A DNA stretch of 49,394 nucleotides from a virus. The position numbers and the translations under genes are program-made. The stretch is taken from positions 1 through 49,394 of IMG/VR virus record IMGVR_UViG_3300004463_000131. One strand, given 5' to 3'. Below the pieces are notes generated by a model. It had not been told where the DNA came from. It did no database searches and saw only the letters and a list, made by a program, of their open reading frames with translations. Shown one piece after another: positions 1-49,394 of the stretch (within the stretch, counting starts at the first letter, position 1; each line of letters opens with the position of its first letter).

Positions 1-60
1 GACTAACCATGATGACGCATGGGAACTGGAGCCAGCTTGCTACTGGCTCCTTTTTTTTTT
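1..60. repeat. Terminal 60-bp direct repeat (left copy)
   Basis: Bases 1-60 are identical to the last 60 bases of the window (49335-49394). The match covers the start of a small intergenic sequence plus a complete terminator hairpin and its 10-T tract. The simplest reading is a circular contig with an assembly overlap, so the true unit is 49,334 bp. A genuine short terminal redundancy cannot be excluded from sequence alone. Confidence 0.9.
28..60 (+). terminator. Rho-independent terminator (left copy)
   Basis: GGAGCCAG (28-35) and CTGGCTCC (43-50) form a perfect 8-bp stem with a 7-nt loop, followed by ten T residues (51-60). It terminates rightward transcription. On the circular map it lies directly after the last rightward gene (49064-49336). 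The leftward strand has no T tract, so it is not bidirectional. Confidence 0.9.
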
Positions 61-64
61 ATTT

Positions 65-451
65 TCACTCGTAAGGATTTTCTTTCTTCTTTCCAAATCC
101 CATAGCTGCTAGTGCATTATCACTAGCCTCTCTAAGCTTATTCTTTTCTTTATCCATTTCATTAAACAACTTTTCCATCCTCTCATCTTCTGCCTTTTCT
201 AACTCTTTCATCTTCTGAACTGTCTCTGGACTAGCTAATTCCATTGCTTCCATTAAATCCCAGCCTTCCGGTCCTGCTTTGATAGTACAACCATCTAATG
301 TTATTGTTAGCTTTGGTAAATGCTTATGACTTCTCCTGTGATTGTATAGTCTTAACCTGTATTTAATAGCTGCTTTGTTATTTGGGAATGTGAGGGTTTG
401 GACTTCTGTTGTTGATAGTTCGTAGAAGGTTGCTAGGGAGGATAAGGTCAT
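65..451 (-). CDS. Hypothetical protein with a small-terminase-like C-terminal tail
   Basis: A 128-aa protein of unknown function. The ATG at 451 has GGAG nine bases upstream; an ATG at 466 in the same frame has no usable ribosome site. The N-terminal half carries NKAA-x4-RLY-x2-R, which also appears in the gene at 42437-42736. The C-terminal third is a charged coiled-coil-like helix ending in ALAAMGFGKKKE, closely resembling ALKALGFGAKRE in the small terminase (2448-2987). It converges on the terminator at 28-60. A packaging accessory or terminase-partner role is only a guess from the shared tail. Confidence 0.7.
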   Translation of the reverse strand: MTLSSLATFYELSTTEVQTLTFPNNKAAIKYRLRLYNHRRSHKHLPKLTITLDGCTIKAGPEGWDLMEAMELASPETVQKMKELEKAEDERMEKLFNEMDKEKNKLREASDNALAAMGFGKKKENPYE

Positions 452-483
452 TGCGGGTATCTCCATGTATTGCCAGAATAATC

Positions 484-632
484 CCTATACTCCATTTTCA
501 CCTAGGGGGCAAGGGAAAGGGTCCGAACAGATGCAACCTAGAGAAAAAAAAAAAAAAAAAAAAAAATTAAATCCTTACCCTAGGTTGTAGTCCCTTGCCT
601 GTCATGGTCCCTAGATGAAAACGGAGGATAGG
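484..632. repeat. Long imperfect inverted repeat with poly-A loop
   Basis: Three nested paired blocks are visible. Bases 484-507 pair with 609-632 (about 21 of 24), 508-516 (GGCAAGGGA) pair with 591-599, and 534-541 (CAACCTAG) pair with 580-587. The innermost loop is AGA, then 23 A residues, then AT-rich sequence. The arms are separated by unpaired bulges, so it could form a large cruciform or RNA hairpin. The homopolymer may be variable in length between genomes. Confidence 0.8.
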
Positions 633-664
633 CAATAACGTGGTCATACGTGGCAATATAGGGG

Positions 665-733
665 AAGTCGCCCCTAGTATTCTCACAGTATTGTCGCAAA
701 GTCGCCCCTAGCAAAGTCGCTTCGTATTGTCGC
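665..733. repeat. Short iteron-like direct repeats
   Basis: AAGTCGCCCCTAG occurs at 665-677 and 699-711. GTATTGTCGC occurs at 688-697 and 724-733. CAAAGTCGC occurs at 697-705 and 712-720. The 10-mer TCGCCCCTAG also appears at 45567-45576 in the GC-rich island between the divergent early operons. Spacing is irregular, so these are not a simple tandem array. They may bind a phage replication or regulatory protein. Confidence 0.6.
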
Positions 734-771
734 CCTTAGTAGGGGCAGTAACTAGACTGGCGCGCTAGCGC

Positions 772-801
772 AAAAAAAAAAGGCGGCCCCGAAGGACCGC
801 C
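772..801 (-). terminator. Rho-independent terminator of the membrane-protein operon
   Basis: Read leftward, GGCGGTCC-TTCG-GGGCCGCC (801-782) forms an 8-bp stem with one G-T pair and a stable TTCG tetraloop. It is followed by ten T residues (781-772). It sits 8 bases beyond the stop codon of the gene at 810-1004 and ends the leftward mini-operon. Confidence 0.93.
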
Positions 802-809
802 AGTTAGTA

Positions 810-1004
810 TCAGCCGTTATCGTCCCAGCGATACGGTGTGTAGTAGTGTCGTTTCATCCATGCTTCGTAATGCGACTTGTCTGCTTTTTCCCATTCTGCG
901 CAGACGCTCTTGATAGGGTCTGGATCAGGAGCAACTTGCGCTCCAGCCCATGCATCTTGAATGGAGTAGTTCGCGGGATTGATGTAGTTCGGGCGCGTCA
1001 ACAT
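810..1004 (-). CDS. Small hypothetical protein
   Basis: A 64-aa soluble-looking protein, rich in Tyr, Trp and Pro, with no family I recognise. Its ATG overlaps the stop of the upstream DoxX-like gene (TAATG), so translation is probably coupled; AAAGGA lies 7 bases upstream. It is the last gene before the terminator at 772-801. Confidence 0.7.
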   Translation of the reverse strand: MLTRPNYINPANYSIQDAWAGAQVAPDPDPIKSVCAEWEKADKSHYEAWMKRHYYTPYRWDDNG

Positions 1005-1399
1005 TACAGTATCCTTTCGAGGTTTGCTGCGATGCTAAGCGCTAGCATCAGGATCAGCATGGTTTCAGGAAGGTATAACAAGTCATCAAGCCAATCGGCT
1101 TTATCAATCGGCTGATAGCTTGCTATGCGCTTAATGCCATCAGTGATAGTTGCGACTGAGCACAGGACAAACAAGCCCAATGCCGAGAGCAAAGTTAGTG
1201 CTGGGTGCAAGTGGAGCACTAAGGCCGATCCGGCGCTGAATTCAACAAATGGCACAAACCATTCATTGAAACTAATCAGCGGAATGTTATCGGCCTTTAG
1301 CGTGTCCACTAGTGATTTATGCCGGTTGCTATTAAACAGCTTGTGATAGCCGCTAATGGCAAAGAATAGTCCGGCATAAACCTCTAGCAGAATTTCCAT
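1004..1399 (-). CDS. DoxX-like small integral membrane protein
   Basis: A 131-aa protein with about four hydrophobic segments (roughly residues 3-20, 48-66, 68-86 and 110-127). An N-terminal YAGLFFAISGYHKLFN resembles the first helix of DoxX-type membrane proteins, and charged loops lie between helices. GGAGG lies 7 bases before the ATG. In bacteria DoxX proteins accompany redox or stress functions; in a phage this would be a host-modifying membrane gene. The DoxX assignment rests on the helix pattern and one motif, so it is moderate. Confidence 0.6.
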   Translation of the reverse strand: MEILLEVYAGLFFAISGYHKLFNSNRHKSLVDTLKADNIPLISFNEWFVPFVEFSAGSALVLHLHPALTLLSALGLFVLCSVATITDGIKRIASYQPIDKADWLDDLLYLPETMLILMLALSIAANLERIL

Positions 1400-1402
1400 G
1401 AC

Positions 1403-1477
1403 TTAGCCTCCGATTACAAAGAACAACATGAGCGCATAGCTTGCGACAAAGGCGACGATATAGAAGTAGTCAATCAT
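1403..1477 (-). CDS. 24-aa single-span membrane microprotein
   Basis: A 24-aa ORF (MIDYFYIVAF... to FFVIGG) that is almost entirely one hydrophobic helix. GGAGG stands 7 bases before the ATG. The start overlaps the stop of the 41-aa gene upstream as ATGA, and its stop lies 3 bases from the DoxX-like start. The good ribosome site and couplings argue that it is translated. A longer in-frame extension to 1585 overlaps the 41-aa gene and is less likely. Confidence 0.6.
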   Translation of the reverse strand: MIDYFYIVAFVASYALMLFFVIGG

Positions 1478-1599
1478 TTCGCCGCCTCCGCAAAGTAATG
1501 CACCCAATAGGGAAGGCCGATTAGGATTGTCATAACAATGGGCAATCCAAAGAAAAAGCCCATGCCATAACAAAACTCTTTCCAATTGTATCCTTGCAT
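1474..1599 (-). CDS. 41-aa membrane microprotein
   Basis: A 41-aa ORF starting MQGYNWKEF, with one hydrophobic segment at residues 11-33 and a short C-terminal tail ending AEAAK. AAAGGA lies 7 bases before the ATG, and the stop overlaps the next start as ATGA. It is the second gene of a compact block of membrane proteins. Its function is unknown. Confidence 0.6.
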   Translation of the reverse strand: MQGYNWKEFCYGMGFFFGLPIVMTILIGLPYWVHYFAEAAK

Positions 1600-1761
1600 T
1601 GTCTTTTCCTTTCGAGAAAAGAATAGGGAATGCTTAGTAGCGTTAGCCGCTAAGGACTAACTAGTCGGCAGCATTTGCGCTGATAACTTCGCACCTCAAT
1701 ACTTTGCAGTATTGCCGATAGCTACCTAGAACGAAGTCAAGTTAGAAGCTTCCCTAAAGGT
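1600..1761. other. Leader/intergenic region with a perfect hairpin
   Basis: No gene is seen here. CAATACT-TTGC-AGTATTG (1697-1714) is a perfect 7-bp hairpin in the leader of the leftward microprotein genes. A TTGACT hexamer lies on the leftward strand about 40 bases before it, without a convincing -10 box. The hairpin could be a transcript-processing or control element. Confidence 0.4.
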
Positions 1762-1950
1762 TTATTCACCCATGCTGTTGAAGTAAGCATCTAAGGCGAC
1801 GGCTATTGCAGCGCAACTTGCCGCGATAGCAACTAATCCGCCGTGGGTGAATTCAAGAAAAGCATAGCAGAAGTGTATAGCTATAAAGCTATAGTGCCAT
1901 GCTTTGGTTTTGCCTGCCGACTTAGACAAGCGAATTCTAGGGACGCGCAT
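1762..1950 (-). CDS. 62-aa two-span membrane protein
   Basis: A 62-aa protein with a basic N-terminus (MRVPRIRLSKSAGKTK), then two hydrophobic segments at about residues 20-34 and 38-56, so a small inner-membrane protein is likely. AAGGAGG is placed about 7 bases before the ATG. It is the first gene of the leftward membrane-protein block. No family is recognised. Confidence 0.7.
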   Translation of the reverse strand: MRVPRIRLSKSAGKTKAWHYSFIAIHFCYAFLEFTHGGLVAIAASCAAIAVALDAYFNSMGE

Positions 1951-2411
1951 GGATAATCCTCCTTTTTAGGATTAGGGTTATAAGCCAGAGAGCGAACTAG
2001 TGCTCGCAGCAATAGCGGTAAGCGCTGCGGCAAGTCGGCACAACGTGGCGGGCATAATCGCATACACAGTTGCTCGCATTCACGCGCGCAAAAGTGGTCA
2101 AAGCGTTCCCGGTAGGCACGGCCGTCCATCAGAGCAACGGGCTCTGGAATACTTATTAGTATATAGCAAGCAACAGAGAATACTAGCAACTAGTAGTAGT
2201 AAAGTGTAACAGTTTTATTTCGAGCTTCGTAGTAAGTAGCTGCTTACTAACTACTATCTCTGGTTGAGGTACTAACTAGTACCCCGTACCCACCACCCCT
2301 AAGCACAACCACAGGTTGCGGACCCCCCTTCCATTTCCGAAACTTAGAGTAGTTTCAAGATTATGTCATTTTATGCTAAACACTCCCTCAATCACTTGTA
2401 GCTGAAGGCCC
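1951..2411. other. Divergent intergenic region without a credible gene
   Basis: About 460 bp separate the leftward accessory block from the rightward late operon. Reading frames exist on both strands between 1881 and 2209 but start with TTG or GTG, lack ribosome sites and have Cys/Arg-rich or Ala/Arg-rich non-protein-like composition. The left half is more GC-rich than the surrounding genome. The right half holds two dyads (2231-2248 and 2268-2283) and then a promoter. Confidence 0.5.
2268..2283. promoter_or_regulatory. Perfect palindrome, operator candidate
   Basis: GGTACTA-AC-TAGTACC is a perfect 7+7-bp dyad located 129 bases upstream of the late-operon promoter at 2412. A second dyad, AGTAAG-tagctg-CTTACT, is at 2231-2248. 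Their form suits binding of a dimeric regulator such as the XRE or ribbon-helix-helix proteins encoded in the early operon. No binding evidence exists. Confidence 0.4.
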
Positions 2412-2440
2412 TTGACAACACTATATATAGAGCGTAAGTG
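2412..2440 (+). promoter_or_regulatory. Sigma70-type promoter for the late operon
   Basis: TTGACA (2412-2417), a 17-bp spacer and TAAGTG (2435-2440). The same architecture, with TATCTT-like -10 boxes, occurs five more times before accessory genes at 45.7-49.0 kb, which supports it. The predicted start of transcription (about 2447) falls on or just before the ATG of the small terminase at 2448, implying a leaderless message. Confidence 0.65.
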
Positions 2441-2447
2441 CCATCCC

Positions 2448-2987
2448 ATGAGCCAGAGCGCTTCGATCAAAAAAGTACGTGCGTGGCATGAAGAGTTGCT
2501 AGAATTCATTCTAGCTAACCCCAGGGCCAGCGGGCAGGAGATAGCTCTTTACTTCAATGTAACAGAGGCGTGGGTTAGTACGGTCAAAAATTCGGATGCT
2601 TTTCAGGAACTCTGGGCGAAGAGAAGGGGAGAGCATTTTAGCAGGGTCAGCAGTAATATTGTTGAAAAAGTAACGGCTCTTGCTGAAGTTACTGTTGATG
2701 CTCTTACTGATGAAGTCGAGAAGAAAAAAAGAAATAATGATCTGGAGATCCAAACCCTTACTGAAGTAAGTAACATGGCTCTAAAAGCTCTCGGCTTTGG
2801 AGCGAAAAGAGAGAGTTCTAATGGGGCCAGTATTAATATCAATACTGGTCCTACTTATGTCGTGGATAAGGATACTCTTGCTAGGGCTAGGGAGGCTAAG
2901 CAGCAGATGCTAGATAGGGTCGCGGCTGTCGCAGAAGGACGCCCGGCCCAAAAATTAATTGAAGGGATTAAGGAGAGTGCCAAGTAA
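2448..2987 (+). CDS. terS: Terminase small subunit
   Basis: A 179-aa protein, probably the DNA-recognition subunit of the packaging motor. Residues about 12-50 look like a helix-turn-helix (ASGQEIALYFNVTEAWVSTV). A long charged oligomerisation helix and the motif ALKALGFGAKRE (about residues 98-109) follow, then a C-terminal tail. Position at the head of the structural operon, upstream of the large subunit, fits. No Shine-Dalgarno is seen before the ATG; with the promoter at 2412 it may be leaderless. An in-frame TTG at 2412 lies inside the -35 box and is rejected. Confidence 0.75.
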   Translation: MSQSASIKKVRAWHEELLEFILANPRASGQEIALYFNVTEAWVSTVKNSDAFQELWAKRRGEHFSRVSSNIVEKVTALAEVTVDALTDEVEKKKRNNDLEIQTLTEVSNMALKALGFGAKRESSNGASININTGPTYVVDKDTLARAREAKQQMLDRVAAVAEGRPAQKLIEGIKESAK

Positions 2988-3498
2988 GCATTTCAAACCT
3001 GCGGGCGCGGTGACGTTTGCTAGTTATCTTAAAACACCGCCTCTGTTTACAACAGTTCCAGTTCACCATACGAAAGCTCAGAAAGATGGGCTTCGTTACG
3101 AAAAAAGAGTTCAAGGATACATTCACAAACTTATCGCTGGACGCGATGATGTGTCTGTTCTATTCAGCCCTTGGCTTATGTATCATAATAGGAGCGCTGG
3201 TCCAACTGTTGTTAACTTTTGTCAACCTGATGCTGTTATTCTTTCAGGGAGCAAGGTTACTATTGTGGAGTGTAAGCTCCAGCATACTAACGACAGTTGG
3301 CAACAGTTACGGCTGCTCTATGAGCCGGTTCTTAGGAAGATTTATAAGGATAAAGAATTCGCTCTTGTTGAGATTTGTAAATGGTATGACTCACATGCCT
3401 ATTATGCGGAGAGCTTCTATTATTGCGAAGATATCCTTGAGGCAGAAGTCGGTAAAGTCGGAATTCACATCTACAAACCGCGTGGAAGAAGCAGCTAG
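2959..3498 (+). CDS. PD-(D/E)XK superfamily nuclease
   Basis: A 179-aa protein counted from a TTG at 2959. Residues E48, D91 (QPDAVI), E104 and K106 (IVECKL) with Q115/Q116 form the restriction-endonuclease/Holliday-resolvase type active site. It overlaps the end of terS by 29 bases. The start is uncertain: the TTG lacks a ribosome site, and a GTG at 2977 has AAGGAG only one base away. A nuclease next to terminase could trim or resolve replicating DNA before packaging; that role is inferred. Confidence 0.65.
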   Translation: MKGLRRVPSKHFKPAGAVTFASYLKTPPLFTTVPVHHTKAQKDGLRYEKRVQGYIHKLIAGRDDVSVLFSPWLMYHNRSAGPTVVNFCQPDAVILSGSKVTIVECKLQHTNDSWQQLRLLYEPVLRKIYKDKEFALVEICKWYDSHAYYAESFYYCEDILEAEVGKVGIHIYKPRGRSS

Positions 3499-3511
3499 GT
3501 TAGTGAACTGA

Positions 3512-4582
3512 ATGGCTACGAAGAAAAAGCTTATTCAGACGACTTTCAAAAGAAAGCAGACCGCTAAAGGTCGGCCTAGTGGGCCGTCTACTGGACCGGG
3601 GCCAGGCCCAGGACCGGGACCGGGCTTAGGTCCGCTTGATAGAATAACTGAGCTTGGGGAACTAAGAACTGCTGAGGACGATATTAAGCGGACTGTTGAG
3701 GAACCTATTGTTGTTCCTCCGCCGATTGATCCTCCCCCTCCACCACCTCCACCTCCCCCACCACCTCCTCCGCCACCAGTAACATGGCCGAATGCTAGTA
3801 CAACTGGCCCCGGCGGTTCGCTAATAGCAGTTCCGGGAACTCTTACTAGCGGCGCTGGTTGGGTATGGGATGCTAGCGATGGGGGCTTTGTTAAGACGAC
3901 AGGAAGCAATGTAACAATCTCCGGTCTAAACATTAGTGGCCGGATTGATGTTCTGCATACTGGCGTAACGATCAGCAATTGTAAGGTGCAAAGCAATCAA
4001 AGCTGGTTGATTGGTGTTTTTGGCGGCAAGCATGGTTGTGTTATTACGGATTGTGAATTAGTCTCACCGCAGAATGTAGCACAGGGCCACGGTGTAACGC
4101 CGCTTGTAATCGGTACTGATGGTGGTGCTAATAACTGCATTGTCAGAAGGTGTGATATTTCTGGTGGTGAGAATGGAATGCAGCTAGAGGGAACTGGCAT
4201 TCTCATTGAAGACAATTACATTCACGATATAATTCCCTACGATGCCGGTCTTGATCCACACGTAGATGCTATTCAAGTATTCGATCATCTTGGTAACGGT
4301 CTGACAATTAGACATAACAATGTTATTGCAAATAATGATAGTAGTTCTTGTCATACTGGACAGGGGACTAATATGACATACGACAACAATCGCTTTATTG
4401 CAGGTTATGTCTGCTTCCGCTTCTATGACTCTCCGACTAATAAGATCACCAACAACCGTTTTCTAAAATCAACAGAACCCGGCGCTGCCATTTTCAGTGC
4501 TGAAGGTGGCGGGCCGGGAGGTATAGTGTTCACGAATAATGTTAACGATGTGAACGGCGCACCAGTATCTATCAATGACTGA
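3512..4582 (+). CDS. Beta-helix protein with Gly-Pro and poly-Pro linkers
   Basis: A 356-aa protein. Its basic N-terminus (residues 1-26) leads into a Gly-Pro repeat (about 28-41) and a charged spacer. A near-pure proline run (about 68-88) precedes a C-terminal domain with right-handed parallel beta-helix character (repeating N-rich rungs such as GVTISNCKV, IVRRCDISG, ILIEDNYIHD). Such domains bind or cleave polysaccharide in tailspikes. It ends by overlapping the TerL start (ATGACTGA). Its place between the terminase subunits is unusual for a fibre gene. Catalytic residues are not evident. Confidence 0.7.
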   Translation: MATKKKLIQTTFKRKQTAKGRPSGPSTGPGPGPGPGPGLGPLDRITELGELRTAEDDIKRTVEEPIVVPPPIDPPPPPPPPPPPPPPPPVTWPNASTTGPGGSLIAVPGTLTSGAGWVWDASDGGFVKTTGSNVTISGLNISGRIDVLHTGVTISNCKVQSNQSWLIGVFGGKHGCVITDCELVSPQNVAQGHGVTPLVIGTDGGANNCIVRRCDISGGENGMQLEGTGILIEDNYIHDIIPYDAGLDPHVDAIQVFDHLGNGLTIRHNNVIANNDSSSCHTGQGTNMTYDNNRFIAGYVCFRFYDSPTNKITNNRFLKSTEPGAAIFSAEGGGPGGIVFTNNVNDVNGAPVSIND

Positions 4583-6143
4583 GCAACTAGAACTCTTTAT
4601 AACTGAAGACGGCCCGCCGGTGCTGGATGCGAATAATACGCTTCCCGGCGATGTTGCTGATTTGAATGAGATTGTTGAACTAGGTGCTATCGACGGCACT
4701 CTTTTTGCTGAGACTTTCTTCCCCAAAACAATGAGGATGAAATCCCCTCCTTTCGCGAAAGAAATATGGGATGCCCTCGACAGTAACTCTAGGCTCGTCA
4801 GTTTACAGTTGTTCCGTGGTGCAAGCAAAACGACAACGTGTCGGGTATTTGCTGCTCGTAAGATTGCCTATGCACAAGCAAGGACAATCCTCTGGATCGG
4901 GAAAAGCCAAGACAAAAGCATCGACAGTGTTAGGTGGTTCAGAAGGCAAGTAGAGTTTAATAGGCTCTATGCTAACACATTCGGACTTAGGCCGGGAACA
5001 AAGTGGCAGGACATTGCCTGTGAGGTTTATCATGGAGTTGATGAAGTTCCTATCACAATCTTGGCGTACGGGATCACTGGTCCTATTCGTGGTATCAATA
5101 TTGATGATTATCGCCCTGATCTTATTCTTCTCGATGATATTATAGACGAGGAAATAGGTGCAAGTAAGCTTCAAATGGAACAGGTTGAAAACCTTGTCTA
5201 TGGCGCGGTCAAGCAATCGCTTGCTCCGGCGACAGAAGCTCCAGACGCGAAAATGGTTCTGCTACAAACACCGATTGCTCGTGATGATGTGAGCATGAAG
5301 TCATTAACTGATCCTGAATGGAGAAGTGTTAGAGTTCCTTGTTGGACTAAAGATACAGAGGAGTTAGCACTTGAGCATCGTACTAGTGCGTGGGAAGAGC
5401 GTTTCCCAAGTGAAACCCTTAGAAGAGAAAAAGAACTTGCCATCCAACGTAATCTTGTTTCCACGTTCACAAGGGAAATGGAACTCAAGGTCGTTGCCAG
5501 AGAAAGTAGTGCCTTCCTCGCAGACTGGCTTAGATATTACGATCTGGAGCCTGACAATCAGCATTATTCCGTTATGGTTATTGATCCGGTTCCTCCGCCA
5601 AGTGAGAAAGAGCTTGAGCGAGGGTTGAAGGATAAAGACTATGAAGTCCTTACCATTGTTACGAGAGTTGGAGACAAGTTCTATCTTAGAGAATACAGCG
5701 CCAAGCATGGTCACGAGCCTACTTGGACCATTAGCGAATTCTTTCGACTTGCTCTTAAATACCGCCCGCGGCGAATTTATGTGGAAAGCGTGGCATACCA
5801 GCGGACGCTCGCATGGTTACTTCGGAAGGCTATGGAGAGCCAGCGGCAATATTTCGTAGTGGAGGAATACACTGACAAGAGAAAGAAACATCAGAGAATA
5901 CTTGATGGGCTCAGCGGCCCCGCTAGTAATTTTAAGCTATATGTCAAGCCAACACACACCGATTTTATCAGCCAGTTCCTTGACTATCCTTCCGTCGGAC
6001 ACGATGACATTATTGAAACTGTTGCAGTTGCGGTAGAGAAGTTGAGCAATGCGGCTTATGATGCTAGTGTAGATGATTGGGGCAATAGTCTAGAAGATGA
6101 CGATGCTCTTCCGAAATTAACTCATAGGAATTTGGCCCCGTAA
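4575..6143 (+). CDS. terL: Terminase large subunit
   Basis: A 522-aa ATPase-nuclease that pumps DNA into the procapsid. The Walker A region is the atypical RGASKTT (81-87), Walker B is LILLDD (183-188) followed by acidic residues, and the coupling motif is LLQTP (229-233). The RNase H-like nuclease shows D337 (VIDP), E404 (YVES) and D477/D478 (GHDDIIE). The length is normal for phage TerL. The start overlaps the previous stop, and its stop overlaps the portal start as TAATG. The lack of the usual Gly before the Walker A lysine is noteworthy but known in terminases. Confidence 0.95.
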   Translation: MTEQLELFITEDGPPVLDANNTLPGDVADLNEIVELGAIDGTLFAETFFPKTMRMKSPPFAKEIWDALDSNSRLVSLQLFRGASKTTTCRVFAARKIAYAQARTILWIGKSQDKSIDSVRWFRRQVEFNRLYANTFGLRPGTKWQDIACEVYHGVDEVPITILAYGITGPIRGINIDDYRPDLILLDDIIDEEIGASKLQMEQVENLVYGAVKQSLAPATEAPDAKMVLLQTPIARDDVSMKSLTDPEWRSVRVPCWTKDTEELALEHRTSAWEERFPSETLRREKELAIQRNLVSTFTREMELKVVARESSAFLADWLRYYDLEPDNQHYSVMVIDPVPPPSEKELERGLKDKDYEVLTIVTRVGDKFYLREYSAKHGHEPTWTISEFFRLALKYRPRRIYVESVAYQRTLAWLLRKAMESQRQYFVVEEYTDKRKKHQRILDGLSGPASNFKLYVKPTHTDFISQFLDYPSVGHDDIIETVAVAVEKLSNAAYDASVDDWGNSLEDDDALPKLTHRNLAP

Positions 6144-8089
6144 TGCCTAGTCTTTCGCTCAATATTACTCAGAATTCCGAACTCCATAAGCGGATTGTTA
6201 CCGGCATTATGGAGAGGATACAGGCGTCTAAGCGCGTCTTTGACGGGAAGTATAATCAATGGAAAAAGAACGAGGACGACGCTCAGGCATTCATGCCGGA
6301 GAAGGAAGTAGATGCGATAAGGAGAGGGAAGAGAGAAGGCGGGACTCCACAATATACAACTATTTTTGTCCCGTACAGCTATGGTATGCTGATGACCTCG
6401 CATACTTACTGGACGACAGTCTTTTTGAGTCGGTCCCCGGTGATCCAATTTGCGGGAAGGCATGGAGAAACAGAACAACAAGTACAAGCGCTAGAAGCAC
6501 TAATTAGCTATAATGTCGATGTCGGCCAGATGGTCATACCTTGGTATGTCTGGCTTTATGATGTTGGAAAGTATGGTGTAGGAGTTCTAGGAACTTATTG
6601 GGCAGAAGAATTTTCTCTGATTAGCTCTATTGAAGAAGTAGAGACTAAATATATGGGAATTATTCCCGGTCCTAAGAAGAGAGTTAAGGTAAATCGGAGA
6701 GTTAAGGGCTACGAGGGGAACAAAAACTATAATATTCGCCCCTATGACTTCTTTCCTGACCCTAGGGTTACTATAGCTAACTTCCAGAAGGGCGAATTCT
6801 GCGCTGTTTTCAGGCAAATTGGCTGGAATGAGATACTTAAGAGAGAAAGTCAAGGTTATTACACTAATCTAGACGCAATTCGTCCTGCTAAAGCCTTTAA
6901 TAACGACTCTGGAGAGCAAGGTTCTAGTCAAATTGAGCGCCCCGGCGAAAATATGGCTAATGGGCCGCAGTTTTTTGATCCTAAGAACTCTCAGAGTGGT
7001 AAAAAAGTCAAAGGAAACTCCACAGTCAGCGCTTATGAGTTCTACATCGACTTAATCCCGGAGGATTGGGGAGTTGGAAGTGGAAAACTGCCTGAAAAAT
7101 GGGTGTTTACAATTACTTCAGACTACCAAACAGTCTTTGGTGCAATGCCCCTTGGCGCAAACCATGATAAATTCCCCTTCAACGTGCTTACATATGAGCC
7201 GGAAGGCTATGGAATTGTGCCCAGAGGCCAGCCGGAGATACTTAAACCAGTCCAAGATACGGTGAATTGGCTTATTAACAGTCACTTCTACAGTGTTAGG
7301 AAGATTTTGAATGGTCAGTACATCGTTGATCCGAGTAGAGTTAACATATCTGACATGCTCGACCCCCAACACGGCGGGATCATTCGTCTTAAGCCCGCAG
7401 GTTATGGTAGTATTCCTTCCGAAACTGTCCAACAGCTAACAGCTATGGATGTTACTAGGACGCATCTCCAAGACATACAGATAATGTATGAAATGGGAAT
7501 GAGAGCGGTAGGTGTTAATGATCAGCTCATGGGTGTTTTACAAGGAAGTGGCCGCAAGACGGCTACTGAAGTCCGGTCTGCATCTACTTTCGGAATTAAC
7601 AGGCTTAAGACATGCGCGGAGTTCTTCTCGGCGATGGGCTTCGCACCTATGGCGCAAATGATGGTGCAGAATGCGCAGCAGTATTATTCTGCTGAGCTTA
7701 AGTTTAAGATAGTAGGAGACCTTGCGCAAAGTGCCGGGCCTGCGTTCATAGATGTTAATCCAGATATGATCACAGGTTTCTATGATTTTGTTCCAATTGA
7801 TGGAACTCTTCCAGTCGATAGGTTTGCTCAGGCTAATCTCTGGAAAGAAATTATGCTTGCTATTCAGAAGATGCCCCAGCTTACCATGCAATATGATATT
7901 GGTAAAATCTTTGCTTGGACAGCGCAGCTTGGAGGTCTTAAGAATATCAATCAGTTTAAGGTCCAAATGATGGATCCGATGCAGCTTGCTATGATGCAGC
8001 AGGCGGGGAATGTTGTTCCTATGGGTGGTATGGGCGGCTCTAACATGGCTGAGCCGAAACAACTTCCAATGATGGGAGCGACAGGATGA
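6143..8089 (+). CDS. Portal protein
   Basis: A 648-aa protein directly after TerL, as expected for the dodecameric head portal. It has an aromatic-rich N-terminal clip/stem region, the helical wing, and conserved-type stretches such as NIRPYDFFPDP and SGRKTATEVR, which is common in podoviral portals. The C-terminus is Met/Gln/Gly-rich. Size fits the large podovirus portals (P22/N4 class). It is translationally coupled on both sides (TAATG and ATGA). Confidence 0.88.
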   Translation: MPSLSLNITQNSELHKRIVTGIMERIQASKRVFDGKYNQWKKNEDDAQAFMPEKEVDAIRRGKREGGTPQYTTIFVPYSYGMLMTSHTYWTTVFLSRSPVIQFAGRHGETEQQVQALEALISYNVDVGQMVIPWYVWLYDVGKYGVGVLGTYWAEEFSLISSIEEVETKYMGIIPGPKKRVKVNRRVKGYEGNKNYNIRPYDFFPDPRVTIANFQKGEFCAVFRQIGWNEILKRESQGYYTNLDAIRPAKAFNNDSGEQGSSQIERPGENMANGPQFFDPKNSQSGKKVKGNSTVSAYEFYIDLIPEDWGVGSGKLPEKWVFTITSDYQTVFGAMPLGANHDKFPFNVLTYEPEGYGIVPRGQPEILKPVQDTVNWLINSHFYSVRKILNGQYIVDPSRVNISDMLDPQHGGIIRLKPAGYGSIPSETVQQLTAMDVTRTHLQDIQIMYEMGMRAVGVNDQLMGVLQGSGRKTATEVRSASTFGINRLKTCAEFFSAMGFAPMAQMMVQNAQQYYSAELKFKIVGDLAQSAGPAFIDVNPDMITGFYDFVPIDGTLPVDRFAQANLWKEIMLAIQKMPQLTMQYDIGKIFAWTAQLGGLKNINQFKVQMMDPMQLAMMQQAGNVVPMGGMGGSNMAEPKQLPMMGATG

Positions 8090-8424
8090 ATGATCTTTAT
8101 GAAAGGGAAGTCGATCTTAGCGAACTTGCTCAGGACCATGAGAAAGGTTTCGCTGAAGCCATCGCAATGAAGGCTAAAGTTAAGCGCTTGCAAGAGAATA
8201 GTGACTTTCGCTGGCTTACGGCAGTAATGCAAAAAAACCTAGATCAAAGAGTCAATGATTGCTTCCAGCAGACGAAGAACTTCGATCAGATGATTGCTAA
8301 TAATTCTGCTATGGCTGAAATTAGAGGCTTTCAAGCCGCTATGTTGTTTGCTCAATCCCTTTTGAACGGCGCAGAGCAGGCAATAGCAATGCATGAGCCG
8401 TTCATAACAAGAGAGGATGAGTAA
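8086..8424 (+). CDS. Small helical head-module protein
   Basis: A 112-aa, predicted all-helical protein between portal and scaffold, overlapping the portal stop as ATGA and the next gene as TAATG. No family is recognised. Its place suggests a minor head or assembly factor. Charged heptad-like sequence runs through residues 5-60. Confidence 0.7.
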   Translation: MNDLYEREVDLSELAQDHEKGFAEAIAMKAKVKRLQENSDFRWLTAVMQKNLDQRVNDCFQQTKNFDQMIANNSAMAEIRGFQAAMLFAQSLLNGAEQAIAMHEPFITREDE

Positions 8425-9455
8425 TGGCACGCGAGAATAGGGCAGAGAATAGGGCGAAAGCTAAGGAAGCTTCGACTGGTAGTAACCAGGGCGGAACTGA
8501 TCCTAATGAACTAGATCCTGAGAACGATGTTCCTTCTAAGCAAAGCTTTGACGACATTATCAACGCTCACGAAGGCGATGATGATGACGATACTGCGGAT
8601 ACTGGGCTTTCCAGTGAAGCAGAGGATAAAAAGGAAGAGGAAGAGGAAAACGCAGCGGGAAGTGAGAGCTTCGAAGCGACTCCCCCTGTTGTTAAAAAAG
8701 AAGGCGAAGAGGAAGCCAAGAAAACAGAAGCGGAAGCAGGTAAAGAAACCGATGGTAAGAAGGCTGAGGACGCAACAAGCGAAGCCAAAAAGCCGGAAGA
8801 TCAAAAGGTAGCTGAAACTCCTGCCGCACCCCCTGTTAGTGCCGAACCCACGTCTAAGGAGAAGGAAGAAACAGAGAGAGTTAAGCCGCTTTCTGACGAA
8901 GAAGCAACGAAGCTTTTTAGTGACTGGAGGAATGAGACTGAAAATCTCCTAGCCCAGCATCATTATAGGCTTAGTGAGAAGGATGTAGAGGAGTTTAATG
9001 AAAACCCTGCATCTTTCATCCCGAAGTATGCATCTCGAGTTTACCTCGACTGCATTAGTGCTTCTTTCCAGCAATTTGCCACCTATCTTCCTAGAATGGT
9101 GAACCAAGTTCTGGAAATGAATAGAAGCACAGAGGCGAAAGAAAACAAGTTCTTTGAAACTTGGAGTGAACTAAAGCCTCATAGGGAAACTGTTCTTCGT
9201 TTGGGGGCGGCTTATAGGGCTAGTAACCCTTCAGCGAGTGAAGATGATTTCATTCGGGAAGTTGGTGCTCAGGCAATGGTGGCTCTTAGGCTTACTCCTA
9301 ATGGTCATGCTAATCCTGCTCCTACTCCCGATCCGAAACCCTTCATTCCTGCCGCTCAATCTGCAACTCCTACTCCTCCCAAGCCACAATCAAACAATCC
9401 TTTCGAGCAGATGGCTTCGGACTTTAGTTTTGAAGATCTGCCCGATGATGCTTAG
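8424..9455 (+). CDS. Capsid scaffolding protein
   Basis: A 343-aa, highly acidic and Glu/Lys-rich protein with low-complexity stretches (DDDDDTAD, KKEEEEEN) over the first 150 residues. A helical C-terminal region rich in Ala and Arg follows, and the end is Pro-rich with an acidic tail. Immediately preceding the major capsid gene, this composition is typical of phage internal scaffolds that guide procapsid assembly and then leave. There is no sequence motif to prove it; position and composition carry the call. Confidence 0.72.
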   Translation: MARENRAENRAKAKEASTGSNQGGTDPNELDPENDVPSKQSFDDIINAHEGDDDDDTADTGLSSEAEDKKEEEEENAAGSESFEATPPVVKKEGEEEAKKTEAEAGKETDGKKAEDATSEAKKPEDQKVAETPAAPPVSAEPTSKEKEETERVKPLSDEEATKLFSDWRNETENLLAQHHYRLSEKDVEEFNENPASFIPKYASRVYLDCISASFQQFATYLPRMVNQVLEMNRSTEAKENKFFETWSELKPHRETVLRLGAAYRASNPSASEDDFIREVGAQAMVALRLTPNGHANPAPTPDPKPFIPAAQSATPTPPKPQSNNPFEQMASDFSFEDLPDDA

Positions 9456-9466
9456 GAGTAACTTAA

Positions 9467-10711
9467 ATGCCCATCGCAGGTTTGCGTGGTACTGGTGATT
9501 GGGGCACCGACGAGCGCCCTAAAAACTTCCGGGAGATGATCCTTTGGCTAAATCCCAATGGAACGGCTCCTATCTTTGCTCTCTCTTCTAAAGCTGCTAA
9601 GGAGTCTACGGACGATCCCGAGTTTGCTTGGTGGAGTGAGCCGAATGGTCAGGTTAGGCTTCAGGTTAACTTCGGCGGTGGTTACGGTACTACTGAAACC
9701 GTTCTCACTGTTGATAGCGCTGATCCGTCTAGCTCAGACCTTGGTGCGAACTATGGTAATGCTAGTAACTTGAAAGCTGGCGATATTCTGATGGTGGAGC
9801 CGAGCACTGATAGTGCTACTTTCACCCCGGAATATCTGCTTGTAACTGTCTCTCCGAGCAGTCCTACTTCTCTGACTGTCTCTAGGGCTTTTGCAGGTTC
9901 TTCAGCAGCGGCGATTGCAGATGATGCTTTCCTGTTGCTTGTTGGCTCGGCCTACGCTGAAGGTACTTCCGCTCCGACAGCTACTAGCCGCAATCCGGTG
10001 AAGTATAATAACTTCACCCAGATCTTCAAGGACACTTATTCGCTAACTCGTACGGCTTCGAAGACCAAAGTTCGTACTGGCGATCCTATGAAGAATGATA
10101 AGAAGCGTAAGGCGTTTGATCACGCCAGGTCCATCGAGTTCGCTATGATCTTCGGACGTAAGTCTGAGACCGTCGGCTCGAATGGTAAGCCGCTCCGTAC
10201 TATGGATGGTATTAGGCGCTTTGTTCCTAATGCTGTTCTTGGCGGCGGTTCTAACCTGAACTCACTTCTCGATGCAGTTTCTCCGGTTTTCGATTTCGAT
10301 AGCGATGCCGGGGATACTAGAATGGCTTTCTGCGGAAATGGTGCTCTCAACCGCATCAATAAAGCGATTGCTAATGCTTCGGGCCAGTCGGCGTTGAACC
10401 TTAACTTCGACGGCGGGACCAAAGTCTACGGTGTGAACTTTCAGGAATTGATCTTCCCTCAAGGGAGAATTCTTCTGAAAACCCACCCCTTGTTCAGCCG
10501 CAATACTCTTTACACTAACTCCATGCTCATCATGGATTTCAGTGCATTGAAGTATCGTCCGCTGACGGATAGCGATACCAAGTTCACCGATGACATTCAG
10601 ACTAAGCGCGAGGATTTGCGTGAAGGTCAGTGGCTTACGGAAGCTGGTATTGAAATCTGGCACGGCGGTCTTACTTGCCGCTGGATTGGTAACTTCAACA
10701 ACCTGTCCTAA
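9467..10711 (+). CDS. Major capsid protein (SU10/DUF5309-like)
   Basis: A 414-aa protein following the scaffold. The N-terminal arm and the central IFKDTYSLTRTA region are characteristic. So are the helix KKRKAFDHARSIEFAMIFGRKSE, the GIRRFVPNA segment and a C-terminal beta region (YRPLTDSDTKFTDDIQ). These match my memory of DUF5309/SU10-type HK97-fold capsid proteins. An inserted beta-domain at about residues 65-165 may decorate the surface. GGAG lies 8 bases before the ATG. This should be the most abundant virion protein. Confidence 0.87.
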   Translation: MPIAGLRGTGDWGTDERPKNFREMILWLNPNGTAPIFALSSKAAKESTDDPEFAWWSEPNGQVRLQVNFGGGYGTTETVLTVDSADPSSSDLGANYGNASNLKAGDILMVEPSTDSATFTPEYLLVTVSPSSPTSLTVSRAFAGSSAAAIADDAFLLLVGSAYAEGTSAPTATSRNPVKYNNFTQIFKDTYSLTRTASKTKVRTGDPMKNDKKRKAFDHARSIEFAMIFGRKSETVGSNGKPLRTMDGIRRFVPNAVLGGGSNLNSLLDAVSPVFDFDSDAGDTRMAFCGNGALNRINKAIANASGQSALNLNFDGGTKVYGVNFQELIFPQGRILLKTHPLFSRNTLYTNSMLIMDFSALKYRPLTDSDTKFTDDIQTKREDLREGQWLTEAGIEIWHGGLTCRWIGNFNNLS

Positions 10712-10723
10712 TAGGAGAGTAAG

Positions 10724-11167
10724 ATGCCTGGAATTGTTCGTGATAGCACTCTGACTAAAGAGTCCGAGTATGTTGGAAGTGGTGTGTGGAATGATCCCAC
10801 AACCTCTGCCAGTATTACTACTGCTGGTGCCGTTACCTATACTGCTGCACAGATCCTTAGTGGTATCGTGAAGCGTGATCCTAATGGTGCTTCTAGAACT
10901 GACGTGCTTCCTACTGCGGCCCTCATTGTTGCAGCTATGGCTGCTAAGATGGGAAGTGCTAAAGTTGGTGATATGTTCGACTTCCTTGTCATCAACGAAG
11001 CAGACGCGGCGGAAACTATTACTCACACCCTCGGTGCGGGTATGACTTCCGGCGTGGTGGCGGGCACTCAGGTTTCTGCGGCCATTGCTCAGAACGCAAC
11101 TCGTAGGTATGTTGTTAGACTTACGAACGTTACTGGCGGTGCTGAAGCCTGCGTGATCTATGCTTAA
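10724..11167 (+). CDS. Head decoration-like structural protein
   Basis: A 147-aa Ala/Thr-rich beta protein directly after the capsid gene, with the phrase IVKRDPNGASRTDVLPTA. This kind of sequence appears in small virion proteins next to SU10-type capsids. A head fibre or decoration role fits the context. It is the last gene before the terminator at 11175. Assignment is by position and composition. Confidence 0.6.
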   Translation: MPGIVRDSTLTKESEYVGSGVWNDPTTSASITTAGAVTYTAAQILSGIVKRDPNGASRTDVLPTAALIVAAMAAKMGSAKVGDMFDFLVINEADAAETITHTLGAGMTSGVVAGTQVSAAIAQNATRRYVVRLTNVTGGAEACVIYA

Positions 11168-11174
11168 TTTGGTT

Positions 11175-11198
11175 GGGGGAGCTTCGGTTCCCCCTTCC
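11175..11198 (+). terminator. Hairpin terminator or attenuator after the capsid genes
   Basis: GGGGGAGC-TTCG-GTTCCCCC (11175-11194) forms an 8-bp stem (one G-T pair) with a TTCG tetraloop, followed by TTCCTT rather than a pure T tract. It probably gives partial termination or 3'-end stabilisation. That would allow high capsid expression relative to the receptor-binding genes that follow. Confidence 0.7.
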
Positions 11199-11215
11199 TT
11201 CCATCTGAGGGTAAG

Positions 11216-12793
11216 ATGCCTTTATCTATAACTAAATATAATAGTGATGAAGCCAAGAGCAGGCGTAGACAGAGAGCGCGTGCGAGATACCGTGCTCTTT
11301 CTTCCGGCGGCGGTAGCGGTAGAAGTCTTCAAGAGGCGCTTGATTACTATGGCGGCCTTTGGTTTGCTTTTCAAGATCTTTCCAATGGCGCAGTAGCTTC
11401 ATTTACTTCTCATGAGGGACTGGGACAAGTATTAACTCAAGGAACTGGAACGGCTCAGCCGACTAAGAGCGCTACTGGCATTTCTTATGACGGTGGTGAC
11501 GTTCTTCCGCGTGCGACTAATACTTGTAAGTTTATTCGCAGAGTGACTGTTCCTGATAGCACTTGGGGGATGCCTTCTGGCGGAACTGGGAAAGGCTTTA
11601 CTTGTACTGGAATGTGCCGCATTCCGGGAACAAATGAACTTTGGATGGCTAATCATGGCGATCAGAGCGCGGCGAAAGATGGTACTGGCCCGTTCGATCC
11701 TAGTCTTATTCGCGTCAGTTATGCTAATGGAGTTCTGACTAAGCTTCAAGAAATTAGAATTTCTCCGCTAATTCCTGGAATTGGCAGTATTCAGGATGTT
11801 ACTTTTGATACAAGTGATAATACTCTCTGGTTCGCAAGTGCTAGTGCTGTAACAGGAGTTTATCATATTACCCAAGCCGGAACTTTGCTTGGAGATACTA
11901 TTACAGCCTCTTGGGCGCCTAATGGACTGGCTTATGTTCCCGGCGAAGACGCTATTTGGATAGGTCAAAATGCTACTTCTGGCGATGGGCTAGAAAAGCG
12001 TTCTTGTTCAACTGGTGCTGTGATTGTTGCTAGTGTAGTAACTGGCTTGGCTTCGCAGGATATGTTGCATTATGATAGTGCAACTGGCGGGCTGCTGATG
12101 AGCTATATGGGTAACGGCTCTCCCGGTCAAATTCGTTGCTATGGCACTACTGGAACTAGTGGAGCTAGGGTTAGCACTGGAGATATTGTAACAGATACAC
12201 ATGCAGATTGCGTTGAAGGCATTCTTTGGGAAGGAACGACGCTTCTAGTTCTTAGCGATGGTTTCTATCACTCCGGCGCTGATCCGCTAAATCAGCTGGT
12301 GGAATATAAAATTGTTCCTCCTTTTGCCAATGAGATAAATGTCTGTTTCAGAGCGCAGAATGTTAGTAATTCTGGCGCAGATAGTTATGTAGAAATTGGC
12401 AATACTGCTGATGGCGCATTGGATGGGCCGGGGTTTGGAGTTTATATAGCTTCTGCAACTACTATGACAGTAGTGTTCAATACTGCGAATGGAAATACAC
12501 AGAGAGCACTAATTTCTGGCGTTACTGTTCCTAATTTGACAACTCAGTTTAGGACTATTAGTGTTAATATAAATAGAAATACCGGCTTGTTGTCTTTGTA
12601 TGTAGATGGGGCTTTGATCACTACAGCATCTACATCAGCTTGTGTAGGCGGATTTCCAACTGCATTTCCATTACGTCTTGGAGGTGCGGCGAATGCTGCA
12701 AGGTTCTATACTGGATCGGAGAAAGATGTTATTATGGTAACTGGTCCAGTAAATAGAAACGCCGTCGAAGCCTATCTTAACGCTCTGCCGTGA
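11216..12793 (+). CDS. Receptor-binding/tail protein with beta-propeller and lectin-like domain
   Basis: A 525-aa protein. A short basic N-terminus (residues 1-27, RRRQRARARYR) could anchor to the virion. Residues about 100-370 contain repeated propeller-like blades (SIQDVTFDTSDNTLWFAS, NGLAYVPGEDAIWIG, VEGILWEGTTLLVLS). Residues about 375-525 look like a LamG/ConA-type jelly roll (LLSLYVDGALITTA). This combination suggests glycan binding at the host surface. It is first of three large exposed proteins in a row. Confidence 0.65.
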   Translation: MPLSITKYNSDEAKSRRRQRARARYRALSSGGGSGRSLQEALDYYGGLWFAFQDLSNGAVASFTSHEGLGQVLTQGTGTAQPTKSATGISYDGGDVLPRATNTCKFIRRVTVPDSTWGMPSGGTGKGFTCTGMCRIPGTNELWMANHGDQSAAKDGTGPFDPSLIRVSYANGVLTKLQEIRISPLIPGIGSIQDVTFDTSDNTLWFASASAVTGVYHITQAGTLLGDTITASWAPNGLAYVPGEDAIWIGQNATSGDGLEKRSCSTGAVIVASVVTGLASQDMLHYDSATGGLLMSYMGNGSPGQIRCYGTTGTSGARVSTGDIVTDTHADCVEGILWEGTTLLVLSDGFYHSGADPLNQLVEYKIVPPFANEINVCFRAQNVSNSGADSYVEIGNTADGALDGPGFGVYIASATTMTVVFNTANGNTQRALISGVTVPNLTTQFRTISVNINRNTGLLSLYVDGALITTASTSACVGGFPTAFPLRLGGAANAARFYTGSEKDVIMVTGPVNRNAVEAYLNALP

Positions 12794-12805
12794 AGGAACA
12801 GTAAG

Positions 12806-14656
12806 ATGCCAGTCAAAATCTCTCAAATGACTAAAGTTCCGACGCTGAGCAATACAGCGAGGGTAGAGATATCGCAAGATAATGTTACTTATTATATGGA
12901 CTATACCCAGCTTTTGCAGAAGCTGAGTGCGGACTTGCAAGTTATCTTCGAGCCGATATTTGGTGGCGGCGGGGGCGGCGGTGGAGGAGGCGGGGGCGGA
13001 ACTCAAGGTTTTGCTCCAGTAATGCCGGATACGGATGCATTTACTGTTCCTAATCAGCGTCCGGTCGGCGCGGTTGTAGCCTATACTGCTCCACTTACTG
13101 CTGGAGTTCCATTACCTACGTTTACAATGACACCGGCAACGGGATTGAACATTGTTGCTGAGACTGGTGATGTTTATATTACCGATGCAACCGCACTTCA
13201 TGCTGCTTTGGCTTCGGCTCCTATAACTTTCACTATTACAGCGTCCAATACTGAGGGTTTTGACAGCACGATAGTTACTCTAACGGCTGGAGTGGACTAT
13301 CTAGACCTCCCGAGCGCTAATGCTGCCAATCTTATCATGGATTTTGATGTCTATGATAATCGTCAGGTTCAGCTAAATCCTCTTAGTGTCTCTCAGGCGA
13401 TAGGATTGAAGGATAAGTCTCCAGAAGCGAGACATGCTAGGAATGAACTTCATATGATTGGCTATGTTATGAATAGCCAATTCGGTCTTGGTAAGCCAGC
13501 ACTAAGAGGTGATGGACAAACAGGCCCGACGACTGGACTTTACTTCCAGCAAAACCCCATCTGGAAGGGTATTCGTGTCTGTAATGTCAGCACTAATTCG
13601 CTGAATGACATTATAACTGTCCTCCTAGATCAGATGTATAAGAATGGAACTCTTGGAAGTCCCAATGAAAGCGCTCTTGAAGATGTAAGATTACTCTTTC
13701 CTAAAGGTGCTTTGCTTCTAGGACCGTCGTTGGTTACGATTATCGTCAACGGAGCAAATCTTAGATATCGTCTTAATGGTGTAGACGTAGGAACCCTAAC
13801 TCTAGCGAGTTATAATCAGTCCGATCAGCCAGTTATTGGCTTCTTCCTATTCAGTTGCGCGGCTATTACTGGTTCTGGGTCGTTAATTTCTGTCTCGGCT
13901 ATCGGTCAGGGAAGAAGCTGGAAGGGAACGGCTATTAATGGTGATATTGGTAGGATTATTCAGTATAATAATGCTACGGATGTCAGTGTTCCTCCTGTTG
14001 ATCCTAATCCTCCTCCGGTTACCACCGGCGATCTGACTAAGGAATTCTCTGCGGTTAGTGCTGCTGATCAGGCGGCTTATACCTTTGCAGCGCAGGCATT
14101 TGGTGCGGAGGATGCTAATAGGCAGATAATTGTTGGTATTACCTATCGTGCAGCGGGTGCGCCGACGGTGCTTAGTATCACTATTGGCGGTATTGACGCT
14201 GTGATTGATGTAGAGAGTAGGAATACCAGTAACAATCTCTCTTCTGCACTAATTGCTAGAGCCCTTGTGCCTACTGGTGCCACTGGTGATGTTGTAGTTA
14301 CTCTCTCTGCTACTGCTGTGCTGATGGGCATTACAGGGTATAGAACAACTCGTTATAATGGCGCCGCTCCGACGAAAACTACTGCTGCAACTAGGCCAAA
14401 TACTAATGGCATTATAGACCTTACTCTGCTAAACCCCGATCAGGGCTTCCAGATTGCAGTAGCGACGAGCTATGGTGGAACTAATCGCAGGCATACGAGT
14501 GCCCATTCTGTTGATACAGCTATCAGCACTATTACTGTTGATTGTTTGAACAATGGTGATACTTGGGTAGGCTTGACAGAAGATACAGGAACGGCCTGCG
14601 AAGCTGGTAACTTGGTCCCGATGGCAGGCGTGTCTGCTGGTTGGAAATTCCCGTAA
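12806..14656 (+). CDS. Tail fibre-like protein with poly-Gly linker
   Basis: A 616-aa protein. The N-terminal 50 residues (KISQMTKVPTLSNTARVEIS) resemble the short attachment domain seen at the start of many phage fibres. It is followed by an uninterrupted run of 13 glycines (residues about 53-65), then a cadherin-like beta domain (GLNIVAETGDVYIT). A LamG-like domain (DKSPEARHARNELHM) and a further beta-sandwich complete the protein. The related DTSGQGKHGTQ phrase in the next gene suggests shared lectin modules. Confidence 0.62.
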   Translation: MPVKISQMTKVPTLSNTARVEISQDNVTYYMDYTQLLQKLSADLQVIFEPIFGGGGGGGGGGGGGTQGFAPVMPDTDAFTVPNQRPVGAVVAYTAPLTAGVPLPTFTMTPATGLNIVAETGDVYITDATALHAALASAPITFTITASNTEGFDSTIVTLTAGVDYLDLPSANAANLIMDFDVYDNRQVQLNPLSVSQAIGLKDKSPEARHARNELHMIGYVMNSQFGLGKPALRGDGQTGPTTGLYFQQNPIWKGIRVCNVSTNSLNDIITVLLDQMYKNGTLGSPNESALEDVRLLFPKGALLLGPSLVTIIVNGANLRYRLNGVDVGTLTLASYNQSDQPVIGFFLFSCAAITGSGSLISVSAIGQGRSWKGTAINGDIGRIIQYNNATDVSVPPVDPNPPPVTTGDLTKEFSAVSAADQAAYTFAAQAFGAEDANRQIIVGITYRAAGAPTVLSITIGGIDAVIDVESRNTSNNLSSALIARALVPTGATGDVVVTLSATAVLMGITGYRTTRYNGAAPTKTTAATRPNTNGIIDLTLLNPDQGFQIAVATSYGGTNRRHTSAHSVDTAISTITVDCLNNGDTWVGLTEDTGTACEAGNLVPMAGVSAGWKFP

Positions 14657-14672
14657 GAGAGGCGATTGAAAA

Positions 14673-17573
14673 ATGGTAAAACTTTCTTGGCCTGAAGCAA
14701 TTCGCCTCTATCGTGAGGAAGAATTAGGTGTTGAGACTTTTCGCGCTACTAACATCACGACAGGGCTTGGACAGAGCAATGTCGATCTTGGAACGTGGAC
14801 ACTTACTTTCGACAACCACTTCACAGATGTTGCGAACACTGTCGTAGATGTAAATGATGCTCCAGCATGGACAACTCCTAAGCTCTATGCGAAGGGTAGT
14901 TATGATGCTACTGGCGCCGGTACTTATGTTACTAAAAGTTATGATCCCGGCGTAGCGCCGAATTCTCTCTATGCTCAGAGAGACGCTACTACTCTTGGAA
15001 TGGGCGCGGGTAACTTCGCGAATAGTACAGGTAATAAGTGTGCCAATCTTGAAAGTGGTCGGCAGAAGCTTGCTACTAACGTCCATGACACTGAGGATGG
15101 TGTAACTGAAATCTCTGAAGGCTTCTATCAGTGCTATGGGCATTTTGTAGCAAGAATGAAGCTTCCGAAAGCTATTGGTAGGCCGGATACTTGCACACTC
15201 TGGCCCGCTTTCTGGCTATTGTCAGATAAGTTCAACATTCCAGATGAGCCGTATTTGGAAATTGACGGCTTTGAAATATACTTGGGATCGAATAATAATA
15301 CTACTCAATACGATGGTGCTTGGCACTCTGCTATGCACTCCCATGATACTCCTAGGCCATTGTTGGCTCCGGGGTTTATCACTAGAGATATCTTCACTAG
15401 TGAAATCATGGGCATGAACCCCAATGCAGCTTTTGGAACGGCTAGTAACTTCGATTGGGGCGATGCTTATCACGATTTCCAGATTACTATGACGCCGGAA
15501 TGGTGCATTCTTGGCTATGATAATTTGGAAGTTATTCGCTATCCTATGCTTGATCATTACCATCAAGCTTTCTATATGCTAATTAGCTTGCAGGTAAAAG
15601 ATGCGGATGCGCAAGGAACTAAGAGTGTCAGGAATGGCACTTTCACGACTTCGCCGGATACTAGCTGGACTAAAGGTTCTGGTTGGACAGTAAGTGCTGG
15701 CGCGGCTCATGCTACTGCTGTAGCTGATGCCGTTGAAATGTCTCAATCGATGGTAACAGTTACGGGTGTTCCTTACAAATACACCTACACTGTTTCCAAC
15801 TACGTAGCTGGTGGTGTTAGGCTGAAGCTTACTGGCGGCACTCCAGTTGTTGGAACGACTAGAACAGCTAATGGAACTTATACTGAAACCTTTGTAGCTG
15901 ATGGTAATACTGGAATAGCCTTTGAATGCACGGGCGGTCCTACTACCCTAGACATTGATAATGTCACTGGCGTTGTAGGTTTCGTAGAAGATGTTATTGC
16001 TTGGCTAGACGTAGATCGTCTTTCTGCCTATCAAAATCCAGACTGGGACAATCTAACCATCGGCGGTACAGCAGATGTTAAAACTGTCACTACTGCTCTT
16101 GCTATGGCAAGCTATGCCGCCAATGATGGTAGGATTGTTAATGGGACAAGCGCTACTTCCAACCTTACTACGACACCTACCCTGAATGCGAATGGGCTGG
16201 GGGCGAAGGTAATTAAGAAGTATTCCGACTTCGGGAATAATCCTCCTTGGAGCGGGACGATGATCCCCTTGGCTGTAGGGGATATTAAGACTACTGGCAG
16301 GCATAACTACAAGTGGAGCGTTGCGAATGATTGCTGGATACTTCTAAATCCCGGCATTCCTTTTGTAGCCAAGCCCAAGACCTATGTTCCTCCTGCTTAT
16401 GCTGTTCCTGCTACGCAAGTAGATGTGGCGGCAGTAGAGGGAGTTATCATGCAGGATTGGAATAAGCTAAATCTTCTTCCTGATGGGCATACAGGAAAAA
16501 CTAGCGCATTCGATCCTAGTAGAATTACTCCTAGAGTGCTGCCGGAGAAAAGTCTTATTTCTGTTGTTACTAAGCAACCGGGAGATTTTGTTGGAAATGT
16601 TCCTCTAGCGAATGTTCCAGCAGTTCCGGCAAGAGCGGCTTGGAGTGGGGATAGTAATTTTAGAGTTAACCCTGCTAATGGTGACGTGTTTGTAGCTCCC
16701 GGAGCGGTTCTTACTGAAGGCATTAAAACTGGTGAAGTTTCTTACTGGTCTCCAGGAATGCCGATTAAGCAGGGAAGTAACATCTGCAAAGTTAGCATTG
16801 ATGTTAGGCCGAATGTGCCATTTGACATTGCTGCATACTTTGGAGCTAACCTAGCCTTCTGCTATGAGTTTGATAAAGCTAGCACTATGACAAGCGATGG
16901 TGTGTTGGTGATAACTGATGGTCAGACGGTTCAGACTGTTACTGATACTAGCGGTCAAGGAAAGCATGGAACTCAGCTTACCGTTGCTAATCAGCTAACC
17001 TTTGATGTCGATGGATTGAATGGCTTTCCCTGTCTGATTAGCGGTGATACTACTAATTTCTTCCAGCTTCCGAATAACCCCTTCAACTCTCCATTGAATG
17101 CTATGAATGGTTTAGCATTCTTTAGTGATAGTTCTGCTGGTATTCAGCCGGGAGGTACTACTAGACGTACTGATGCCTATGCTGAGCAACTTTCTATGCA
17201 TTCTATTCTAATGAAATGGGATGCTAGTGGAGTTACTGCTTGGGTGAATGGTAGTCCTAAGAATGTGATCCAAGCGGTAGGGAATATCAACTCTGTCGGT
17301 TGGATTTTGTTCTTCGGTCAGACTGATGCCTTTGCTGGAGCTTCTACTACAGTCTATGGTGGTAATGATAGTAACCAAGCTAGACTATTCCAAGCCGCTA
17401 GCGGTTCTGGTGGTTGGAAAGGTAAAGCTGGTGTTCTTGTTGCAGGGAGGACTTTCCTTAATGCAAGTGATGGCGATAAGATAATGGCCCACGTGCATCA
17501 TCGGTTTTTAGCACAGAACTTACTGCCTGCTAGTAACCCCTACAAAGTCACCCCTCCTAGCCTCTATGGATGA
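14673..17573 (+). CDS. GH16-type glycosidase tail protein (polysaccharide depolymerase)
   Basis: A 966-aa protein. Residues about 37-310 match a family 16 glycoside hydrolase: WPAFWLLSD, then EIDGFE with E196 as likely nucleophile, D198, and E201 as acid/base, then WHSAMHSH. Family 16 cleaves beta-1,3/1,4-glucans and galactans, including rhizobial exopolysaccharide. A jelly-roll carbohydrate-binding-like module (about 320-430) and a LamG-like C-terminus (about 705-960) follow. It likely strips host capsule or exopolysaccharide during adsorption; the substrate is unknown. Confidence 0.8.
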   Translation: MVKLSWPEAIRLYREEELGVETFRATNITTGLGQSNVDLGTWTLTFDNHFTDVANTVVDVNDAPAWTTPKLYAKGSYDATGAGTYVTKSYDPGVAPNSLYAQRDATTLGMGAGNFANSTGNKCANLESGRQKLATNVHDTEDGVTEISEGFYQCYGHFVARMKLPKAIGRPDTCTLWPAFWLLSDKFNIPDEPYLEIDGFEIYLGSNNNTTQYDGAWHSAMHSHDTPRPLLAPGFITRDIFTSEIMGMNPNAAFGTASNFDWGDAYHDFQITMTPEWCILGYDNLEVIRYPMLDHYHQAFYMLISLQVKDADAQGTKSVRNGTFTTSPDTSWTKGSGWTVSAGAAHATAVADAVEMSQSMVTVTGVPYKYTYTVSNYVAGGVRLKLTGGTPVVGTTRTANGTYTETFVADGNTGIAFECTGGPTTLDIDNVTGVVGFVEDVIAWLDVDRLSAYQNPDWDNLTIGGTADVKTVTTALAMASYAANDGRIVNGTSATSNLTTTPTLNANGLGAKVIKKYSDFGNNPPWSGTMIPLAVGDIKTTGRHNYKWSVANDCWILLNPGIPFVAKPKTYVPPAYAVPATQVDVAAVEGVIMQDWNKLNLLPDGHTGKTSAFDPSRITPRVLPEKSLISVVTKQPGDFVGNVPLANVPAVPARAAWSGDSNFRVNPANGDVFVAPGAVLTEGIKTGEVSYWSPGMPIKQGSNICKVSIDVRPNVPFDIAAYFGANLAFCYEFDKASTMTSDGVLVITDGQTVQTVTDTSGQGKHGTQLTVANQLTFDVDGLNGFPCLISGDTTNFFQLPNNPFNSPLNAMNGLAFFSDSSAGIQPGGTTRRTDAYAEQLSMHSILMKWDASGVTAWVNGSPKNVIQAVGNINSVGWILFFGQTDAFAGASTTVYGGNDSNQARLFQAASGSGGWKGKAGVLVAGRTFLNASDGDKIMAHVHHRFLAQNLLPASNPYKVTPPSLYG

Positions 17574-17896
17574 GAACCATGAAGAAACTTCTAGTAATAC
17601 TGCTCTTGAGCAGTTCAGCAGCGATAGCCCATGAAGCGCTTCCTACTAAGCAACTACCGCTTGGATGGAAGTACCCTACGTCGTGTTGCTCGAATATGGA
17701 TTGTAAGCAAGTGCCCGCGAGCTTCATACACGAGCGGCAGGAAGGCTATGTTATTGATAGCACCGGAGAGGTCGTGGCCTATAAAGACTACAGAGTTAAA
17801 AAATCTCCCGATGGAGAATATCACTGGTGCGCCTATCAAGGCGGACCTGACGCCGGACATACAATCTGTCTCTTTGTCCCCCCGAAAGGATTTTGA
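17570..17896 (+). CDS. Secreted Cys-rich small protein
   Basis: A 108-aa protein with a clear signal peptide (MKKLLVILLLSSSAAIAHE). The mature part carries SCCSNMDC, then CAYQGG and TICLF, so there are enough cysteines for disulfides in the periplasm. Similar CCS..DC proteins are familiar from alphaproteobacteria and their phages. The first ATG overlaps the previous stop (ATGA); the ATG three codons later may be used. Function is unknown. Confidence 0.7.
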   Translation: MRTMKKLLVILLLSSSAAIAHEALPTKQLPLGWKYPTSCCSNMDCKQVPASFIHERQEGYVIDSTGEVVAYKDYRVKKSPDGEYHWCAYQGGPDAGHTICLFVPPKGF

Positions 17897-17897
17897 A

Positions 17898-18095
17898 ATG
17901 CCTAGAGCTAGGAATAGAGGTTCTGTGAATATGCTAGAAGCTGCACAGAAGGAAATGGTGAAAGAAGCACTAGATTTAGGAAAGGAGAATGAAGATGGCG
18001 AAGAAGAAAGGAACGATGAAAAAGTCTCAGAAACCCTTGTCAAAACACCTGTCTCGACAGGAAAAGCTGGGACAAAAGCTCGCAGCAAGAAATAA
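17898..18095 (+). CDS. 65-aa charged protein
   Basis: A small Lys/Glu-rich protein (MPRARNRGSVNMLEAAQKEM...). AAAGGA lies about 8 bases upstream of the ATG. Its last 101 bases are overlapped in another frame by the 46-aa ORF at 17995, which has the better ribosome site. No family is known. Confidence 0.55.
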   Translation: MPRARNRGSVNMLEAAQKEMVKEALDLGKENEDGEEERNDEKVSETLVKTPVSTGKAGTKARSKK

Positions 18096-18135
18096 AGAAG
18101 TTAAGAAGTCCATGAAGAACTATGGATTTCGTTAG
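17995..18135 (+). CDS. 46-aa highly basic protein, overlapping frame
   Basis: A Lys/Arg-rich ORF (MAKKKGTMKKSQK... ending NYGFR) in a different frame from the 65-aa gene. A full AAAGGAG stands 7 bases before its ATG. The stop TAG is followed at once by the ATG of the next ORF. Strong positive charge suggests nucleic-acid or membrane contact, or a packaged internal protein. It is too short for confident family assignment. Confidence 0.55.
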   Translation: MAKKKGTMKKSQKPLSKHLSRQEKLGQKLAARNKEVKKSMKNYGFR

Positions 18136-18243
18136 ATGGTTCAACGTGTACGCGGACAAGAAATAAAGAAGCCATTGCCGGGGAGTAAACCAACCGGCAT
18201 GAAAGGGGCAAAGCCTTTGCCTCGTAGTATAAGGAGCAAGTGA
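18136..18243 (+). CDS. 35-aa basic protein
   Basis: MVQRVRGQEIKK... to PRSIRSK, starting on the base after the previous stop (TAGATG), so translation is probably coupled. It is rich in Lys, Arg, Gly and Pro. Coding status is supported only by spacing and by its similar composition to its neighbours. Confidence 0.45.
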   Translation: MVQRVRGQEIKKPLPGSKPTGMKGAKPLPRSIRSK

Positions 18244-18244
18244 A

Positions 18245-18349
18245 ATGGCTAAGAAACCAAAACCTATGCCGAGTGGTAAGGGTGGCAAGGGCGGAGCACA
18301 TGATATGCTTCCCCACGCTATTAAGAAGGGCGGAAAGAAGGGTTACTAA
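18245..18349 (+). CDS. 34-aa Lys/Gly-rich protein
   Basis: MAKKPKPMPSGKGGKGG... to KKGY. AAGGAG lies 8 bases before the ATG. Like its neighbours it is strongly basic and low-complexity. Small basic Gly-rich proteins near head-tail genes of SU10-like phages are known to me as unnamed ORFs. A virion DNA-binding role is possible but unproven. Confidence 0.5.
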   Translation: MAKKPKPMPSGKGGKGGAHDMLPHAIKKGGKKGY

Positions 18350-18350
18350 C

Positions 18351-18605
18351 ATGGCTAAAACTGCACCCACGCCAGAAGTCGAATACGAGGAAGAGATTTC
18401 TGTGCCCTTTGATATAGAAGATGTGGCGGACCTGAAGATAGGGCAGGAGGTTACTATCACTCTGCGTGGGTGCATTAATAGGCTGGATGGAAGTATCCCT
18501 AATTTTAGTTGCATTGGTGTAAAGCTTTATGAGAAGAAGCTTAGGAAGACAGGAAATAGTCAGGCTGAGGGTATTGCTAAGCTCAGTGGTGAGGATGATT
18601 ACTAA
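18351..18605 (+). CDS. 84-aa acidic hypothetical protein
   Basis: The ATG at 18351 follows the previous stop by one base, and the stop overlaps the adaptor start (TAATG). The sequence (ISVPFDIEDVADLKIGQEVTITLRG) looks like a compact beta-barrel or ferredoxin-like fold with an acidic first half. Position immediately before the adaptor suggests a small virion or assembly protein. Confidence 0.62.
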   Translation: MAKTAPTPEVEYEEEISVPFDIEDVADLKIGQEVTITLRGCINRLDGSIPNFSCIGVKLYEKKLRKTGNSQAEGIAKLSGEDDY

Positions 18606-19246
18606 TGAACAGAGATGCGCTAGTAGCCAGGATTAAGCTGAACCTAGGGTTTATCTCTGGAACGGCTTTCGATGCGGATATTGTTACTAGCCTTCAGCAA
18701 GTTCAGGAAGAGCTAGAAAGAGAGCCGGAACTTCCTTGGTTCTTGAAGAAGGCTTTTACGGGGCTAGTTACTGTAGCTGATACTAAGACAGTGGCTGTTC
18801 CGGCAGATTTCATTCGCCTGTTCACTAGCGATCAGATGTTTATGAGGAATAGTGAGAATGAAGAAACCCCCGTCCTTCAGGATGAAGAAGGCTTCTTGCG
18901 AATTCGCTATCCAATTAGCGAAGATACAGGAACTCCGAAAGGCTTCGCTATCGTCAATGGGCAGTTTCGTTTCTACCCAACGCCGGATGCAGTTTACACA
19001 ATTCAGGGAACCTACTTCGCGAAAGATGCAGTTCTAAGCTCTGGAGCTACTACTAATCTCTGGAGCACTCATCTGGAAGAGGTTCTTATTGGCAAGGCTG
19101 GTTTCATTCTAGCTAGTGGAAAGCGCGATCAGATCGCTATGGAACTCTTTGCTGGCATTCTAGGTAGAGGAATGCAGAAGCTTAATGAAATGAATACAGC
19201 CGATGAGGCTGCTGGTAGCAAGCCTGTGATGGGTGGAGAAGACTGA
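18605..19246 (+). CDS. Head-tail adaptor protein (SU10-like)
   Basis: A 213-aa protein with an N-terminal helical part (MNRDALVARIKLNLG, LQQVQEELEREPELPWF). A beta region with TKTVAVPADFIRL, QFRFYPTPD and a C-terminal helical end follow. This pattern is shared by podoviral adaptor/connector proteins that dock below the portal. Start and stop overlap neighbours by single bases. The capsid type in this genome supports the SU10-like assignment. Confidence 0.7.
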   Translation: MNRDALVARIKLNLGFISGTAFDADIVTSLQQVQEELEREPELPWFLKKAFTGLVTVADTKTVAVPADFIRLFTSDQMFMRNSENEETPVLQDEEGFLRIRYPISEDTGTPKGFAIVNGQFRFYPTPDAVYTIQGTYFAKDAVLSSGATTNLWSTHLEEVLIGKAGFILASGKRDQIAMELFAGILGRGMQKLNEMNTADEAAGSKPVMGGED

Positions 19247-20556
19247 TGGGCCTCGAAGCTGCAAGTTTCCTTAATGATCTTGTTACGACTAATCCGGCCG
19301 GTACGGATGGTAAGAGCCAAGGTGATGATCATCTTAGATTGCTTAAGACTGTTCTTAAAGCTACCTTTCCCGGCATGACGGCGGCCAATAGCTTCGATGC
19401 GACGACTAATAATATAGTCATCAATAGTACAGATGCCGGTGCCGGTGCCGGTCCTATCATAGATATGTATAGGAATACCACTGGTGCTGCTAATGACGAG
19501 CTTGGTAGGATTATCTTCAACGGTAAGGATGATGGCGGTGCTAAGCAGGAATTTGTAAATATTCATGCTGCTATTTTAGATGCTACTGCCGGTAGTGAAG
19601 ACGCTGAATTTGTCGTTGATATGGTTCATGCTGGAACCATAAGGCGCTTTTTTGCTGCAAGAGCAGATTTTGCAGGCTTTGGTCCTATTGATAGAGAAGA
19701 TTACTTTCTAGGCAGAAATGATGATGATGGGTATCTTAGTTTCCAGGGCGGTAATGCTGTAGGCGATGGTTCTGTTAGAACTTATGGTGGAACTCATGCG
19801 ACTAAAGCTAAGGATATTGAATTCTATTCTAATAACGTTCTAGTCTATGGGTATGATTTTAGTTCTACGCAGCATGAATTTAATCATCAGAGCTATTTCG
19901 CTGCGGATATTAGAGGAACTAATGAAGGCACTAGTCGTCCAGGAAATGGCTCTAATGCTCAAGGGCTTCATTGGATTAATTCAACATCTGCTATGGCAGT
20001 TAATACCAACGGCGATACTAGCAACTTTGGCAGAACTGCTGATGGAACATTCATGGTCTGGTGCTCAGCGGGTGTGGCACAGGGAGCGGTGAGTATTGCA
20101 GGAGCAGTTACTACTTATTCTTCTTTCTCCGGTGCGCATTGGGCGCAATTCGTAGATGGAACTAAGCCGGATTTGCTGCCGGGGACTATCTGCGATAGTC
20201 TTGGGGTGATGTCTATCTGGGATAATCAGTTTGATAAGAGGCTTCCTAGATTTGAAGTTTCTTCTAAACCAAAATCTCCTAAAGTCTATGGTGTGTTTGG
20301 CTGGTGGGATGATTTTGAAGCTGAGAAATCTAATGATGCTTTCATCATAGGCGTTGGCGTTTACTATGTCAGAATGGCCCCTAATGAAAATCCTAAGATC
20401 GGAGACTATGTAGAGCACGGTGGTGGCGGAATGGGTAGGGTTCAAACTGAACCTTATCAAATGAATAGCACTGTTGGGAAGATCATTTCTGATGTAGTAG
20501 CGGAAGTTTACGAAGATGGTTCGAAGCTTTATCCCGCTTCTATTCATTGCAGTTAA
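19246..20556 (+). CDS. Tail fibre/spike protein with Peptidase_G2-like C-terminus
   Basis: A 436-aa protein. Its first 45 residues (MGLEAASFLNDLVTTNPAG, KSQGDDHLRLLKTVLKATFP) match the conserved virion-attachment segment of many short-tail fibres. A beta-rich middle is followed by a C-terminal region (PKVYGVFGWWDD, then IGDYVEHGGGGMGRVQ) that resembles the Peptidase_G2 autoproteolytic trimerisation chaperone. Such domains fold the trimer and are then cleaved off. The catalytic residue was not pinned down. Confidence 0.72.
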   Translation: MGLEAASFLNDLVTTNPAGTDGKSQGDDHLRLLKTVLKATFPGMTAANSFDATTNNIVINSTDAGAGAGPIIDMYRNTTGAANDELGRIIFNGKDDGGAKQEFVNIHAAILDATAGSEDAEFVVDMVHAGTIRRFFAARADFAGFGPIDREDYFLGRNDDDGYLSFQGGNAVGDGSVRTYGGTHATKAKDIEFYSNNVLVYGYDFSSTQHEFNHQSYFAADIRGTNEGTSRPGNGSNAQGLHWINSTSAMAVNTNGDTSNFGRTADGTFMVWCSAGVAQGAVSIAGAVTTYSSFSGAHWAQFVDGTKPDLLPGTICDSLGVMSIWDNQFDKRLPRFEVSSKPKSPKVYGVFGWWDDFEAEKSNDAFIIGVGVYYVRMAPNENPKIGDYVEHGGGGMGRVQTEPYQMNSTVGKIISDVVAEVYEDGSKLYPASIHCS

Positions 20557-20565
20557 GGAGTTAAA

Positions 20566-20898
20566 ATGCCCCAATTTATGAATGAAACAGACATGAGCCT
20601 TACTAGAATGGGCTCAGAGATTATGTTCCAGTCTCAGGTTATTGAGGCTCAGAAGAAACAGATAGCGGAACTAATAACCGCTAAGGAGGCGATTGAGAAA
20701 CATGCTAAGCAACTAGAACTCCAGATAGAGAAAGCGAAGTCCAATGGACATGAGCGCGAAAGGCAGGATGCACCTGAAGAACAGAGAAGGAGTGAAAGCG
20801 AAAGCGTATCCAGACAGCGGGGGAATATGGACAATCGGCGTAGGACACACAGCAATGGCGGGGCCGCCGAAGCCGCGAAGGGGAATGATACTCAGTGA
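20566..20898 (+). CDS. Coiled-coil protein overlapping the endolysin
   Basis: A 110-aa ORF with AAGGAG five bases before the ATG. Residues 20-60 are a heptad-rich coiled coil (IEAQKKQIAELITAKEAIEK). From about residue 60 the sequence becomes Arg/Ser-rich and disordered, exactly where the endolysin gene begins in another frame, a mark of overprinted coding. It may act with lysis proteins or be a small tail chaperone. The 155-bp overlap is unusually long. Confidence 0.62.
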   Translation: MPQFMNETDMSLTRMGSEIMFQSQVIEAQKKQIAELITAKEAIEKHAKQLELQIEKAKSNGHERERQDAPEEQRRSESESVSRQRGNMDNRRRTHSNGGAAEAAKGNDTQ

Positions 20899-21196
20899 TC
20901 AGGAGATAGATGAAGTTCTAGCCCATGATCTAGTTCGTTATGAAGATGCTGTGGAACGAGTGCTAAAGGGAATAAAGCTAAAGCAGTATGAATTCGACGC
21001 TTTAGTCTCTTTGTGCTTTAATATCGGTGAAGCCAACTTCGCCAAGAGTTCAGTAGTCAAGCTGATAAAAGCAGGAAACAAAGCCGGTGCTGCTGATAAG
21101 TTCCTTCTATGGAAAAAGGCCGGAGGAAGAGTTGTCCTTGGGCTAGTTAATAGAAGGAAAAGCGAGAGACTTCAGTTTCTCGGTCAACTAGAGTAG
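20744..21196 (+). CDS. Endolysin, GH24 (T4-type) lysozyme
   Basis: A 150-aa muramidase that cuts the N-acetylmuramic acid-N-acetylglucosamine bond at lysis. The catalytic triad of T4 lysozyme is present in the right spacing: E15, D24 and T30 (NREGVKAKAYPDSGG, WTIGVGHT). The core helix (QYEFDALVSLCFNIG) is also clear. No signal peptide or SAR helix is seen, so it needs a holin. Initiation could be at 20744 or at the ATG two codons later. The gene starts inside the preceding coiled-coil gene. Confidence 0.92.
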   Translation: MDMSAKGRMHLKNREGVKAKAYPDSGGIWTIGVGHTAMAGPPKPRRGMILSDQEIDEVLAHDLVRYEDAVERVLKGIKLKQYEFDALVSLCFNIGEANFAKSSVVKLIKAGNKAGAADKFLLWKKAGGRVVLGLVNRRKSERLQFLGQLE

Positions 21197-21208
21197 AAGG
21201 AAAATGTG

Positions 21209-21514
21209 ATGAAAGCGCTTATCATTGCAATGTTCCTGATCCCTCTGGCGGTGCTTACCGGCTGTCAGAGTTCAGGATTTAGCTGGAAGAACTTCTTTGG
21301 ATCGAGAGATCCATGTGGAGTTGCTGAGAGTACTCATGCTGCTTTCTTGGTCTTTGCAGGGACTAGACATCTTTCTGCAAAAGTCATGGCAGGTGAGCGA
21401 GCCGCTATTGCCAGTGTGAGAGAGTATTGCTCTGCTGGTGATATCAAGCAAGTACAGTTGCAGAAGATCGTAGCCGCCTATGCCGCTGCGGTTGCTGCTT
21501 ACAAAGGACAGTAA
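21209..21514 (+). CDS. Lipoprotein of the lysis module
   Basis: A 101-aa protein with a signal peptide and lipobox (LAVLTGC, Cys at about residue 18), hence an outer-membrane or periplasmic lipoprotein. After the lipid anchor come an Ala-rich helical region and two cysteines. Placed between endolysin and holin-like genes, it could be the outer spanin subunit or a lysis-timing lipoprotein. AAGGA lies 7 bases before the ATG. Rz1-type proteins are usually shorter and Pro-rich, so the spanin call is uncertain. Confidence 0.65.
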   Translation: MKALIIAMFLIPLAVLTGCQSSGFSWKNFFGSRDPCGVAESTHAAFLVFAGTRHLSAKVMAGERAAIASVREYCSAGDIKQVQLQKIVAAYAAAVAAYKGQ

Positions 21515-21519
21515 CTAAG

Positions 21520-21693
21520 ATGGGTGCTTATTCGAAATTCATCGGTTCTCTTGTTGGTGGTCTTATTGGGCTTCTCGGCTCAACTTTTGCACTTCCGGCA
21601 GAGTGGCAGTCGCCTGAAATGGTATCAGCCATTACGATGGTTTTGTCTGGTATCATGACTTTCTTGTTCCCGGCGAATACCTCGGGAAACTAA
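21520..21693 (+). CDS. Holin-like 57-aa membrane protein
   Basis: MGAYSKFIGS..., with hydrophobic segments at about residues 8-25 and 34-51 and a short polar loop containing PAEWQSPE. A two-span topology, small size and position directly after endolysin and lipoprotein fit a class II holin that would release the signal-less endolysin. It lies only 5 bases beyond the lipoprotein stop. The ribosome site is weak (ACTAAG). Confidence 0.65.
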   Translation: MGAYSKFIGSLVGGLIGLLGSTFALPAEWQSPEMVSAITMVLSGIMTFLFPANTSGN

Positions 21694-21698
21694 GAACG

Positions 21699-21851
21699 TT
21701 GGGGATTGTCCTGCGGGTGCTTAATCTTCTAGTAAGGCTAGGTATCCGCAGGAAACCTCTCCAACAAAAGCCTAGAATAACAAAAGAAACTGTGGACGCA
21801 CAGATAAAAAGACAGAGAGAGCTTTGGAAGAAAAATCACCCAAACGGCTAG
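21699..21851 (+). CDS. Possible 50-aa basic protein
   Basis: An open frame from a TTG at 21699 encodes LGIVLRVLNLLVRLGIRRK and then a basic helical tail ending LWKKNHPNG. It fills the gap between the holin-like gene and the next ORF and looks like an amphipathic helix plus a Lys/Arg tail. The start codon is weak and has no clear ribosome site, so it may be unexpressed. Confidence 0.35.
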   Translation: MGIVLRVLNLLVRLGIRRKPLQQKPRITKETVDAQIKRQRELWKKNHPNG

Positions 21852-21860
21852 GAGAATATC

Positions 21861-22097
21861 ATGCCGCCGAGACAACCTCCAGAACATTGGTGGATTATCC
21901 TTCTGAGACATTTTACAACATTCTGTGCGATAGTAGGAATTTTATGGTGGATAGGATCGCCGAGAGTTGAAGCTTTTATCCATGATGTTGTGAATGATAG
22001 GATAAGTAGGGTAGAGCTTCGGCTAGATAGAATGTTAGAAAGACTTAATAAGATCGACATTCAACTGGACAGGATTGAAAAGAAAGAAAATGGCTAA
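21861..22097 (+). CDS. Membrane-anchored coiled-coil protein (spanin- or holin-like)
   Basis: A 78-aa protein. One transmembrane helix lies at about residues 11-32 (IILLRHFTTFCAIVGILWWI), then a charged coiled coil (VVNDRISRVELRLDRMLERL). This N-in membrane plus periplasmic coiled-coil architecture is that of inner-membrane spanins, though members of an antiholin-like family also look so. GGAG lies 6 bases from the ATG. It overlaps the start of the following gene by 8 bases. Confidence 0.65.
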   Translation: MPPRQPPEHWWIILLRHFTTFCAIVGILWWIGSPRVEAFIHDVVNDRISRVELRLDRMLERLNKIDIQLDRIEKKENG

Positions 22098-23682
22098 GGT
22101 TCCTTTCTACAGTGCTGGCAGTAAAGGGCTCATAAAGGACATCGCCGCTGAGGAGATTGATCCTAGAGCTTGGAGTGATGTTAGGAATTTTCGTTTTACA
22201 GACGGAAAAGCTAAGCGCGCTCCAGATGCCATGCAAGTGTTTGGAACTCCCTCCGGCAATCCTTACTGGCTGATGCCGGTTCAATCTGGAGGTAATCTCT
22301 TATGGATATACGCCGATTTAACTAAACTCTATGCCACCGACGGTTCTAGCCATGCAGATGTTAGTAGGACTGTCGGTGGTGCCTATGCTATGGACCCATT
22401 TGAACTTTGGGATGGAGGGGTGCTTAGTGGAATTCCTGTTATTACGAATGGGATAGATAAGCCTCAGTTCTTCGCGAGTCCGGCTATTGCTAATGATTTT
22501 GCAGATCTTACTAACTGGCCTGCGAATGATCGTTGTGGGGTTATTAGGCCATTTAAGAGCTTCCTAGTCGCGGCGAACATAACTCGCAGTTCTGTTAACT
22601 ATCCCCATATTGTGAAGTGGAGCCACCCGGCTTCTCCCGGTGCTATTCCTAGTTCTTGGGATGAAACTGATCCTACTAAACTAACTGGAGAAGTGGAGCT
22701 AGTTGATGAGTTCCCCGGAGGTATCAGAGATGCTCTCTCCCTACGTGACATCATGGTTATCTACAAAGATAACACAGTGTGGGGGATGCAATTCATCGGC
22801 GGCAACAGTATCTTTAGGTTTTTCCCAATCTTTATCAACTCCGGGATTATGGACAAGCATTGCGTCTGCGCGATCGACCAAGGCGCGCAGCACTTCGTTC
22901 TAACTGGCGAAGATGTTATAGTCCACGATGGGCAGAATTCTAAGAGTGTTCTAGATAAGAAGAACAGGAGGTTTATCTTTGATAGTATGCCTCCATCGAG
23001 ATATAAGAGTTGCTTCGTTTGTGCCCTTCCTGATAGGAGTGAAGCTTGGGCTTTCATTCCTCAAACTGGCGATACCTATCCCTCTATCGCTGTGGTCTAT
23101 AACTGGCGAGACGATACCTCTACTATCAAAACACTAGGCCAGCAGACTTCCCATGCTGCCGTTGGTCCTGTGGCGGACACTAGTGATCCTTGGGATGGTG
23201 ATAGCGGACAGTGGAATTCAGACACGACTACTTGGGACGAAGGTCTATTCGCCACGCACTTTCAGAAGATGCTTAGCGCTAGGCCATTGAATACTCAAAT
23301 AGTCGAACAGGAGAACTCTGGAACCTTTACGGGCAGCGCAGGGACAGTCTATCTGGAAAGACAAGGGATTGCGGTAACTGGACAGGACAGAGTTTCTGGA
23401 GAACTTAAAGCTGACAACGACGCTATGAAGCTCGTTAGCAGAGTATGGGTTAAAGCAACAGGTGGAGCATTTAATGTTCAAATTGGAGGAGCAGAGTTCA
23501 AGGGACAGCCAGTTGTCTATCAGGCAGCTCAAGTCTTTACACCGGGAACAACAAAATATTTGGACTTCTATCCAGTTAATGCTAGATTTATTGCTATTAA
23601 GTTCAGCAATATTGGTAGTTCTGATACTGAGTTTATCATAGAAGGTTTTGATCTAGATATAGAAGTTCTAGGTGAGCAATAA
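22090..23682 (+). CDS. Tail nozzle-like structural protein
   Basis: A 530-aa beta-rich protein from the ATG at 22090. Repeated stretches such as GGNLLWIYADLTKLYATDG, RDIMVIYKDNTVWGMQFIG and EAWAFIPQTGD suggest a propeller-like body with a C-terminal beta sandwich. Tail-tube or nozzle proteins of T7/SU10-type podoviruses have this size and fold and lie near the adaptor and fibres. The family assignment is by architecture and context. Confidence 0.62.
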   Translation: MAKVPFYSAGSKGLIKDIAAEEIDPRAWSDVRNFRFTDGKAKRAPDAMQVFGTPSGNPYWLMPVQSGGNLLWIYADLTKLYATDGSSHADVSRTVGGAYAMDPFELWDGGVLSGIPVITNGIDKPQFFASPAIANDFADLTNWPANDRCGVIRPFKSFLVAANITRSSVNYPHIVKWSHPASPGAIPSSWDETDPTKLTGEVELVDEFPGGIRDALSLRDIMVIYKDNTVWGMQFIGGNSIFRFFPIFINSGIMDKHCVCAIDQGAQHFVLTGEDVIVHDGQNSKSVLDKKNRRFIFDSMPPSRYKSCFVCALPDRSEAWAFIPQTGDTYPSIAVVYNWRDDTSTIKTLGQQTSHAAVGPVADTSDPWDGDSGQWNSDTTTWDEGLFATHFQKMLSARPLNTQIVEQENSGTFTGSAGTVYLERQGIAVTGQDRVSGELKADNDAMKLVSRVWVKATGGAFNVQIGGAEFKGQPVVYQAAQVFTPGTTKYLDFYPVNARFIAIKFSNIGSSDTEFIIEGFDLDIEVLGEQ

Positions 23683-24503
23683 TGGCTACTGGCCTCCTAC
23701 CGGGACAGAGATATTCTCCTGAAAGCCCTCCCACACCGGGAGAAACTGGCTTTGAGAGTAAGCTTGTAGAATATCTAAAGCGCGAATATGGGCGTATTTC
23801 TGATGCTCTAATAGGGGCTAGTATCTTTAACTTCGAGCCTCAATTTGTAGCCATTCCCGGTGCGCAAATTCCTAAGACTAATGAAGGCGATGTTGCTTAT
23901 GCGGATGGTACTAGCTGGAACCCCGGTCAGGGAGAAGGCTTGTATGTTAGAATAAATGGCGCTTGGGTTAAGCTTAATATTGATAGAGAAAGCAAATGGG
24001 AATATATAGGTTTAGCTACTCCTTCTGGAGCAACTAGTGTTGACTTTATAGGACTATCTGCTTTCAGAACTCTTCGTATTCACGGTCGAGTTGTCCCCTC
24101 TACTGACTCCGTAGGTATTGGGCTAAGAACAGATGCTAATAATGGTGCCTCATTCGATGCTGGAGCAAGTGATTATGACTATGCTGGGCATCTAGGTGGT
24201 GAAGGCGCTACTTCTACTTTCTTCAGCAATGGTGATACTGAGTTTCAATTCAATGCTACTGCTGCTGGAAATACTGCGGCGCAGGAGGGTTATAGTTTTG
24301 ACTTTAATATCTATGACTTTAATCAAGCAGCGTATGCTCTTATTCAAGGTATTACCATGACTGTAAGAGATAATAATAGGCCTTATTATGTACTTCAAGT
24401 CGGTCGTAGACTTCAAGCTACTGCCCGCGATGCAGTTCAAATTCTTTCCACTTCTGGCAACATCGCTTCAGGTTATGTATTCTTGGAGGGTATTCGTGGC
24501 TAG
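23682..24503 (+). CDS. Tail structural protein
   Basis: A 273-aa protein starting in TAATG overlap with the nozzle-like gene. The N-terminus has PTPGETGFESKLVEYLKREYGRI followed by a short WNPGQGEGLYVRINGAWVKL unit typical of phage fibre collars. Residues 105-273 form a beta-sandwich resembling carbohydrate-binding tips. Likely a fibre or tail-tip protein. Confidence 0.58.
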   Translation: MATGLLPGQRYSPESPPTPGETGFESKLVEYLKREYGRISDALIGASIFNFEPQFVAIPGAQIPKTNEGDVAYADGTSWNPGQGEGLYVRINGAWVKLNIDRESKWEYIGLATPSGATSVDFIGLSAFRTLRIHGRVVPSTDSVGIGLRTDANNGASFDAGASDYDYAGHLGGEGATSTFFSNGDTEFQFNATAAGNTAAQEGYSFDFNIYDFNQAAYALIQGITMTVRDNNRPYYVLQVGRRLQATARDAVQILSTSGNIASGYVFLEGIRG

Positions 24504-24771
24504 GCATAAGTTAGTTAATGGACTTGCAGTTCCCTTTACTCCGGCAGAAGAAGCTGCTAGGGATGCAGAAGAACTTGCATGGGCGAATAGGCACATTCCT
24601 ACCCCTGATGAGGCTAATCAGGATGCGATTAATGCTGTTCTGATCCAGCCGGGGAGTGTTGTTAGGGCCATAGCAGAAGTGCAATTTGCTATGATTAAAG
24701 GCCAAATTCCAGTAACTCCAACGATCACTAAACAGCAGTATATAGACCTCCTTAAGGCCAGAATGCTATGA
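24496..24771 (+). CDS. Small tail-associated protein
   Basis: A 91-aa protein from a GTG at 24496 with GGAGG six bases upstream, overlapping the previous stop by 8 bases. The sequence VPFTPAEEAARDAEELAWA followed by helices (IAEVQFAMIK) is typical of short phage proteins that end fibre operons and may act as assembly helpers. No catalytic features. Confidence 0.6.
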   Translation: MARHKLVNGLAVPFTPAEEAARDAEELAWANRHIPTPDEANQDAINAVLIQPGSVVRAIAEVQFAMIKGQIPVTPTITKQQYIDLLKARML

Positions 24772-25181
24772 GATTAGCTATAGTTCCTGCCCTTCATGTG
24801 ATGGATGTTTGGCTCAGAGTATTGCCTCATTTGATGAAAGGTAGAGAGCATTGGGAGCCTTTCTATTCCTGCAATCAGTTGAGAAGAAATCTTGTCATTG
24901 GCGCTCAGCAGTTGTGGATTGGTATAGAGAATGAGAAAGATATTGTCGGTTGTGTTATTACTCAGATAGATGATTTTCCTGAAAAGAAGATACTTAGGAT
25001 AGCTTACCTTGGAGGCTACGGCCTCAAAAGGAGCCATATGAAAGAGTTGAAAAAGATCGAGAATTGGGCTAAGGACAAGGGCTGTTCTGGAATAGACATC
25101 ATGGGCAGGAAAGAGTGGGGAAGGCTTTTGGCGAAATTCGACTATACCATTCCCGGTGTAGTGTTTAGGAAGGAACTCTAA
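24768..25181 (+). CDS. GNAT-like acetyltransferase-fold protein
   Basis: A 137-aa protein with the N-acetyltransferase fold pattern. A beta hairpin (IVGCVITQIDDFPEKKILRIAYLGG) is followed by a helix (ELKKIENWAKDKGCSGIDIMG), and the end KFDYTIPGVVFRKEL is typical of GNAT C-termini. Such proteins recur in podovirus tail regions without known substrate and may be structural. The classic R/Q-x-x-G-x-G/A loop is poor, so catalysis is doubtful. It overlaps its neighbour by ATGA. Confidence 0.62.
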   Translation: MRLAIVPALHVMDVWLRVLPHLMKGREHWEPFYSCNQLRRNLVIGAQQLWIGIENEKDIVGCVITQIDDFPEKKILRIAYLGGYGLKRSHMKELKKIENWAKDKGCSGIDIMGRKEWGRLLAKFDYTIPGVVFRKEL

Positions 25182-25182
25182 G

Positions 25183-26238
25183 ATGAGCATGGGTGGCGGT
25201 GGTCAGTCCACTACTACGACGGTTCAGGAACTTTCTCCAGAACAGAGAGCATTGATTGCTCCGGTAATTCCTATTGCTAAGAACTTCCTTAAGAAGCCTC
25301 CGAAGCAGTATCCGGGGAGTGGTATTGCTGGATTTACTCCTCTCCAGCAGCAGGCTCAGCAGATGACTATGAGCGCTGCGGATCAGATGCTTCCTACGAC
25401 TAATCAGACGGCGAATAGGTATAATCAGGCTTATGGGAATACTAACTTCCTAGCAGGAGGTGATGTTCTTAGAGCGGATAGTAATCCCTATTTGCAGGGA
25501 GCAATAGAAGCTGCAAGTAGGCCGACTATGGATATGTTTACTCAGAACATTCTTCCCGGTTTGCAATCTGAAAGTGTTGCTAGTGGAGCTTATGGCGGGA
25601 CTAGGAAAGATATCGCTAGTGGCATTGCTGGACAGGCTGCTGTTAGGGAAATGGGAGATATTGCTTCTAGAATGAGCAATGAGAACTATCAAACTGGTCT
25701 TGGAGCTATGGTAGCAGGACAGCAAAATCAGGCGAACTTGCTCTCTAATCAGAGCAACATTCTCCAGCAATCTCTACTCCCGGCACAGCTTAAAGAAAGC
25801 GTCGGTATGCAGCAGCAGATGATGGAACAACAGTTGCTTAGTGAGAAGGTTCAGAAATATATTAATAAGCAGATGATACCTTTTAGCGCCGCTCAGGATG
25901 TTGCCGCTATGGCTTTTGGTATGCCCGGTGGTACTACTAGAAGCACTGGAACTCAGCCGGGCAATCCTATGATGGGAATGCAGATGGCAGGAAGTGCTCT
26001 AGGAATGCTTCCTATGCTAATGATGAAGTCGGATAGAAGGCTGAAAAAGAATGTCAGACGGTGCGGCACTTTGGCTGATGGGCTTGGTCTTTACCGCTAT
26101 AGTTACATTGGTAGTAGCGATATGGTTGTCGGTCTAATGGCAGATGAGGTAGAGAAAATCTATCCTGAAGCAGTAAGCGAAGTCTTCGGATATATGACAG
26201 TGAACTATGACATGGTTCCTTCTTGGAGGATTAACTAA
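25183..26238 (+). CDS. Tail protein with S74-type (endosialidase chaperone) C-terminus
   Basis: A 351-aa protein. A Gln/Met/Gly-rich helical body (residues 15-280) ends in KSDRRLKKNV (282-291, likely catalytic S283 with K288/K289), then GLYRYSYIG and VGLMADEVEKIYPEAV. That is the core of the intramolecular chaperone/peptidase S74 domain. This domain trimerises and self-cleaves fibres; here the short body suggests a tail-needle or ejection accessory protein. TAATG couples it to the next gene. Confidence 0.75.
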   Translation: MSMGGGGQSTTTTVQELSPEQRALIAPVIPIAKNFLKKPPKQYPGSGIAGFTPLQQQAQQMTMSAADQMLPTTNQTANRYNQAYGNTNFLAGGDVLRADSNPYLQGAIEAASRPTMDMFTQNILPGLQSESVASGAYGGTRKDIASGIAGQAAVREMGDIASRMSNENYQTGLGAMVAGQQNQANLLSNQSNILQQSLLPAQLKESVGMQQQMMEQQLLSEKVQKYINKQMIPFSAAQDVAAMAFGMPGGTTRSTGTQPGNPMMGMQMAGSALGMLPMLMMKSDRRLKKNVRRCGTLADGLGLYRYSYIGSSDMVVGLMADEVEKIYPEAVSEVFGYMTVNYDMVPSWRIN

Positions 26239-27818
26239 TGCTTGGCGGTCAAATGCCTATGCCGGGAAGCGGCATGAATACCATGATGGGCGGGATGCCT
26301 AACATGGGCAGCGGGACTATGCCTAGTGTTCCGCCGACTACTCCTGGAAGTAATGCTATGAGTATTATCTTCGAGGCTATGAAGAACCCTTCTACTATGG
26401 CCGCGCAGATGGCTCATGCTGGGATAACTCCAGAGCAATTCCAGCAAGCTATGCAGAACCAGCAGAAGCTTTCTTCTACCATGCAGCCAAATGCTGCTCC
26501 TCCTAGTGCTGATCAGAAGACATTAGGAACTATGATGGGAGGTATGCCCAAGCCTATGTGGAGGGGAGAAGATCAAAGTAATACTCCCCAGCTAGGCGAA
26601 CTAATTGGCGGTGCTAGGGCTGAAGATAACTCGAGGTTGGCAGTAACTCCAGAGAATTATGTGGAGAAGGCTACGCCGGATAACTTCATAACCTTGGACA
26701 CTCTGGCGGATTTCTTTAAGAGTGAAACTCCGGGAAATAAAGGCGCTACTGGGCAGTATCTTGGTAATAACCCTCAGATGGTAGCTGGCGGACAGATGCA
26801 GCCGGGAGCTATGCAGCCTCCTATTGCTCCAGTTGCCGCGACGGGGAATACTATTCCTAGTCCTATTCTCCCCCAAGCAGCAACAGGAATGACTACTCCT
26901 ACTGTTCCTCCTTCTATTGCCGCTACTGGAATGACTCAGCCACAGGCTGTTAATGGCGCGCTAATAGGTAGGAATGGTACTCCTGTTCCTACTGTCGGAG
27001 CTGATTACAAGCCTAGCGGAGTAATGGGCGGCGCAGGGGGAACTGCTCCTAACCTAACCGGGAATGAAATCTATGACGGATTTATGGAGTCTGTTCGCAA
27101 CGGTGGCCTTACTAATCCCTATGGCCTTGCTGCTGTTGCCGCGACTGGTAAGTCAGAGAGTGGATTTAATGCTGGTAATGCTTACGGCTCTTGGGATGAT
27201 GTCGGGAAGCCTGCTGGTGGTGTTATGTCTTGGCGCGATGACAGACTTAACGCTATGAGAGAGTTTGTTAAAGCTAATGGTGGTGATCCTAATAAGCCAG
27301 ATGTTAGGCTGCAAGGTAAGTATTTCATACAGGAGAACCCGGAACTTATTAAAGCTCTTCAGAATGCTAAGTCTCCAGAAGAGGCTATGACATTGATGAA
27401 TAATGCTTGGAAGTTTAAGGGTTATGATAATCCTAACACTGGTGAAGCTGCTAGGCGTATCGCTCTTGCTAGGAATATGTCAGGACAGTTCGAGAAAGGC
27501 GGCAATCCTGATGTTGGCGATGGTAAGGCCGGTCCTCTTGGCGGTCCTGCTGGGAATACTCCTATGGCTGCGACTAATCCAGAAGCTAGTAGAGCTAAGA
27601 CCATCGCTGATATGATGGCAGCTTTGCAAACTGGTGGTGGTGAAGATGGCTGGGGTAAGATGGATATGAACCTTCCTCAAGCTCCTAGTCCTGTTCCGCC
27701 CCGTCCCGGTGGTGATTATAACCCTGATGCTAATATGATGAAACTAATGATGATGATGCTAGCCGGTGGCGGTGGTGGTCAAATTCCTAGTCTCGCTTCT
27801 ATGATGGGGAGGGCATAA
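26238..27818 (+). CDS. Virion-associated tail lysozyme
   Basis: A 526-aa protein. The first 270 residues are Met/Gly/Pro-rich and disordered with an AATG(M/N)T phrase repeated three times (about 200-233). Residues about 275-415 resemble the phage tail lysozyme domain: YGLAAVAATGKSESGFNAG with E308 as likely catalytic acid, GKPAGGVMSWRDDR, and helices typical of lysozyme-like folds. It would open the peptidoglycan locally during genome entry. The C-terminus is again Gly/Met-rich. Confidence 0.75.
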   Translation: MLGGQMPMPGSGMNTMMGGMPNMGSGTMPSVPPTTPGSNAMSIIFEAMKNPSTMAAQMAHAGITPEQFQQAMQNQQKLSSTMQPNAAPPSADQKTLGTMMGGMPKPMWRGEDQSNTPQLGELIGGARAEDNSRLAVTPENYVEKATPDNFITLDTLADFFKSETPGNKGATGQYLGNNPQMVAGGQMQPGAMQPPIAPVAATGNTIPSPILPQAATGMTTPTVPPSIAATGMTQPQAVNGALIGRNGTPVPTVGADYKPSGVMGGAGGTAPNLTGNEIYDGFMESVRNGGLTNPYGLAAVAATGKSESGFNAGNAYGSWDDVGKPAGGVMSWRDDRLNAMREFVKANGGDPNKPDVRLQGKYFIQENPELIKALQNAKSPEEAMTLMNNAWKFKGYDNPNTGEAARRIALARNMSGQFEKGGNPDVGDGKAGPLGGPAGNTPMAATNPEASRAKTIADMMAALQTGGGEDGWGKMDMNLPQAPSPVPPRPGGDYNPDANMMKLMMMMLAGGGGGQIPSLASMMGRA

Positions 27819-27820
27819 CA

Positions 27821-29182
27821 ATGGCTATGGGTCGTGGTGGCGGTTATGACGCATTCATCGATAAGCAATCAGAGAAGAGAAAAGCTTTTGGCTCGGATAC
27901 ACGGCAGTCACAAAGTGTGGGTGCGCAGGCGACGCCAGCAAGTTCGCTTAGTAATCCGCAAGCTCCTTCATCTTTGGGAGACCTTATGACTCCTAGTTCT
28001 GGGAGGGTTATGCAAAGTGCGCCAGTGGAGGATTTTGATAATAGGGTTCGAGAGAATGAGAGTTTTCTTTCTGATCCTACTACTAAAGGCCAGATGATGC
28101 AGTTTGCTATCACCATGCTTGGTGGTGGTTCTCCCGGTTCAGCTATTGCTAAAGCTATGATGATGCCAGGAAGGATGGAACTTGCTAGTCAGGCGAGATT
28201 GAAGCAGGAAAGAGAACTGGCTCAGGGAGATAGGAGGCTTGATCTAGAAGAGAGAGGACAGAATATTACTCTTAGAGGCCAAGACCTTACTGCTAAGGGT
28301 ACTCCTTCTGAGCTTATGAAAACTATTGATGCAGCTAAGGCTGCTAAAGAAGCTGGAGATATGAAGACTTATAACATGCTGATGAGCAGAGGCTATCAGA
28401 TTGCTAATGAGTTTTCTTCTCCGACTGGACAAGTTACTAGCTTCGACGCGGAGGGAAATCCGACTCTTATAAACGTTAAGGGTGGAAAGGCTGATCTAGA
28501 AGCCCAAGCCGCTATGCAGAAGCTTCAGGATCAGAAGGATTTGGAACTAGCTAAAAGCGCCTCTGTGAATGTTGCTTCTCAGCAGATCATTCAAGCTATT
28601 GATAATGCTAAAAATCCAAATCTGACTGTGACTAGCTTGGGTGGGCTTATAAACTATATTCCTATAGCTAGTGAGAGTAGGAATGTTGCAGATGCTATTA
28701 GGGTTATTACTGCTAACCTAACTGTCGATCAGTTGCAGGCTGTTAGAGACGCTAGTCAGCATGGCGGAGCTTTTGGTAATATTTCTAACTATGAAGATCA
28801 GTTGCTGGCTTCGACTAGAGCGGCTCTAGATCAGTTCGCTGATGCAGCTACGCTTAGGAAGAATGTTAAGATAGCTCAGTTCATGTTCGATACTACGACT
28901 ATGGCAGAGCGGGCCAGGATCGGACAGGCTTGGGCGGCGGGTAAGATTACTCCTGATGAGGCTAATAATCAGTATCAGAATTATATGAATGCTTATATTC
29001 TTGGCCCCAGTATGGGAACAGCAAAGGACTTCTCTACTCCTCCAAGCTATATCGACGATCCAGATATTAAAGCTAATTGGGGAACCTTCCTAAAAACTAA
29101 TCCTGATGAGCTTAAATTGTTCCTAAATCCCGAAGATATTCAAGGCTATGATGCTTACTTGAAAAGCCAGCAAGGGAGGTAA
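27821..29182 (+). CDS. Internal virion/ejection-like protein A
   Basis: A 453-aa, mostly helical, Ala/Gln-rich protein with GGGAGG 8 bases before the ATG. It has a charged coiled-coil region (about residues 125-150) and a long helical domain (about 230-400). Three genes in a row (this, the lysozyme before it and the protein after it) match the layout of ejection proteins packed inside podovirus heads. Function is inferred from position only. Confidence 0.6.
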   Translation: MAMGRGGGYDAFIDKQSEKRKAFGSDTRQSQSVGAQATPASSLSNPQAPSSLGDLMTPSSGRVMQSAPVEDFDNRVRENESFLSDPTTKGQMMQFAITMLGGGSPGSAIAKAMMMPGRMELASQARLKQERELAQGDRRLDLEERGQNITLRGQDLTAKGTPSELMKTIDAAKAAKEAGDMKTYNMLMSRGYQIANEFSSPTGQVTSFDAEGNPTLINVKGGKADLEAQAAMQKLQDQKDLELAKSASVNVASQQIIQAIDNAKNPNLTVTSLGGLINYIPIASESRNVADAIRVITANLTVDQLQAVRDASQHGGAFGNISNYEDQLLASTRAALDQFADAATLRKNVKIAQFMFDTTTMAERARIGQAWAAGKITPDEANNQYQNYMNAYILGPSMGTAKDFSTPPSYIDDPDIKANWGTFLKTNPDELKLFLNPEDIQGYDAYLKSQQGR

Positions 29183-29184
29183 GA

Positions 29185-30834
29185 ATGGGAATGGCGGAAG
29201 ATAGAGCAGCGGCTAAGCTGCTAATGATGCAGAACTTGATGAAAGAGAAAGGGATTAAAAATTCGGAGAATGTTACTAGTATTCAAGATGTAAATGCTGC
29301 TAAGAAAGACACTCCCGATCTAGCCAGTGCGGCGATGGCTGGGATAAAGGCTAAAGCTGCGGCGGAAAATCCAACTCCGGGCTTGGCTGATAGTATGGCC
29401 GCAGGCTTGAGTGCATTAAGAGGAGTCGATCCTAATACGGCTAAACAACTAGCTCCAGGATCTGGAGAGAAGTTAGGAGAACTCGCTAGTCCTGAAACTG
29501 CCGATCAGTTGATGAGAGTAACTGCTGGCGGTCTTGGTGATGTTGCTGCCGGGACTATGACTGGATTGATGCAGGGTGATCCTTCTAGTATTCCTGCTAA
29601 CATTCAGGAGGAAGCTAGGAAGACGGCTAAGGCGAAAATGATGCTGGCTCTAAAGACTGGAGGTAGCACCATTCCGAATGCCGCTGAATTCGCCGGGGAA
29701 GCGGGCCAGATGCTAGCGCTGCCGGGGAAGTGGGTAGAGACTCCGCTTAAGGCTATGGCGACTGGTGGTGCCTTCGCAGGCGTCCAGAGTGGCATTGATA
29801 GGCTCAGGGAGGGAGAGCCCTTACTGGAGCGCCCCGTAGACTACGCTTCCGATGTTGGCCTAGGAGCCGCTGGCGGGCTTGGTGGTTACTATTTGGGAAA
29901 AATGGCTACGAAGGTTATTAGTAGACTAGGAGGGGGAAATAAAACTCTGACTGAAGCTGCGGATAGGTTGATAGAAAATAATCAGAAGATAGTTAATGAA
30001 AGCTTGACTACTATGAATGATAGCAAGATAGCTTTGAATAAGATAGGACTTAACGCTCTTCAGAAAAAAATAACGAATGATCTAGGAGGAGTTGTTCCTG
30101 CTACCAAATGGCTTACTCCTCATTCGCATCCGGCATTCAAAGAAATAAGTGATCTTGTTGCTAAGGGAGAACCTATTAGTCTTAGGGTTCTAAATGATAT
30201 TAGAGAAAGAACGCTTAGGGATGCTGTTTTTGATAAAACTGGCCTTGCTAAAGATACTGCTCAGATGACAGATATTGAAGGTGTTTTTAAGATAGCTAAG
30301 TCCATTGATGACTTCATCACAAATCTTCCCATGAAGAGAAATTACATGCTTCCGGGAGCGAAAGTAGCTGATGGGGTTAAAGCTTGGAAGACTATGAAAG
30401 AATTTAACCAGTATGTTTTTAGAAATGAAAGACTTATGACACTAGTTGCTAAAGCTGAGTCTAAAGCTAGCACTGGTAATATAAGCTTTGAGAACTCTTT
30501 GCAGAATGAGTTTCTTAGTTTCTATAATAAGAATAGAGTCCAGATGAGACAATGGTTTACTCAAGATCAGATCTTTGCTATAGAGAGGATCGCTAAGGGA
30601 GATCTTAGTAAGAAGTTCTTCAACAAACTAGATAGAATGATGGGTGGCACCTTCTGGGCTCCAGCTACTAGAGGAGCGCAGGGATTGTTCGGTGCTATGT
30701 TTGAAGGGCCAGAGAGTAAGATCGCGGCTGAGAAGGTTCTAGAGAATGCAGCCGGTAAAGTGTCAAAAGCTAAGGCTGCGAGAGTGATCCCGCAATTGGG
30801 TGCTATTGCCGGAACCGTCGGCTTAAAGCAATAA
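29185..30834 (+). CDS. Internal virion/ejection-like protein B
   Basis: A 549-aa Ala/Lys-rich helical protein with GGAGG about 5 bases before the ATG. A Gly-zipper-like segment (GLGAAGGLGGYYLGKMATKV, about residues 222-241) could insert in the host membrane, as in N4/T7-type ejection proteins. Extended helices follow. It is the last late gene before the convergent terminator. Confidence 0.6.
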   Translation: MGMAEDRAAAKLLMMQNLMKEKGIKNSENVTSIQDVNAAKKDTPDLASAAMAGIKAKAAAENPTPGLADSMAAGLSALRGVDPNTAKQLAPGSGEKLGELASPETADQLMRVTAGGLGDVAAGTMTGLMQGDPSSIPANIQEEARKTAKAKMMLALKTGGSTIPNAAEFAGEAGQMLALPGKWVETPLKAMATGGAFAGVQSGIDRLREGEPLLERPVDYASDVGLGAAGGLGGYYLGKMATKVISRLGGGNKTLTEAADRLIENNQKIVNESLTTMNDSKIALNKIGLNALQKKITNDLGGVVPATKWLTPHSHPAFKEISDLVAKGEPISLRVLNDIRERTLRDAVFDKTGLAKDTAQMTDIEGVFKIAKSIDDFITNLPMKRNYMLPGAKVADGVKAWKTMKEFNQYVFRNERLMTLVAKAESKASTGNISFENSLQNEFLSFYNKNRVQMRQWFTQDQIFAIERIAKGDLSKKFFNKLDRMMGGTFWAPATRGAQGLFGAMFEGPESKIAAEKVLENAAGKVSKAKAARVIPQLGAIAGTVGLKQ

Positions 30835-30867
30835 GGCGTAGAGCCAGATGTTCATTAAGAACCAAGA

Positions 30868-30900
30868 AGAAAAAAAGAGGGCGGAATAAACCGCCCCTTT
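30868..30900. terminator. Terminator between convergent operons
   Basis: GGGCGG-AATAAA-CCGCCC (30879-30896) is a 6-bp GC stem. Leftward it is followed by CTC and a 7-T tract (30876-30870), a strong terminator for the replication operon that ends at 30899. Rightward it is followed by CTTT, so it may also stop late transcription weakly. Confidence 0.82.
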
Positions 30901-32155
30901 AAGCACTCTCTCTTTCATTAGTGTCGCCTTCTTCTGGCTCCTCTACTATCAATTTATGATAGAGAGTTCCGCCGTCGTTGACTACTTTCATCATTCCAGC
31001 GTTTACTAATCCATCTATTGCTTCATGGAATTCTTTAGGACTCATACTAGTCATTACGGATTTCCAGAGTTTGTCTCGTCGCATAGGGCCTTTAACAGCA
31101 AGGAGGGCTGCGATTTCATCCATCTGACGAGAGGATTGGACTTTTCCAATTGTGTTAAGGACTCGTAGCATATCTGCTTCAACTCCACTGAGGACGGAGA
31201 AAGCAAAGGCCATGTCGTCATATGTGATAGTAAGGCTGTCTCCCTTGCTAGCGGAAAGACACATTGCGACCTTATGCAAGTGTGCAAATTTTCTAGCACG
31301 GTATCCGGCAAAACGTGGGTCTTGAAGGTGTTTTTCTGGCTCTGTCCAGTGTTGTTCATACCAAGCTCCTACTAAGTTCTTAGCATCACGATCGATGGTA
31401 AACTTACCTTTTAAGTTGGCAATTTCTCGTAGGTCATGTATAAGCGCTTGATTAAGGGACTTTTCTTTCTCGGACTCCACCAAGTCAGAGATATACGGAA
31501 TGAACTTTCTTTTACTCTCCCCATAAACAAATACAATACGGCTAGTGAGCCCATTCCCAATCGCAATCGCATCGAAGTGCCTTTCCATCCAAGCCGGGGT
31601 AGTAGCTCCTACCATTCCTATTAGGGGATTTAAGATCTTTAGGTTCTCTTTAGTAGATAGCCATCTTTCCCAAGGTACATCGCGTCCGTCCCAAAGATCG
31701 ATGAGCATCGAGACAAGCCCATCATCCTGCATGTTAAGAAACGTTCCGAGTTCGGAAACTTCGCAAAGTATGGCAGATTGAGTGGCATACTCAATAGCAA
31801 GGGGATCAATAACGTCGGGTGAAGAAACAGGATAAGACTGCTGAGCATCGCTTAGACCTTTTGTTAACCCCTGCCATGTCATTGTAGAAGGCCCCATGAT
31901 TACGTTGTCGCATTCACGGAGCATTTTCATTCCTACTCCAACAGTAGTGCTTTTAGTTGCAACGCCGGGGGGAGCGACGAAGAAAACATACATATTGGGA
32001 TAGAGCTTGAACTTAACTTCGTCAATATACACCTTTCTTTGGAGCGCGCCAGATATGGCACTAAGGCCAGTCCAGAAATCGAATGTAAGAGGAGCTTCCG
32101 AAACTTCAGTATATTCCGCATATGACTGTATCCAATTCTCTAATTCTCTTGGCAT
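30899..32155 (-). CDS. Primase/helicase-like ATPase (DUF3987-type)
   Basis: A 418-aa protein. DFWTGLSAISGALQRKVYID and PNMYVFFVAPPGVATKST (P-loop about residues 61-70) resemble the DUF3987 ATPase found in phage replication modules as a helicase partner of polymerase. ILCEVSELGTFL is a likely Walker B region. Only 6 bases separate it from the polymerase gene. AAAGGA touches the ATG directly, so initiation may depend on coupling. There is no separate DnaB-like helicase, so this probably supplies it. Confidence 0.65.
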   Translation of the reverse strand: MPRELENWIQSYAEYTEVSEAPLTFDFWTGLSAISGALQRKVYIDEVKFKLYPNMYVFFVAPPGVATKSTTVGVGMKMLRECDNVIMGPSTMTWQGLTKGLSDAQQSYPVSSPDVIDPLAIEYATQSAILCEVSELGTFLNMQDDGLVSMLIDLWDGRDVPWERWLSTKENLKILNPLIGMVGATTPAWMERHFDAIAIGNGLTSRIVFVYGESKRKFIPYISDLVESEKEKSLNQALIHDLREIANLKGKFTIDRDAKNLVGAWYEQHWTEPEKHLQDPRFAGYRARKFAHLHKVAMCLSASKGDSLTITYDDMAFAFSVLSGVEADMLRVLNTIGKVQSSRQMDEIAALLAVKGPMRRDKLWKSVMTSMSPKEFHEAIDGLVNAGMMKVVNDGGTLYHKLIVEEPEEGDTNERESA

Positions 32156-32161
32156 TCCTTT

Positions 32162-34861
32162 TCACCAGTCGATCTTCTCTGTTTCACCCCAACTCTTTCG
32201 ACTAGCTTTAGCTGACCATTGGATTACTAAGGGGTCTTCATAAGGAACTTTTACCTTAGCGAGAGTATCTTTAATATCTTGTTGGATAGAGATAGCATAC
32301 TTGTATTGATACTGAATGACGAAGCTATCATGTACTTGAAGCAAAAATTGTATCTTAGGACTTAAGTCTGGATTATCTCTTAATGCCATAGCTCCCTTGT
32401 TAACATTTATCCCCACACTTGATTGAGGAACCCAAGCTAGGCCCTTTCTTTTTAGATCGTCGTTCACTCGGTCGAAATAAACAATGCGGTAACCAAACTT
32501 GTTGCGAACGGTTCTCCCTGTAACCGCGCCACACGAAGGGCAAAGTCTCTTGCCGTTTGTCATAGTATTGCAATTCCAGCATTGCAAACCGTTCAGCCAG
32601 AATTCTGTTCTTCTGTGCCATTTTCTAATTCCAGGGTGAGCACTAAACCATCTTTCTTGGAATTCTTCTGCTTTACTAAGTGTCCATTTAAGACGATGGC
32701 TGAGGGTTTGAGGTTCCGCGCCGTAGTTAGTTGCGTGAACGCCTTTCTTAACGCTATCATAAAAGCTTCCGGGGATGCCGTTGCCCGCTTTAATTTCGTC
32801 ATCTGTCATGTTCCTAGTTTCATGCTCGAAGAGAGTTCTAGTATTGACTAGATGTATCTTCTTGCCCGCTCGGAAAGCTGCTTTAAGATCTTCATCGTCA
32901 GCTTCCCACGCAACAATGGTTGCATCAGCACCGCTTTGATCGTACTCCGCGAGTTCATAGCCAACATCCGGCTCAAACGACTTTCGCATGTTAGGGAAGT
33001 TAAAAAGTCCTCTCTCTTTTCCAGATGGGATGTTCTGAAAATTCCCTCCACGTCCATAAATATTACTTCGTGACGCGAAACGAAATGTATCTGTCCCGGT
33101 GACAGCATATTCACACCTGAGCCTTCCATCTGAGTCTTCTTCTGTTTCGCCAAAGGTAGATTGGAAGACACCGACGCTTCTCCTAGTTTCAAGTCTCTCT
33201 ACAATGGGAGCTATTATAGGTTCCCGTTCGGCAAGTATGGGTAGTGCAGTTTTGTCGAGAGTGATCTTTTGCTGGCCCTTAGTTTTCCCAGCCTTGCTTT
33301 TAACAAGCACTGGTTTAATTCCCATAATATCGTGGAAGATTTCTTTCTGTTGCTTCGTAGAAGTGGGCCATTGGGTTTTCTTATAGACACCGGGGGCAAT
33401 TTTCTTCCCCTTAGTTTTAGGCTCAACTTGTTTTCTAATCTCTTCCGGTATGAGATTAAGCAATTGCTCGTCGAATTGAACAAGCGCTTCTGTAAGGTCT
33501 TTATTTGTTTTGTCTTTCTCAGCACGATTAACCTTAACTCCTCTTATCATCATTTCCAATGCGAAGTCATTAGCGATACGGATTTGGAAGTCGAACTGTT
33601 CTTGAAGATTAAAGGCTTTAATGAGTTCTCTTTCTCCATCAAATACTTCAAACGTCTTAACACAATCTCGGCAATTATACTGCCAGCCCGTAAGTTCGTC
33701 ACGGCCACCGACTTCATCAAAGTCTTTGCCTTCGTCTTTCCAGTAGTAGTAGTGGTCGCAGTATAGACTGGCACAGTTATAAAGTGCCTTTCGTTGAATG
33801 CCTTGAGCGAAAGATTGTTTATTGGTCTTGTCACTAGGATCACCTCCACCGGGCCAGAGAACATGCTGGCCTATCATTGTGTCAAAATAAATCCTAGGAC
33901 GGACGAAGAGTTGATCAACGATATATTGAACATCAAAGAGCAAATTGTGTCCAATAAGGCGCAGATTAGGATGGCTAAGAATGCGTCGTAGAAGATTAAC
34001 AATTTCAAACTCCTCTACTTCATTCCAATAGCCGTCTGGTCTGAGGCTGCTAACAAATGGTAAACATATAGCTTCACCGCGCCGGTGCGACAGTCCAACA
34101 CAAGAAATGATTTGTCTGGATATACTCGTTTCAAGGTCGAGAACAACTTCTCTCGGGCCGCTCTCGAGCGAGCTAAGAAGTTCAAGGAGATACTCAGTTG
34201 CTGTACTAAAGCTAGGCTGTATGATGAAGCTATAATTCGGTTCATTCCAATCTTTGCCATCTAGGATCTTCCTTGCTCTCACAGATAGATCATGCTTGAT
34301 CATATATCTCCAAGCAAATGATCCTTGGAGGACGGCGGCAGGGTGATATGTAGGGAGAAATGGTATCCGGTCAAAGTAGGAGTCAGTGAATAGCTGACTG
34401 CCGCGCCACTCGCTAATGCCGGTTGGAACTTTGTAGCCCGTATCATTGCCCGTGCGGTAGCAATTATCTGTAAGAGCCCAGAGTGAATAGGCGCCAAGTC
34501 CAATGATGAGTTTTGGTTTGATGGCTTGAATTTGATCCCGGAGAACCTGAAGTCCATCATATACAATTTGTTGTGGATAGAGAGTTTTATACGCGGGAAC
34601 TTGCTGTGCTTTGACAAAGGCGTTACCCCAAAAGAAATTCTTCATATCATTATCAGCAGGTCTGGCGCTGACAACATTTGTGAAGAAGACTTCACTTATG
34701 GGAATGTTGCTTTCAAAGAGGAGTTTTTCTAGCTCTTGGCCAGAAGCTCCAACAAAAGGCTGCTGACGAAAGGCTTCTTCCTTCCCCCAGCTTTCCCCTA
34801 CTATCATAATAGAACCAGAGCGATTACCTCTAGTTCCGTAAAATGTGCTAGGATTTAGCAT
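32162..34861 (-). CDS. DNA polymerase A with N-terminal uracil-DNA-glycosylase-like domain and 3'-5' exonuclease
   Basis: An 899-aa fusion from the ATG at 34861. Residues about 17-200 look like a UDG superfamily domain (VGESWGKEE, PFVGASGQEL, LPTYHPAAVLQ) without the iron-sulfur cysteines of family 4. A DnaQ-type exonuclease has D242/E244 (VLDLETS), D310 (GHNLLFD) and Y395/D399 (YNCRD). Family A polymerase motifs are D641 (EYDQSGAD), the O-helix KKGVHATNYG and H844-D845 (VHDS). A CxxC...CxxC zinc knuckle (C761, C764, C774, C777) is inserted after motif B. It is the replicative polymerase of the phage. Confidence 0.9.
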   Translation of the reverse strand: MLNPSTFYGTRGNRSGSIMIVGESWGKEEAFRQQPFVGASGQELEKLLFESNIPISEVFFTNVVSARPADNDMKNFFWGNAFVKAQQVPAYKTLYPQQIVYDGLQVLRDQIQAIKPKLIIGLGAYSLWALTDNCYRTGNDTGYKVPTGISEWRGSQLFTDSYFDRIPFLPTYHPAAVLQGSFAWRYMIKHDLSVRARKILDGKDWNEPNYSFIIQPSFSTATEYLLELLSSLESGPREVVLDLETSISRQIISCVGLSHRRGEAICLPFVSSLRPDGYWNEVEEFEIVNLLRRILSHPNLRLIGHNLLFDVQYIVDQLFVRPRIYFDTMIGQHVLWPGGGDPSDKTNKQSFAQGIQRKALYNCASLYCDHYYYWKDEGKDFDEVGGRDELTGWQYNCRDCVKTFEVFDGERELIKAFNLQEQFDFQIRIANDFALEMMIRGVKVNRAEKDKTNKDLTEALVQFDEQLLNLIPEEIRKQVEPKTKGKKIAPGVYKKTQWPTSTKQQKEIFHDIMGIKPVLVKSKAGKTKGQQKITLDKTALPILAEREPIIAPIVERLETRRSVGVFQSTFGETEEDSDGRLRCEYAVTGTDTFRFASRSNIYGRGGNFQNIPSGKERGLFNFPNMRKSFEPDVGYELAEYDQSGADATIVAWEADDEDLKAAFRAGKKIHLVNTRTLFEHETRNMTDDEIKAGNGIPGSFYDSVKKGVHATNYGAEPQTLSHRLKWTLSKAEEFQERWFSAHPGIRKWHRRTEFWLNGLQCWNCNTMTNGKRLCPSCGAVTGRTVRNKFGYRIVYFDRVNDDLKRKGLAWVPQSSVGINVNKGAMALRDNPDLSPKIQFLLQVHDSFVIQYQYKYAISIQQDIKDTLAKVKVPYEDPLVIQWSAKASRKSWGETEKIDW

Positions 34862-35093
34862 CCCACTTCTTATCCTTCCCCTTATGTTCAGCAATAATTT
34901 CAGGTATCTTGACTGACATATGATCCTTCCAGTCAGTCTTATTCTTCCCTACCATAGCTTCACTTAGGGGGAAGTTTTTATTCATAAAGGCTTCAATACT
35001 AGTTCTATCTCTACAGTTATTAAACTCCTTCTCTAAATCAGGACGAATAGTCCTAACTGTTTCCTTCAATTTCATCCACAGTTCCGCGCCCAT
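34848..35093 (-). CDS. Hypothetical protein upstream of polymerase
   Basis: An 81-aa charged helical protein (KLKETVRTIRPDLEKEFNN), GGAG 7 bases before the ATG. It overlaps the polymerase start by 14 bases and the next gene upstream by 41. No family recognised; being locked to the polymerase gene hints at a replication accessory. Confidence 0.65.
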   Translation of the reverse strand: MGAELWMKLKETVRTIRPDLEKEFNNCRDRTSIEAFMNKNFPLSEAMVGKNKTDWKDHMSVKIPEIIAEHKGKDKKWDAKS

Positions 35094-35433
35094 TAAAATT
35101 CTCCAAGGCTTTGACCATTTGATCTACTATGGCTATCAACCGCATTACATTTTCTTCTGTAGTGTGTTGACGATTTTGTAGGAGACTGAGGCTTCGCTCT
35201 AAGTGAGCTATCTTAGCACTAAGCTCTTTCACTAGAAGATGCTCTGCTACGCTAGTTGTCATAATGTCTTCCATCTTAGCTCTATAGTAACGCTGGGATA
35301 TGTTTATTGCTGTGCTAATATAGAGCGAATTAGCACAGTCAGGGCAATAGACGAGGCCAGCAATATCACTAGCGCGTACAATCCAGTTAAGATGAGCGCA
35401 ACTTGGCTTGGCGTCGGAATTTTCATCAGTCAT
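35053..35433 (-). CDS. Hypothetical protein with CxxC and coiled coil
   Basis: A 126-aa protein. An N-terminal CAHLNWIV and YCPDCANS could bind one zinc ion (with the earlier Cys and His). Residues 60-110 are a coiled coil (LLVKELSAKIAHLERSLSLL). AAGGA lies about 8 bases upstream. Its function is unknown; such small zinc-knuckle proteins are frequent in this operon. Confidence 0.62.
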   Translation of the reverse strand: MTDENSDAKPSCAHLNWIVRASDIAGLVYCPDCANSLYISTAINISQRYYRAKMEDIMTTSVAEHLLVKELSAKIAHLERSLSLLQNRQHTTEENVMRLIAIVDQMVKALENFNGRGTVDEIEGNS

Positions 35434-35677
35434 ACTCCAATTCCTTCTTCTCAGCTAACCATTGCTTTACACCAATAGTCACCCTATCTCCTTTCTTGAA
35501 GCTTTGAATATTCCTATCCGCATTCCAAGCTAGGCATGATCTAGGTATCCAATAGCTCTCTCCATTCTGTGCTACTAGAACTGCATCAGTTGTCATTGTG
35601 ATGTAGTCACAATGGACGTAGACGTAATCTTCGCTTTTCATTTCAGACCTAGCATAGTCACTCTTAAGATCACCCAT
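35426..35677 (-). CDS. Small beta-barrel-like protein
   Basis: An 83-aa protein from the ATG at 35677, which has GGAG seven bases upstream; a longer frame to 35725 has none. The phrase AVLVAQNGESYWIPRSCLAW followed by FKKGDRVTIGV is a pattern I know from many unnamed phage ORFs. It might be an SH3- or OB-like barrel, possibly nucleic-acid related. Confidence 0.6.
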   Translation of the reverse strand: MGDLKSDYARSEMKSEDYVYVHCDYITMTTDAVLVAQNGESYWIPRSCLAWNADRNIQSFKKGDRVTIGVKQWLAEKKELEYD

Positions 35678-35698
35678 GTTAGTTCTCCAGAATAAAGC

Positions 35699-35738
35699 GG
35701 AGTGGGAGAAGCTGCTCCACAACAACCTCCCCCACTCC
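35699..35738. repeat. Inverted repeat in the gap before the ssDNA-binding-like gene
   Basis: GGAGTGGG (35699-35706) pairs perfectly with CCCACTCC (35731-35738) around a 24-nt loop. It lies in the untranslated interval 35678-35802 of the leftward operon, with no T tract. It may be an RNA processing or stability element separating the two halves of the operon. Confidence 0.5.
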
Positions 35739-35802
35739 TACACACGCTACGGGAGTATCAAGAGCAGTCTACTAGCAACTGCCCGCGTCAAACAGTGCGA
35801 GA

Positions 35803-36255
35803 CTATTTGCCCTTGGCGTAGCGTGTGATCCTTGCAAATGTCTCTCCAGCATTATCACCTTTGCCGGGAACGTGATCAACCATGATCTTTACTGGCCCGG
35901 CTCCGTTGAGCATGTTGAAGTTCCATTTCTGCTTAGCATCATTCTGCCCGACAGCTTCACGAAGCCGACCGAGCTTGATGTTCTTATTCGGCCCGAACTG
36001 GAGAGCGCCATTTTCAAAATCAAGAAAAATTCTATCCTGAATTTGAGGCTGCTCTACACCCATGACCTTCTTCAGTTCTTCATTCAACAAACCCCAAGTG
36101 ATAACTAGAATAGGCTTACCATCGAACTCATCCATGCTGAGTTCTTTGACAAAACCATCCCACTCACCCTTTGGGGTAAGAGTAAACTTCGTTTCGTTAG
36201 CTCCCTTAATCTCTGCGGAAAGGAAGACATTCGGATCGAAGGTAGATACGGCCAT
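35803..36255 (-). CDS. Possible ssDNA-binding-like replication protein
   Basis: A 150-aa beta-rich protein (KFTLTPKGEWDGFVKEL, GKPILVITWGLLNEEL, RIFLDFENGALQFG) with a flexible basic end (RYAKGK). Proteins of this size and look, near a RecA-like ATPase and polymerase, are often OB-fold ssDNA-binding proteins or DUF669-like. AGGAG lies 7 bases before the ATG. I cannot identify a diagnostic motif, so the role is tentative. Confidence 0.5.
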   Translation of the reverse strand: MAVSTFDPNVFLSAEIKGANETKFTLTPKGEWDGFVKELSMDEFDGKPILVITWGLLNEELKKVMGVEQPQIQDRIFLDFENGALQFGPNKNIKLGRLREAVGQNDAKQKWNFNMLNGAGPVKIMVDHVPGKGDNAGETFARITRYAKGK

Positions 36256-36265
36256 TTTATTTCTC

Positions 36266-36652
36266 CTATGGCGTTTGATAATCTATTCTTATTTTACCTG
36301 CTTCTACTTTTGCTTTATCCATTACCTCCTTGCTGGTTAACTTTACATCTAACTCAAACCGCCAACCACGGAATTTATGCTTAACTATTGCCCATCTAGT
36401 GACCCTGAGTTTTTGCTTAACTCTTGCTAGATGGCAATAGAAAGATTGTGTAGCGTCGCTAGTAAACCTGGCTAAGTCTTGTGGAGAATACATTCTTTTT
36501 ATTATTACTGATTTAGAAACAGGATTAGGCCAGTCCTGCAAGATTGCCATAGCTAGGCCATACTCTCTGCGAGGAAGCTTTAGCTTCTCCATTAGGAGAA
36601 GTAATTCCTCTGGAGCCTTATGAACAGGAAGACCGCAATGAGGGCAGAGCAT
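36266..36652 (-). CDS. Winged-helix DNA-binding protein with zinc motif
   Basis: A 128-aa protein. CPHC at the N-terminus suggests a partial zinc knuckle. Residues 25-100 follow the OmpR/PhoB-type winged-helix pattern: REYGLAMAILQDWPNPVSKS, then SFYCHLARVKQKLR and the wing FRGWRFEL. It could regulate early-to-late switching. It is coupled to the gene upstream through TAATG. Confidence 0.6.
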   Translation of the reverse strand: MLCPHCGLPVHKAPEELLLLMEKLKLPRREYGLAMAILQDWPNPVSKSVIIKRMYSPQDLARFTSDATQSFYCHLARVKQKLRVTRWAIVKHKFRGWRFELDVKLTSKEVMDKAKVEAGKIRIDYQTP

Positions 36653-36888
36653 TATTTCTTACTCGTTTGGAGGGCGATCGCTTTATTCCGCCAGTCCTCA
36701 GCGCACTCTTTATAGGTGTCGGCCTCCCGCTCAACTTCCGCCAGCTTTGCCGAGAGCAAAGTAAGGGCGTTGACTAGGGCGAACACCTCATGGTCATGCA
36801 GTTGGATCATATCACCAGTTGGCGTGCCGATTGCTTTACTTAGCCTCTCGACCAACTCTCCTACATCGGGGGCAACTTTCTCATTCAT
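36652..36888 (-). CDS. Hypothetical coiled-coil protein
   Basis: A 78-aa helical protein (ELVERLSKAIGTPTG, LTLLSAKLAEVEREADTYKE). It overlaps the Sak4-like gene as ATGA and the next as TAATG. No family recognised; heptad pattern suggests dimerisation. Confidence 0.65.
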   Translation of the reverse strand: MNEKVAPDVGELVERLSKAIGTPTGDMIQLHDHEVFALVNALTLLSAKLAEVEREADTYKECAEDWRNKAIALQTSKK

Positions 36889-37793
36889 TTCATTTCATTC
36901 CTAGCTTTCCAAACTTCTACTATCTGCTGAAAGCTTGGTGCTAAACCGTCCTTCAGAGGTAAGGAGCGTGATTTCAGGTCCACATTCAGAGCGGCCGTAC
37001 TCCACGTAAACTTGTCTCCCTCCTTTTGTGCTAAAATAACATCCGAAAACGTACGCGGGAGCTTCGGTGCTAACTTTTTGCCCAGCGCACCAACCATAGT
37101 AATCGGAACCCCGGAAACTATATCTGGCTCCTTCTCTATATGGGCCGTCAAAACGAAGAAGCATTTAAGATCACCAGTAAGCTTTAGAATAAGCTTCTCT
37201 TCTGCCGCCATTGCTACTCCCCATTCTCCTTGGTGAGCAGTAACCTTACCCCCAAGAACAAGATCGATAGCCATAACATTAATACCAGAGAGACTATCAA
37301 TAGCAAGGGCCACGTTTGGCGGGAATTGATCAACCGGACCAAAAGACTCACCAGTGCGCTTATCTGTAAAATCGCTGAGGCAAGATAGAAGCTCGATGAA
37401 CTGGTTATATTTACCTTTTCCCGGACCGCTCTTAATACTTGCAAGACCTTCATAGCCAAAGTTTCCTACTTGTTTAGCTTGAGTTATCATCGTATCGAAA
37501 TCTACACTCGCGGGAGCGATGTAGGAATAGTGGAACTTGTCAAGTGGGAGATTTCTTTCTCTAATTGCATCAAGGATAACTTCTTCGAAGCCGGGATCGG
37601 TTCCGATAGCGAACAGGTCGAGACCAGCTTCAATAAATGATACAAGGCTAGTAGTCTTTCCGCTTCCGGGAGGTCCAATAAGCAGAGTTTTAGTTCCAAA
37701 AGAGTTATAGACGGGAGCTTGCTCATTTTCATTCACCATAGAAGTAAACTTTCTTTGAGCAGATAGGACAATTGATTGTTGTATAGTCGCCAT
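36885..37793 (-). CDS. Sak4-like RecA-fold ATPase (recombination)
   Basis: A 302-aa ATPase. Walker A is GPPGSGKTT (about residues 40-48), Walker B is NVALAIDSLS, and a later FFVLTAHIEKE matches the sensor region of AAA_24/Sak4 proteins. Such proteins promote single-strand annealing or strand exchange with SSB during phage recombination. The start is uncertain: ATG 37793 overlaps the neighbour by 65 bases without ribosome site; ATG 37739 (residue 19) overlaps by 11 and still leaves the ATPase core intact. Confidence 0.78.
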   Translation of the reverse strand: MATIQQSIVLSAQRKFTSMVNENEQAPVYNSFGTKTLLIGPPGSGKTTSLVSFIEAGLDLFAIGTDPGFEEVILDAIRERNLPLDKFHYSYIAPASVDFDTMITQAKQVGNFGYEGLASIKSGPGKGKYNQFIELLSCLSDFTDKRTGESFGPVDQFPPNVALAIDSLSGINVMAIDLVLGGKVTAHQGEWGVAMAAEEKLILKLTGDLKCFFVLTAHIEKEPDIVSGVPITMVGALGKKLAPKLPRTFSDVILAQKEGDKFTWSTAALNVDLKSRSLPLKDGLAPSFQQIVEVWKARNEMK

Positions 37794-37920
37794 CGCGTTG
37801 ATCGGAATGAAATTGCATGTCTATTTTCTGACAAGTAAAAACAGTTCCACAGTCATCGCAACGCAGTTCGTATTTAATTTCACTCTTTGGAGTGCCTTTA
37901 GTTAGAATTTCTATCGCCAT
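37729..37920 (-). CDS. Zinc-ribbon protein
   Basis: A 63-aa protein from ATG 37920, overlapping the previous stop in ATGGCGATAG. RCDDCG and NCPICSK are two CxxC knuckles about 30 residues apart, forming a classic zinc ribbon. Likely a small nucleic-acid or protein-binding adaptor. A longer frame to 37983 would overlap the LuxR-type gene and is unlikely. Confidence 0.68.
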   Translation of the reverse strand: MAIEILTKGTPKSEIKYELRCDDCGTVFTCQKIDMQFHSDQRDGDYTTINCPICSKKVYFYGE

Positions 37921-38276
37921 TTCTTGTATGCCTCTATTAGTTGTTTCTTCGAGTGGACGTTGAACTTCTTGAATAGGTGCCATAGGTGAGTTTTCAGCGT
38001 AGGCATTTCTACGCCAAGACCGTAAGCTATTAGTTTGTAACCTAGAAGTGGATTGTTATCTAGAGCCTCACATAGATCGCGCTCTCTCTGAGTTAGCTTT
38101 ATGCTAACATCTACTACTGGAAATCCAACAGGAGCTTCCATAGACCAACAGTTAGGAGCTATTTCTGTCGCGGCAATTCCATCAATGTTAAATGGCACAG
38201 ACATGGCAATTATTCTTTTCTTGCCCGGCTGTCCAATATTAACACTGTGAAAGGTGTAAGAGATTAGGTCGTCCAT
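37911..38276 (-). CDS. LuxR/GerE-type helix-turn-helix regulator
   Basis: A 121-aa protein from ATG 38276, coupled as TAATG. The C-terminal 60 residues (KLTQRERDLCEALDNNPLLG, AYGLGVEMPTLKTHLWHLFK, KFNVHSKKQLIEAY) match the LuxR-type HTH of response regulators. The N-terminal 50 residues are not a recognisable receiver domain. A phage transcription regulator is likely; targets are unknown. Confidence 0.75.
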   Translation of the reverse strand: MDDLISYTFHSVNIGQPGKKRIIAMSVPFNIDGIAATEIAPNCWSMEAPVGFPVVDVSIKLTQRERDLCEALDNNPLLGYKLIAYGLGVEMPTLKTHLWHLFKKFNVHSKKQLIEAYKKWR

Positions 38277-38542
38277 TAGGCCCATCGCCGGTTTATCTCT
38301 TTGCATTCCTCTAGGGTGAGACATTTATTAGCTACTAGAATTCCTTGTAAGTAACCTAGCCAACGACCTAGTTTAGCATCAGTAAAATATTCTTCCATGC
38401 CGCCTTCGAAAGCCTTATCAATTCTTCTCTGCATTTCTAAGAAATGAGCCATGTCTGTATCGTCATGGGCAAGCTTATTGTGAATATAGTCGCGATTAAT
38501 AGCAAGGCCAAGTGTCTCGTTGAACGCTTCTCTCTGGTTCAT
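38276..38542 (-). CDS. Hypothetical helical protein
   Basis: An 88-aa protein (LGLAINRDYIHNKLAHDD, DAKLGRWLGYLQGILV) with TAATG coupling on both sides. This resembles the unnamed small proteins of replication operons that carry a conserved LGRWLGYLQG-type helix. Function is unknown. Confidence 0.68.
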   Translation of the reverse strand: MNQREAFNETLGLAINRDYIHNKLAHDDTDMAHFLEMQRRIDKAFEGGMEEYFTDAKLGRWLGYLQGILVANKCLTLEECKEINRRWA

Positions 38543-38691
38543 TAGTAGTACCTCTTCCTATCACCAGTCATCCGCCAGCCTTTAGTTCTACTTATATGAA
38601 CTTTCAACTGTCTAGCGCTGTCTTTAGCTTTAGTTCTTCTCATCCAGCGATATGTCCATTCTTCTCTTGGACCTTTAGACTTCTGAGCCAC
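38542..38691 (-). CDS. 49-aa basic protein
   Basis: A GTG-start ORF encoding MAQKSKGPREEWTYRWMR... to GDRKRYY. It begins inside the end of the nuclease gene and its stop overlaps the next ATG as TAATG. Strongly basic with two Trp residues. The coupling on both sides supports translation, despite the short length and weak ribosome site. Confidence 0.58.
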   Translation of the reverse strand: MAQKSKGPREEWTYRWMRRTKAKDSARQLKVHISRTKGWRMTGDRKRYY

Positions 38692-39619
38692 TTTTAACCT
38701 GTCCTACGTCTAGGGGGTTCCATTTTCTAACAGTGTAACTATCTAGCCAAATCTCAGGATTAGGAGATTTGCACAAATCCATCATGCTACATCCACCATA
38801 AGCTGAACAAGCATCCCCATAGCTCATAGGGAAGTCTTTATTAATCCAAATCTCCTTAAGCTTTTCTACCTTATAAATCATTTCCTCATACCAGCGTTCT
38901 ATCTGGAAGTTGCCATACTGTATCAAAGCTTCTTGGTGCTTGATGCTCTTCTGCTGTATAGCAATTCCACGAACCACACACATACTCGCAGGTATATCAA
39001 ACTGACGAGCAGCCCAAGTATAACCGAGAAACTGACCACGCATGTCAAAAGAAGAAGCCCAATTAGGCATGAAAGTATAAGTAGTCTTCTCATCAACAAC
39101 ACAAACATTTCCCTGATACTCCCCTATCATGTCACATCTTCCCGCGTATATGAGTGGATTTCCAGTCTCAGGGTGAGTGATTCTAAGGGGGATAGAGAAT
39201 GTAAATTCAACAGCAGGAGCACCATTATGTTTTCTAAAAGGTTGAATATGATCGGTTTCTGGATCATACTCTCGAAAATAGTCGAAGAGTGCTGCGCTAA
39301 TGTTAATGAAATCTTTATAGTATCCACTTCCTTCGCTTGGCACATCGTCATAAGTTCCCCAATAACTGATAAGCGCTCTCCATCCGTCATAGAGTGCGGT
39401 ATCGAGACTGTTATTTGCCAAGTAGAATGACTTTCGTACTGTTTCCACAGCATGAGCGAACGCGCCTCCGGCGTGAAGGTGGATGGATTTGTTAGAGGGG
39501 GAAAGGTTCAGGCAATATTGATAGAGGAACTTCGTCGGACAAGAGAATGTCGCGAGAATGCTGCTATCAATAACTTCTGGAAAGGACGCTTTGGCTAGAA
39601 TGTCAGGATGGGGTTTCAT
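38675..39619 (-). CDS. Cas4/RecB-like PD-(D/E)XK nuclease with Fe-S cysteines
   Basis: A 314-aa protein from ATG 39619 (AGGA 7 bases upstream, ATGA overlap). RecB-family nuclease motifs are H56 (GAFAHAVE), D163 (AGRCDMIG), D176-E177-K178 (VVDEKTT) and QFLGYTWAA. Cysteines at 27, 271, 277 and 283 match the Fe-S cluster arrangement of Cas4/AddB nucleases. It probably processes DNA ends for recombination with the Sak4-like ATPase. No other CRISPR gene or array is present. Confidence 0.8.
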   Translation of the reverse strand: MKPHPDILAKASFPEVIDSSILATFSCPTKFLYQYCLNLSPSNKSIHLHAGGAFAHAVETVRKSFYLANNSLDTALYDGWRALISYWGTYDDVPSEGSGYYKDFINISAALFDYFREYDPETDHIQPFRKHNGAPAVEFTFSIPLRITHPETGNPLIYAGRCDMIGEYQGNVCVVDEKTTYTFMPNWASSFDMRGQFLGYTWAARQFDIPASMCVVRGIAIQQKSIKHQEALIQYGNFQIERWYEEMIYKVEKLKEIWINKDFPMSYGDACSAYGGCSMMDLCKSPNPEIWLDSYTVRKWNPLDVGQVKSGSEV

Positions 39620-40209
39620 GGAGCTATCCTGCATTCTGTTGGATAGTAGACTGCTTGGCTATATCCTACATTGTCTGTTACTTTCAAAATATGAGTGACT
39701 TCTCTCATAGTTGGATGATTATTAGTATTTTCGAAAACTTTCGTTACTTGAACTGTGTTGCCTTTAAGGTAAGCGTGACAACTGTTGGAGTTAATTCCAT
39801 CAACAGTTATCTCCATTAGCATTCCGACTTTGGGAACAGAAATTAGCTCATCTAATACTGTAGGATCGAACCGGCAGTCTTCATTAATAGGACTAACTTT
39901 CTGACATTCACAAGGATTACTATTACCACTTATGATATCAGTGATAATATAACCTCTTCCTTTGCACTTGACGCAGGTCATTTCTTCTACCTTTTCGCTA
40001 TCTTTGTAGAGCTTTTCATCTGTTACTGCTGGCGGTCCTGATACTCCCATTTTACACCCACAATAAGAACAGTCAGAATTCTCTGGAAGATTAAACCAAT
40101 TGCAATGTGGGCATCTTTTCAACATTTGTTTCTTATCTAAGTTATACCAATCCGGCTCTTGCCATTTATTAACTTCTATCTTATTACCGAAAAAGTCTAT
40201 CTTCTTCAA
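39616..40209 (-). CDS. Zinc-finger protein with DnaJ-like CxxCxGxG motif
   Basis: A 197-aa protein with a TTG start at 40209, six bases after GGAGG. Residues about 30-55 hold CPHC and CSYC (zinc ribbon). A DnaJ-type CVKCKGRGY and PCEC pair follow (about 80-102). A longer frame to 40326 is open but overlaps the 65-aa gene and lacks a ribosome site. The C-terminal half is beta-rich (EITVDGINSNSCHAYLKG). Role unknown; possible chaperone-like or nucleic-acid adaptor. Confidence 0.62.
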   Translation of the reverse strand: MKKIDFFGNKIEVNKWQEPDWYNLDKKQMLKRCPHCNWFNLPENSDCSYCGCKMGVSGPPAVTDEKLYKDSEKVEEMTCVKCKGRGYIITDIISGNSNPCECQKVSPINEDCRFDPTVLDELISVPKVGMLMEITVDGINSNSCHAYLKGNTVQVTKVFENTNNHPTMREVTHILKVTDNVGYSQAVYYPTECRIAP

Positions 40210-40381
40210 CGACAACCTCCAGCGGTCGAGTACTGAAGTGAGTCCTTTCCCACTGAAACATTTGCTTCCGAAGGTCTTCAACAATCTTGTCTCTGAGTTC
40301 TGGAAGTGTCGTTGATCTTTCGACAATTACACTTTTCTCCTTCTTAGTTCTTAATTGGATTTTGTAAAATCTTAGAGCCAT
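40184..40381 (-). CDS. 65-aa hypothetical protein
   Basis: A small basic protein (ALRFYKIQLRTKKEKSVIVE, LPELRDKIVEDLRKQMF). AAGGATAAGGATA precedes the ATG. It overlaps the zinc-finger gene by 26 bases. No family recognised. Confidence 0.62.
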   Translation of the reverse strand: MALRFYKIQLRTKKEKSVIVERSTTLPELRDKIVEDLRKQMFQWERTHFSTRPLEVVVEEDRLFR

Positions 40382-40392
40382 TATCCTTATCC

Positions 40393-40647
40393 TTAAAAAA
40401 GATCTTCAAGCTTCTCCTCCAATACTGCCGGAAGTTCACTCTCAGTCTTCTTCCCACCGGCTCTGATCTTTCTTAGAGCCACTATCATTCTAATCCCGTC
40501 TCGGACTTCATCATCACTAAGACCTCCGCCTTCTAGGGCTTTGATCCTAAGTTGGTTGATGTTATTTACTAGTTCAGCTTGTTCCATTCCCTTACTCGCC
40601 AGTTCCTCATCAGTTATATCATCGAAGAGTGGAGGTAGTTTAGTCAT
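40393..40647 (-). CDS. 84-aa acidic hypothetical protein
   Basis: MTKLPPLFDDITDEELASKG... with a helical centre (LVNNINQLRIKALEGGGLSD) and an acidic end (LEEKLEDLF). It overlaps the stop of the 46-aa gene by 8 bases. No family recognised. Confidence 0.65.
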   Translation of the reverse strand: MTKLPPLFDDITDEELASKGMEQAELVNNINQLRIKALEGGGLSDDEVRDGIRMIVALRKIRAGGKKTESELPAVLEEKLEDLF

Positions 40648-40780
40648 CGAACCAGATGTTTTTCTTTAGTTTAACTACTCCTATAAAACACCGCCTTTTT
40701 AGAAGATTTAAGTGTTGAAGTTCATACCAAAAGCTTCTCTGTTCAATTGGTAACATAGCAATACCATCATAAAATCTCAT
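40640..40780 (-). CDS. 46-aa hypothetical protein
   Basis: MRFYDGIAMLPIEQRSFWYE... to KKNIWFDD. Start overlaps the DUF3310 stop as ATGA and its end overlaps the next start by 8 bases. This coupling pattern is that of the whole operon, so it is probably real. Aromatic and basic; no motif. Confidence 0.58.
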   Translation of the reverse strand: MRFYDGIAMLPIEQRSFWYELQHLNLLKRRCFIGVVKLKKNIWFDD

Positions 40781-41007
40781 GTTGCACTTAGCCTCTTTAT
40801 TTCTCTGTCAATGTACCAAGCTGCTTTCTTCAAGTCTTCAATAGTCCTTCCCTTATCTGCCGCGCGCCAGATATACTTCATGGCATTTCCTAGATTGAAG
40901 TTCATATGCTCCGTAACCTGAATACACTCTATTCCACTAGGATGAGTTCTATAATGCTTCGGATTGATATTATCCGGCGCCTCAGTCATAGGGGTAGGTC
41001 TCGGCAT
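40777..41007 (-). CDS. DUF3310 family protein
   Basis: A 76-aa protein with the DUF3310 signature: NPKHYRTHPSGIECIQVTEH, then FNLGNAMKYIWRAADKGRT and DLKKAAWYIDREI. This family is widespread in phage nucleotide-metabolism and replication modules; its biochemical role is not settled. I start it at ATG 41007, with AAGGAG 10 bases upstream. An ATG at 40989 overlaps the upstream stop as ATGACTGA and is an alternative. Confidence 0.85.
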   Translation of the reverse strand: MPRPTPMTEAPDNINPKHYRTHPSGIECIQVTEHMNFNLGNAMKYIWRAADKGRTIEDLKKAAWYIDREIKRLSAT

Positions 41008-41164
41008 TAGCTTCTTTCTCCTTGAGGTATTTTCGAAGAAGATCATTCATAATAGTTGAAAAGTCTCCGAACCTAGAATGATTTTCTAGGAACTTCTCAA
41101 ACAATGCTTCTTCGAGGTAAATGGTTGTTCGCTTTTTAGCGACAATAGAACGTTTCTGTGGCAT
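40982..41164 (-). CDS. Ribbon-helix-helix DNA-binding protein
   Basis: A 60-aa protein: KKRTTIYLEEALFEKFLENH then FSTIMNDLLRKYLKEKE, the beta-strand plus two helices of Arc/CopG/MetJ-type regulators, working as a dimer. No ribosome site is seen before the ATG, which lies 16 bases beyond the base of a long inverted repeat (41180-41237). It may autoregulate through the structured upstream DNA or RNA. Confidence 0.75.
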   Translation of the reverse strand: MPQKRSIVAKKRTTIYLEEALFEKFLENHSRFGDFSTIMNDLLRKYLKEKEANAETYPYD

Positions 41165-41399
41165 GATGGGAAATAGAGCGAGGGGGAGGACAGCAAGTCA
41201 CCTAGGGGATAATTGGCCGCTTGTGCTACTCCCCCTCTAGCCAAGCTGACTATGGGGCAATCATGGTGACCGTCGAGGGGGCGTTTCAGTCACCATGTCT
41301 CAGCTTGGATTGTGTTCTCTTACCTTTCTCTAACTAGAGGAACTAGACGAAGTGGTTCTAGGGTAGCTCTAAGTTAGACGCGGTTGGAACAAAAAAGGA
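41165..41399 (-). ncRNA. Candidate structured RNA / inverted-repeat element, part 2
   Basis: No gene is seen. Two elements stand out. GAGGGGGAG (41180-41188) pairs with CTCCCCCTC (41229-41237). CCAAGCTGA (41241-41249) pairs with TCAGCTTGG (41300-41308) and encloses CATGGTGAC (41262-41270) pairing with GTCACCATG (41289-41297). All four arms are perfect 9-bp matches. Given the direction of flanking genes the RNA, if made, is probably leftward. A DNA-level role (operator, origin) is equally possible. Confidence 0.45.
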
Positions 41400-41627
41400 T
41401 CACTTAGAAACATAGCACTCATAGGTCGTCGCGATGGCGCTAGTGTTAGCAGTCCAAGCCTTTTTCTCAAGGGCTTCTTGCATCCTAAGACAGCGCTGGT
41501 AAGCTTGGCTCCAATAAACCTCATTCTCATTAGCAGCAACAATGGTGCCGAAAGAGAACTGTTGTCCAGTGGTGGGGCCACTAAGGAGTAAATAGACAAC
41601 AATGAGGGTGATTTTGTAAGTGATCAT
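41400..41627 (-). CDS. Small secreted protein within the structured locus
   Basis: A 75-aa protein from ATG 41627, GGAG 9 bases upstream. MITYKITLIVVYLLLSGPTTG is a signal peptide. The mature 50 residues are polar with two cysteines (QRCLRMQE and YECYVSK) that could form a disulfide. A longer frame to 41687 lacks a ribosome site. It stands isolated between two inverted-repeat regions and probably acts in the periplasm; function unknown. Confidence 0.68.
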   Translation of the reverse strand: MITYKITLIVVYLLLSGPTTGQQFSFGTIVAANENEVYWSQAYQRCLRMQEALEKKAWTANTSAIATTYECYVSK

Positions 41628-42229
41628 CTTGTCACTCTCCTGAATATCTCCTAGGGAATTAGCAGTCCTTACCCCTAGGCCGTCCAAGAAACTCAGTTAG
41701 CCTAAATGCCGCTAACCCTTGTCCTGGCTTAAGTTCCTTCATATCGCCCCCAAGACTTACGGGCGAAGTGCTGCGGAAGATTACTGCGGTCCTAGCAACT
41801 TTCACAGAAGAAGTTGATTACGCTCCTAATTAGTAGGTGCTTATGAGGCTGCCTACACTGTTACTAGCTTGCTGCGGGGGCAGGCCGCTATCACCATATC
41901 CCGCCTTGTCTTCATCCACTCCGGCTAATCACTTCCATCCTGATGAAGCATTCTTATTTCCATGCCAGTGAGAGCATTTGGATTGGATGCAGGGATATAT
42001 CCTCACCGTTGCCTTCCCTGAAAGACTTCTCCCACCGGCGGGGAAATAAGAATGAACTGACCGGAATTAGTAACAAGCGGGAGAGTGCCAATCAGAAAGG
42101 GAGGTTTTCTAACCTCTCTCCCGCTTGTCTTCGCTTCTCAGTACCAGCCCAGCACGTCGAAGCATTCGGATAAAATGGCATAATTTTCCCGAAATGTCAA
42201 GCCCAAAATGAAATTTTTTTCTGTTACTT
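41628..42229 (-). ncRNA. Candidate structured RNA / long leader, part 1
   Basis: About 600 bp without a gene. ACAAGCGGGAGAG (42073-42085) pairs perfectly with 42116-42128 and encloses a small AGGTT/AACCT hairpin. CATTCTTATTTCC (41949-41961) pairs perfectly with 42042-42054, enclosing a CAGGGA/TCCCTG stem. CCTAGGG (41650-41656) pairs with CCCTAGG (41673-41679) close to the ribosome site of the secreted protein. TCGCCC/GGGCGA also pairs near 41752-41765. Thirteen-base perfect stems repeated in one gene-free stretch suggest a folded RNA. Confidence 0.5.
42172..42200 (-). promoter_or_regulatory. Possible promoter of the structured locus
   Basis: Leftward TTGACA (42200-42195) followed after 17 bases by CATTTT (42177-42172). 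The -35 box and spacing equal those of the phage promoter family at 45.7-49.0 kb, but the -10 box is poor. It sits just upstream of the inverted repeats at 42073-42128, in the right place to transcribe them separately from the operon. Confidence 0.35.
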
Positions 42230-42436
42230 CTAGGGAATTCTCTGTTGGATTACTACTTCTATTAGATCATATTTCTGAAAGAAGAAGTCTTTAACTCTAG
42301 GAGATGTAAAACCTACTATCCATAATAGAGCCTCCTCTTCAGTCTTGAATAGAACTGGAACTTCATGTACTGTGCTATCTAGATATTCCTTGCTTTCCTT
42401 ATCTTGAAAAGCCCACAAGCTACCATTCTGTGCCAT
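42230..42436 (-). CDS. 68-aa hypothetical protein
   Basis: MAQNGSLWAFQDKESKEYLD followed by FKTEEEALLWIVGFTSP and a basic end. The ATG follows the previous stop directly (TAAATG). It is the last gene before the structured interruption. No family recognised. Confidence 0.65.
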   Translation of the reverse strand: MAQNGSLWAFQDKESKEYLDSTVHEVPVLFKTEEEALLWIVGFTSPRVKDFFFQKYDLIEVVIQQRIP

Positions 42437-42736
42437 TTAAGCTACCTTCTTTCCCTTATATCCTTGCTCCTTTAGAGCCTTTTCTAGAGCACTTTCTAGC
42501 TCTGCATCAGGTCTGTGAGCATAGATAGTTTTTCCATTTGTAATGCTAATACTACAAGCCTCGGCTATTGGCAGTAGCCAGTGCTTTTCTTCTCTCATGG
42601 CTTTACGTAAACCATATAGTCTAGCTTTAAGCGCCAATGCAGCCTTATTAGACTTACATTCGAACTTAAACTCTCCCTTTTCGCTAACACACTTGAAGAT
42701 ATCAAGCAAGTAAGGCGAGAAGTTTTTCACTGACAT
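42437..42736 (-). CDS. 99-aa protein, paralogue candidate of 65-451
   Basis: SNKAALALKARLYGLRKAMR here matches NKAAIKYRLRLYNHRRS in the gene at 65-451, and the downstream SISITNGKTIYAHRPDAEL occupies the place of its TITLDGCTI stretch. The C-terminus is a charged helix (ELESALEKALKEQGYKGKK). AAGGA lies before the ATG. The NKAA-RLY pattern may be a DNA-binding helix; this is a guess. Confidence 0.65.
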   Translation of the reverse strand: MSVKNFSPYLLDIFKCVSEKGEFKFECKSNKAALALKARLYGLRKAMREEKHWLLPIAEACSISITNGKTIYAHRPDAELESALEKALKEQGYKGKKVA

Positions 42737-42902
42737 GGTTCATTTCCTTTGTAACGATGCTGACTGTCCCTTCAAGGTCTTCCAGTCGTAAGGCACTGAA
42801 TGTTCCTAATAGTACAAACCTCCTAGCACTCACAAGAGTAGTTTGAGGAAACACGATCCAATTGGCACTAGAACCTCGCCTGTAGTGGGTTATTTTCTTC
42901 AT
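42702..42902 (-). CDS. 66-aa hypothetical protein
   Basis: MKKITHYRRGSSANWIVFPQ then FVLLGTFSALRLEDLEG. Starts right after the stop of the 47-aa membrane gene and overlaps the next gene by 35 bases. Mostly beta at the N-terminus. No family recognised. Confidence 0.6.
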   Translation of the reverse strand: MKKITHYRRGSSANWIVFPQTTLVSARRFVLLGTFSALRLEDLEGTVSIVTKEMNHVSEKLLALLA

Positions 42903-43046
42903 TTAATGCCTGAGCCTCCTAGCTTCTTTTGCTTCTTTTACCTTTTTGAGAGCATAATTTATGCCTCTCGAATAGCCTAAAACATAGCCGGATAGAAAGA
43001 CTACCAGTGTCCAAGTGAACCCGACTATTAAATATTCTACTGGCAT
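42903..43046 (-). CDS. 47-aa single-span membrane protein
   Basis: MPVEYLIVGFTWTLVVFLSGYV is one transmembrane helix. A basic amphipathic tail (NYALKKVKEAKEARRLRH) follows, probably in the cytoplasm. The start overlaps the upstream stop as TAATG. Such microproteins are easily missed in annotation; the function is unknown. Confidence 0.62.
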   Translation of the reverse strand: MPVEYLIVGFTWTLVVFLSGYVLGYSRGINYALKKVKEAKEARRLRH

Positions 43047-43342
43047 TAGAATATGTCCTCTATGTCGCCTATTAATTCTCCACTTCCATTCTTAGCTTTA
43101 GTCTTATGATGATTAGCTTCGTGATCCATTGTAGCTCTTAGAGCCTTATCTAGAGCTACTACTAACTCCTTATCTTCACCTCGTCCGAAGTGAACTCTAT
43201 GATCTCTGTCTATTTCAGGTTTCAGCTTACAAGTCCATACTATCCACCAGATGTCGCCATTCCTTATCTGTTTGTGAACAGAACTAAGATCGTAGCCGTC
43301 TGGAATGTGATAGTTTAGAGCTATTCCAATATTATCTATCAT
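43046..43342 (-). CDS. 98-aa hypothetical protein
   Basis: A beta-rich N-terminal half with several Trp and His residues (DIWWIVWTCKLKPEIDRDHR) and a helical charged second half (ELVVALDKALRATMDHEANH). It overlaps neighbours as ATGA and TAATG. No family recognised. Confidence 0.65.
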   Translation of the reverse strand: MIDNIGIALNYHIPDGYDLSSVHKQIRNGDIWWIVWTCKLKPEIDRDHRVHFGRGEDKELVVALDKALRATMDHEANHHKTKAKNGSGELIGDIEDIF

Positions 43343-43575
43343 TGAAATGGCTCTCTACTAAAGTGAGCCATATAGCCACACTTCTCTATAACTTGCTCAT
43401 GGCCGCAGAGACAACATTTCATATTTCTATAAAATGTATTCGGCTCTGCGGCGGCTATTCTTTCCTTACAGTTAGAACAAGTAAACTTCTGATAGACCCT
43501 AACATGAGCTGGATTAGAATCTACTAGCTTACTTGCCTGTTCCATCATTTCTTCTACTGGATAGTCCATGACCAT
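43339..43575 (-). CDS. Zinc-ribbon protein
   Basis: A 78-aa protein. CSNCKE and CCLCGHE are two CxxC knuckles about 20 residues apart, the layout of a small zinc ribbon. GGAG lies 8 bases before the ATG. It may bind DNA or a host protein; no further clue. Confidence 0.68.
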   Translation of the reverse strand: MVMDYPVEEMMEQASKLVDSNPAHVRVYQKFTCSNCKERIAAAEPNTFYRNMKCCLCGHEQVIEKCGYMAHFSREPFQ

Positions 43576-43577
43576 TC

Positions 43578-43757
43578 TTAAGGCTCCACTTCTTTTGTTT
43601 CTTTCAAACCTAGAAGGCGTTCCATTCTGTTAATTGCTTCTAGATATTCTGCTTCTATTTCTTCTCGCGCGTCTGCTCTTTCAATAGAGCCTTTTAAGGC
43701 ATAACGGTCTGCGCATAGGAGAAGATTATCTAGAGCTTTTCTTCTTCTATAAAGCAT
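43578..43757 (-). CDS. 59-aa charged helical protein
   Basis: MLYRRRKALDNLLLCADRYA then ERADAREEIEAEYLEAINRM. Predicted helical hairpin. Start overlaps the XRE-gene stop (TAATG) with GAGG 8 bases upstream, so it fits the operon pattern. It fills an otherwise empty gap of 180 bases. Confidence 0.65.
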   Translation of the reverse strand: MLYRRRKALDNLLLCADRYALKGSIERADAREEIEAEYLEAINRMERLLGLKETKEVEP

Positions 43758-44056
43758 TATTCAAACCTCACCGCTTTGAAGCCTAATGCTCCCATGATAG
43801 CTAGCAATGTGTGTAGTCTTGGAGCCTTAGTAGTATGGCTCGCTAGATTGCTAACTGTCGCTTGACTTATTCCAGCTTTAGTAGCTAGCCTATTCCAAGT
43901 TCTCTTCTTCCTATCCGCCTTCTGCCATTCTCTCATAAGCTTTCCGATAGCTACTATTCCAGCATAGCTATCTAGCTTATCTAAAGGCATTGTGAACACT
44001 CTCTGCTTGGGGAATTCCACAACAACAGGAGAATGCGTTTTCTTTTCAGTGTTCAT
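43757..44056 (-). CDS. XRE-type helix-turn-helix regulator
   Basis: A 99-aa protein from ATG 44056 (ATGA overlap). The C-terminal half has TWNRLATKAGISQATVSNLA then RLHTLLAIMGALGFKAVRFE, a Cro/CI-type HTH. A basic linker precedes it. With no integrase in the genome this is more likely a Cro-like early repressor than a lysogeny repressor. The dyad at 45342-45359 is a candidate operator. Confidence 0.78.
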   Translation of the reverse strand: MNTEKKTHSPVVVEFPKQRVFTMPLDKLDSYAGIVAIGKLMREWQKADRKKRTWNRLATKAGISQATVSNLASHTTKAPRLHTLLAIMGALGFKAVRFE

Positions 44057-44238
44057 TTCACCTTTTCCTTCGATGTATCTTTGATCGTAAGCTTGACTGC
44101 GAAGTCTTCTCCGTCCCATTCATAGAAGGGAGCATCTAGCCCCAGATATGCTTCAAATATCTTCTGCATATCTTCAGTTGTTAGTTCCCAAGTTCTAGTT
44201 GTTATCTGAACTGTTTCACTTGTCTCCTTTAAGCTCAT
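44053..44238 (-). CDS. 61-aa hypothetical protein
   Basis: An acidic protein (TRTWELTTEDMQKIFEAYLG) overlapping the regulator gene as ATGA. The pairing of a small acidic ORF with an HTH gene recalls antitoxin or repressor-partner pairs, but no toxin motif is present. Confidence 0.6.
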   Translation of the reverse strand: MSLKETSETVQITTRTWELTTEDMQKIFEAYLGLDAPFYEWDGEDFAVKLTIKDTSKEKVK

Positions 44239-44438
44239 TTTATTTTCCTTCTCGCTATCTTTGGTAGTTCATTGATGGCAATGTCGCCTATTTTCATCTT
44301 ATCATAGAGATTTTCATAGAATTCCATTTCTCCATGATCTGCTACATTAAGCCTGCTCTTGTTCTCAAGTCGCCGAAGCTGTGATCTACAGAATTCGCCG
44401 ATTTCGAACCTTTGTCTAACTGTTAACCAAGTGTGCAT
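44235..44438 (-). CDS. 67-aa basic hypothetical protein
   Basis: MHTWLTVRQRFEIGEFCRSQ followed by a helical basic end (ELPKIARRKIK). Coupled through TGATG upstream and ATGA downstream. No family recognised. Confidence 0.62.
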   Translation of the reverse strand: MHTWLTVRQRFEIGEFCRSQLRRLENKSRLNVADHGEMEFYENLYDKMKIGDIAINELPKIARRKIK

Positions 44439-44653
44439 CAGCCTTCTTCCTCCTTTCCCATTCCTGCAATAGTTCCACCATTTTCTATAATCTCTATCCC
44501 CTTATCTGTTAGAACAAATGCCGGATCATCGTTAGGGTCAAAGCCCGGTTCCATATGTCCTGCTTCAATAGCAGTCATAATCATAGCTTCAAAAGCTTCT
44601 GTTACTTCTCCTTGAGTTTTCATAAAGGCTATTACTTCTTGCATTGTAGGCAT
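44438..44653 (-). CDS. 71-aa acidic hypothetical protein
   Basis: Starts at ATG 44653 in TGATG overlap. It is Met- and Glu-rich with a first helix (MQEVIAFMKTQGEVTEAFEA) and a short winged-helix-like second half (FVLTDKGIEIIENGG). The LTDKGxExI phrase is common in wHTH proteins, but the evidence is thin. Confidence 0.6.
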   Translation of the reverse strand: MPTMQEVIAFMKTQGEVTEAFEAMIMTAIEAGHMEPGFDPNDDPAFVLTDKGIEIIENGGTIAGMGKEEEG

Positions 44654-45045
44654 CAAAACAACTCCTTCAATTCTTTCAGTTGTTCTTCTTCTGCTACTTC
44701 TTCCTCTAGTTTCTTACTTTTTAAGAATTCTTCCACCATGCGCTGAGTTGGCATAGCTGGAGAACCAAGCTTTTGATCTTTTTTGGGAATAGCTTGTTTC
44801 GCCCGGAGCAATAGCTTCAACAGGCGCAAGCCATTAAGATCACAAGGTATAGCTACCGTGTGATTTGTAACTTCATCAGTAGCATACATAATGTCGCCAC
44901 TGAGAGATAGTAATATCTGGGAAGTTGGATTAGTATCTTTTTGAACAACCACTTCGGAAGAACCTTCACTCTTCACCGGATCAGAATTCTTCCGAAGTGT
45001 TGCAGTTTGATTTAGTTCTTTTCTAAGTTTATTTCTCTTACTCAC
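44653..45045 (-). CDS. 130-aa hypothetical protein
   Basis: A basic N-terminus (MSKRNKLRKELNQTATLRK), a Ser-rich linker, a small beta domain (LLSLSGDIMYATDEVTNHTV) and a charged coiled-coil end (KSKKLEEEVAEEEQLKELK). No family recognised. It is the second gene of the leftward operon, so it is probably expressed very early. Confidence 0.62.
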   Translation of the reverse strand: MSKRNKLRKELNQTATLRKNSDPVKSEGSSEVVVQKDTNPTSQILLSLSGDIMYATDEVTNHTVAIPCDLNGLRLLKLLLRAKQAIPKKDQKLGSPAMPTQRMVEEFLKSKKLEEEVAEEEQLKELKELF

Positions 45046-45072
45046 TATCTATCAAGAGCTAGTTCCAAGTAG

Positions 45073-45324
45073 TTATAAAGCTACCGTCGCAGCACTACCT
45101 GTCCTAGCTCTTGCCTCTTTTGGGATTTCTAGTTTCCGTTTCCAGTCTCTTAAGGCTTGCTTCACTTCATTCTCTGGAAGGCTAAGCTTAATAACCTTCC
45201 CTTCATTATCCGGCACTTCTATGTTAAATAGTGTCGTCCTGTGAAGCAAGTCATAAGTAGTATTGAAGTTCGGCTTATTCTTCGCTAAGAGAGTTCTAGC
45301 TCCCTGTTTACTAACACTTGCCAT
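45073..45324 (-). CDS. 83-aa first gene of the leftward early operon
   Basis: MASVSKQGARTLLAKNKPNF, then a beta-rich middle (LFNIEVPDNEGKVIKLSLPE) and a basic helical region (VKQALRDWKRKLEIPKE). AAGG stands 11 bases before the ATG. First position behind the early promoter suggests an immediate-early role, perhaps host takeover or regulation. No family recognised. Confidence 0.65.
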   Translation of the reverse strand: MASVSKQGARTLLAKNKPNFNTTYDLLHRTTLFNIEVPDNEGKVIKLSLPENEVKQALRDWKRKLEIPKEARARTGSAATVAL

Positions 45325-45341
45325 TGTTACTTTTACCTTCT

Positions 45342-45359
45342 GGTTTGACGTTACAAACC
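45342..45359. promoter_or_regulatory. Dyad operator candidate
   Basis: GGTTTG-ACGTTA-CAAACC is a perfect 6+6-bp inverted repeat in the leader of the leftward early operon, 18 bases upstream of its first gene. Its size and symmetry fit a Cro/XRE-type dimer site. A second dyad lies at 45377-45395. Confidence 0.5.
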
Positions 45360-45376
45360 CCAGCCTTTTTTAGTTG

Positions 45377-45395
45377 CCCCTCTTGACTTGAGGGG
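45377..45395. promoter_or_regulatory. Second dyad at the early promoter start site
   Basis: CCCCTC (45377-45382) and GAGGGG (45390-45395) flank a 7-base centre that contains a rightward TTGACT hexamer. It covers the predicted start of the leftward transcript (about 45398), an ideal place for a repressor or an early RNA hairpin. Confidence 0.45.
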
Positions 45396-45404
45396 TGCGC
45401 TTCT

Positions 45405-45433
45405 TATATAGGGCAGAGAGCCGGGAAAGGCAA
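45405..45433 (-). promoter_or_regulatory. Leftward early promoter
   Basis: Read leftward: TTGCCT (45433-45428), a 17-bp spacer and TATATA (45410-45405). It lies about 80 bases upstream of the first gene of the leftward operon. The palindromic TATATA may also serve a rightward promoter with TTGACT (45383-45388) and a 16-bp spacer, so the two may compete. Confidence 0.6.
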
Positions 45434-45459
45434 GGGATTTCTGAGATTTTAACCTATGT

Positions 45460-45660
45460 TAAAGAGGCACGCTAGGGTTGAGAGGCCCGGCAAAGGGCCA
45501 ACGCCCAGCGCGGCCAATGGTTCCCGGCCACTTGGATCGGCCCGATCTCGCCGTGCCCTTCCTAGCTCGCCCCTAGGGCCGCAGCGGCCCATATATAGAG
45601 AGTGCCCCGACCGCGCTCCCAGCCCAGCCCGACTCCATGCTGAAAGAGCGCTAAAAAGAA
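45460..45660. other. GC-rich non-coding island
   Basis: About 200 bases that are visibly much richer in G and C than the surroundings. They contain stacked dyads such as GGGCCGC-A-GCGGCCC (near 45577-45591) and GATCGG-CC-CGATC, and one TCGCCCCTAG copy (45567-45576). A frame crosses it (45456-45689) but has no ribosome site and Arg/Pro/Ala-rich shadow composition. It may be a replication origin, a transcription barrier or foreign DNA. Confidence 0.5.
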
Positions 45661-45685
45661 AGTTTCTAGTTAGTGCATTTTTCTC

Positions 45686-45714
45686 TTGACATTAATTCGC
45701 CCCCTCATTATCTT
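45686..45714 (+). promoter_or_regulatory. Rightward early promoter 1
   Basis: TTGACA (45686-45691), 17-bp spacer, TATCTT (45709-45714). It is one of five nearly identical promoters driving the rightward accessory genes. Predicted start near 45721, giving a leader of about 50 bases with an AAAGGA ribosome site. Confidence 0.8.
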
Positions 45715-45773
45715 CGAACCATCGGCAAGGAGCCGAACGGAAAATGAAACAGAAGTTAACAAAGGAAATTAAA

Positions 45774-46391
45774 ATGGCTAAAGGAAATGGAAACGCGGCT
45801 GTTCAGGCTGCTGAGACGGAAGCAACTGGTAAGCGCAATCAGAAGTCATACGCGCTTTATGTTTCGACCAATCCAGAGAATGGGGAAGCTGTTGAAGGCT
45901 TTTTCCCGGTTGCAGGAGCCCATACGGTTCGGACTGTCTTCTCTAATGGAGTGAAGATTGATCTGGCTGTTAGTGAACTGAGTGCAGAGATTACTAACTG
46001 CGCAGTTCTTCAGGGACTTACTACTAGACTTCAGCGCAGCTATCAAGCTGAGAAGGAACTAGATAAGTGCGTGGAAGCAATCAATGAGACGATTGCTGAT
46101 CTTAAGAATGGTGTTTGGATTGAGCCGAAAGGCGGCGGTCCCCGTGTTACCATTCTTGCTCAGGCGCTTATTAGAGTTCTTGAGGCTAAGGGCGAAACTG
46201 TTGATGAGGATCGTAAGAAGTCCATCATCGAAAAGCTTAAGGACAGTGCCTTTAGTGAGAAGGCTATGTCTAACAAGGCCGTTGCTTCGGCTGTTGAAGA
46301 CATCAAGTTCGAGAATGCTAAGGAGCGGCGCGATGCTGCTAAGAAGGCTATGAAAGAGGCTGGACAAGAAGCTCTTGATTTTGGCGTCTAA
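45774..46391 (+). CDS. 205-aa early protein of unknown function
   Basis: MAKGNGNAAVQAAETEATGK, a beta-rich N-terminal half (ALYVSTNPENGEAVEGFFPV, VFSNGVKIDLAVSELSAEI) and a helical C-terminal half (VEDIKFENAKERRDAAKKAM). AAAGGA lies 7 bases before ATG 45774; an in-frame ATG at 45744 has GGAG 11 bases upstream and is possible. It has its own promoter and strong terminator, so it is probably made at high level, but I recognise no family. Confidence 0.72.
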   Translation: MAKGNGNAAVQAAETEATGKRNQKSYALYVSTNPENGEAVEGFFPVAGAHTVRTVFSNGVKIDLAVSELSAEITNCAVLQGLTTRLQRSYQAEKELDKCVEAINETIADLKNGVWIEPKGGGPRVTILAQALIRVLEAKGETVDEDRKKSIIEKLKDSAFSEKAMSNKAVASAVEDIKFENAKERRDAAKKAMKEAGQEALDFGV

Positions 46392-46411
46392 CTAGTTAAA
46401 CTGCTAAGGAA

Positions 46412-46442
46412 GTAAGGCTGGGAAACCGGCCTTACTTTTTTT
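46412..46442 (+). terminator. Rho-independent terminator
   Basis: GTAAGGCTGG-GAAA-CCGGCCTTAC (46412-46435) is a 10-bp stem with one G-T pair and a GAAA tetraloop, followed by seven T residues. It isolates the 205-aa gene as a single transcription unit. Confidence 0.93.
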
Positions 46443-46463
46443 GTGTCTGGTGAAAAAAAGATC

Positions 46464-46492
46464 TTGACATAATCATAAGCAATCACTATCTT
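46464..46492 (+). promoter_or_regulatory. Rightward promoter 2
   Basis: TTGACA (46464-46469), 17-bp spacer, TATCTT (46487-46492). The predicted start (46499) is the A of an ATG that opens a 9-codon frame ending on the start of the DUF2786 gene. Confidence 0.82.
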
Positions 46493-46498
46493 AGTAGC

Positions 46499-46528
46499 AT
46501 GGAACTCAGAAAGGGAGCTAGAAGCTAA
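46499..46528 (+). CDS. Possible leaderless 9-aa upstream peptide
   Basis: ATG at the predicted transcription start encodes MELRKGARS and stops in TAATG overlap with the DUF2786 start. The ribosome site of the main gene lies inside it. It may be a coupling or attenuator peptide, or chance. Too short to prove by composition. Confidence 0.3.
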   Translation: MELRKGARS

Positions 46529-47301
46529 TGAGTGACCAAGCTAATAGAGAAAGCATTATAGCCAAAATTCGGGCTTTAATGGCTAAGACCATTGACCAAG
46601 GCGCGACTGAAGCCGAAGCAATGGCAGCGATGAATAAAGCTTATGAGCTACTGGAGAAGTATCAACTATCTCTCAGCGATCTGGAACTAAAGGAAGAAGG
46701 CGCCGGAGAGACTAAATACTACTTCGATGAGGTAGTGAATAAACTAGCTGTCAATGTTGCTAACTTCTGCGATTGCATTGTGCTAGTTGAGCAGGAAAAG
46801 AAAGAATTCGTAAGGCCGAATAGGAACAAGCGTAGTAAGAAGCAATCTGATGAAACTGAATGGCGATATGTCGATGTTGCTAAGTTCATTGGAGCTAAGA
46901 CCGATGCTATGTTTGCTGAATGGCTTATGAAAGCACTCGCTGGCTTTGTTCATGGTGAAGTGCTACATCAGGAGCTATTCGGCGGTTATACTAAGTCCGA
47001 AGCTATGGACTATCAGCAGGGAATGATTGCTAGGCTAAATAAGCGGCTTAGAGAGGAAGTGGAAAAGAGAAGGAATGATGTTACGACTAGTAACTCTACT
47101 GCTCTTATTCCTCTTAAGAATGTCCTGATAGATGAACATCTAGCTAAGACATTCAGGAAAAGACCTCAGTATGGCTATGGTCAAGCTTATAGACCTAAGA
47201 ATGCTGGTGTTTACGGAGCCGGAATGGCTAAGGGTGATACTCCAGCGCTTAGAAGGCCGATAGAAAGAGAAATGAGACAGGAGCAGAAGAAACTAACTTA
47301 A
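46528..47301 (+). CDS. DUF2786 domain protein
   Basis: A 257-aa protein. The first 55 residues (IIAKIRALMAKTIDQGATEA, then AMNKAYELLEKYQLSLSDL) match DUF2786, found widely in phages and plasmids. The rest is helical with a basic middle (RPNRNKRSKKQ) and a C-terminal basic region (FRKRPQYGYGQAYRPKNAG). Its molecular role is unknown. GGGAG lies about 10 bases before the ATG. Confidence 0.82.
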   Translation: MSDQANRESIIAKIRALMAKTIDQGATEAEAMAAMNKAYELLEKYQLSLSDLELKEEGAGETKYYFDEVVNKLAVNVANFCDCIVLVEQEKKEFVRPNRNKRSKKQSDETEWRYVDVAKFIGAKTDAMFAEWLMKALAGFVHGEVLHQELFGGYTKSEAMDYQQGMIARLNKRLREEVEKRRNDVTTSNSTALIPLKNVLIDEHLAKTFRKRPQYGYGQAYRPKNAGVYGAGMAKGDTPALRRPIEREMRQEQKKLT

Positions 47302-47322
47302 CATAGAAACTAAAAATAACTC

Positions 47323-47351
47323 TTGACAACTTGCTCCATTGATGCTATGTT
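47323..47351 (+). promoter_or_regulatory. Rightward promoter 3
   Basis: TTGACA (47323-47328), 17-bp spacer, TATGTT (47346-47351). Followed by AAGGAG and the gene at 47389. Same family as promoters 1, 2, 4 and 5. Confidence 0.8.
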
Positions 47352-47388
47352 AATGGAGCAAGTTGGATAGAGAGAAAAGGAGCTAGAA

Positions 47389-47589
47389 ATGGTAAAGGGA
47401 ATGAGAGACTGGAATGATCAAGAGGCCAGTATGATCTATAATGGTCTTAATAGTTTCTTCATTCAAAATGTGGATGAGGAAGAAGCTAGGAAGAAACTGC
47501 TTAAGGCAGTTGGAAAGGAATTATTGCGCCGCAATATCACTAGCGTCTCTGGCTTTAGTGTCCATGAGACTATGAAGGAGCTTGTATAA
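47389..47589 (+). CDS. 66-aa hypothetical protein
   Basis: MVKGMRDWNDQEASMIYNGL then EEEARKKLLKAVGKELLRRN. Small acidic/basic helical protein. AAGGAG lies 6 bases before the ATG. First gene of a four-gene unit ending with the first HExxH protein. Confidence 0.68.
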   Translation: MVKGMRDWNDQEASMIYNGLNSFFIQNVDEEEARKKLLKAVGKELLRRNITSVSGFSVHETMKELV

Positions 47590-47590
47590 A

Positions 47591-47812
47591 ATGATTGGCG
47601 AGAGAGATAAGAACTTGATCTTGCGAAGGAAACTAGTTTATTGTCTCCCTCGCTATGCCCTAGAGCAAGTCTGTGCTATTCATGCTATTGGTTTGAAAAG
47701 ACCTTGGCTTAGTAATGCAGATCAGTTAAGGATTAATATCCTTGACAAGTGGAATAATGATCCAGGAGTTAAATCAACAGTTCTGAGACTGTTAGATGAG
47801 GAGGTAATGTGA
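47591..47812 (+). CDS. 73-aa hypothetical protein
   Basis: From ATG 47591, AAGGAG 10 bases upstream. MIGERDKNLILRRKLVYCLP then QVCAIHAIGLKRPWLSNADQ. It overlaps the next start by 4 bases. No family recognised. Confidence 0.62.
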   Translation: MIGERDKNLILRRKLVYCLPRYALEQVCAIHAIGLKRPWLSNADQLRINILDKWNNDPGVKSTVLRLLDEEVM

Positions 47813-47994
47813 CAATAGAAAAGCTTAGAGAAATTCTGAATGATCTAGCTGAGAATGGTGGCAGTATTACCATTAAAGCTAAGGATGGAAATAGCGTAGC
47901 TATTGCTGTTCCTAAGAATAGCTCTATAGCTACACTAGATAAACTAATCAATGATATGTGTGATAGGTTTGAAAGGATGGTAGACAATGCTTAA
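47809..47994 (+). CDS. 61-aa hypothetical protein
   Basis: GTG start at 47809, GGAGG four bases upstream. MTIEKLREILNDLAENGG then a small beta region (SITIKAKDGNSVAIAVP) and a helix. Overlaps the metalloprotease-like gene by 8 bases, so translation is coupled. Confidence 0.62.
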   Translation: MTIEKLREILNDLAENGGSITIKAKDGNSVAIAVPKNSSIATLDKLINDMCDRFERMVDNA

Positions 47995-48406
47995 GTTCTT
48001 TGCCTATGCGCTTAAGTTCAGCGCCGCGTTGAATGGCTATGATGCTATTCCGCCGCCTAGTCAGTATCCGCCTATTGTTGTAGCTGGTGAAAGCACTATC
48101 GTTGATAAGTGCTTAGGTGATGCACTTGCTTGCTATGATATGGAAGAGAATAAGCTCTATCTCCATAAGGATATTTGCTCTACACTTAGTCTTAGGTGTA
48201 AGGCTACTATAGTCCATGAAGCCACTCACGTACTTCAAAGGACTAATGGTCGCTCTACTAAGACTGGCTATTGTGTAGGGGATCTGGAGAAGCAAGCTTA
48301 TGCTACTGAGGATAACTGGTTAAGAGCTAAGGGCACTAGTAGCGCCAATCTCTTTGGCTATACAGAAAGCGCTATTGCTCCTTATACGACGTGTTCTTTT
48401 TTCTAA
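47987..48406 (+). CDS. HExxH metalloprotease-like protein A
   Basis: A 139-aa protein with H77-E78-x-x-H81 (VHEATHVLQ) and E101 (DLEKQAYAT) as probable third zinc ligand 20 residues later, the gluzincin pattern. Four additional cysteines (42, 49, 64, 71) and one at 96 may form disulfides or bind metal. The N-terminus is hydrophobic but not a clear signal peptide. It shares HExxHxLQ and LE-x-QAYAT with the gene at 48472. The target is unknown. Confidence 0.7.
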   Translation: MLKFFAYALKFSAALNGYDAIPPPSQYPPIVVAGESTIVDKCLGDALACYDMEENKLYLHKDICSTLSLRCKATIVHEATHVLQRTNGRSTKTGYCVGDLEKQAYATEDNWLRAKGTSSANLFGYTESAIAPYTTCSFF

Positions 48407-48414
48407 TTTTCCTC

Positions 48415-48443
48415 TTGACATTCTAGCTATCAGTCATTATCTT
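48415..48443 (+). promoter_or_regulatory. Rightward promoter 4
   Basis: TTGACA (48415-48420), 17-bp spacer, TATCTT (48438-48443). Drives the second HExxH gene separately from the first, with AAGGAG and AAAGGA in the short leader. Confidence 0.82.
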
Positions 48444-48471
48444 AGAATGGTAGCTAGAAGGAGAAAGGAAA

Positions 48472-48930
48472 ATGAACCGCGTCATAATGAGTGAGAATGA
48501 AGCCTATGAGTTTGCAGCGAAATGGTTGCCTTGGATTAGTAAGAAAACTGGCTTGAAGTATGATTGGAATATGAAAGTTCCTGAAATAGAACAAGCTAGT
48601 CAGAAGGAAATAGACTATCGCTATAATAAGGGCCTCCCTAGTGGCGATGCAGCTTATATTCCTCCTGAGACGAAACTAGTCTATTGTGGAAGTAAGGGAG
48701 ATAGGAATTGGATTGAAGGCGCTTTGATCCATGAACTAGTTCACTTCCTTCAGGATAAGAATGGAATGCTTTTTAAGGGTAGCGGTTATGGCGTTAATGA
48801 AATCGAACGTCAAGCCTATGCTACCATGCGTGATTGGTGGATTGAGACTGGAACTAGGAATGCCTATGGCTTAACTAATCCAGCTCTTTTCGCTAAGGCC
48901 GTTGGAATGAGTGTGAATGGTGCTAGGTGA
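48472..48930 (+). CDS. HExxH metalloprotease-like protein B
   Basis: A 152-aa protein with H87-E88-x-x-H91 (IHELVHFLQ) and E112 (NEIERQAYAT) 21 residues further, plus DWWIETGTRNAYG after it. It is a diverged paralogue of protein A, but lacks most of its cysteines and has an acidic helical N-terminus (SENEAYEFAAKWLPW). Soluble, probably cytoplasmic. It could cleave a host or phage protein early; this is inference. Confidence 0.72.
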   Translation: MNRVIMSENEAYEFAAKWLPWISKKTGLKYDWNMKVPEIEQASQKEIDYRYNKGLPSGDAAYIPPETKLVYCGSKGDRNWIEGALIHELVHFLQDKNGMLFKGSGYGVNEIERQAYATMRDWWIETGTRNAYGLTNPALFAKAVGMSVNGAR

Positions 48931-48940
48931 AAAATAACTC

Positions 48941-48969
48941 TTGACAATGGAAGGAACTAGCATTAAGTT
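48941..48969 (+). promoter_or_regulatory. Rightward promoter 5
   Basis: TTGACA (48941-48946), 17-bp spacer, TAAGTT (48964-48969). Predicted start at 48976, the first base of an ATG and two bases before a long hairpin. Confidence 0.78.
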
Positions 48970-48975
48970 AGCATT

Positions 48976-49050
48976 ATGAAGCGGTGGCAAGTTAGGCGCA
49001 AATGCCGAAGCGATTGCAGTCTGTCGAGAGCCGCCGCTTCTGCTAACTAG
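48976..49050 (+). other. Structured leader / possible 24-aa leaderless ORF
   Basis: The 11-base arms 48978-48988 and 49030-49040 pair with a single T-G wobble, and GGC/GCC pairs inside, so the leader begins with a large hairpin. The same bases encode an uninterrupted frame from the predicted first nucleotide (MKRWQVRRKCRSDC... to AAASAN) that stops just before the AAAGGAG of the next gene. Either a control element, a leader peptide, or both. Confidence 0.45.
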
Positions 49051-49063
49051 GAAAGGAGCTAAA

Positions 49064-49336
49064 ATGACCGCGCCTAACTATGGCCTTATGACTGATCCTT
49101 ATAATCTCATAATGAATTATGAGGATGGAACTAGCGTAGATCATTTCGATCCTGAACTGATGGATTTTAACAAGGCTGTTGAACTGGCTCATAAGGAATT
49201 TCAGGGTAATGTTGGTGGAAATAAACTGACTAACATTTTCATAACTGTCCATGATAGACTGGCATTAGTAGTCTATCCTAATGAAAAGCATATCTGGCCC
49301 GATTGGTCCGATAGCTGGAGTAAGTATCGCCATTGA
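49064..49336 (+). CDS. 90-aa hypothetical protein
   Basis: MTAPNYGLMTDPYNLIMNYE, then FNKAVELAHKEFQGNVGGNK and IFITVHDRLALVVYPNEKH. A small alpha/beta protein, AAAGGAG 6 bases before the ATG. Last rightward gene before the terminator at 49362. No family recognised. Confidence 0.7.
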   Translation: MTAPNYGLMTDPYNLIMNYEDGTSVDHFDPELMDFNKAVELAHKEFQGNVGGNKLTNIFITVHDRLALVVYPNEKHIWPDWSDSWSKYRH

Positions 49337-49394
49337 CTAACCATGATGACGCATGGGAACTGGAGCCAGCTTGCTACTGGCTCCTTTTTTTTTT
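49335..49394. repeat. Terminal 60-bp direct repeat (right copy)
   Basis: Identical to bases 1-60. Joining the ends here restores a continuous terminator between the rightward gene ending at 49336 and the leftward gene ending at 65. Confidence 0.9.
49362..49394 (+). terminator. Rho-independent terminator (right copy)
   Basis: Same 8-bp stem (GGAGCCAG / CTGGCTCC) and 10-T tract as at 28-60, 25 bases after the stop of the last rightward gene. Confidence 0.9.

Follow-up and report, generated by a model that had tools for sequence, protein, structure and literature searches.

Organization of the locus

The window analyzed here is a stretch of 49,394 nt, the full length of a 49-kb viral record, in which a gap of about 600 bp (41628-42229) lies inside a minus-strand operon that forms the early gene cluster. 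The features of this gap and of its neighborhood are collected in Table 1. None of the ORFs scanned in the gap has a family match, in agreement with a preliminary description of the region as gene-free, and the same applies to a possible 27-aa ORF at 41659-41742. That description also regarded the gap as the only large one, which is not the case: positions 41165-41396 form a 232-bp gap in the same operon that is also structured (z -4.8), and a further gap (45325-45743) separates divergent operons. Between these divergent early operons lies a GC-rich island (45450-45620; up to 68% GC vs. approximately 45% for the genome) with strong folding potential. Elsewhere in the window, residues 23-192 of the DNA polymerase gene product (32162-34894, minus strand) form a domain of the uracil-DNA glycosylase superfamily, fused N-terminal to exonuclease and family A polymerase domains.

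Table 1. Features of the gap and its surroundings. L002 is the nearest relative found among viral contigs.
Feature	Position	Strand	Description
Gene of 60 aa at the right edge of the slot	40982..41164	-	76% identical in L002
Hairpin just 5′ of the next shared gene	41180..41237	-	9-bp GAGGGGGAG/CTCCCCCTC stem; z -2.5
75-aa ORF, accessory cargo	41400..41627 (stop codon 41397-41399)	-	Hydrophobic, signal-like N-terminus
Remainder of the gap	41628..41916	-	z +0.8; no structural excess
H2	41949..42054	-	Perfect 13-bp stem, 2x2 internal loop, another 11-bp stem, branched loop
H1	42072..42129	-	14-bp lower stem, 1/4-nt internal loop, 9-bp upper stem, 7-nt loop
P1, small promoter-proximal stem	42129..42163	-	GCTTC/GAAGC; fold z -2.3
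Promoter-like box	42171..42200	-	TTGACA, 17 nt, CATTTT; TG precedes the second hexamer (TG-N-CATTTT)

Structural excess and its strand

The two perfect 13-bp inverted repeats on which the preliminary description was built (42073-42085 with 42116-42128, and 41949-41961 with 42042-42054) are both present. At least one such repeat arose in only 0.05% (1 of 2,000) of the dinucleotide shuffles of 41628-42229 and two arose in none. The window contains six perfect repeats of at least 11 bp vs. 1.5 expected. H2 (z -5.7, none of 100 shuffles being equally stable) outscores every other hairpin in the window, and H1 reaches z -5.2 to -5.4 against shuffles (-5.2 for 42068-42133). Since the gap ranks 11th on the minus strand when simple fold energy per 120 nt is compared across the genome and is no extreme outlier, the claim of structure rests on these long perfect stems.

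Folding of both strands, a check that had been suggested without naming a strand, gave z -3.3 for the minus strand vs. z -0.7 for the plus strand; minus-strand folding is superior overall and for each hairpin separately, and the structure was assigned to the minus strand from these energies. The proposal of structure throughout the 600 bp holds for approximately 210 nt (41949-42158, containing the small stem, H1, and H2) and fails for the other 290 nt, which fold no better than shuffles. Because of the z score of that remainder, its 5-7-bp hairpins, previously listed as part of the signal, correspond to chance expectation.

Rfam covariance models, also suggested earlier, provided no family for the gap: no match was obtained at the gathering threshold in the whole window, and only chance matches appeared around the gap down to E 10. 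No tRNA was detected in the whole window, and DNA similarity searches with the gap in phage and plasmid records revealed no relative.

Relatives and the promoter-like box

Relatives were collected through the nearby exonuclease, using an alignment search that yielded 527 viral-contig stretches with a related exonuclease, from which 80 loci were retained. Only one of the 80, L002, resembles the gap in having a promoter-like box, a small stem, and H1. This is a 47-kb contig whose exonuclease is 75% identical, and comparison of the gap with the other retained exonuclease loci gave nothing above chance level. L004, whose exonuclease is 60% identical, has no such long hairpins 5′ of that gene. Neither a search for the exonuclease in genome contigs nor a single-sequence search of viral contigs with the neighboring protein (42437-42736) found a relative.

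The TTGACA noted earlier is located on the minus strand at 42195-42200, which is indeed the upstream edge relative to the minus-strand operon, and the box to which it belongs occurs as a single copy in the window (one match with up to three mismatches allowed). Positions 42159-42218 share 79% identity over 61 nt with positions 7283-7343 of L002 (blastn), the sole DNA-level similarity in the gap; this part of L002 also contains a TTGACA-like box with 17-nt spacing, and GCTTC...GAAGC is found there at the same place as P1. Since a strict sigma-70 consensus scan missed the box, whose second hexamer is poor, promoter activity is inferred; we regard the box as a probable internal promoter. In agreement with a promoter at the corresponding spot, another locus (L005) has TTGACA-17-CATAAT immediately 5′ of a similarly placed small gene. 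Looser promoter patterns matched only L002 and sequences without the hairpins.

Hairpins are common in intergenic, near-start positions across this phage group. A significant hairpin was observed 3′ of the conserved gene 35803-36255 in 42 of 75 relatives vs. 6 of 75 inside the gene; these hairpins have a mean 5′-arm purine fraction of 0.67, T-rich tails are present in 44 of 75, and judged by such features most of them appear terminator-like. At this position the window itself has an 18-bp hairpin (35698-35740, minus strand, z -7.4), and a hairpin at the corresponding place recurs in most of the 75 relatives. Searches of Pfam, PHROG, and PDB with the product of the conserved gene gave no match; its identification as a single-strand-binding protein was dropped, as family or structure matches that would support it are lacking, and the gene is therefore left unnamed.

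Conservation of H1, and H2 in the window only

The counterpart of H1 is located at 7421-7495 of L002, and the gapped alignment runs on from the box into H1. In both hairpins the stem comprises 13-14 bp, its 5′ arm is rich in purines, and TTGGCAC lies on the 3′ side, where each fold leaves GGCA unpaired; in the window, this GGCA constitutes the 3′ side of the internal loop. Pairing is preserved: among 13 comparable pairs, six are identical, one shows a one-sided change, six show two-sided changes, and none is broken, the register having been set by hand because MAFFT applied to the isolated hairpins placed the arms differently. H1 is common to the window and one relative only, so that its covariation rests on two sequences, and the pair count is no better than the homology itself, since unrelated hairpins with purine-rich arms also yield apparently compensated differences. 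A composite of hairpin plus TGGCA occurs only in these two H1 hairpins within 2.76 Mb of loci (both strands); considering that shuffles yield approximately 0.4 such composites per data set and that the motif was selected after both sequences had been inspected, this is support for homology and no proof.

Exact-arm patterns of H1 had no match in viral contigs and four unrelated matches in genome contigs (approximately one expected by a rough estimate), with no context in common. The window H1 is followed by TACTAATTCC, which contains no T run, and no gene starts directly 3′ of it, whereas ACTTCTTTC follows the H1 of L002. A terminator scan reported just a weak site nested inside H1; its loop limit of 3-8 nt makes it blind to the 13-bp stem. 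A possible alternative fold has the 3′ arm of H1 weakly paired with 41917-41925. H2, sought in the relatives and by exact-arm pattern in viral contigs, was found in the window only.

Taken with the conserved box, these observations support a genuine structure at the RNA level, on the strand that is transcribed and beside a promoter-like element.

An accessory-gene slot with different cargo

The genes next to the box and H1 differ between the two relatives. Beyond H1, the window contains H2, 290 bases lacking structural excess, and the 75-aa ORF, which has a ribosome-binding-like AGGAG 5′ of its ATG and no match among protein families or phage records, whereas L002 has a 323-aa beta-helix ORF (7521-8492, PF13229), flanked by five hairpins in the early operon slot and likewise without a match in phage records. 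The hairpin that precedes the next shared gene has a position-matched counterpart in L002 (8737-8798, z -4.4), with two-sided changes in three of nine pairs and none broken. The shared gene itself, which forms the right boundary of the slot, encodes a 60-aa protein with no Pfam match that, judged by eye, resembles small DNA-binding proteins of the ribbon-helix-helix type.

Proposed role and comparison with known systems

The gap is best read as having a regulatory role. We lean toward a cis-acting module composed of a promoter and stem-loops, which would bound an accessory-gene slot and whose H1 and H2 would process, stabilize, or attenuate the mRNA. The internal promoter would start a transcript within the early operon, the 5′ portion of which would fold into the small stem followed by the two long hairpins. 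H1 and H2 would then probably act on their own mRNA as RNase III-type (double-strand-specific) processing sites, as stabilizers of the cut ends, or as partial terminators, and would delimit a slot whose cargo varies among related phages. Since H1 is not followed by a good T run, processing or stabilization is preferred to simple termination; more generally, the absence of T runs makes both hairpins resemble processing or stabilizing hairpins. Transcription from the box, cleavage, the processing role, and any benefit to the phage are what we infer from this arrangement. The earlier suggestion of an anti-termination element is a possible candidate role, while no support was found for a packaging RNA.

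In layout, the nearest known analogue is the promoter early stem-loop (PeSL) cassette of T4-type phages, reportedly treated in Arbiol 2010 and Comeau 2014. PeSLs recur as dispersed repeats whose stem-loops serve as terminators. As in a PeSL, a promoter-like box lies together with a stem-loop between genes of the early region, next to accessory genes that vary from one relative to another. However, PeSLs have several dispersed homologous copies, whereas the box here occurs once in the window, and the window H1 lacks the T run that is the usual terminator signature, the scan giving only the weak nested site. The PeSL promoter is strong and sigma-70-like; the box here fails the strict consensus scan but is conserved in L002. 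Because repeat copies are absent and the terminator signature is missing, the module is PeSL-like at most and is not classed as a PeSL, a kind of cassette described for T4-type phages (PMC4503421).

Another comparison concerns T7 R1.1, an RNase III substrate of 60 nt that lies between early genes 1.0 and 1.1 and whose 4/5-nt internal loop is asymmetric (PMC6121014). Like R1.1, H1 is approximately 60 nt long and has a long stem broken by an asymmetric internal loop in a position between genes (PMC6121014; PMC4858673); the internal loop is 1/4 in H1 vs. 4/5 in R1.1, and the likeness is one of form. According to its fold, H1 has the form of an RNase III signal (14 + 9 bp with a 1/4 loop), on what gene orientation suggests to be a single transcript.

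The gap had also been compared with the large phage RNAs GOLLD and ROOL, with which it shares being non-coding, structured, and carried by a phage, but this comparison is not borne out. Its structured part covers approximately 210 nt, in contrast to more than 800 nt in many GOLLD members, has no Rfam covariance-model match, and recurs only in its 5′ portion, in one of 80 loci. GOLLD and ROOL are often located near tRNA islands (PMC12286853), whereas the window is devoid of tRNAs, although such proximity is common, not universal, in these RNAs.

Alternative readings

The conserved promoter-like box immediately upstream, the presence of strong structures on one strand, and the long non-coding stretch would also suit a free-standing small RNA of approximately 210-250 nt (P1, H1, and H2) that starts at the box and acts on other RNAs or proteins. 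We consider this rather unlikely, given that a terminator-like end 3′ of H2 is absent, the only site listed by the scan being the weak one inside H1, that H2 is not conserved, that no Rfam family was found, and that viral contigs, plasmids, and phages provided no copies.

It is also unlikely that H1 serves as an intrinsic terminator or attenuator of upstream transcription with partial read-through. The group abounds in GC-rich stems that precede gene starts and have a purine-rich 5′ arm, many of them T-tailed, and what directly follows the H1 of L002 fits this idea; what follows the window H1 does not, its internal loop is atypical of a simple terminator, and the terminator scan, although blind to such a stem, did not report it.

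A distinctly unlikely extension of the free RNA is that P1, H1, and H2 represent a discrete phage RNA outside Rfam, conserved in its 5′ part (the box and H1, in which GGCA is unpaired) and rapidly changing in its 3′ part, which would act in trans early in infection.

The palindromes may alternatively function as DNA, for example as a replication origin, a packaging site, or the remnant of an inserted element. A stretch of approximately 170 nt (41917-42085) forms an imperfect palindrome (self-alignment E 5e-6), and the segment from H2 onward is missing in L002; against this, GC skew at 1-kb resolution has no turning point at the gap, the energies prefer one RNA strand, on which G-U pairs are usable, and the element is a single copy for which relatives were not found, all of which makes such a role very unlikely. 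Least credible of all is that gene turnover left H2 and the tail behind as filler without function and that the promoter alone matters: the tail without structural excess, the unshared H2, and the evident turnover of cargo would fit, but H1 and the second hairpin retain pairing between two phages and H2 is the strongest hairpin of the window.

Implications for the phage group

If the cis-acting promoter and stem-loop module is the right reading, a promoter and strong hairpins could keep exchangeable accessory genes apart from the core early operon in an uncharacterized phage group that is apparently common, a task so far described for T4-type phages, where another element performs it. The module would also offer a short hairpin for tests of RNA processing in infected cells.
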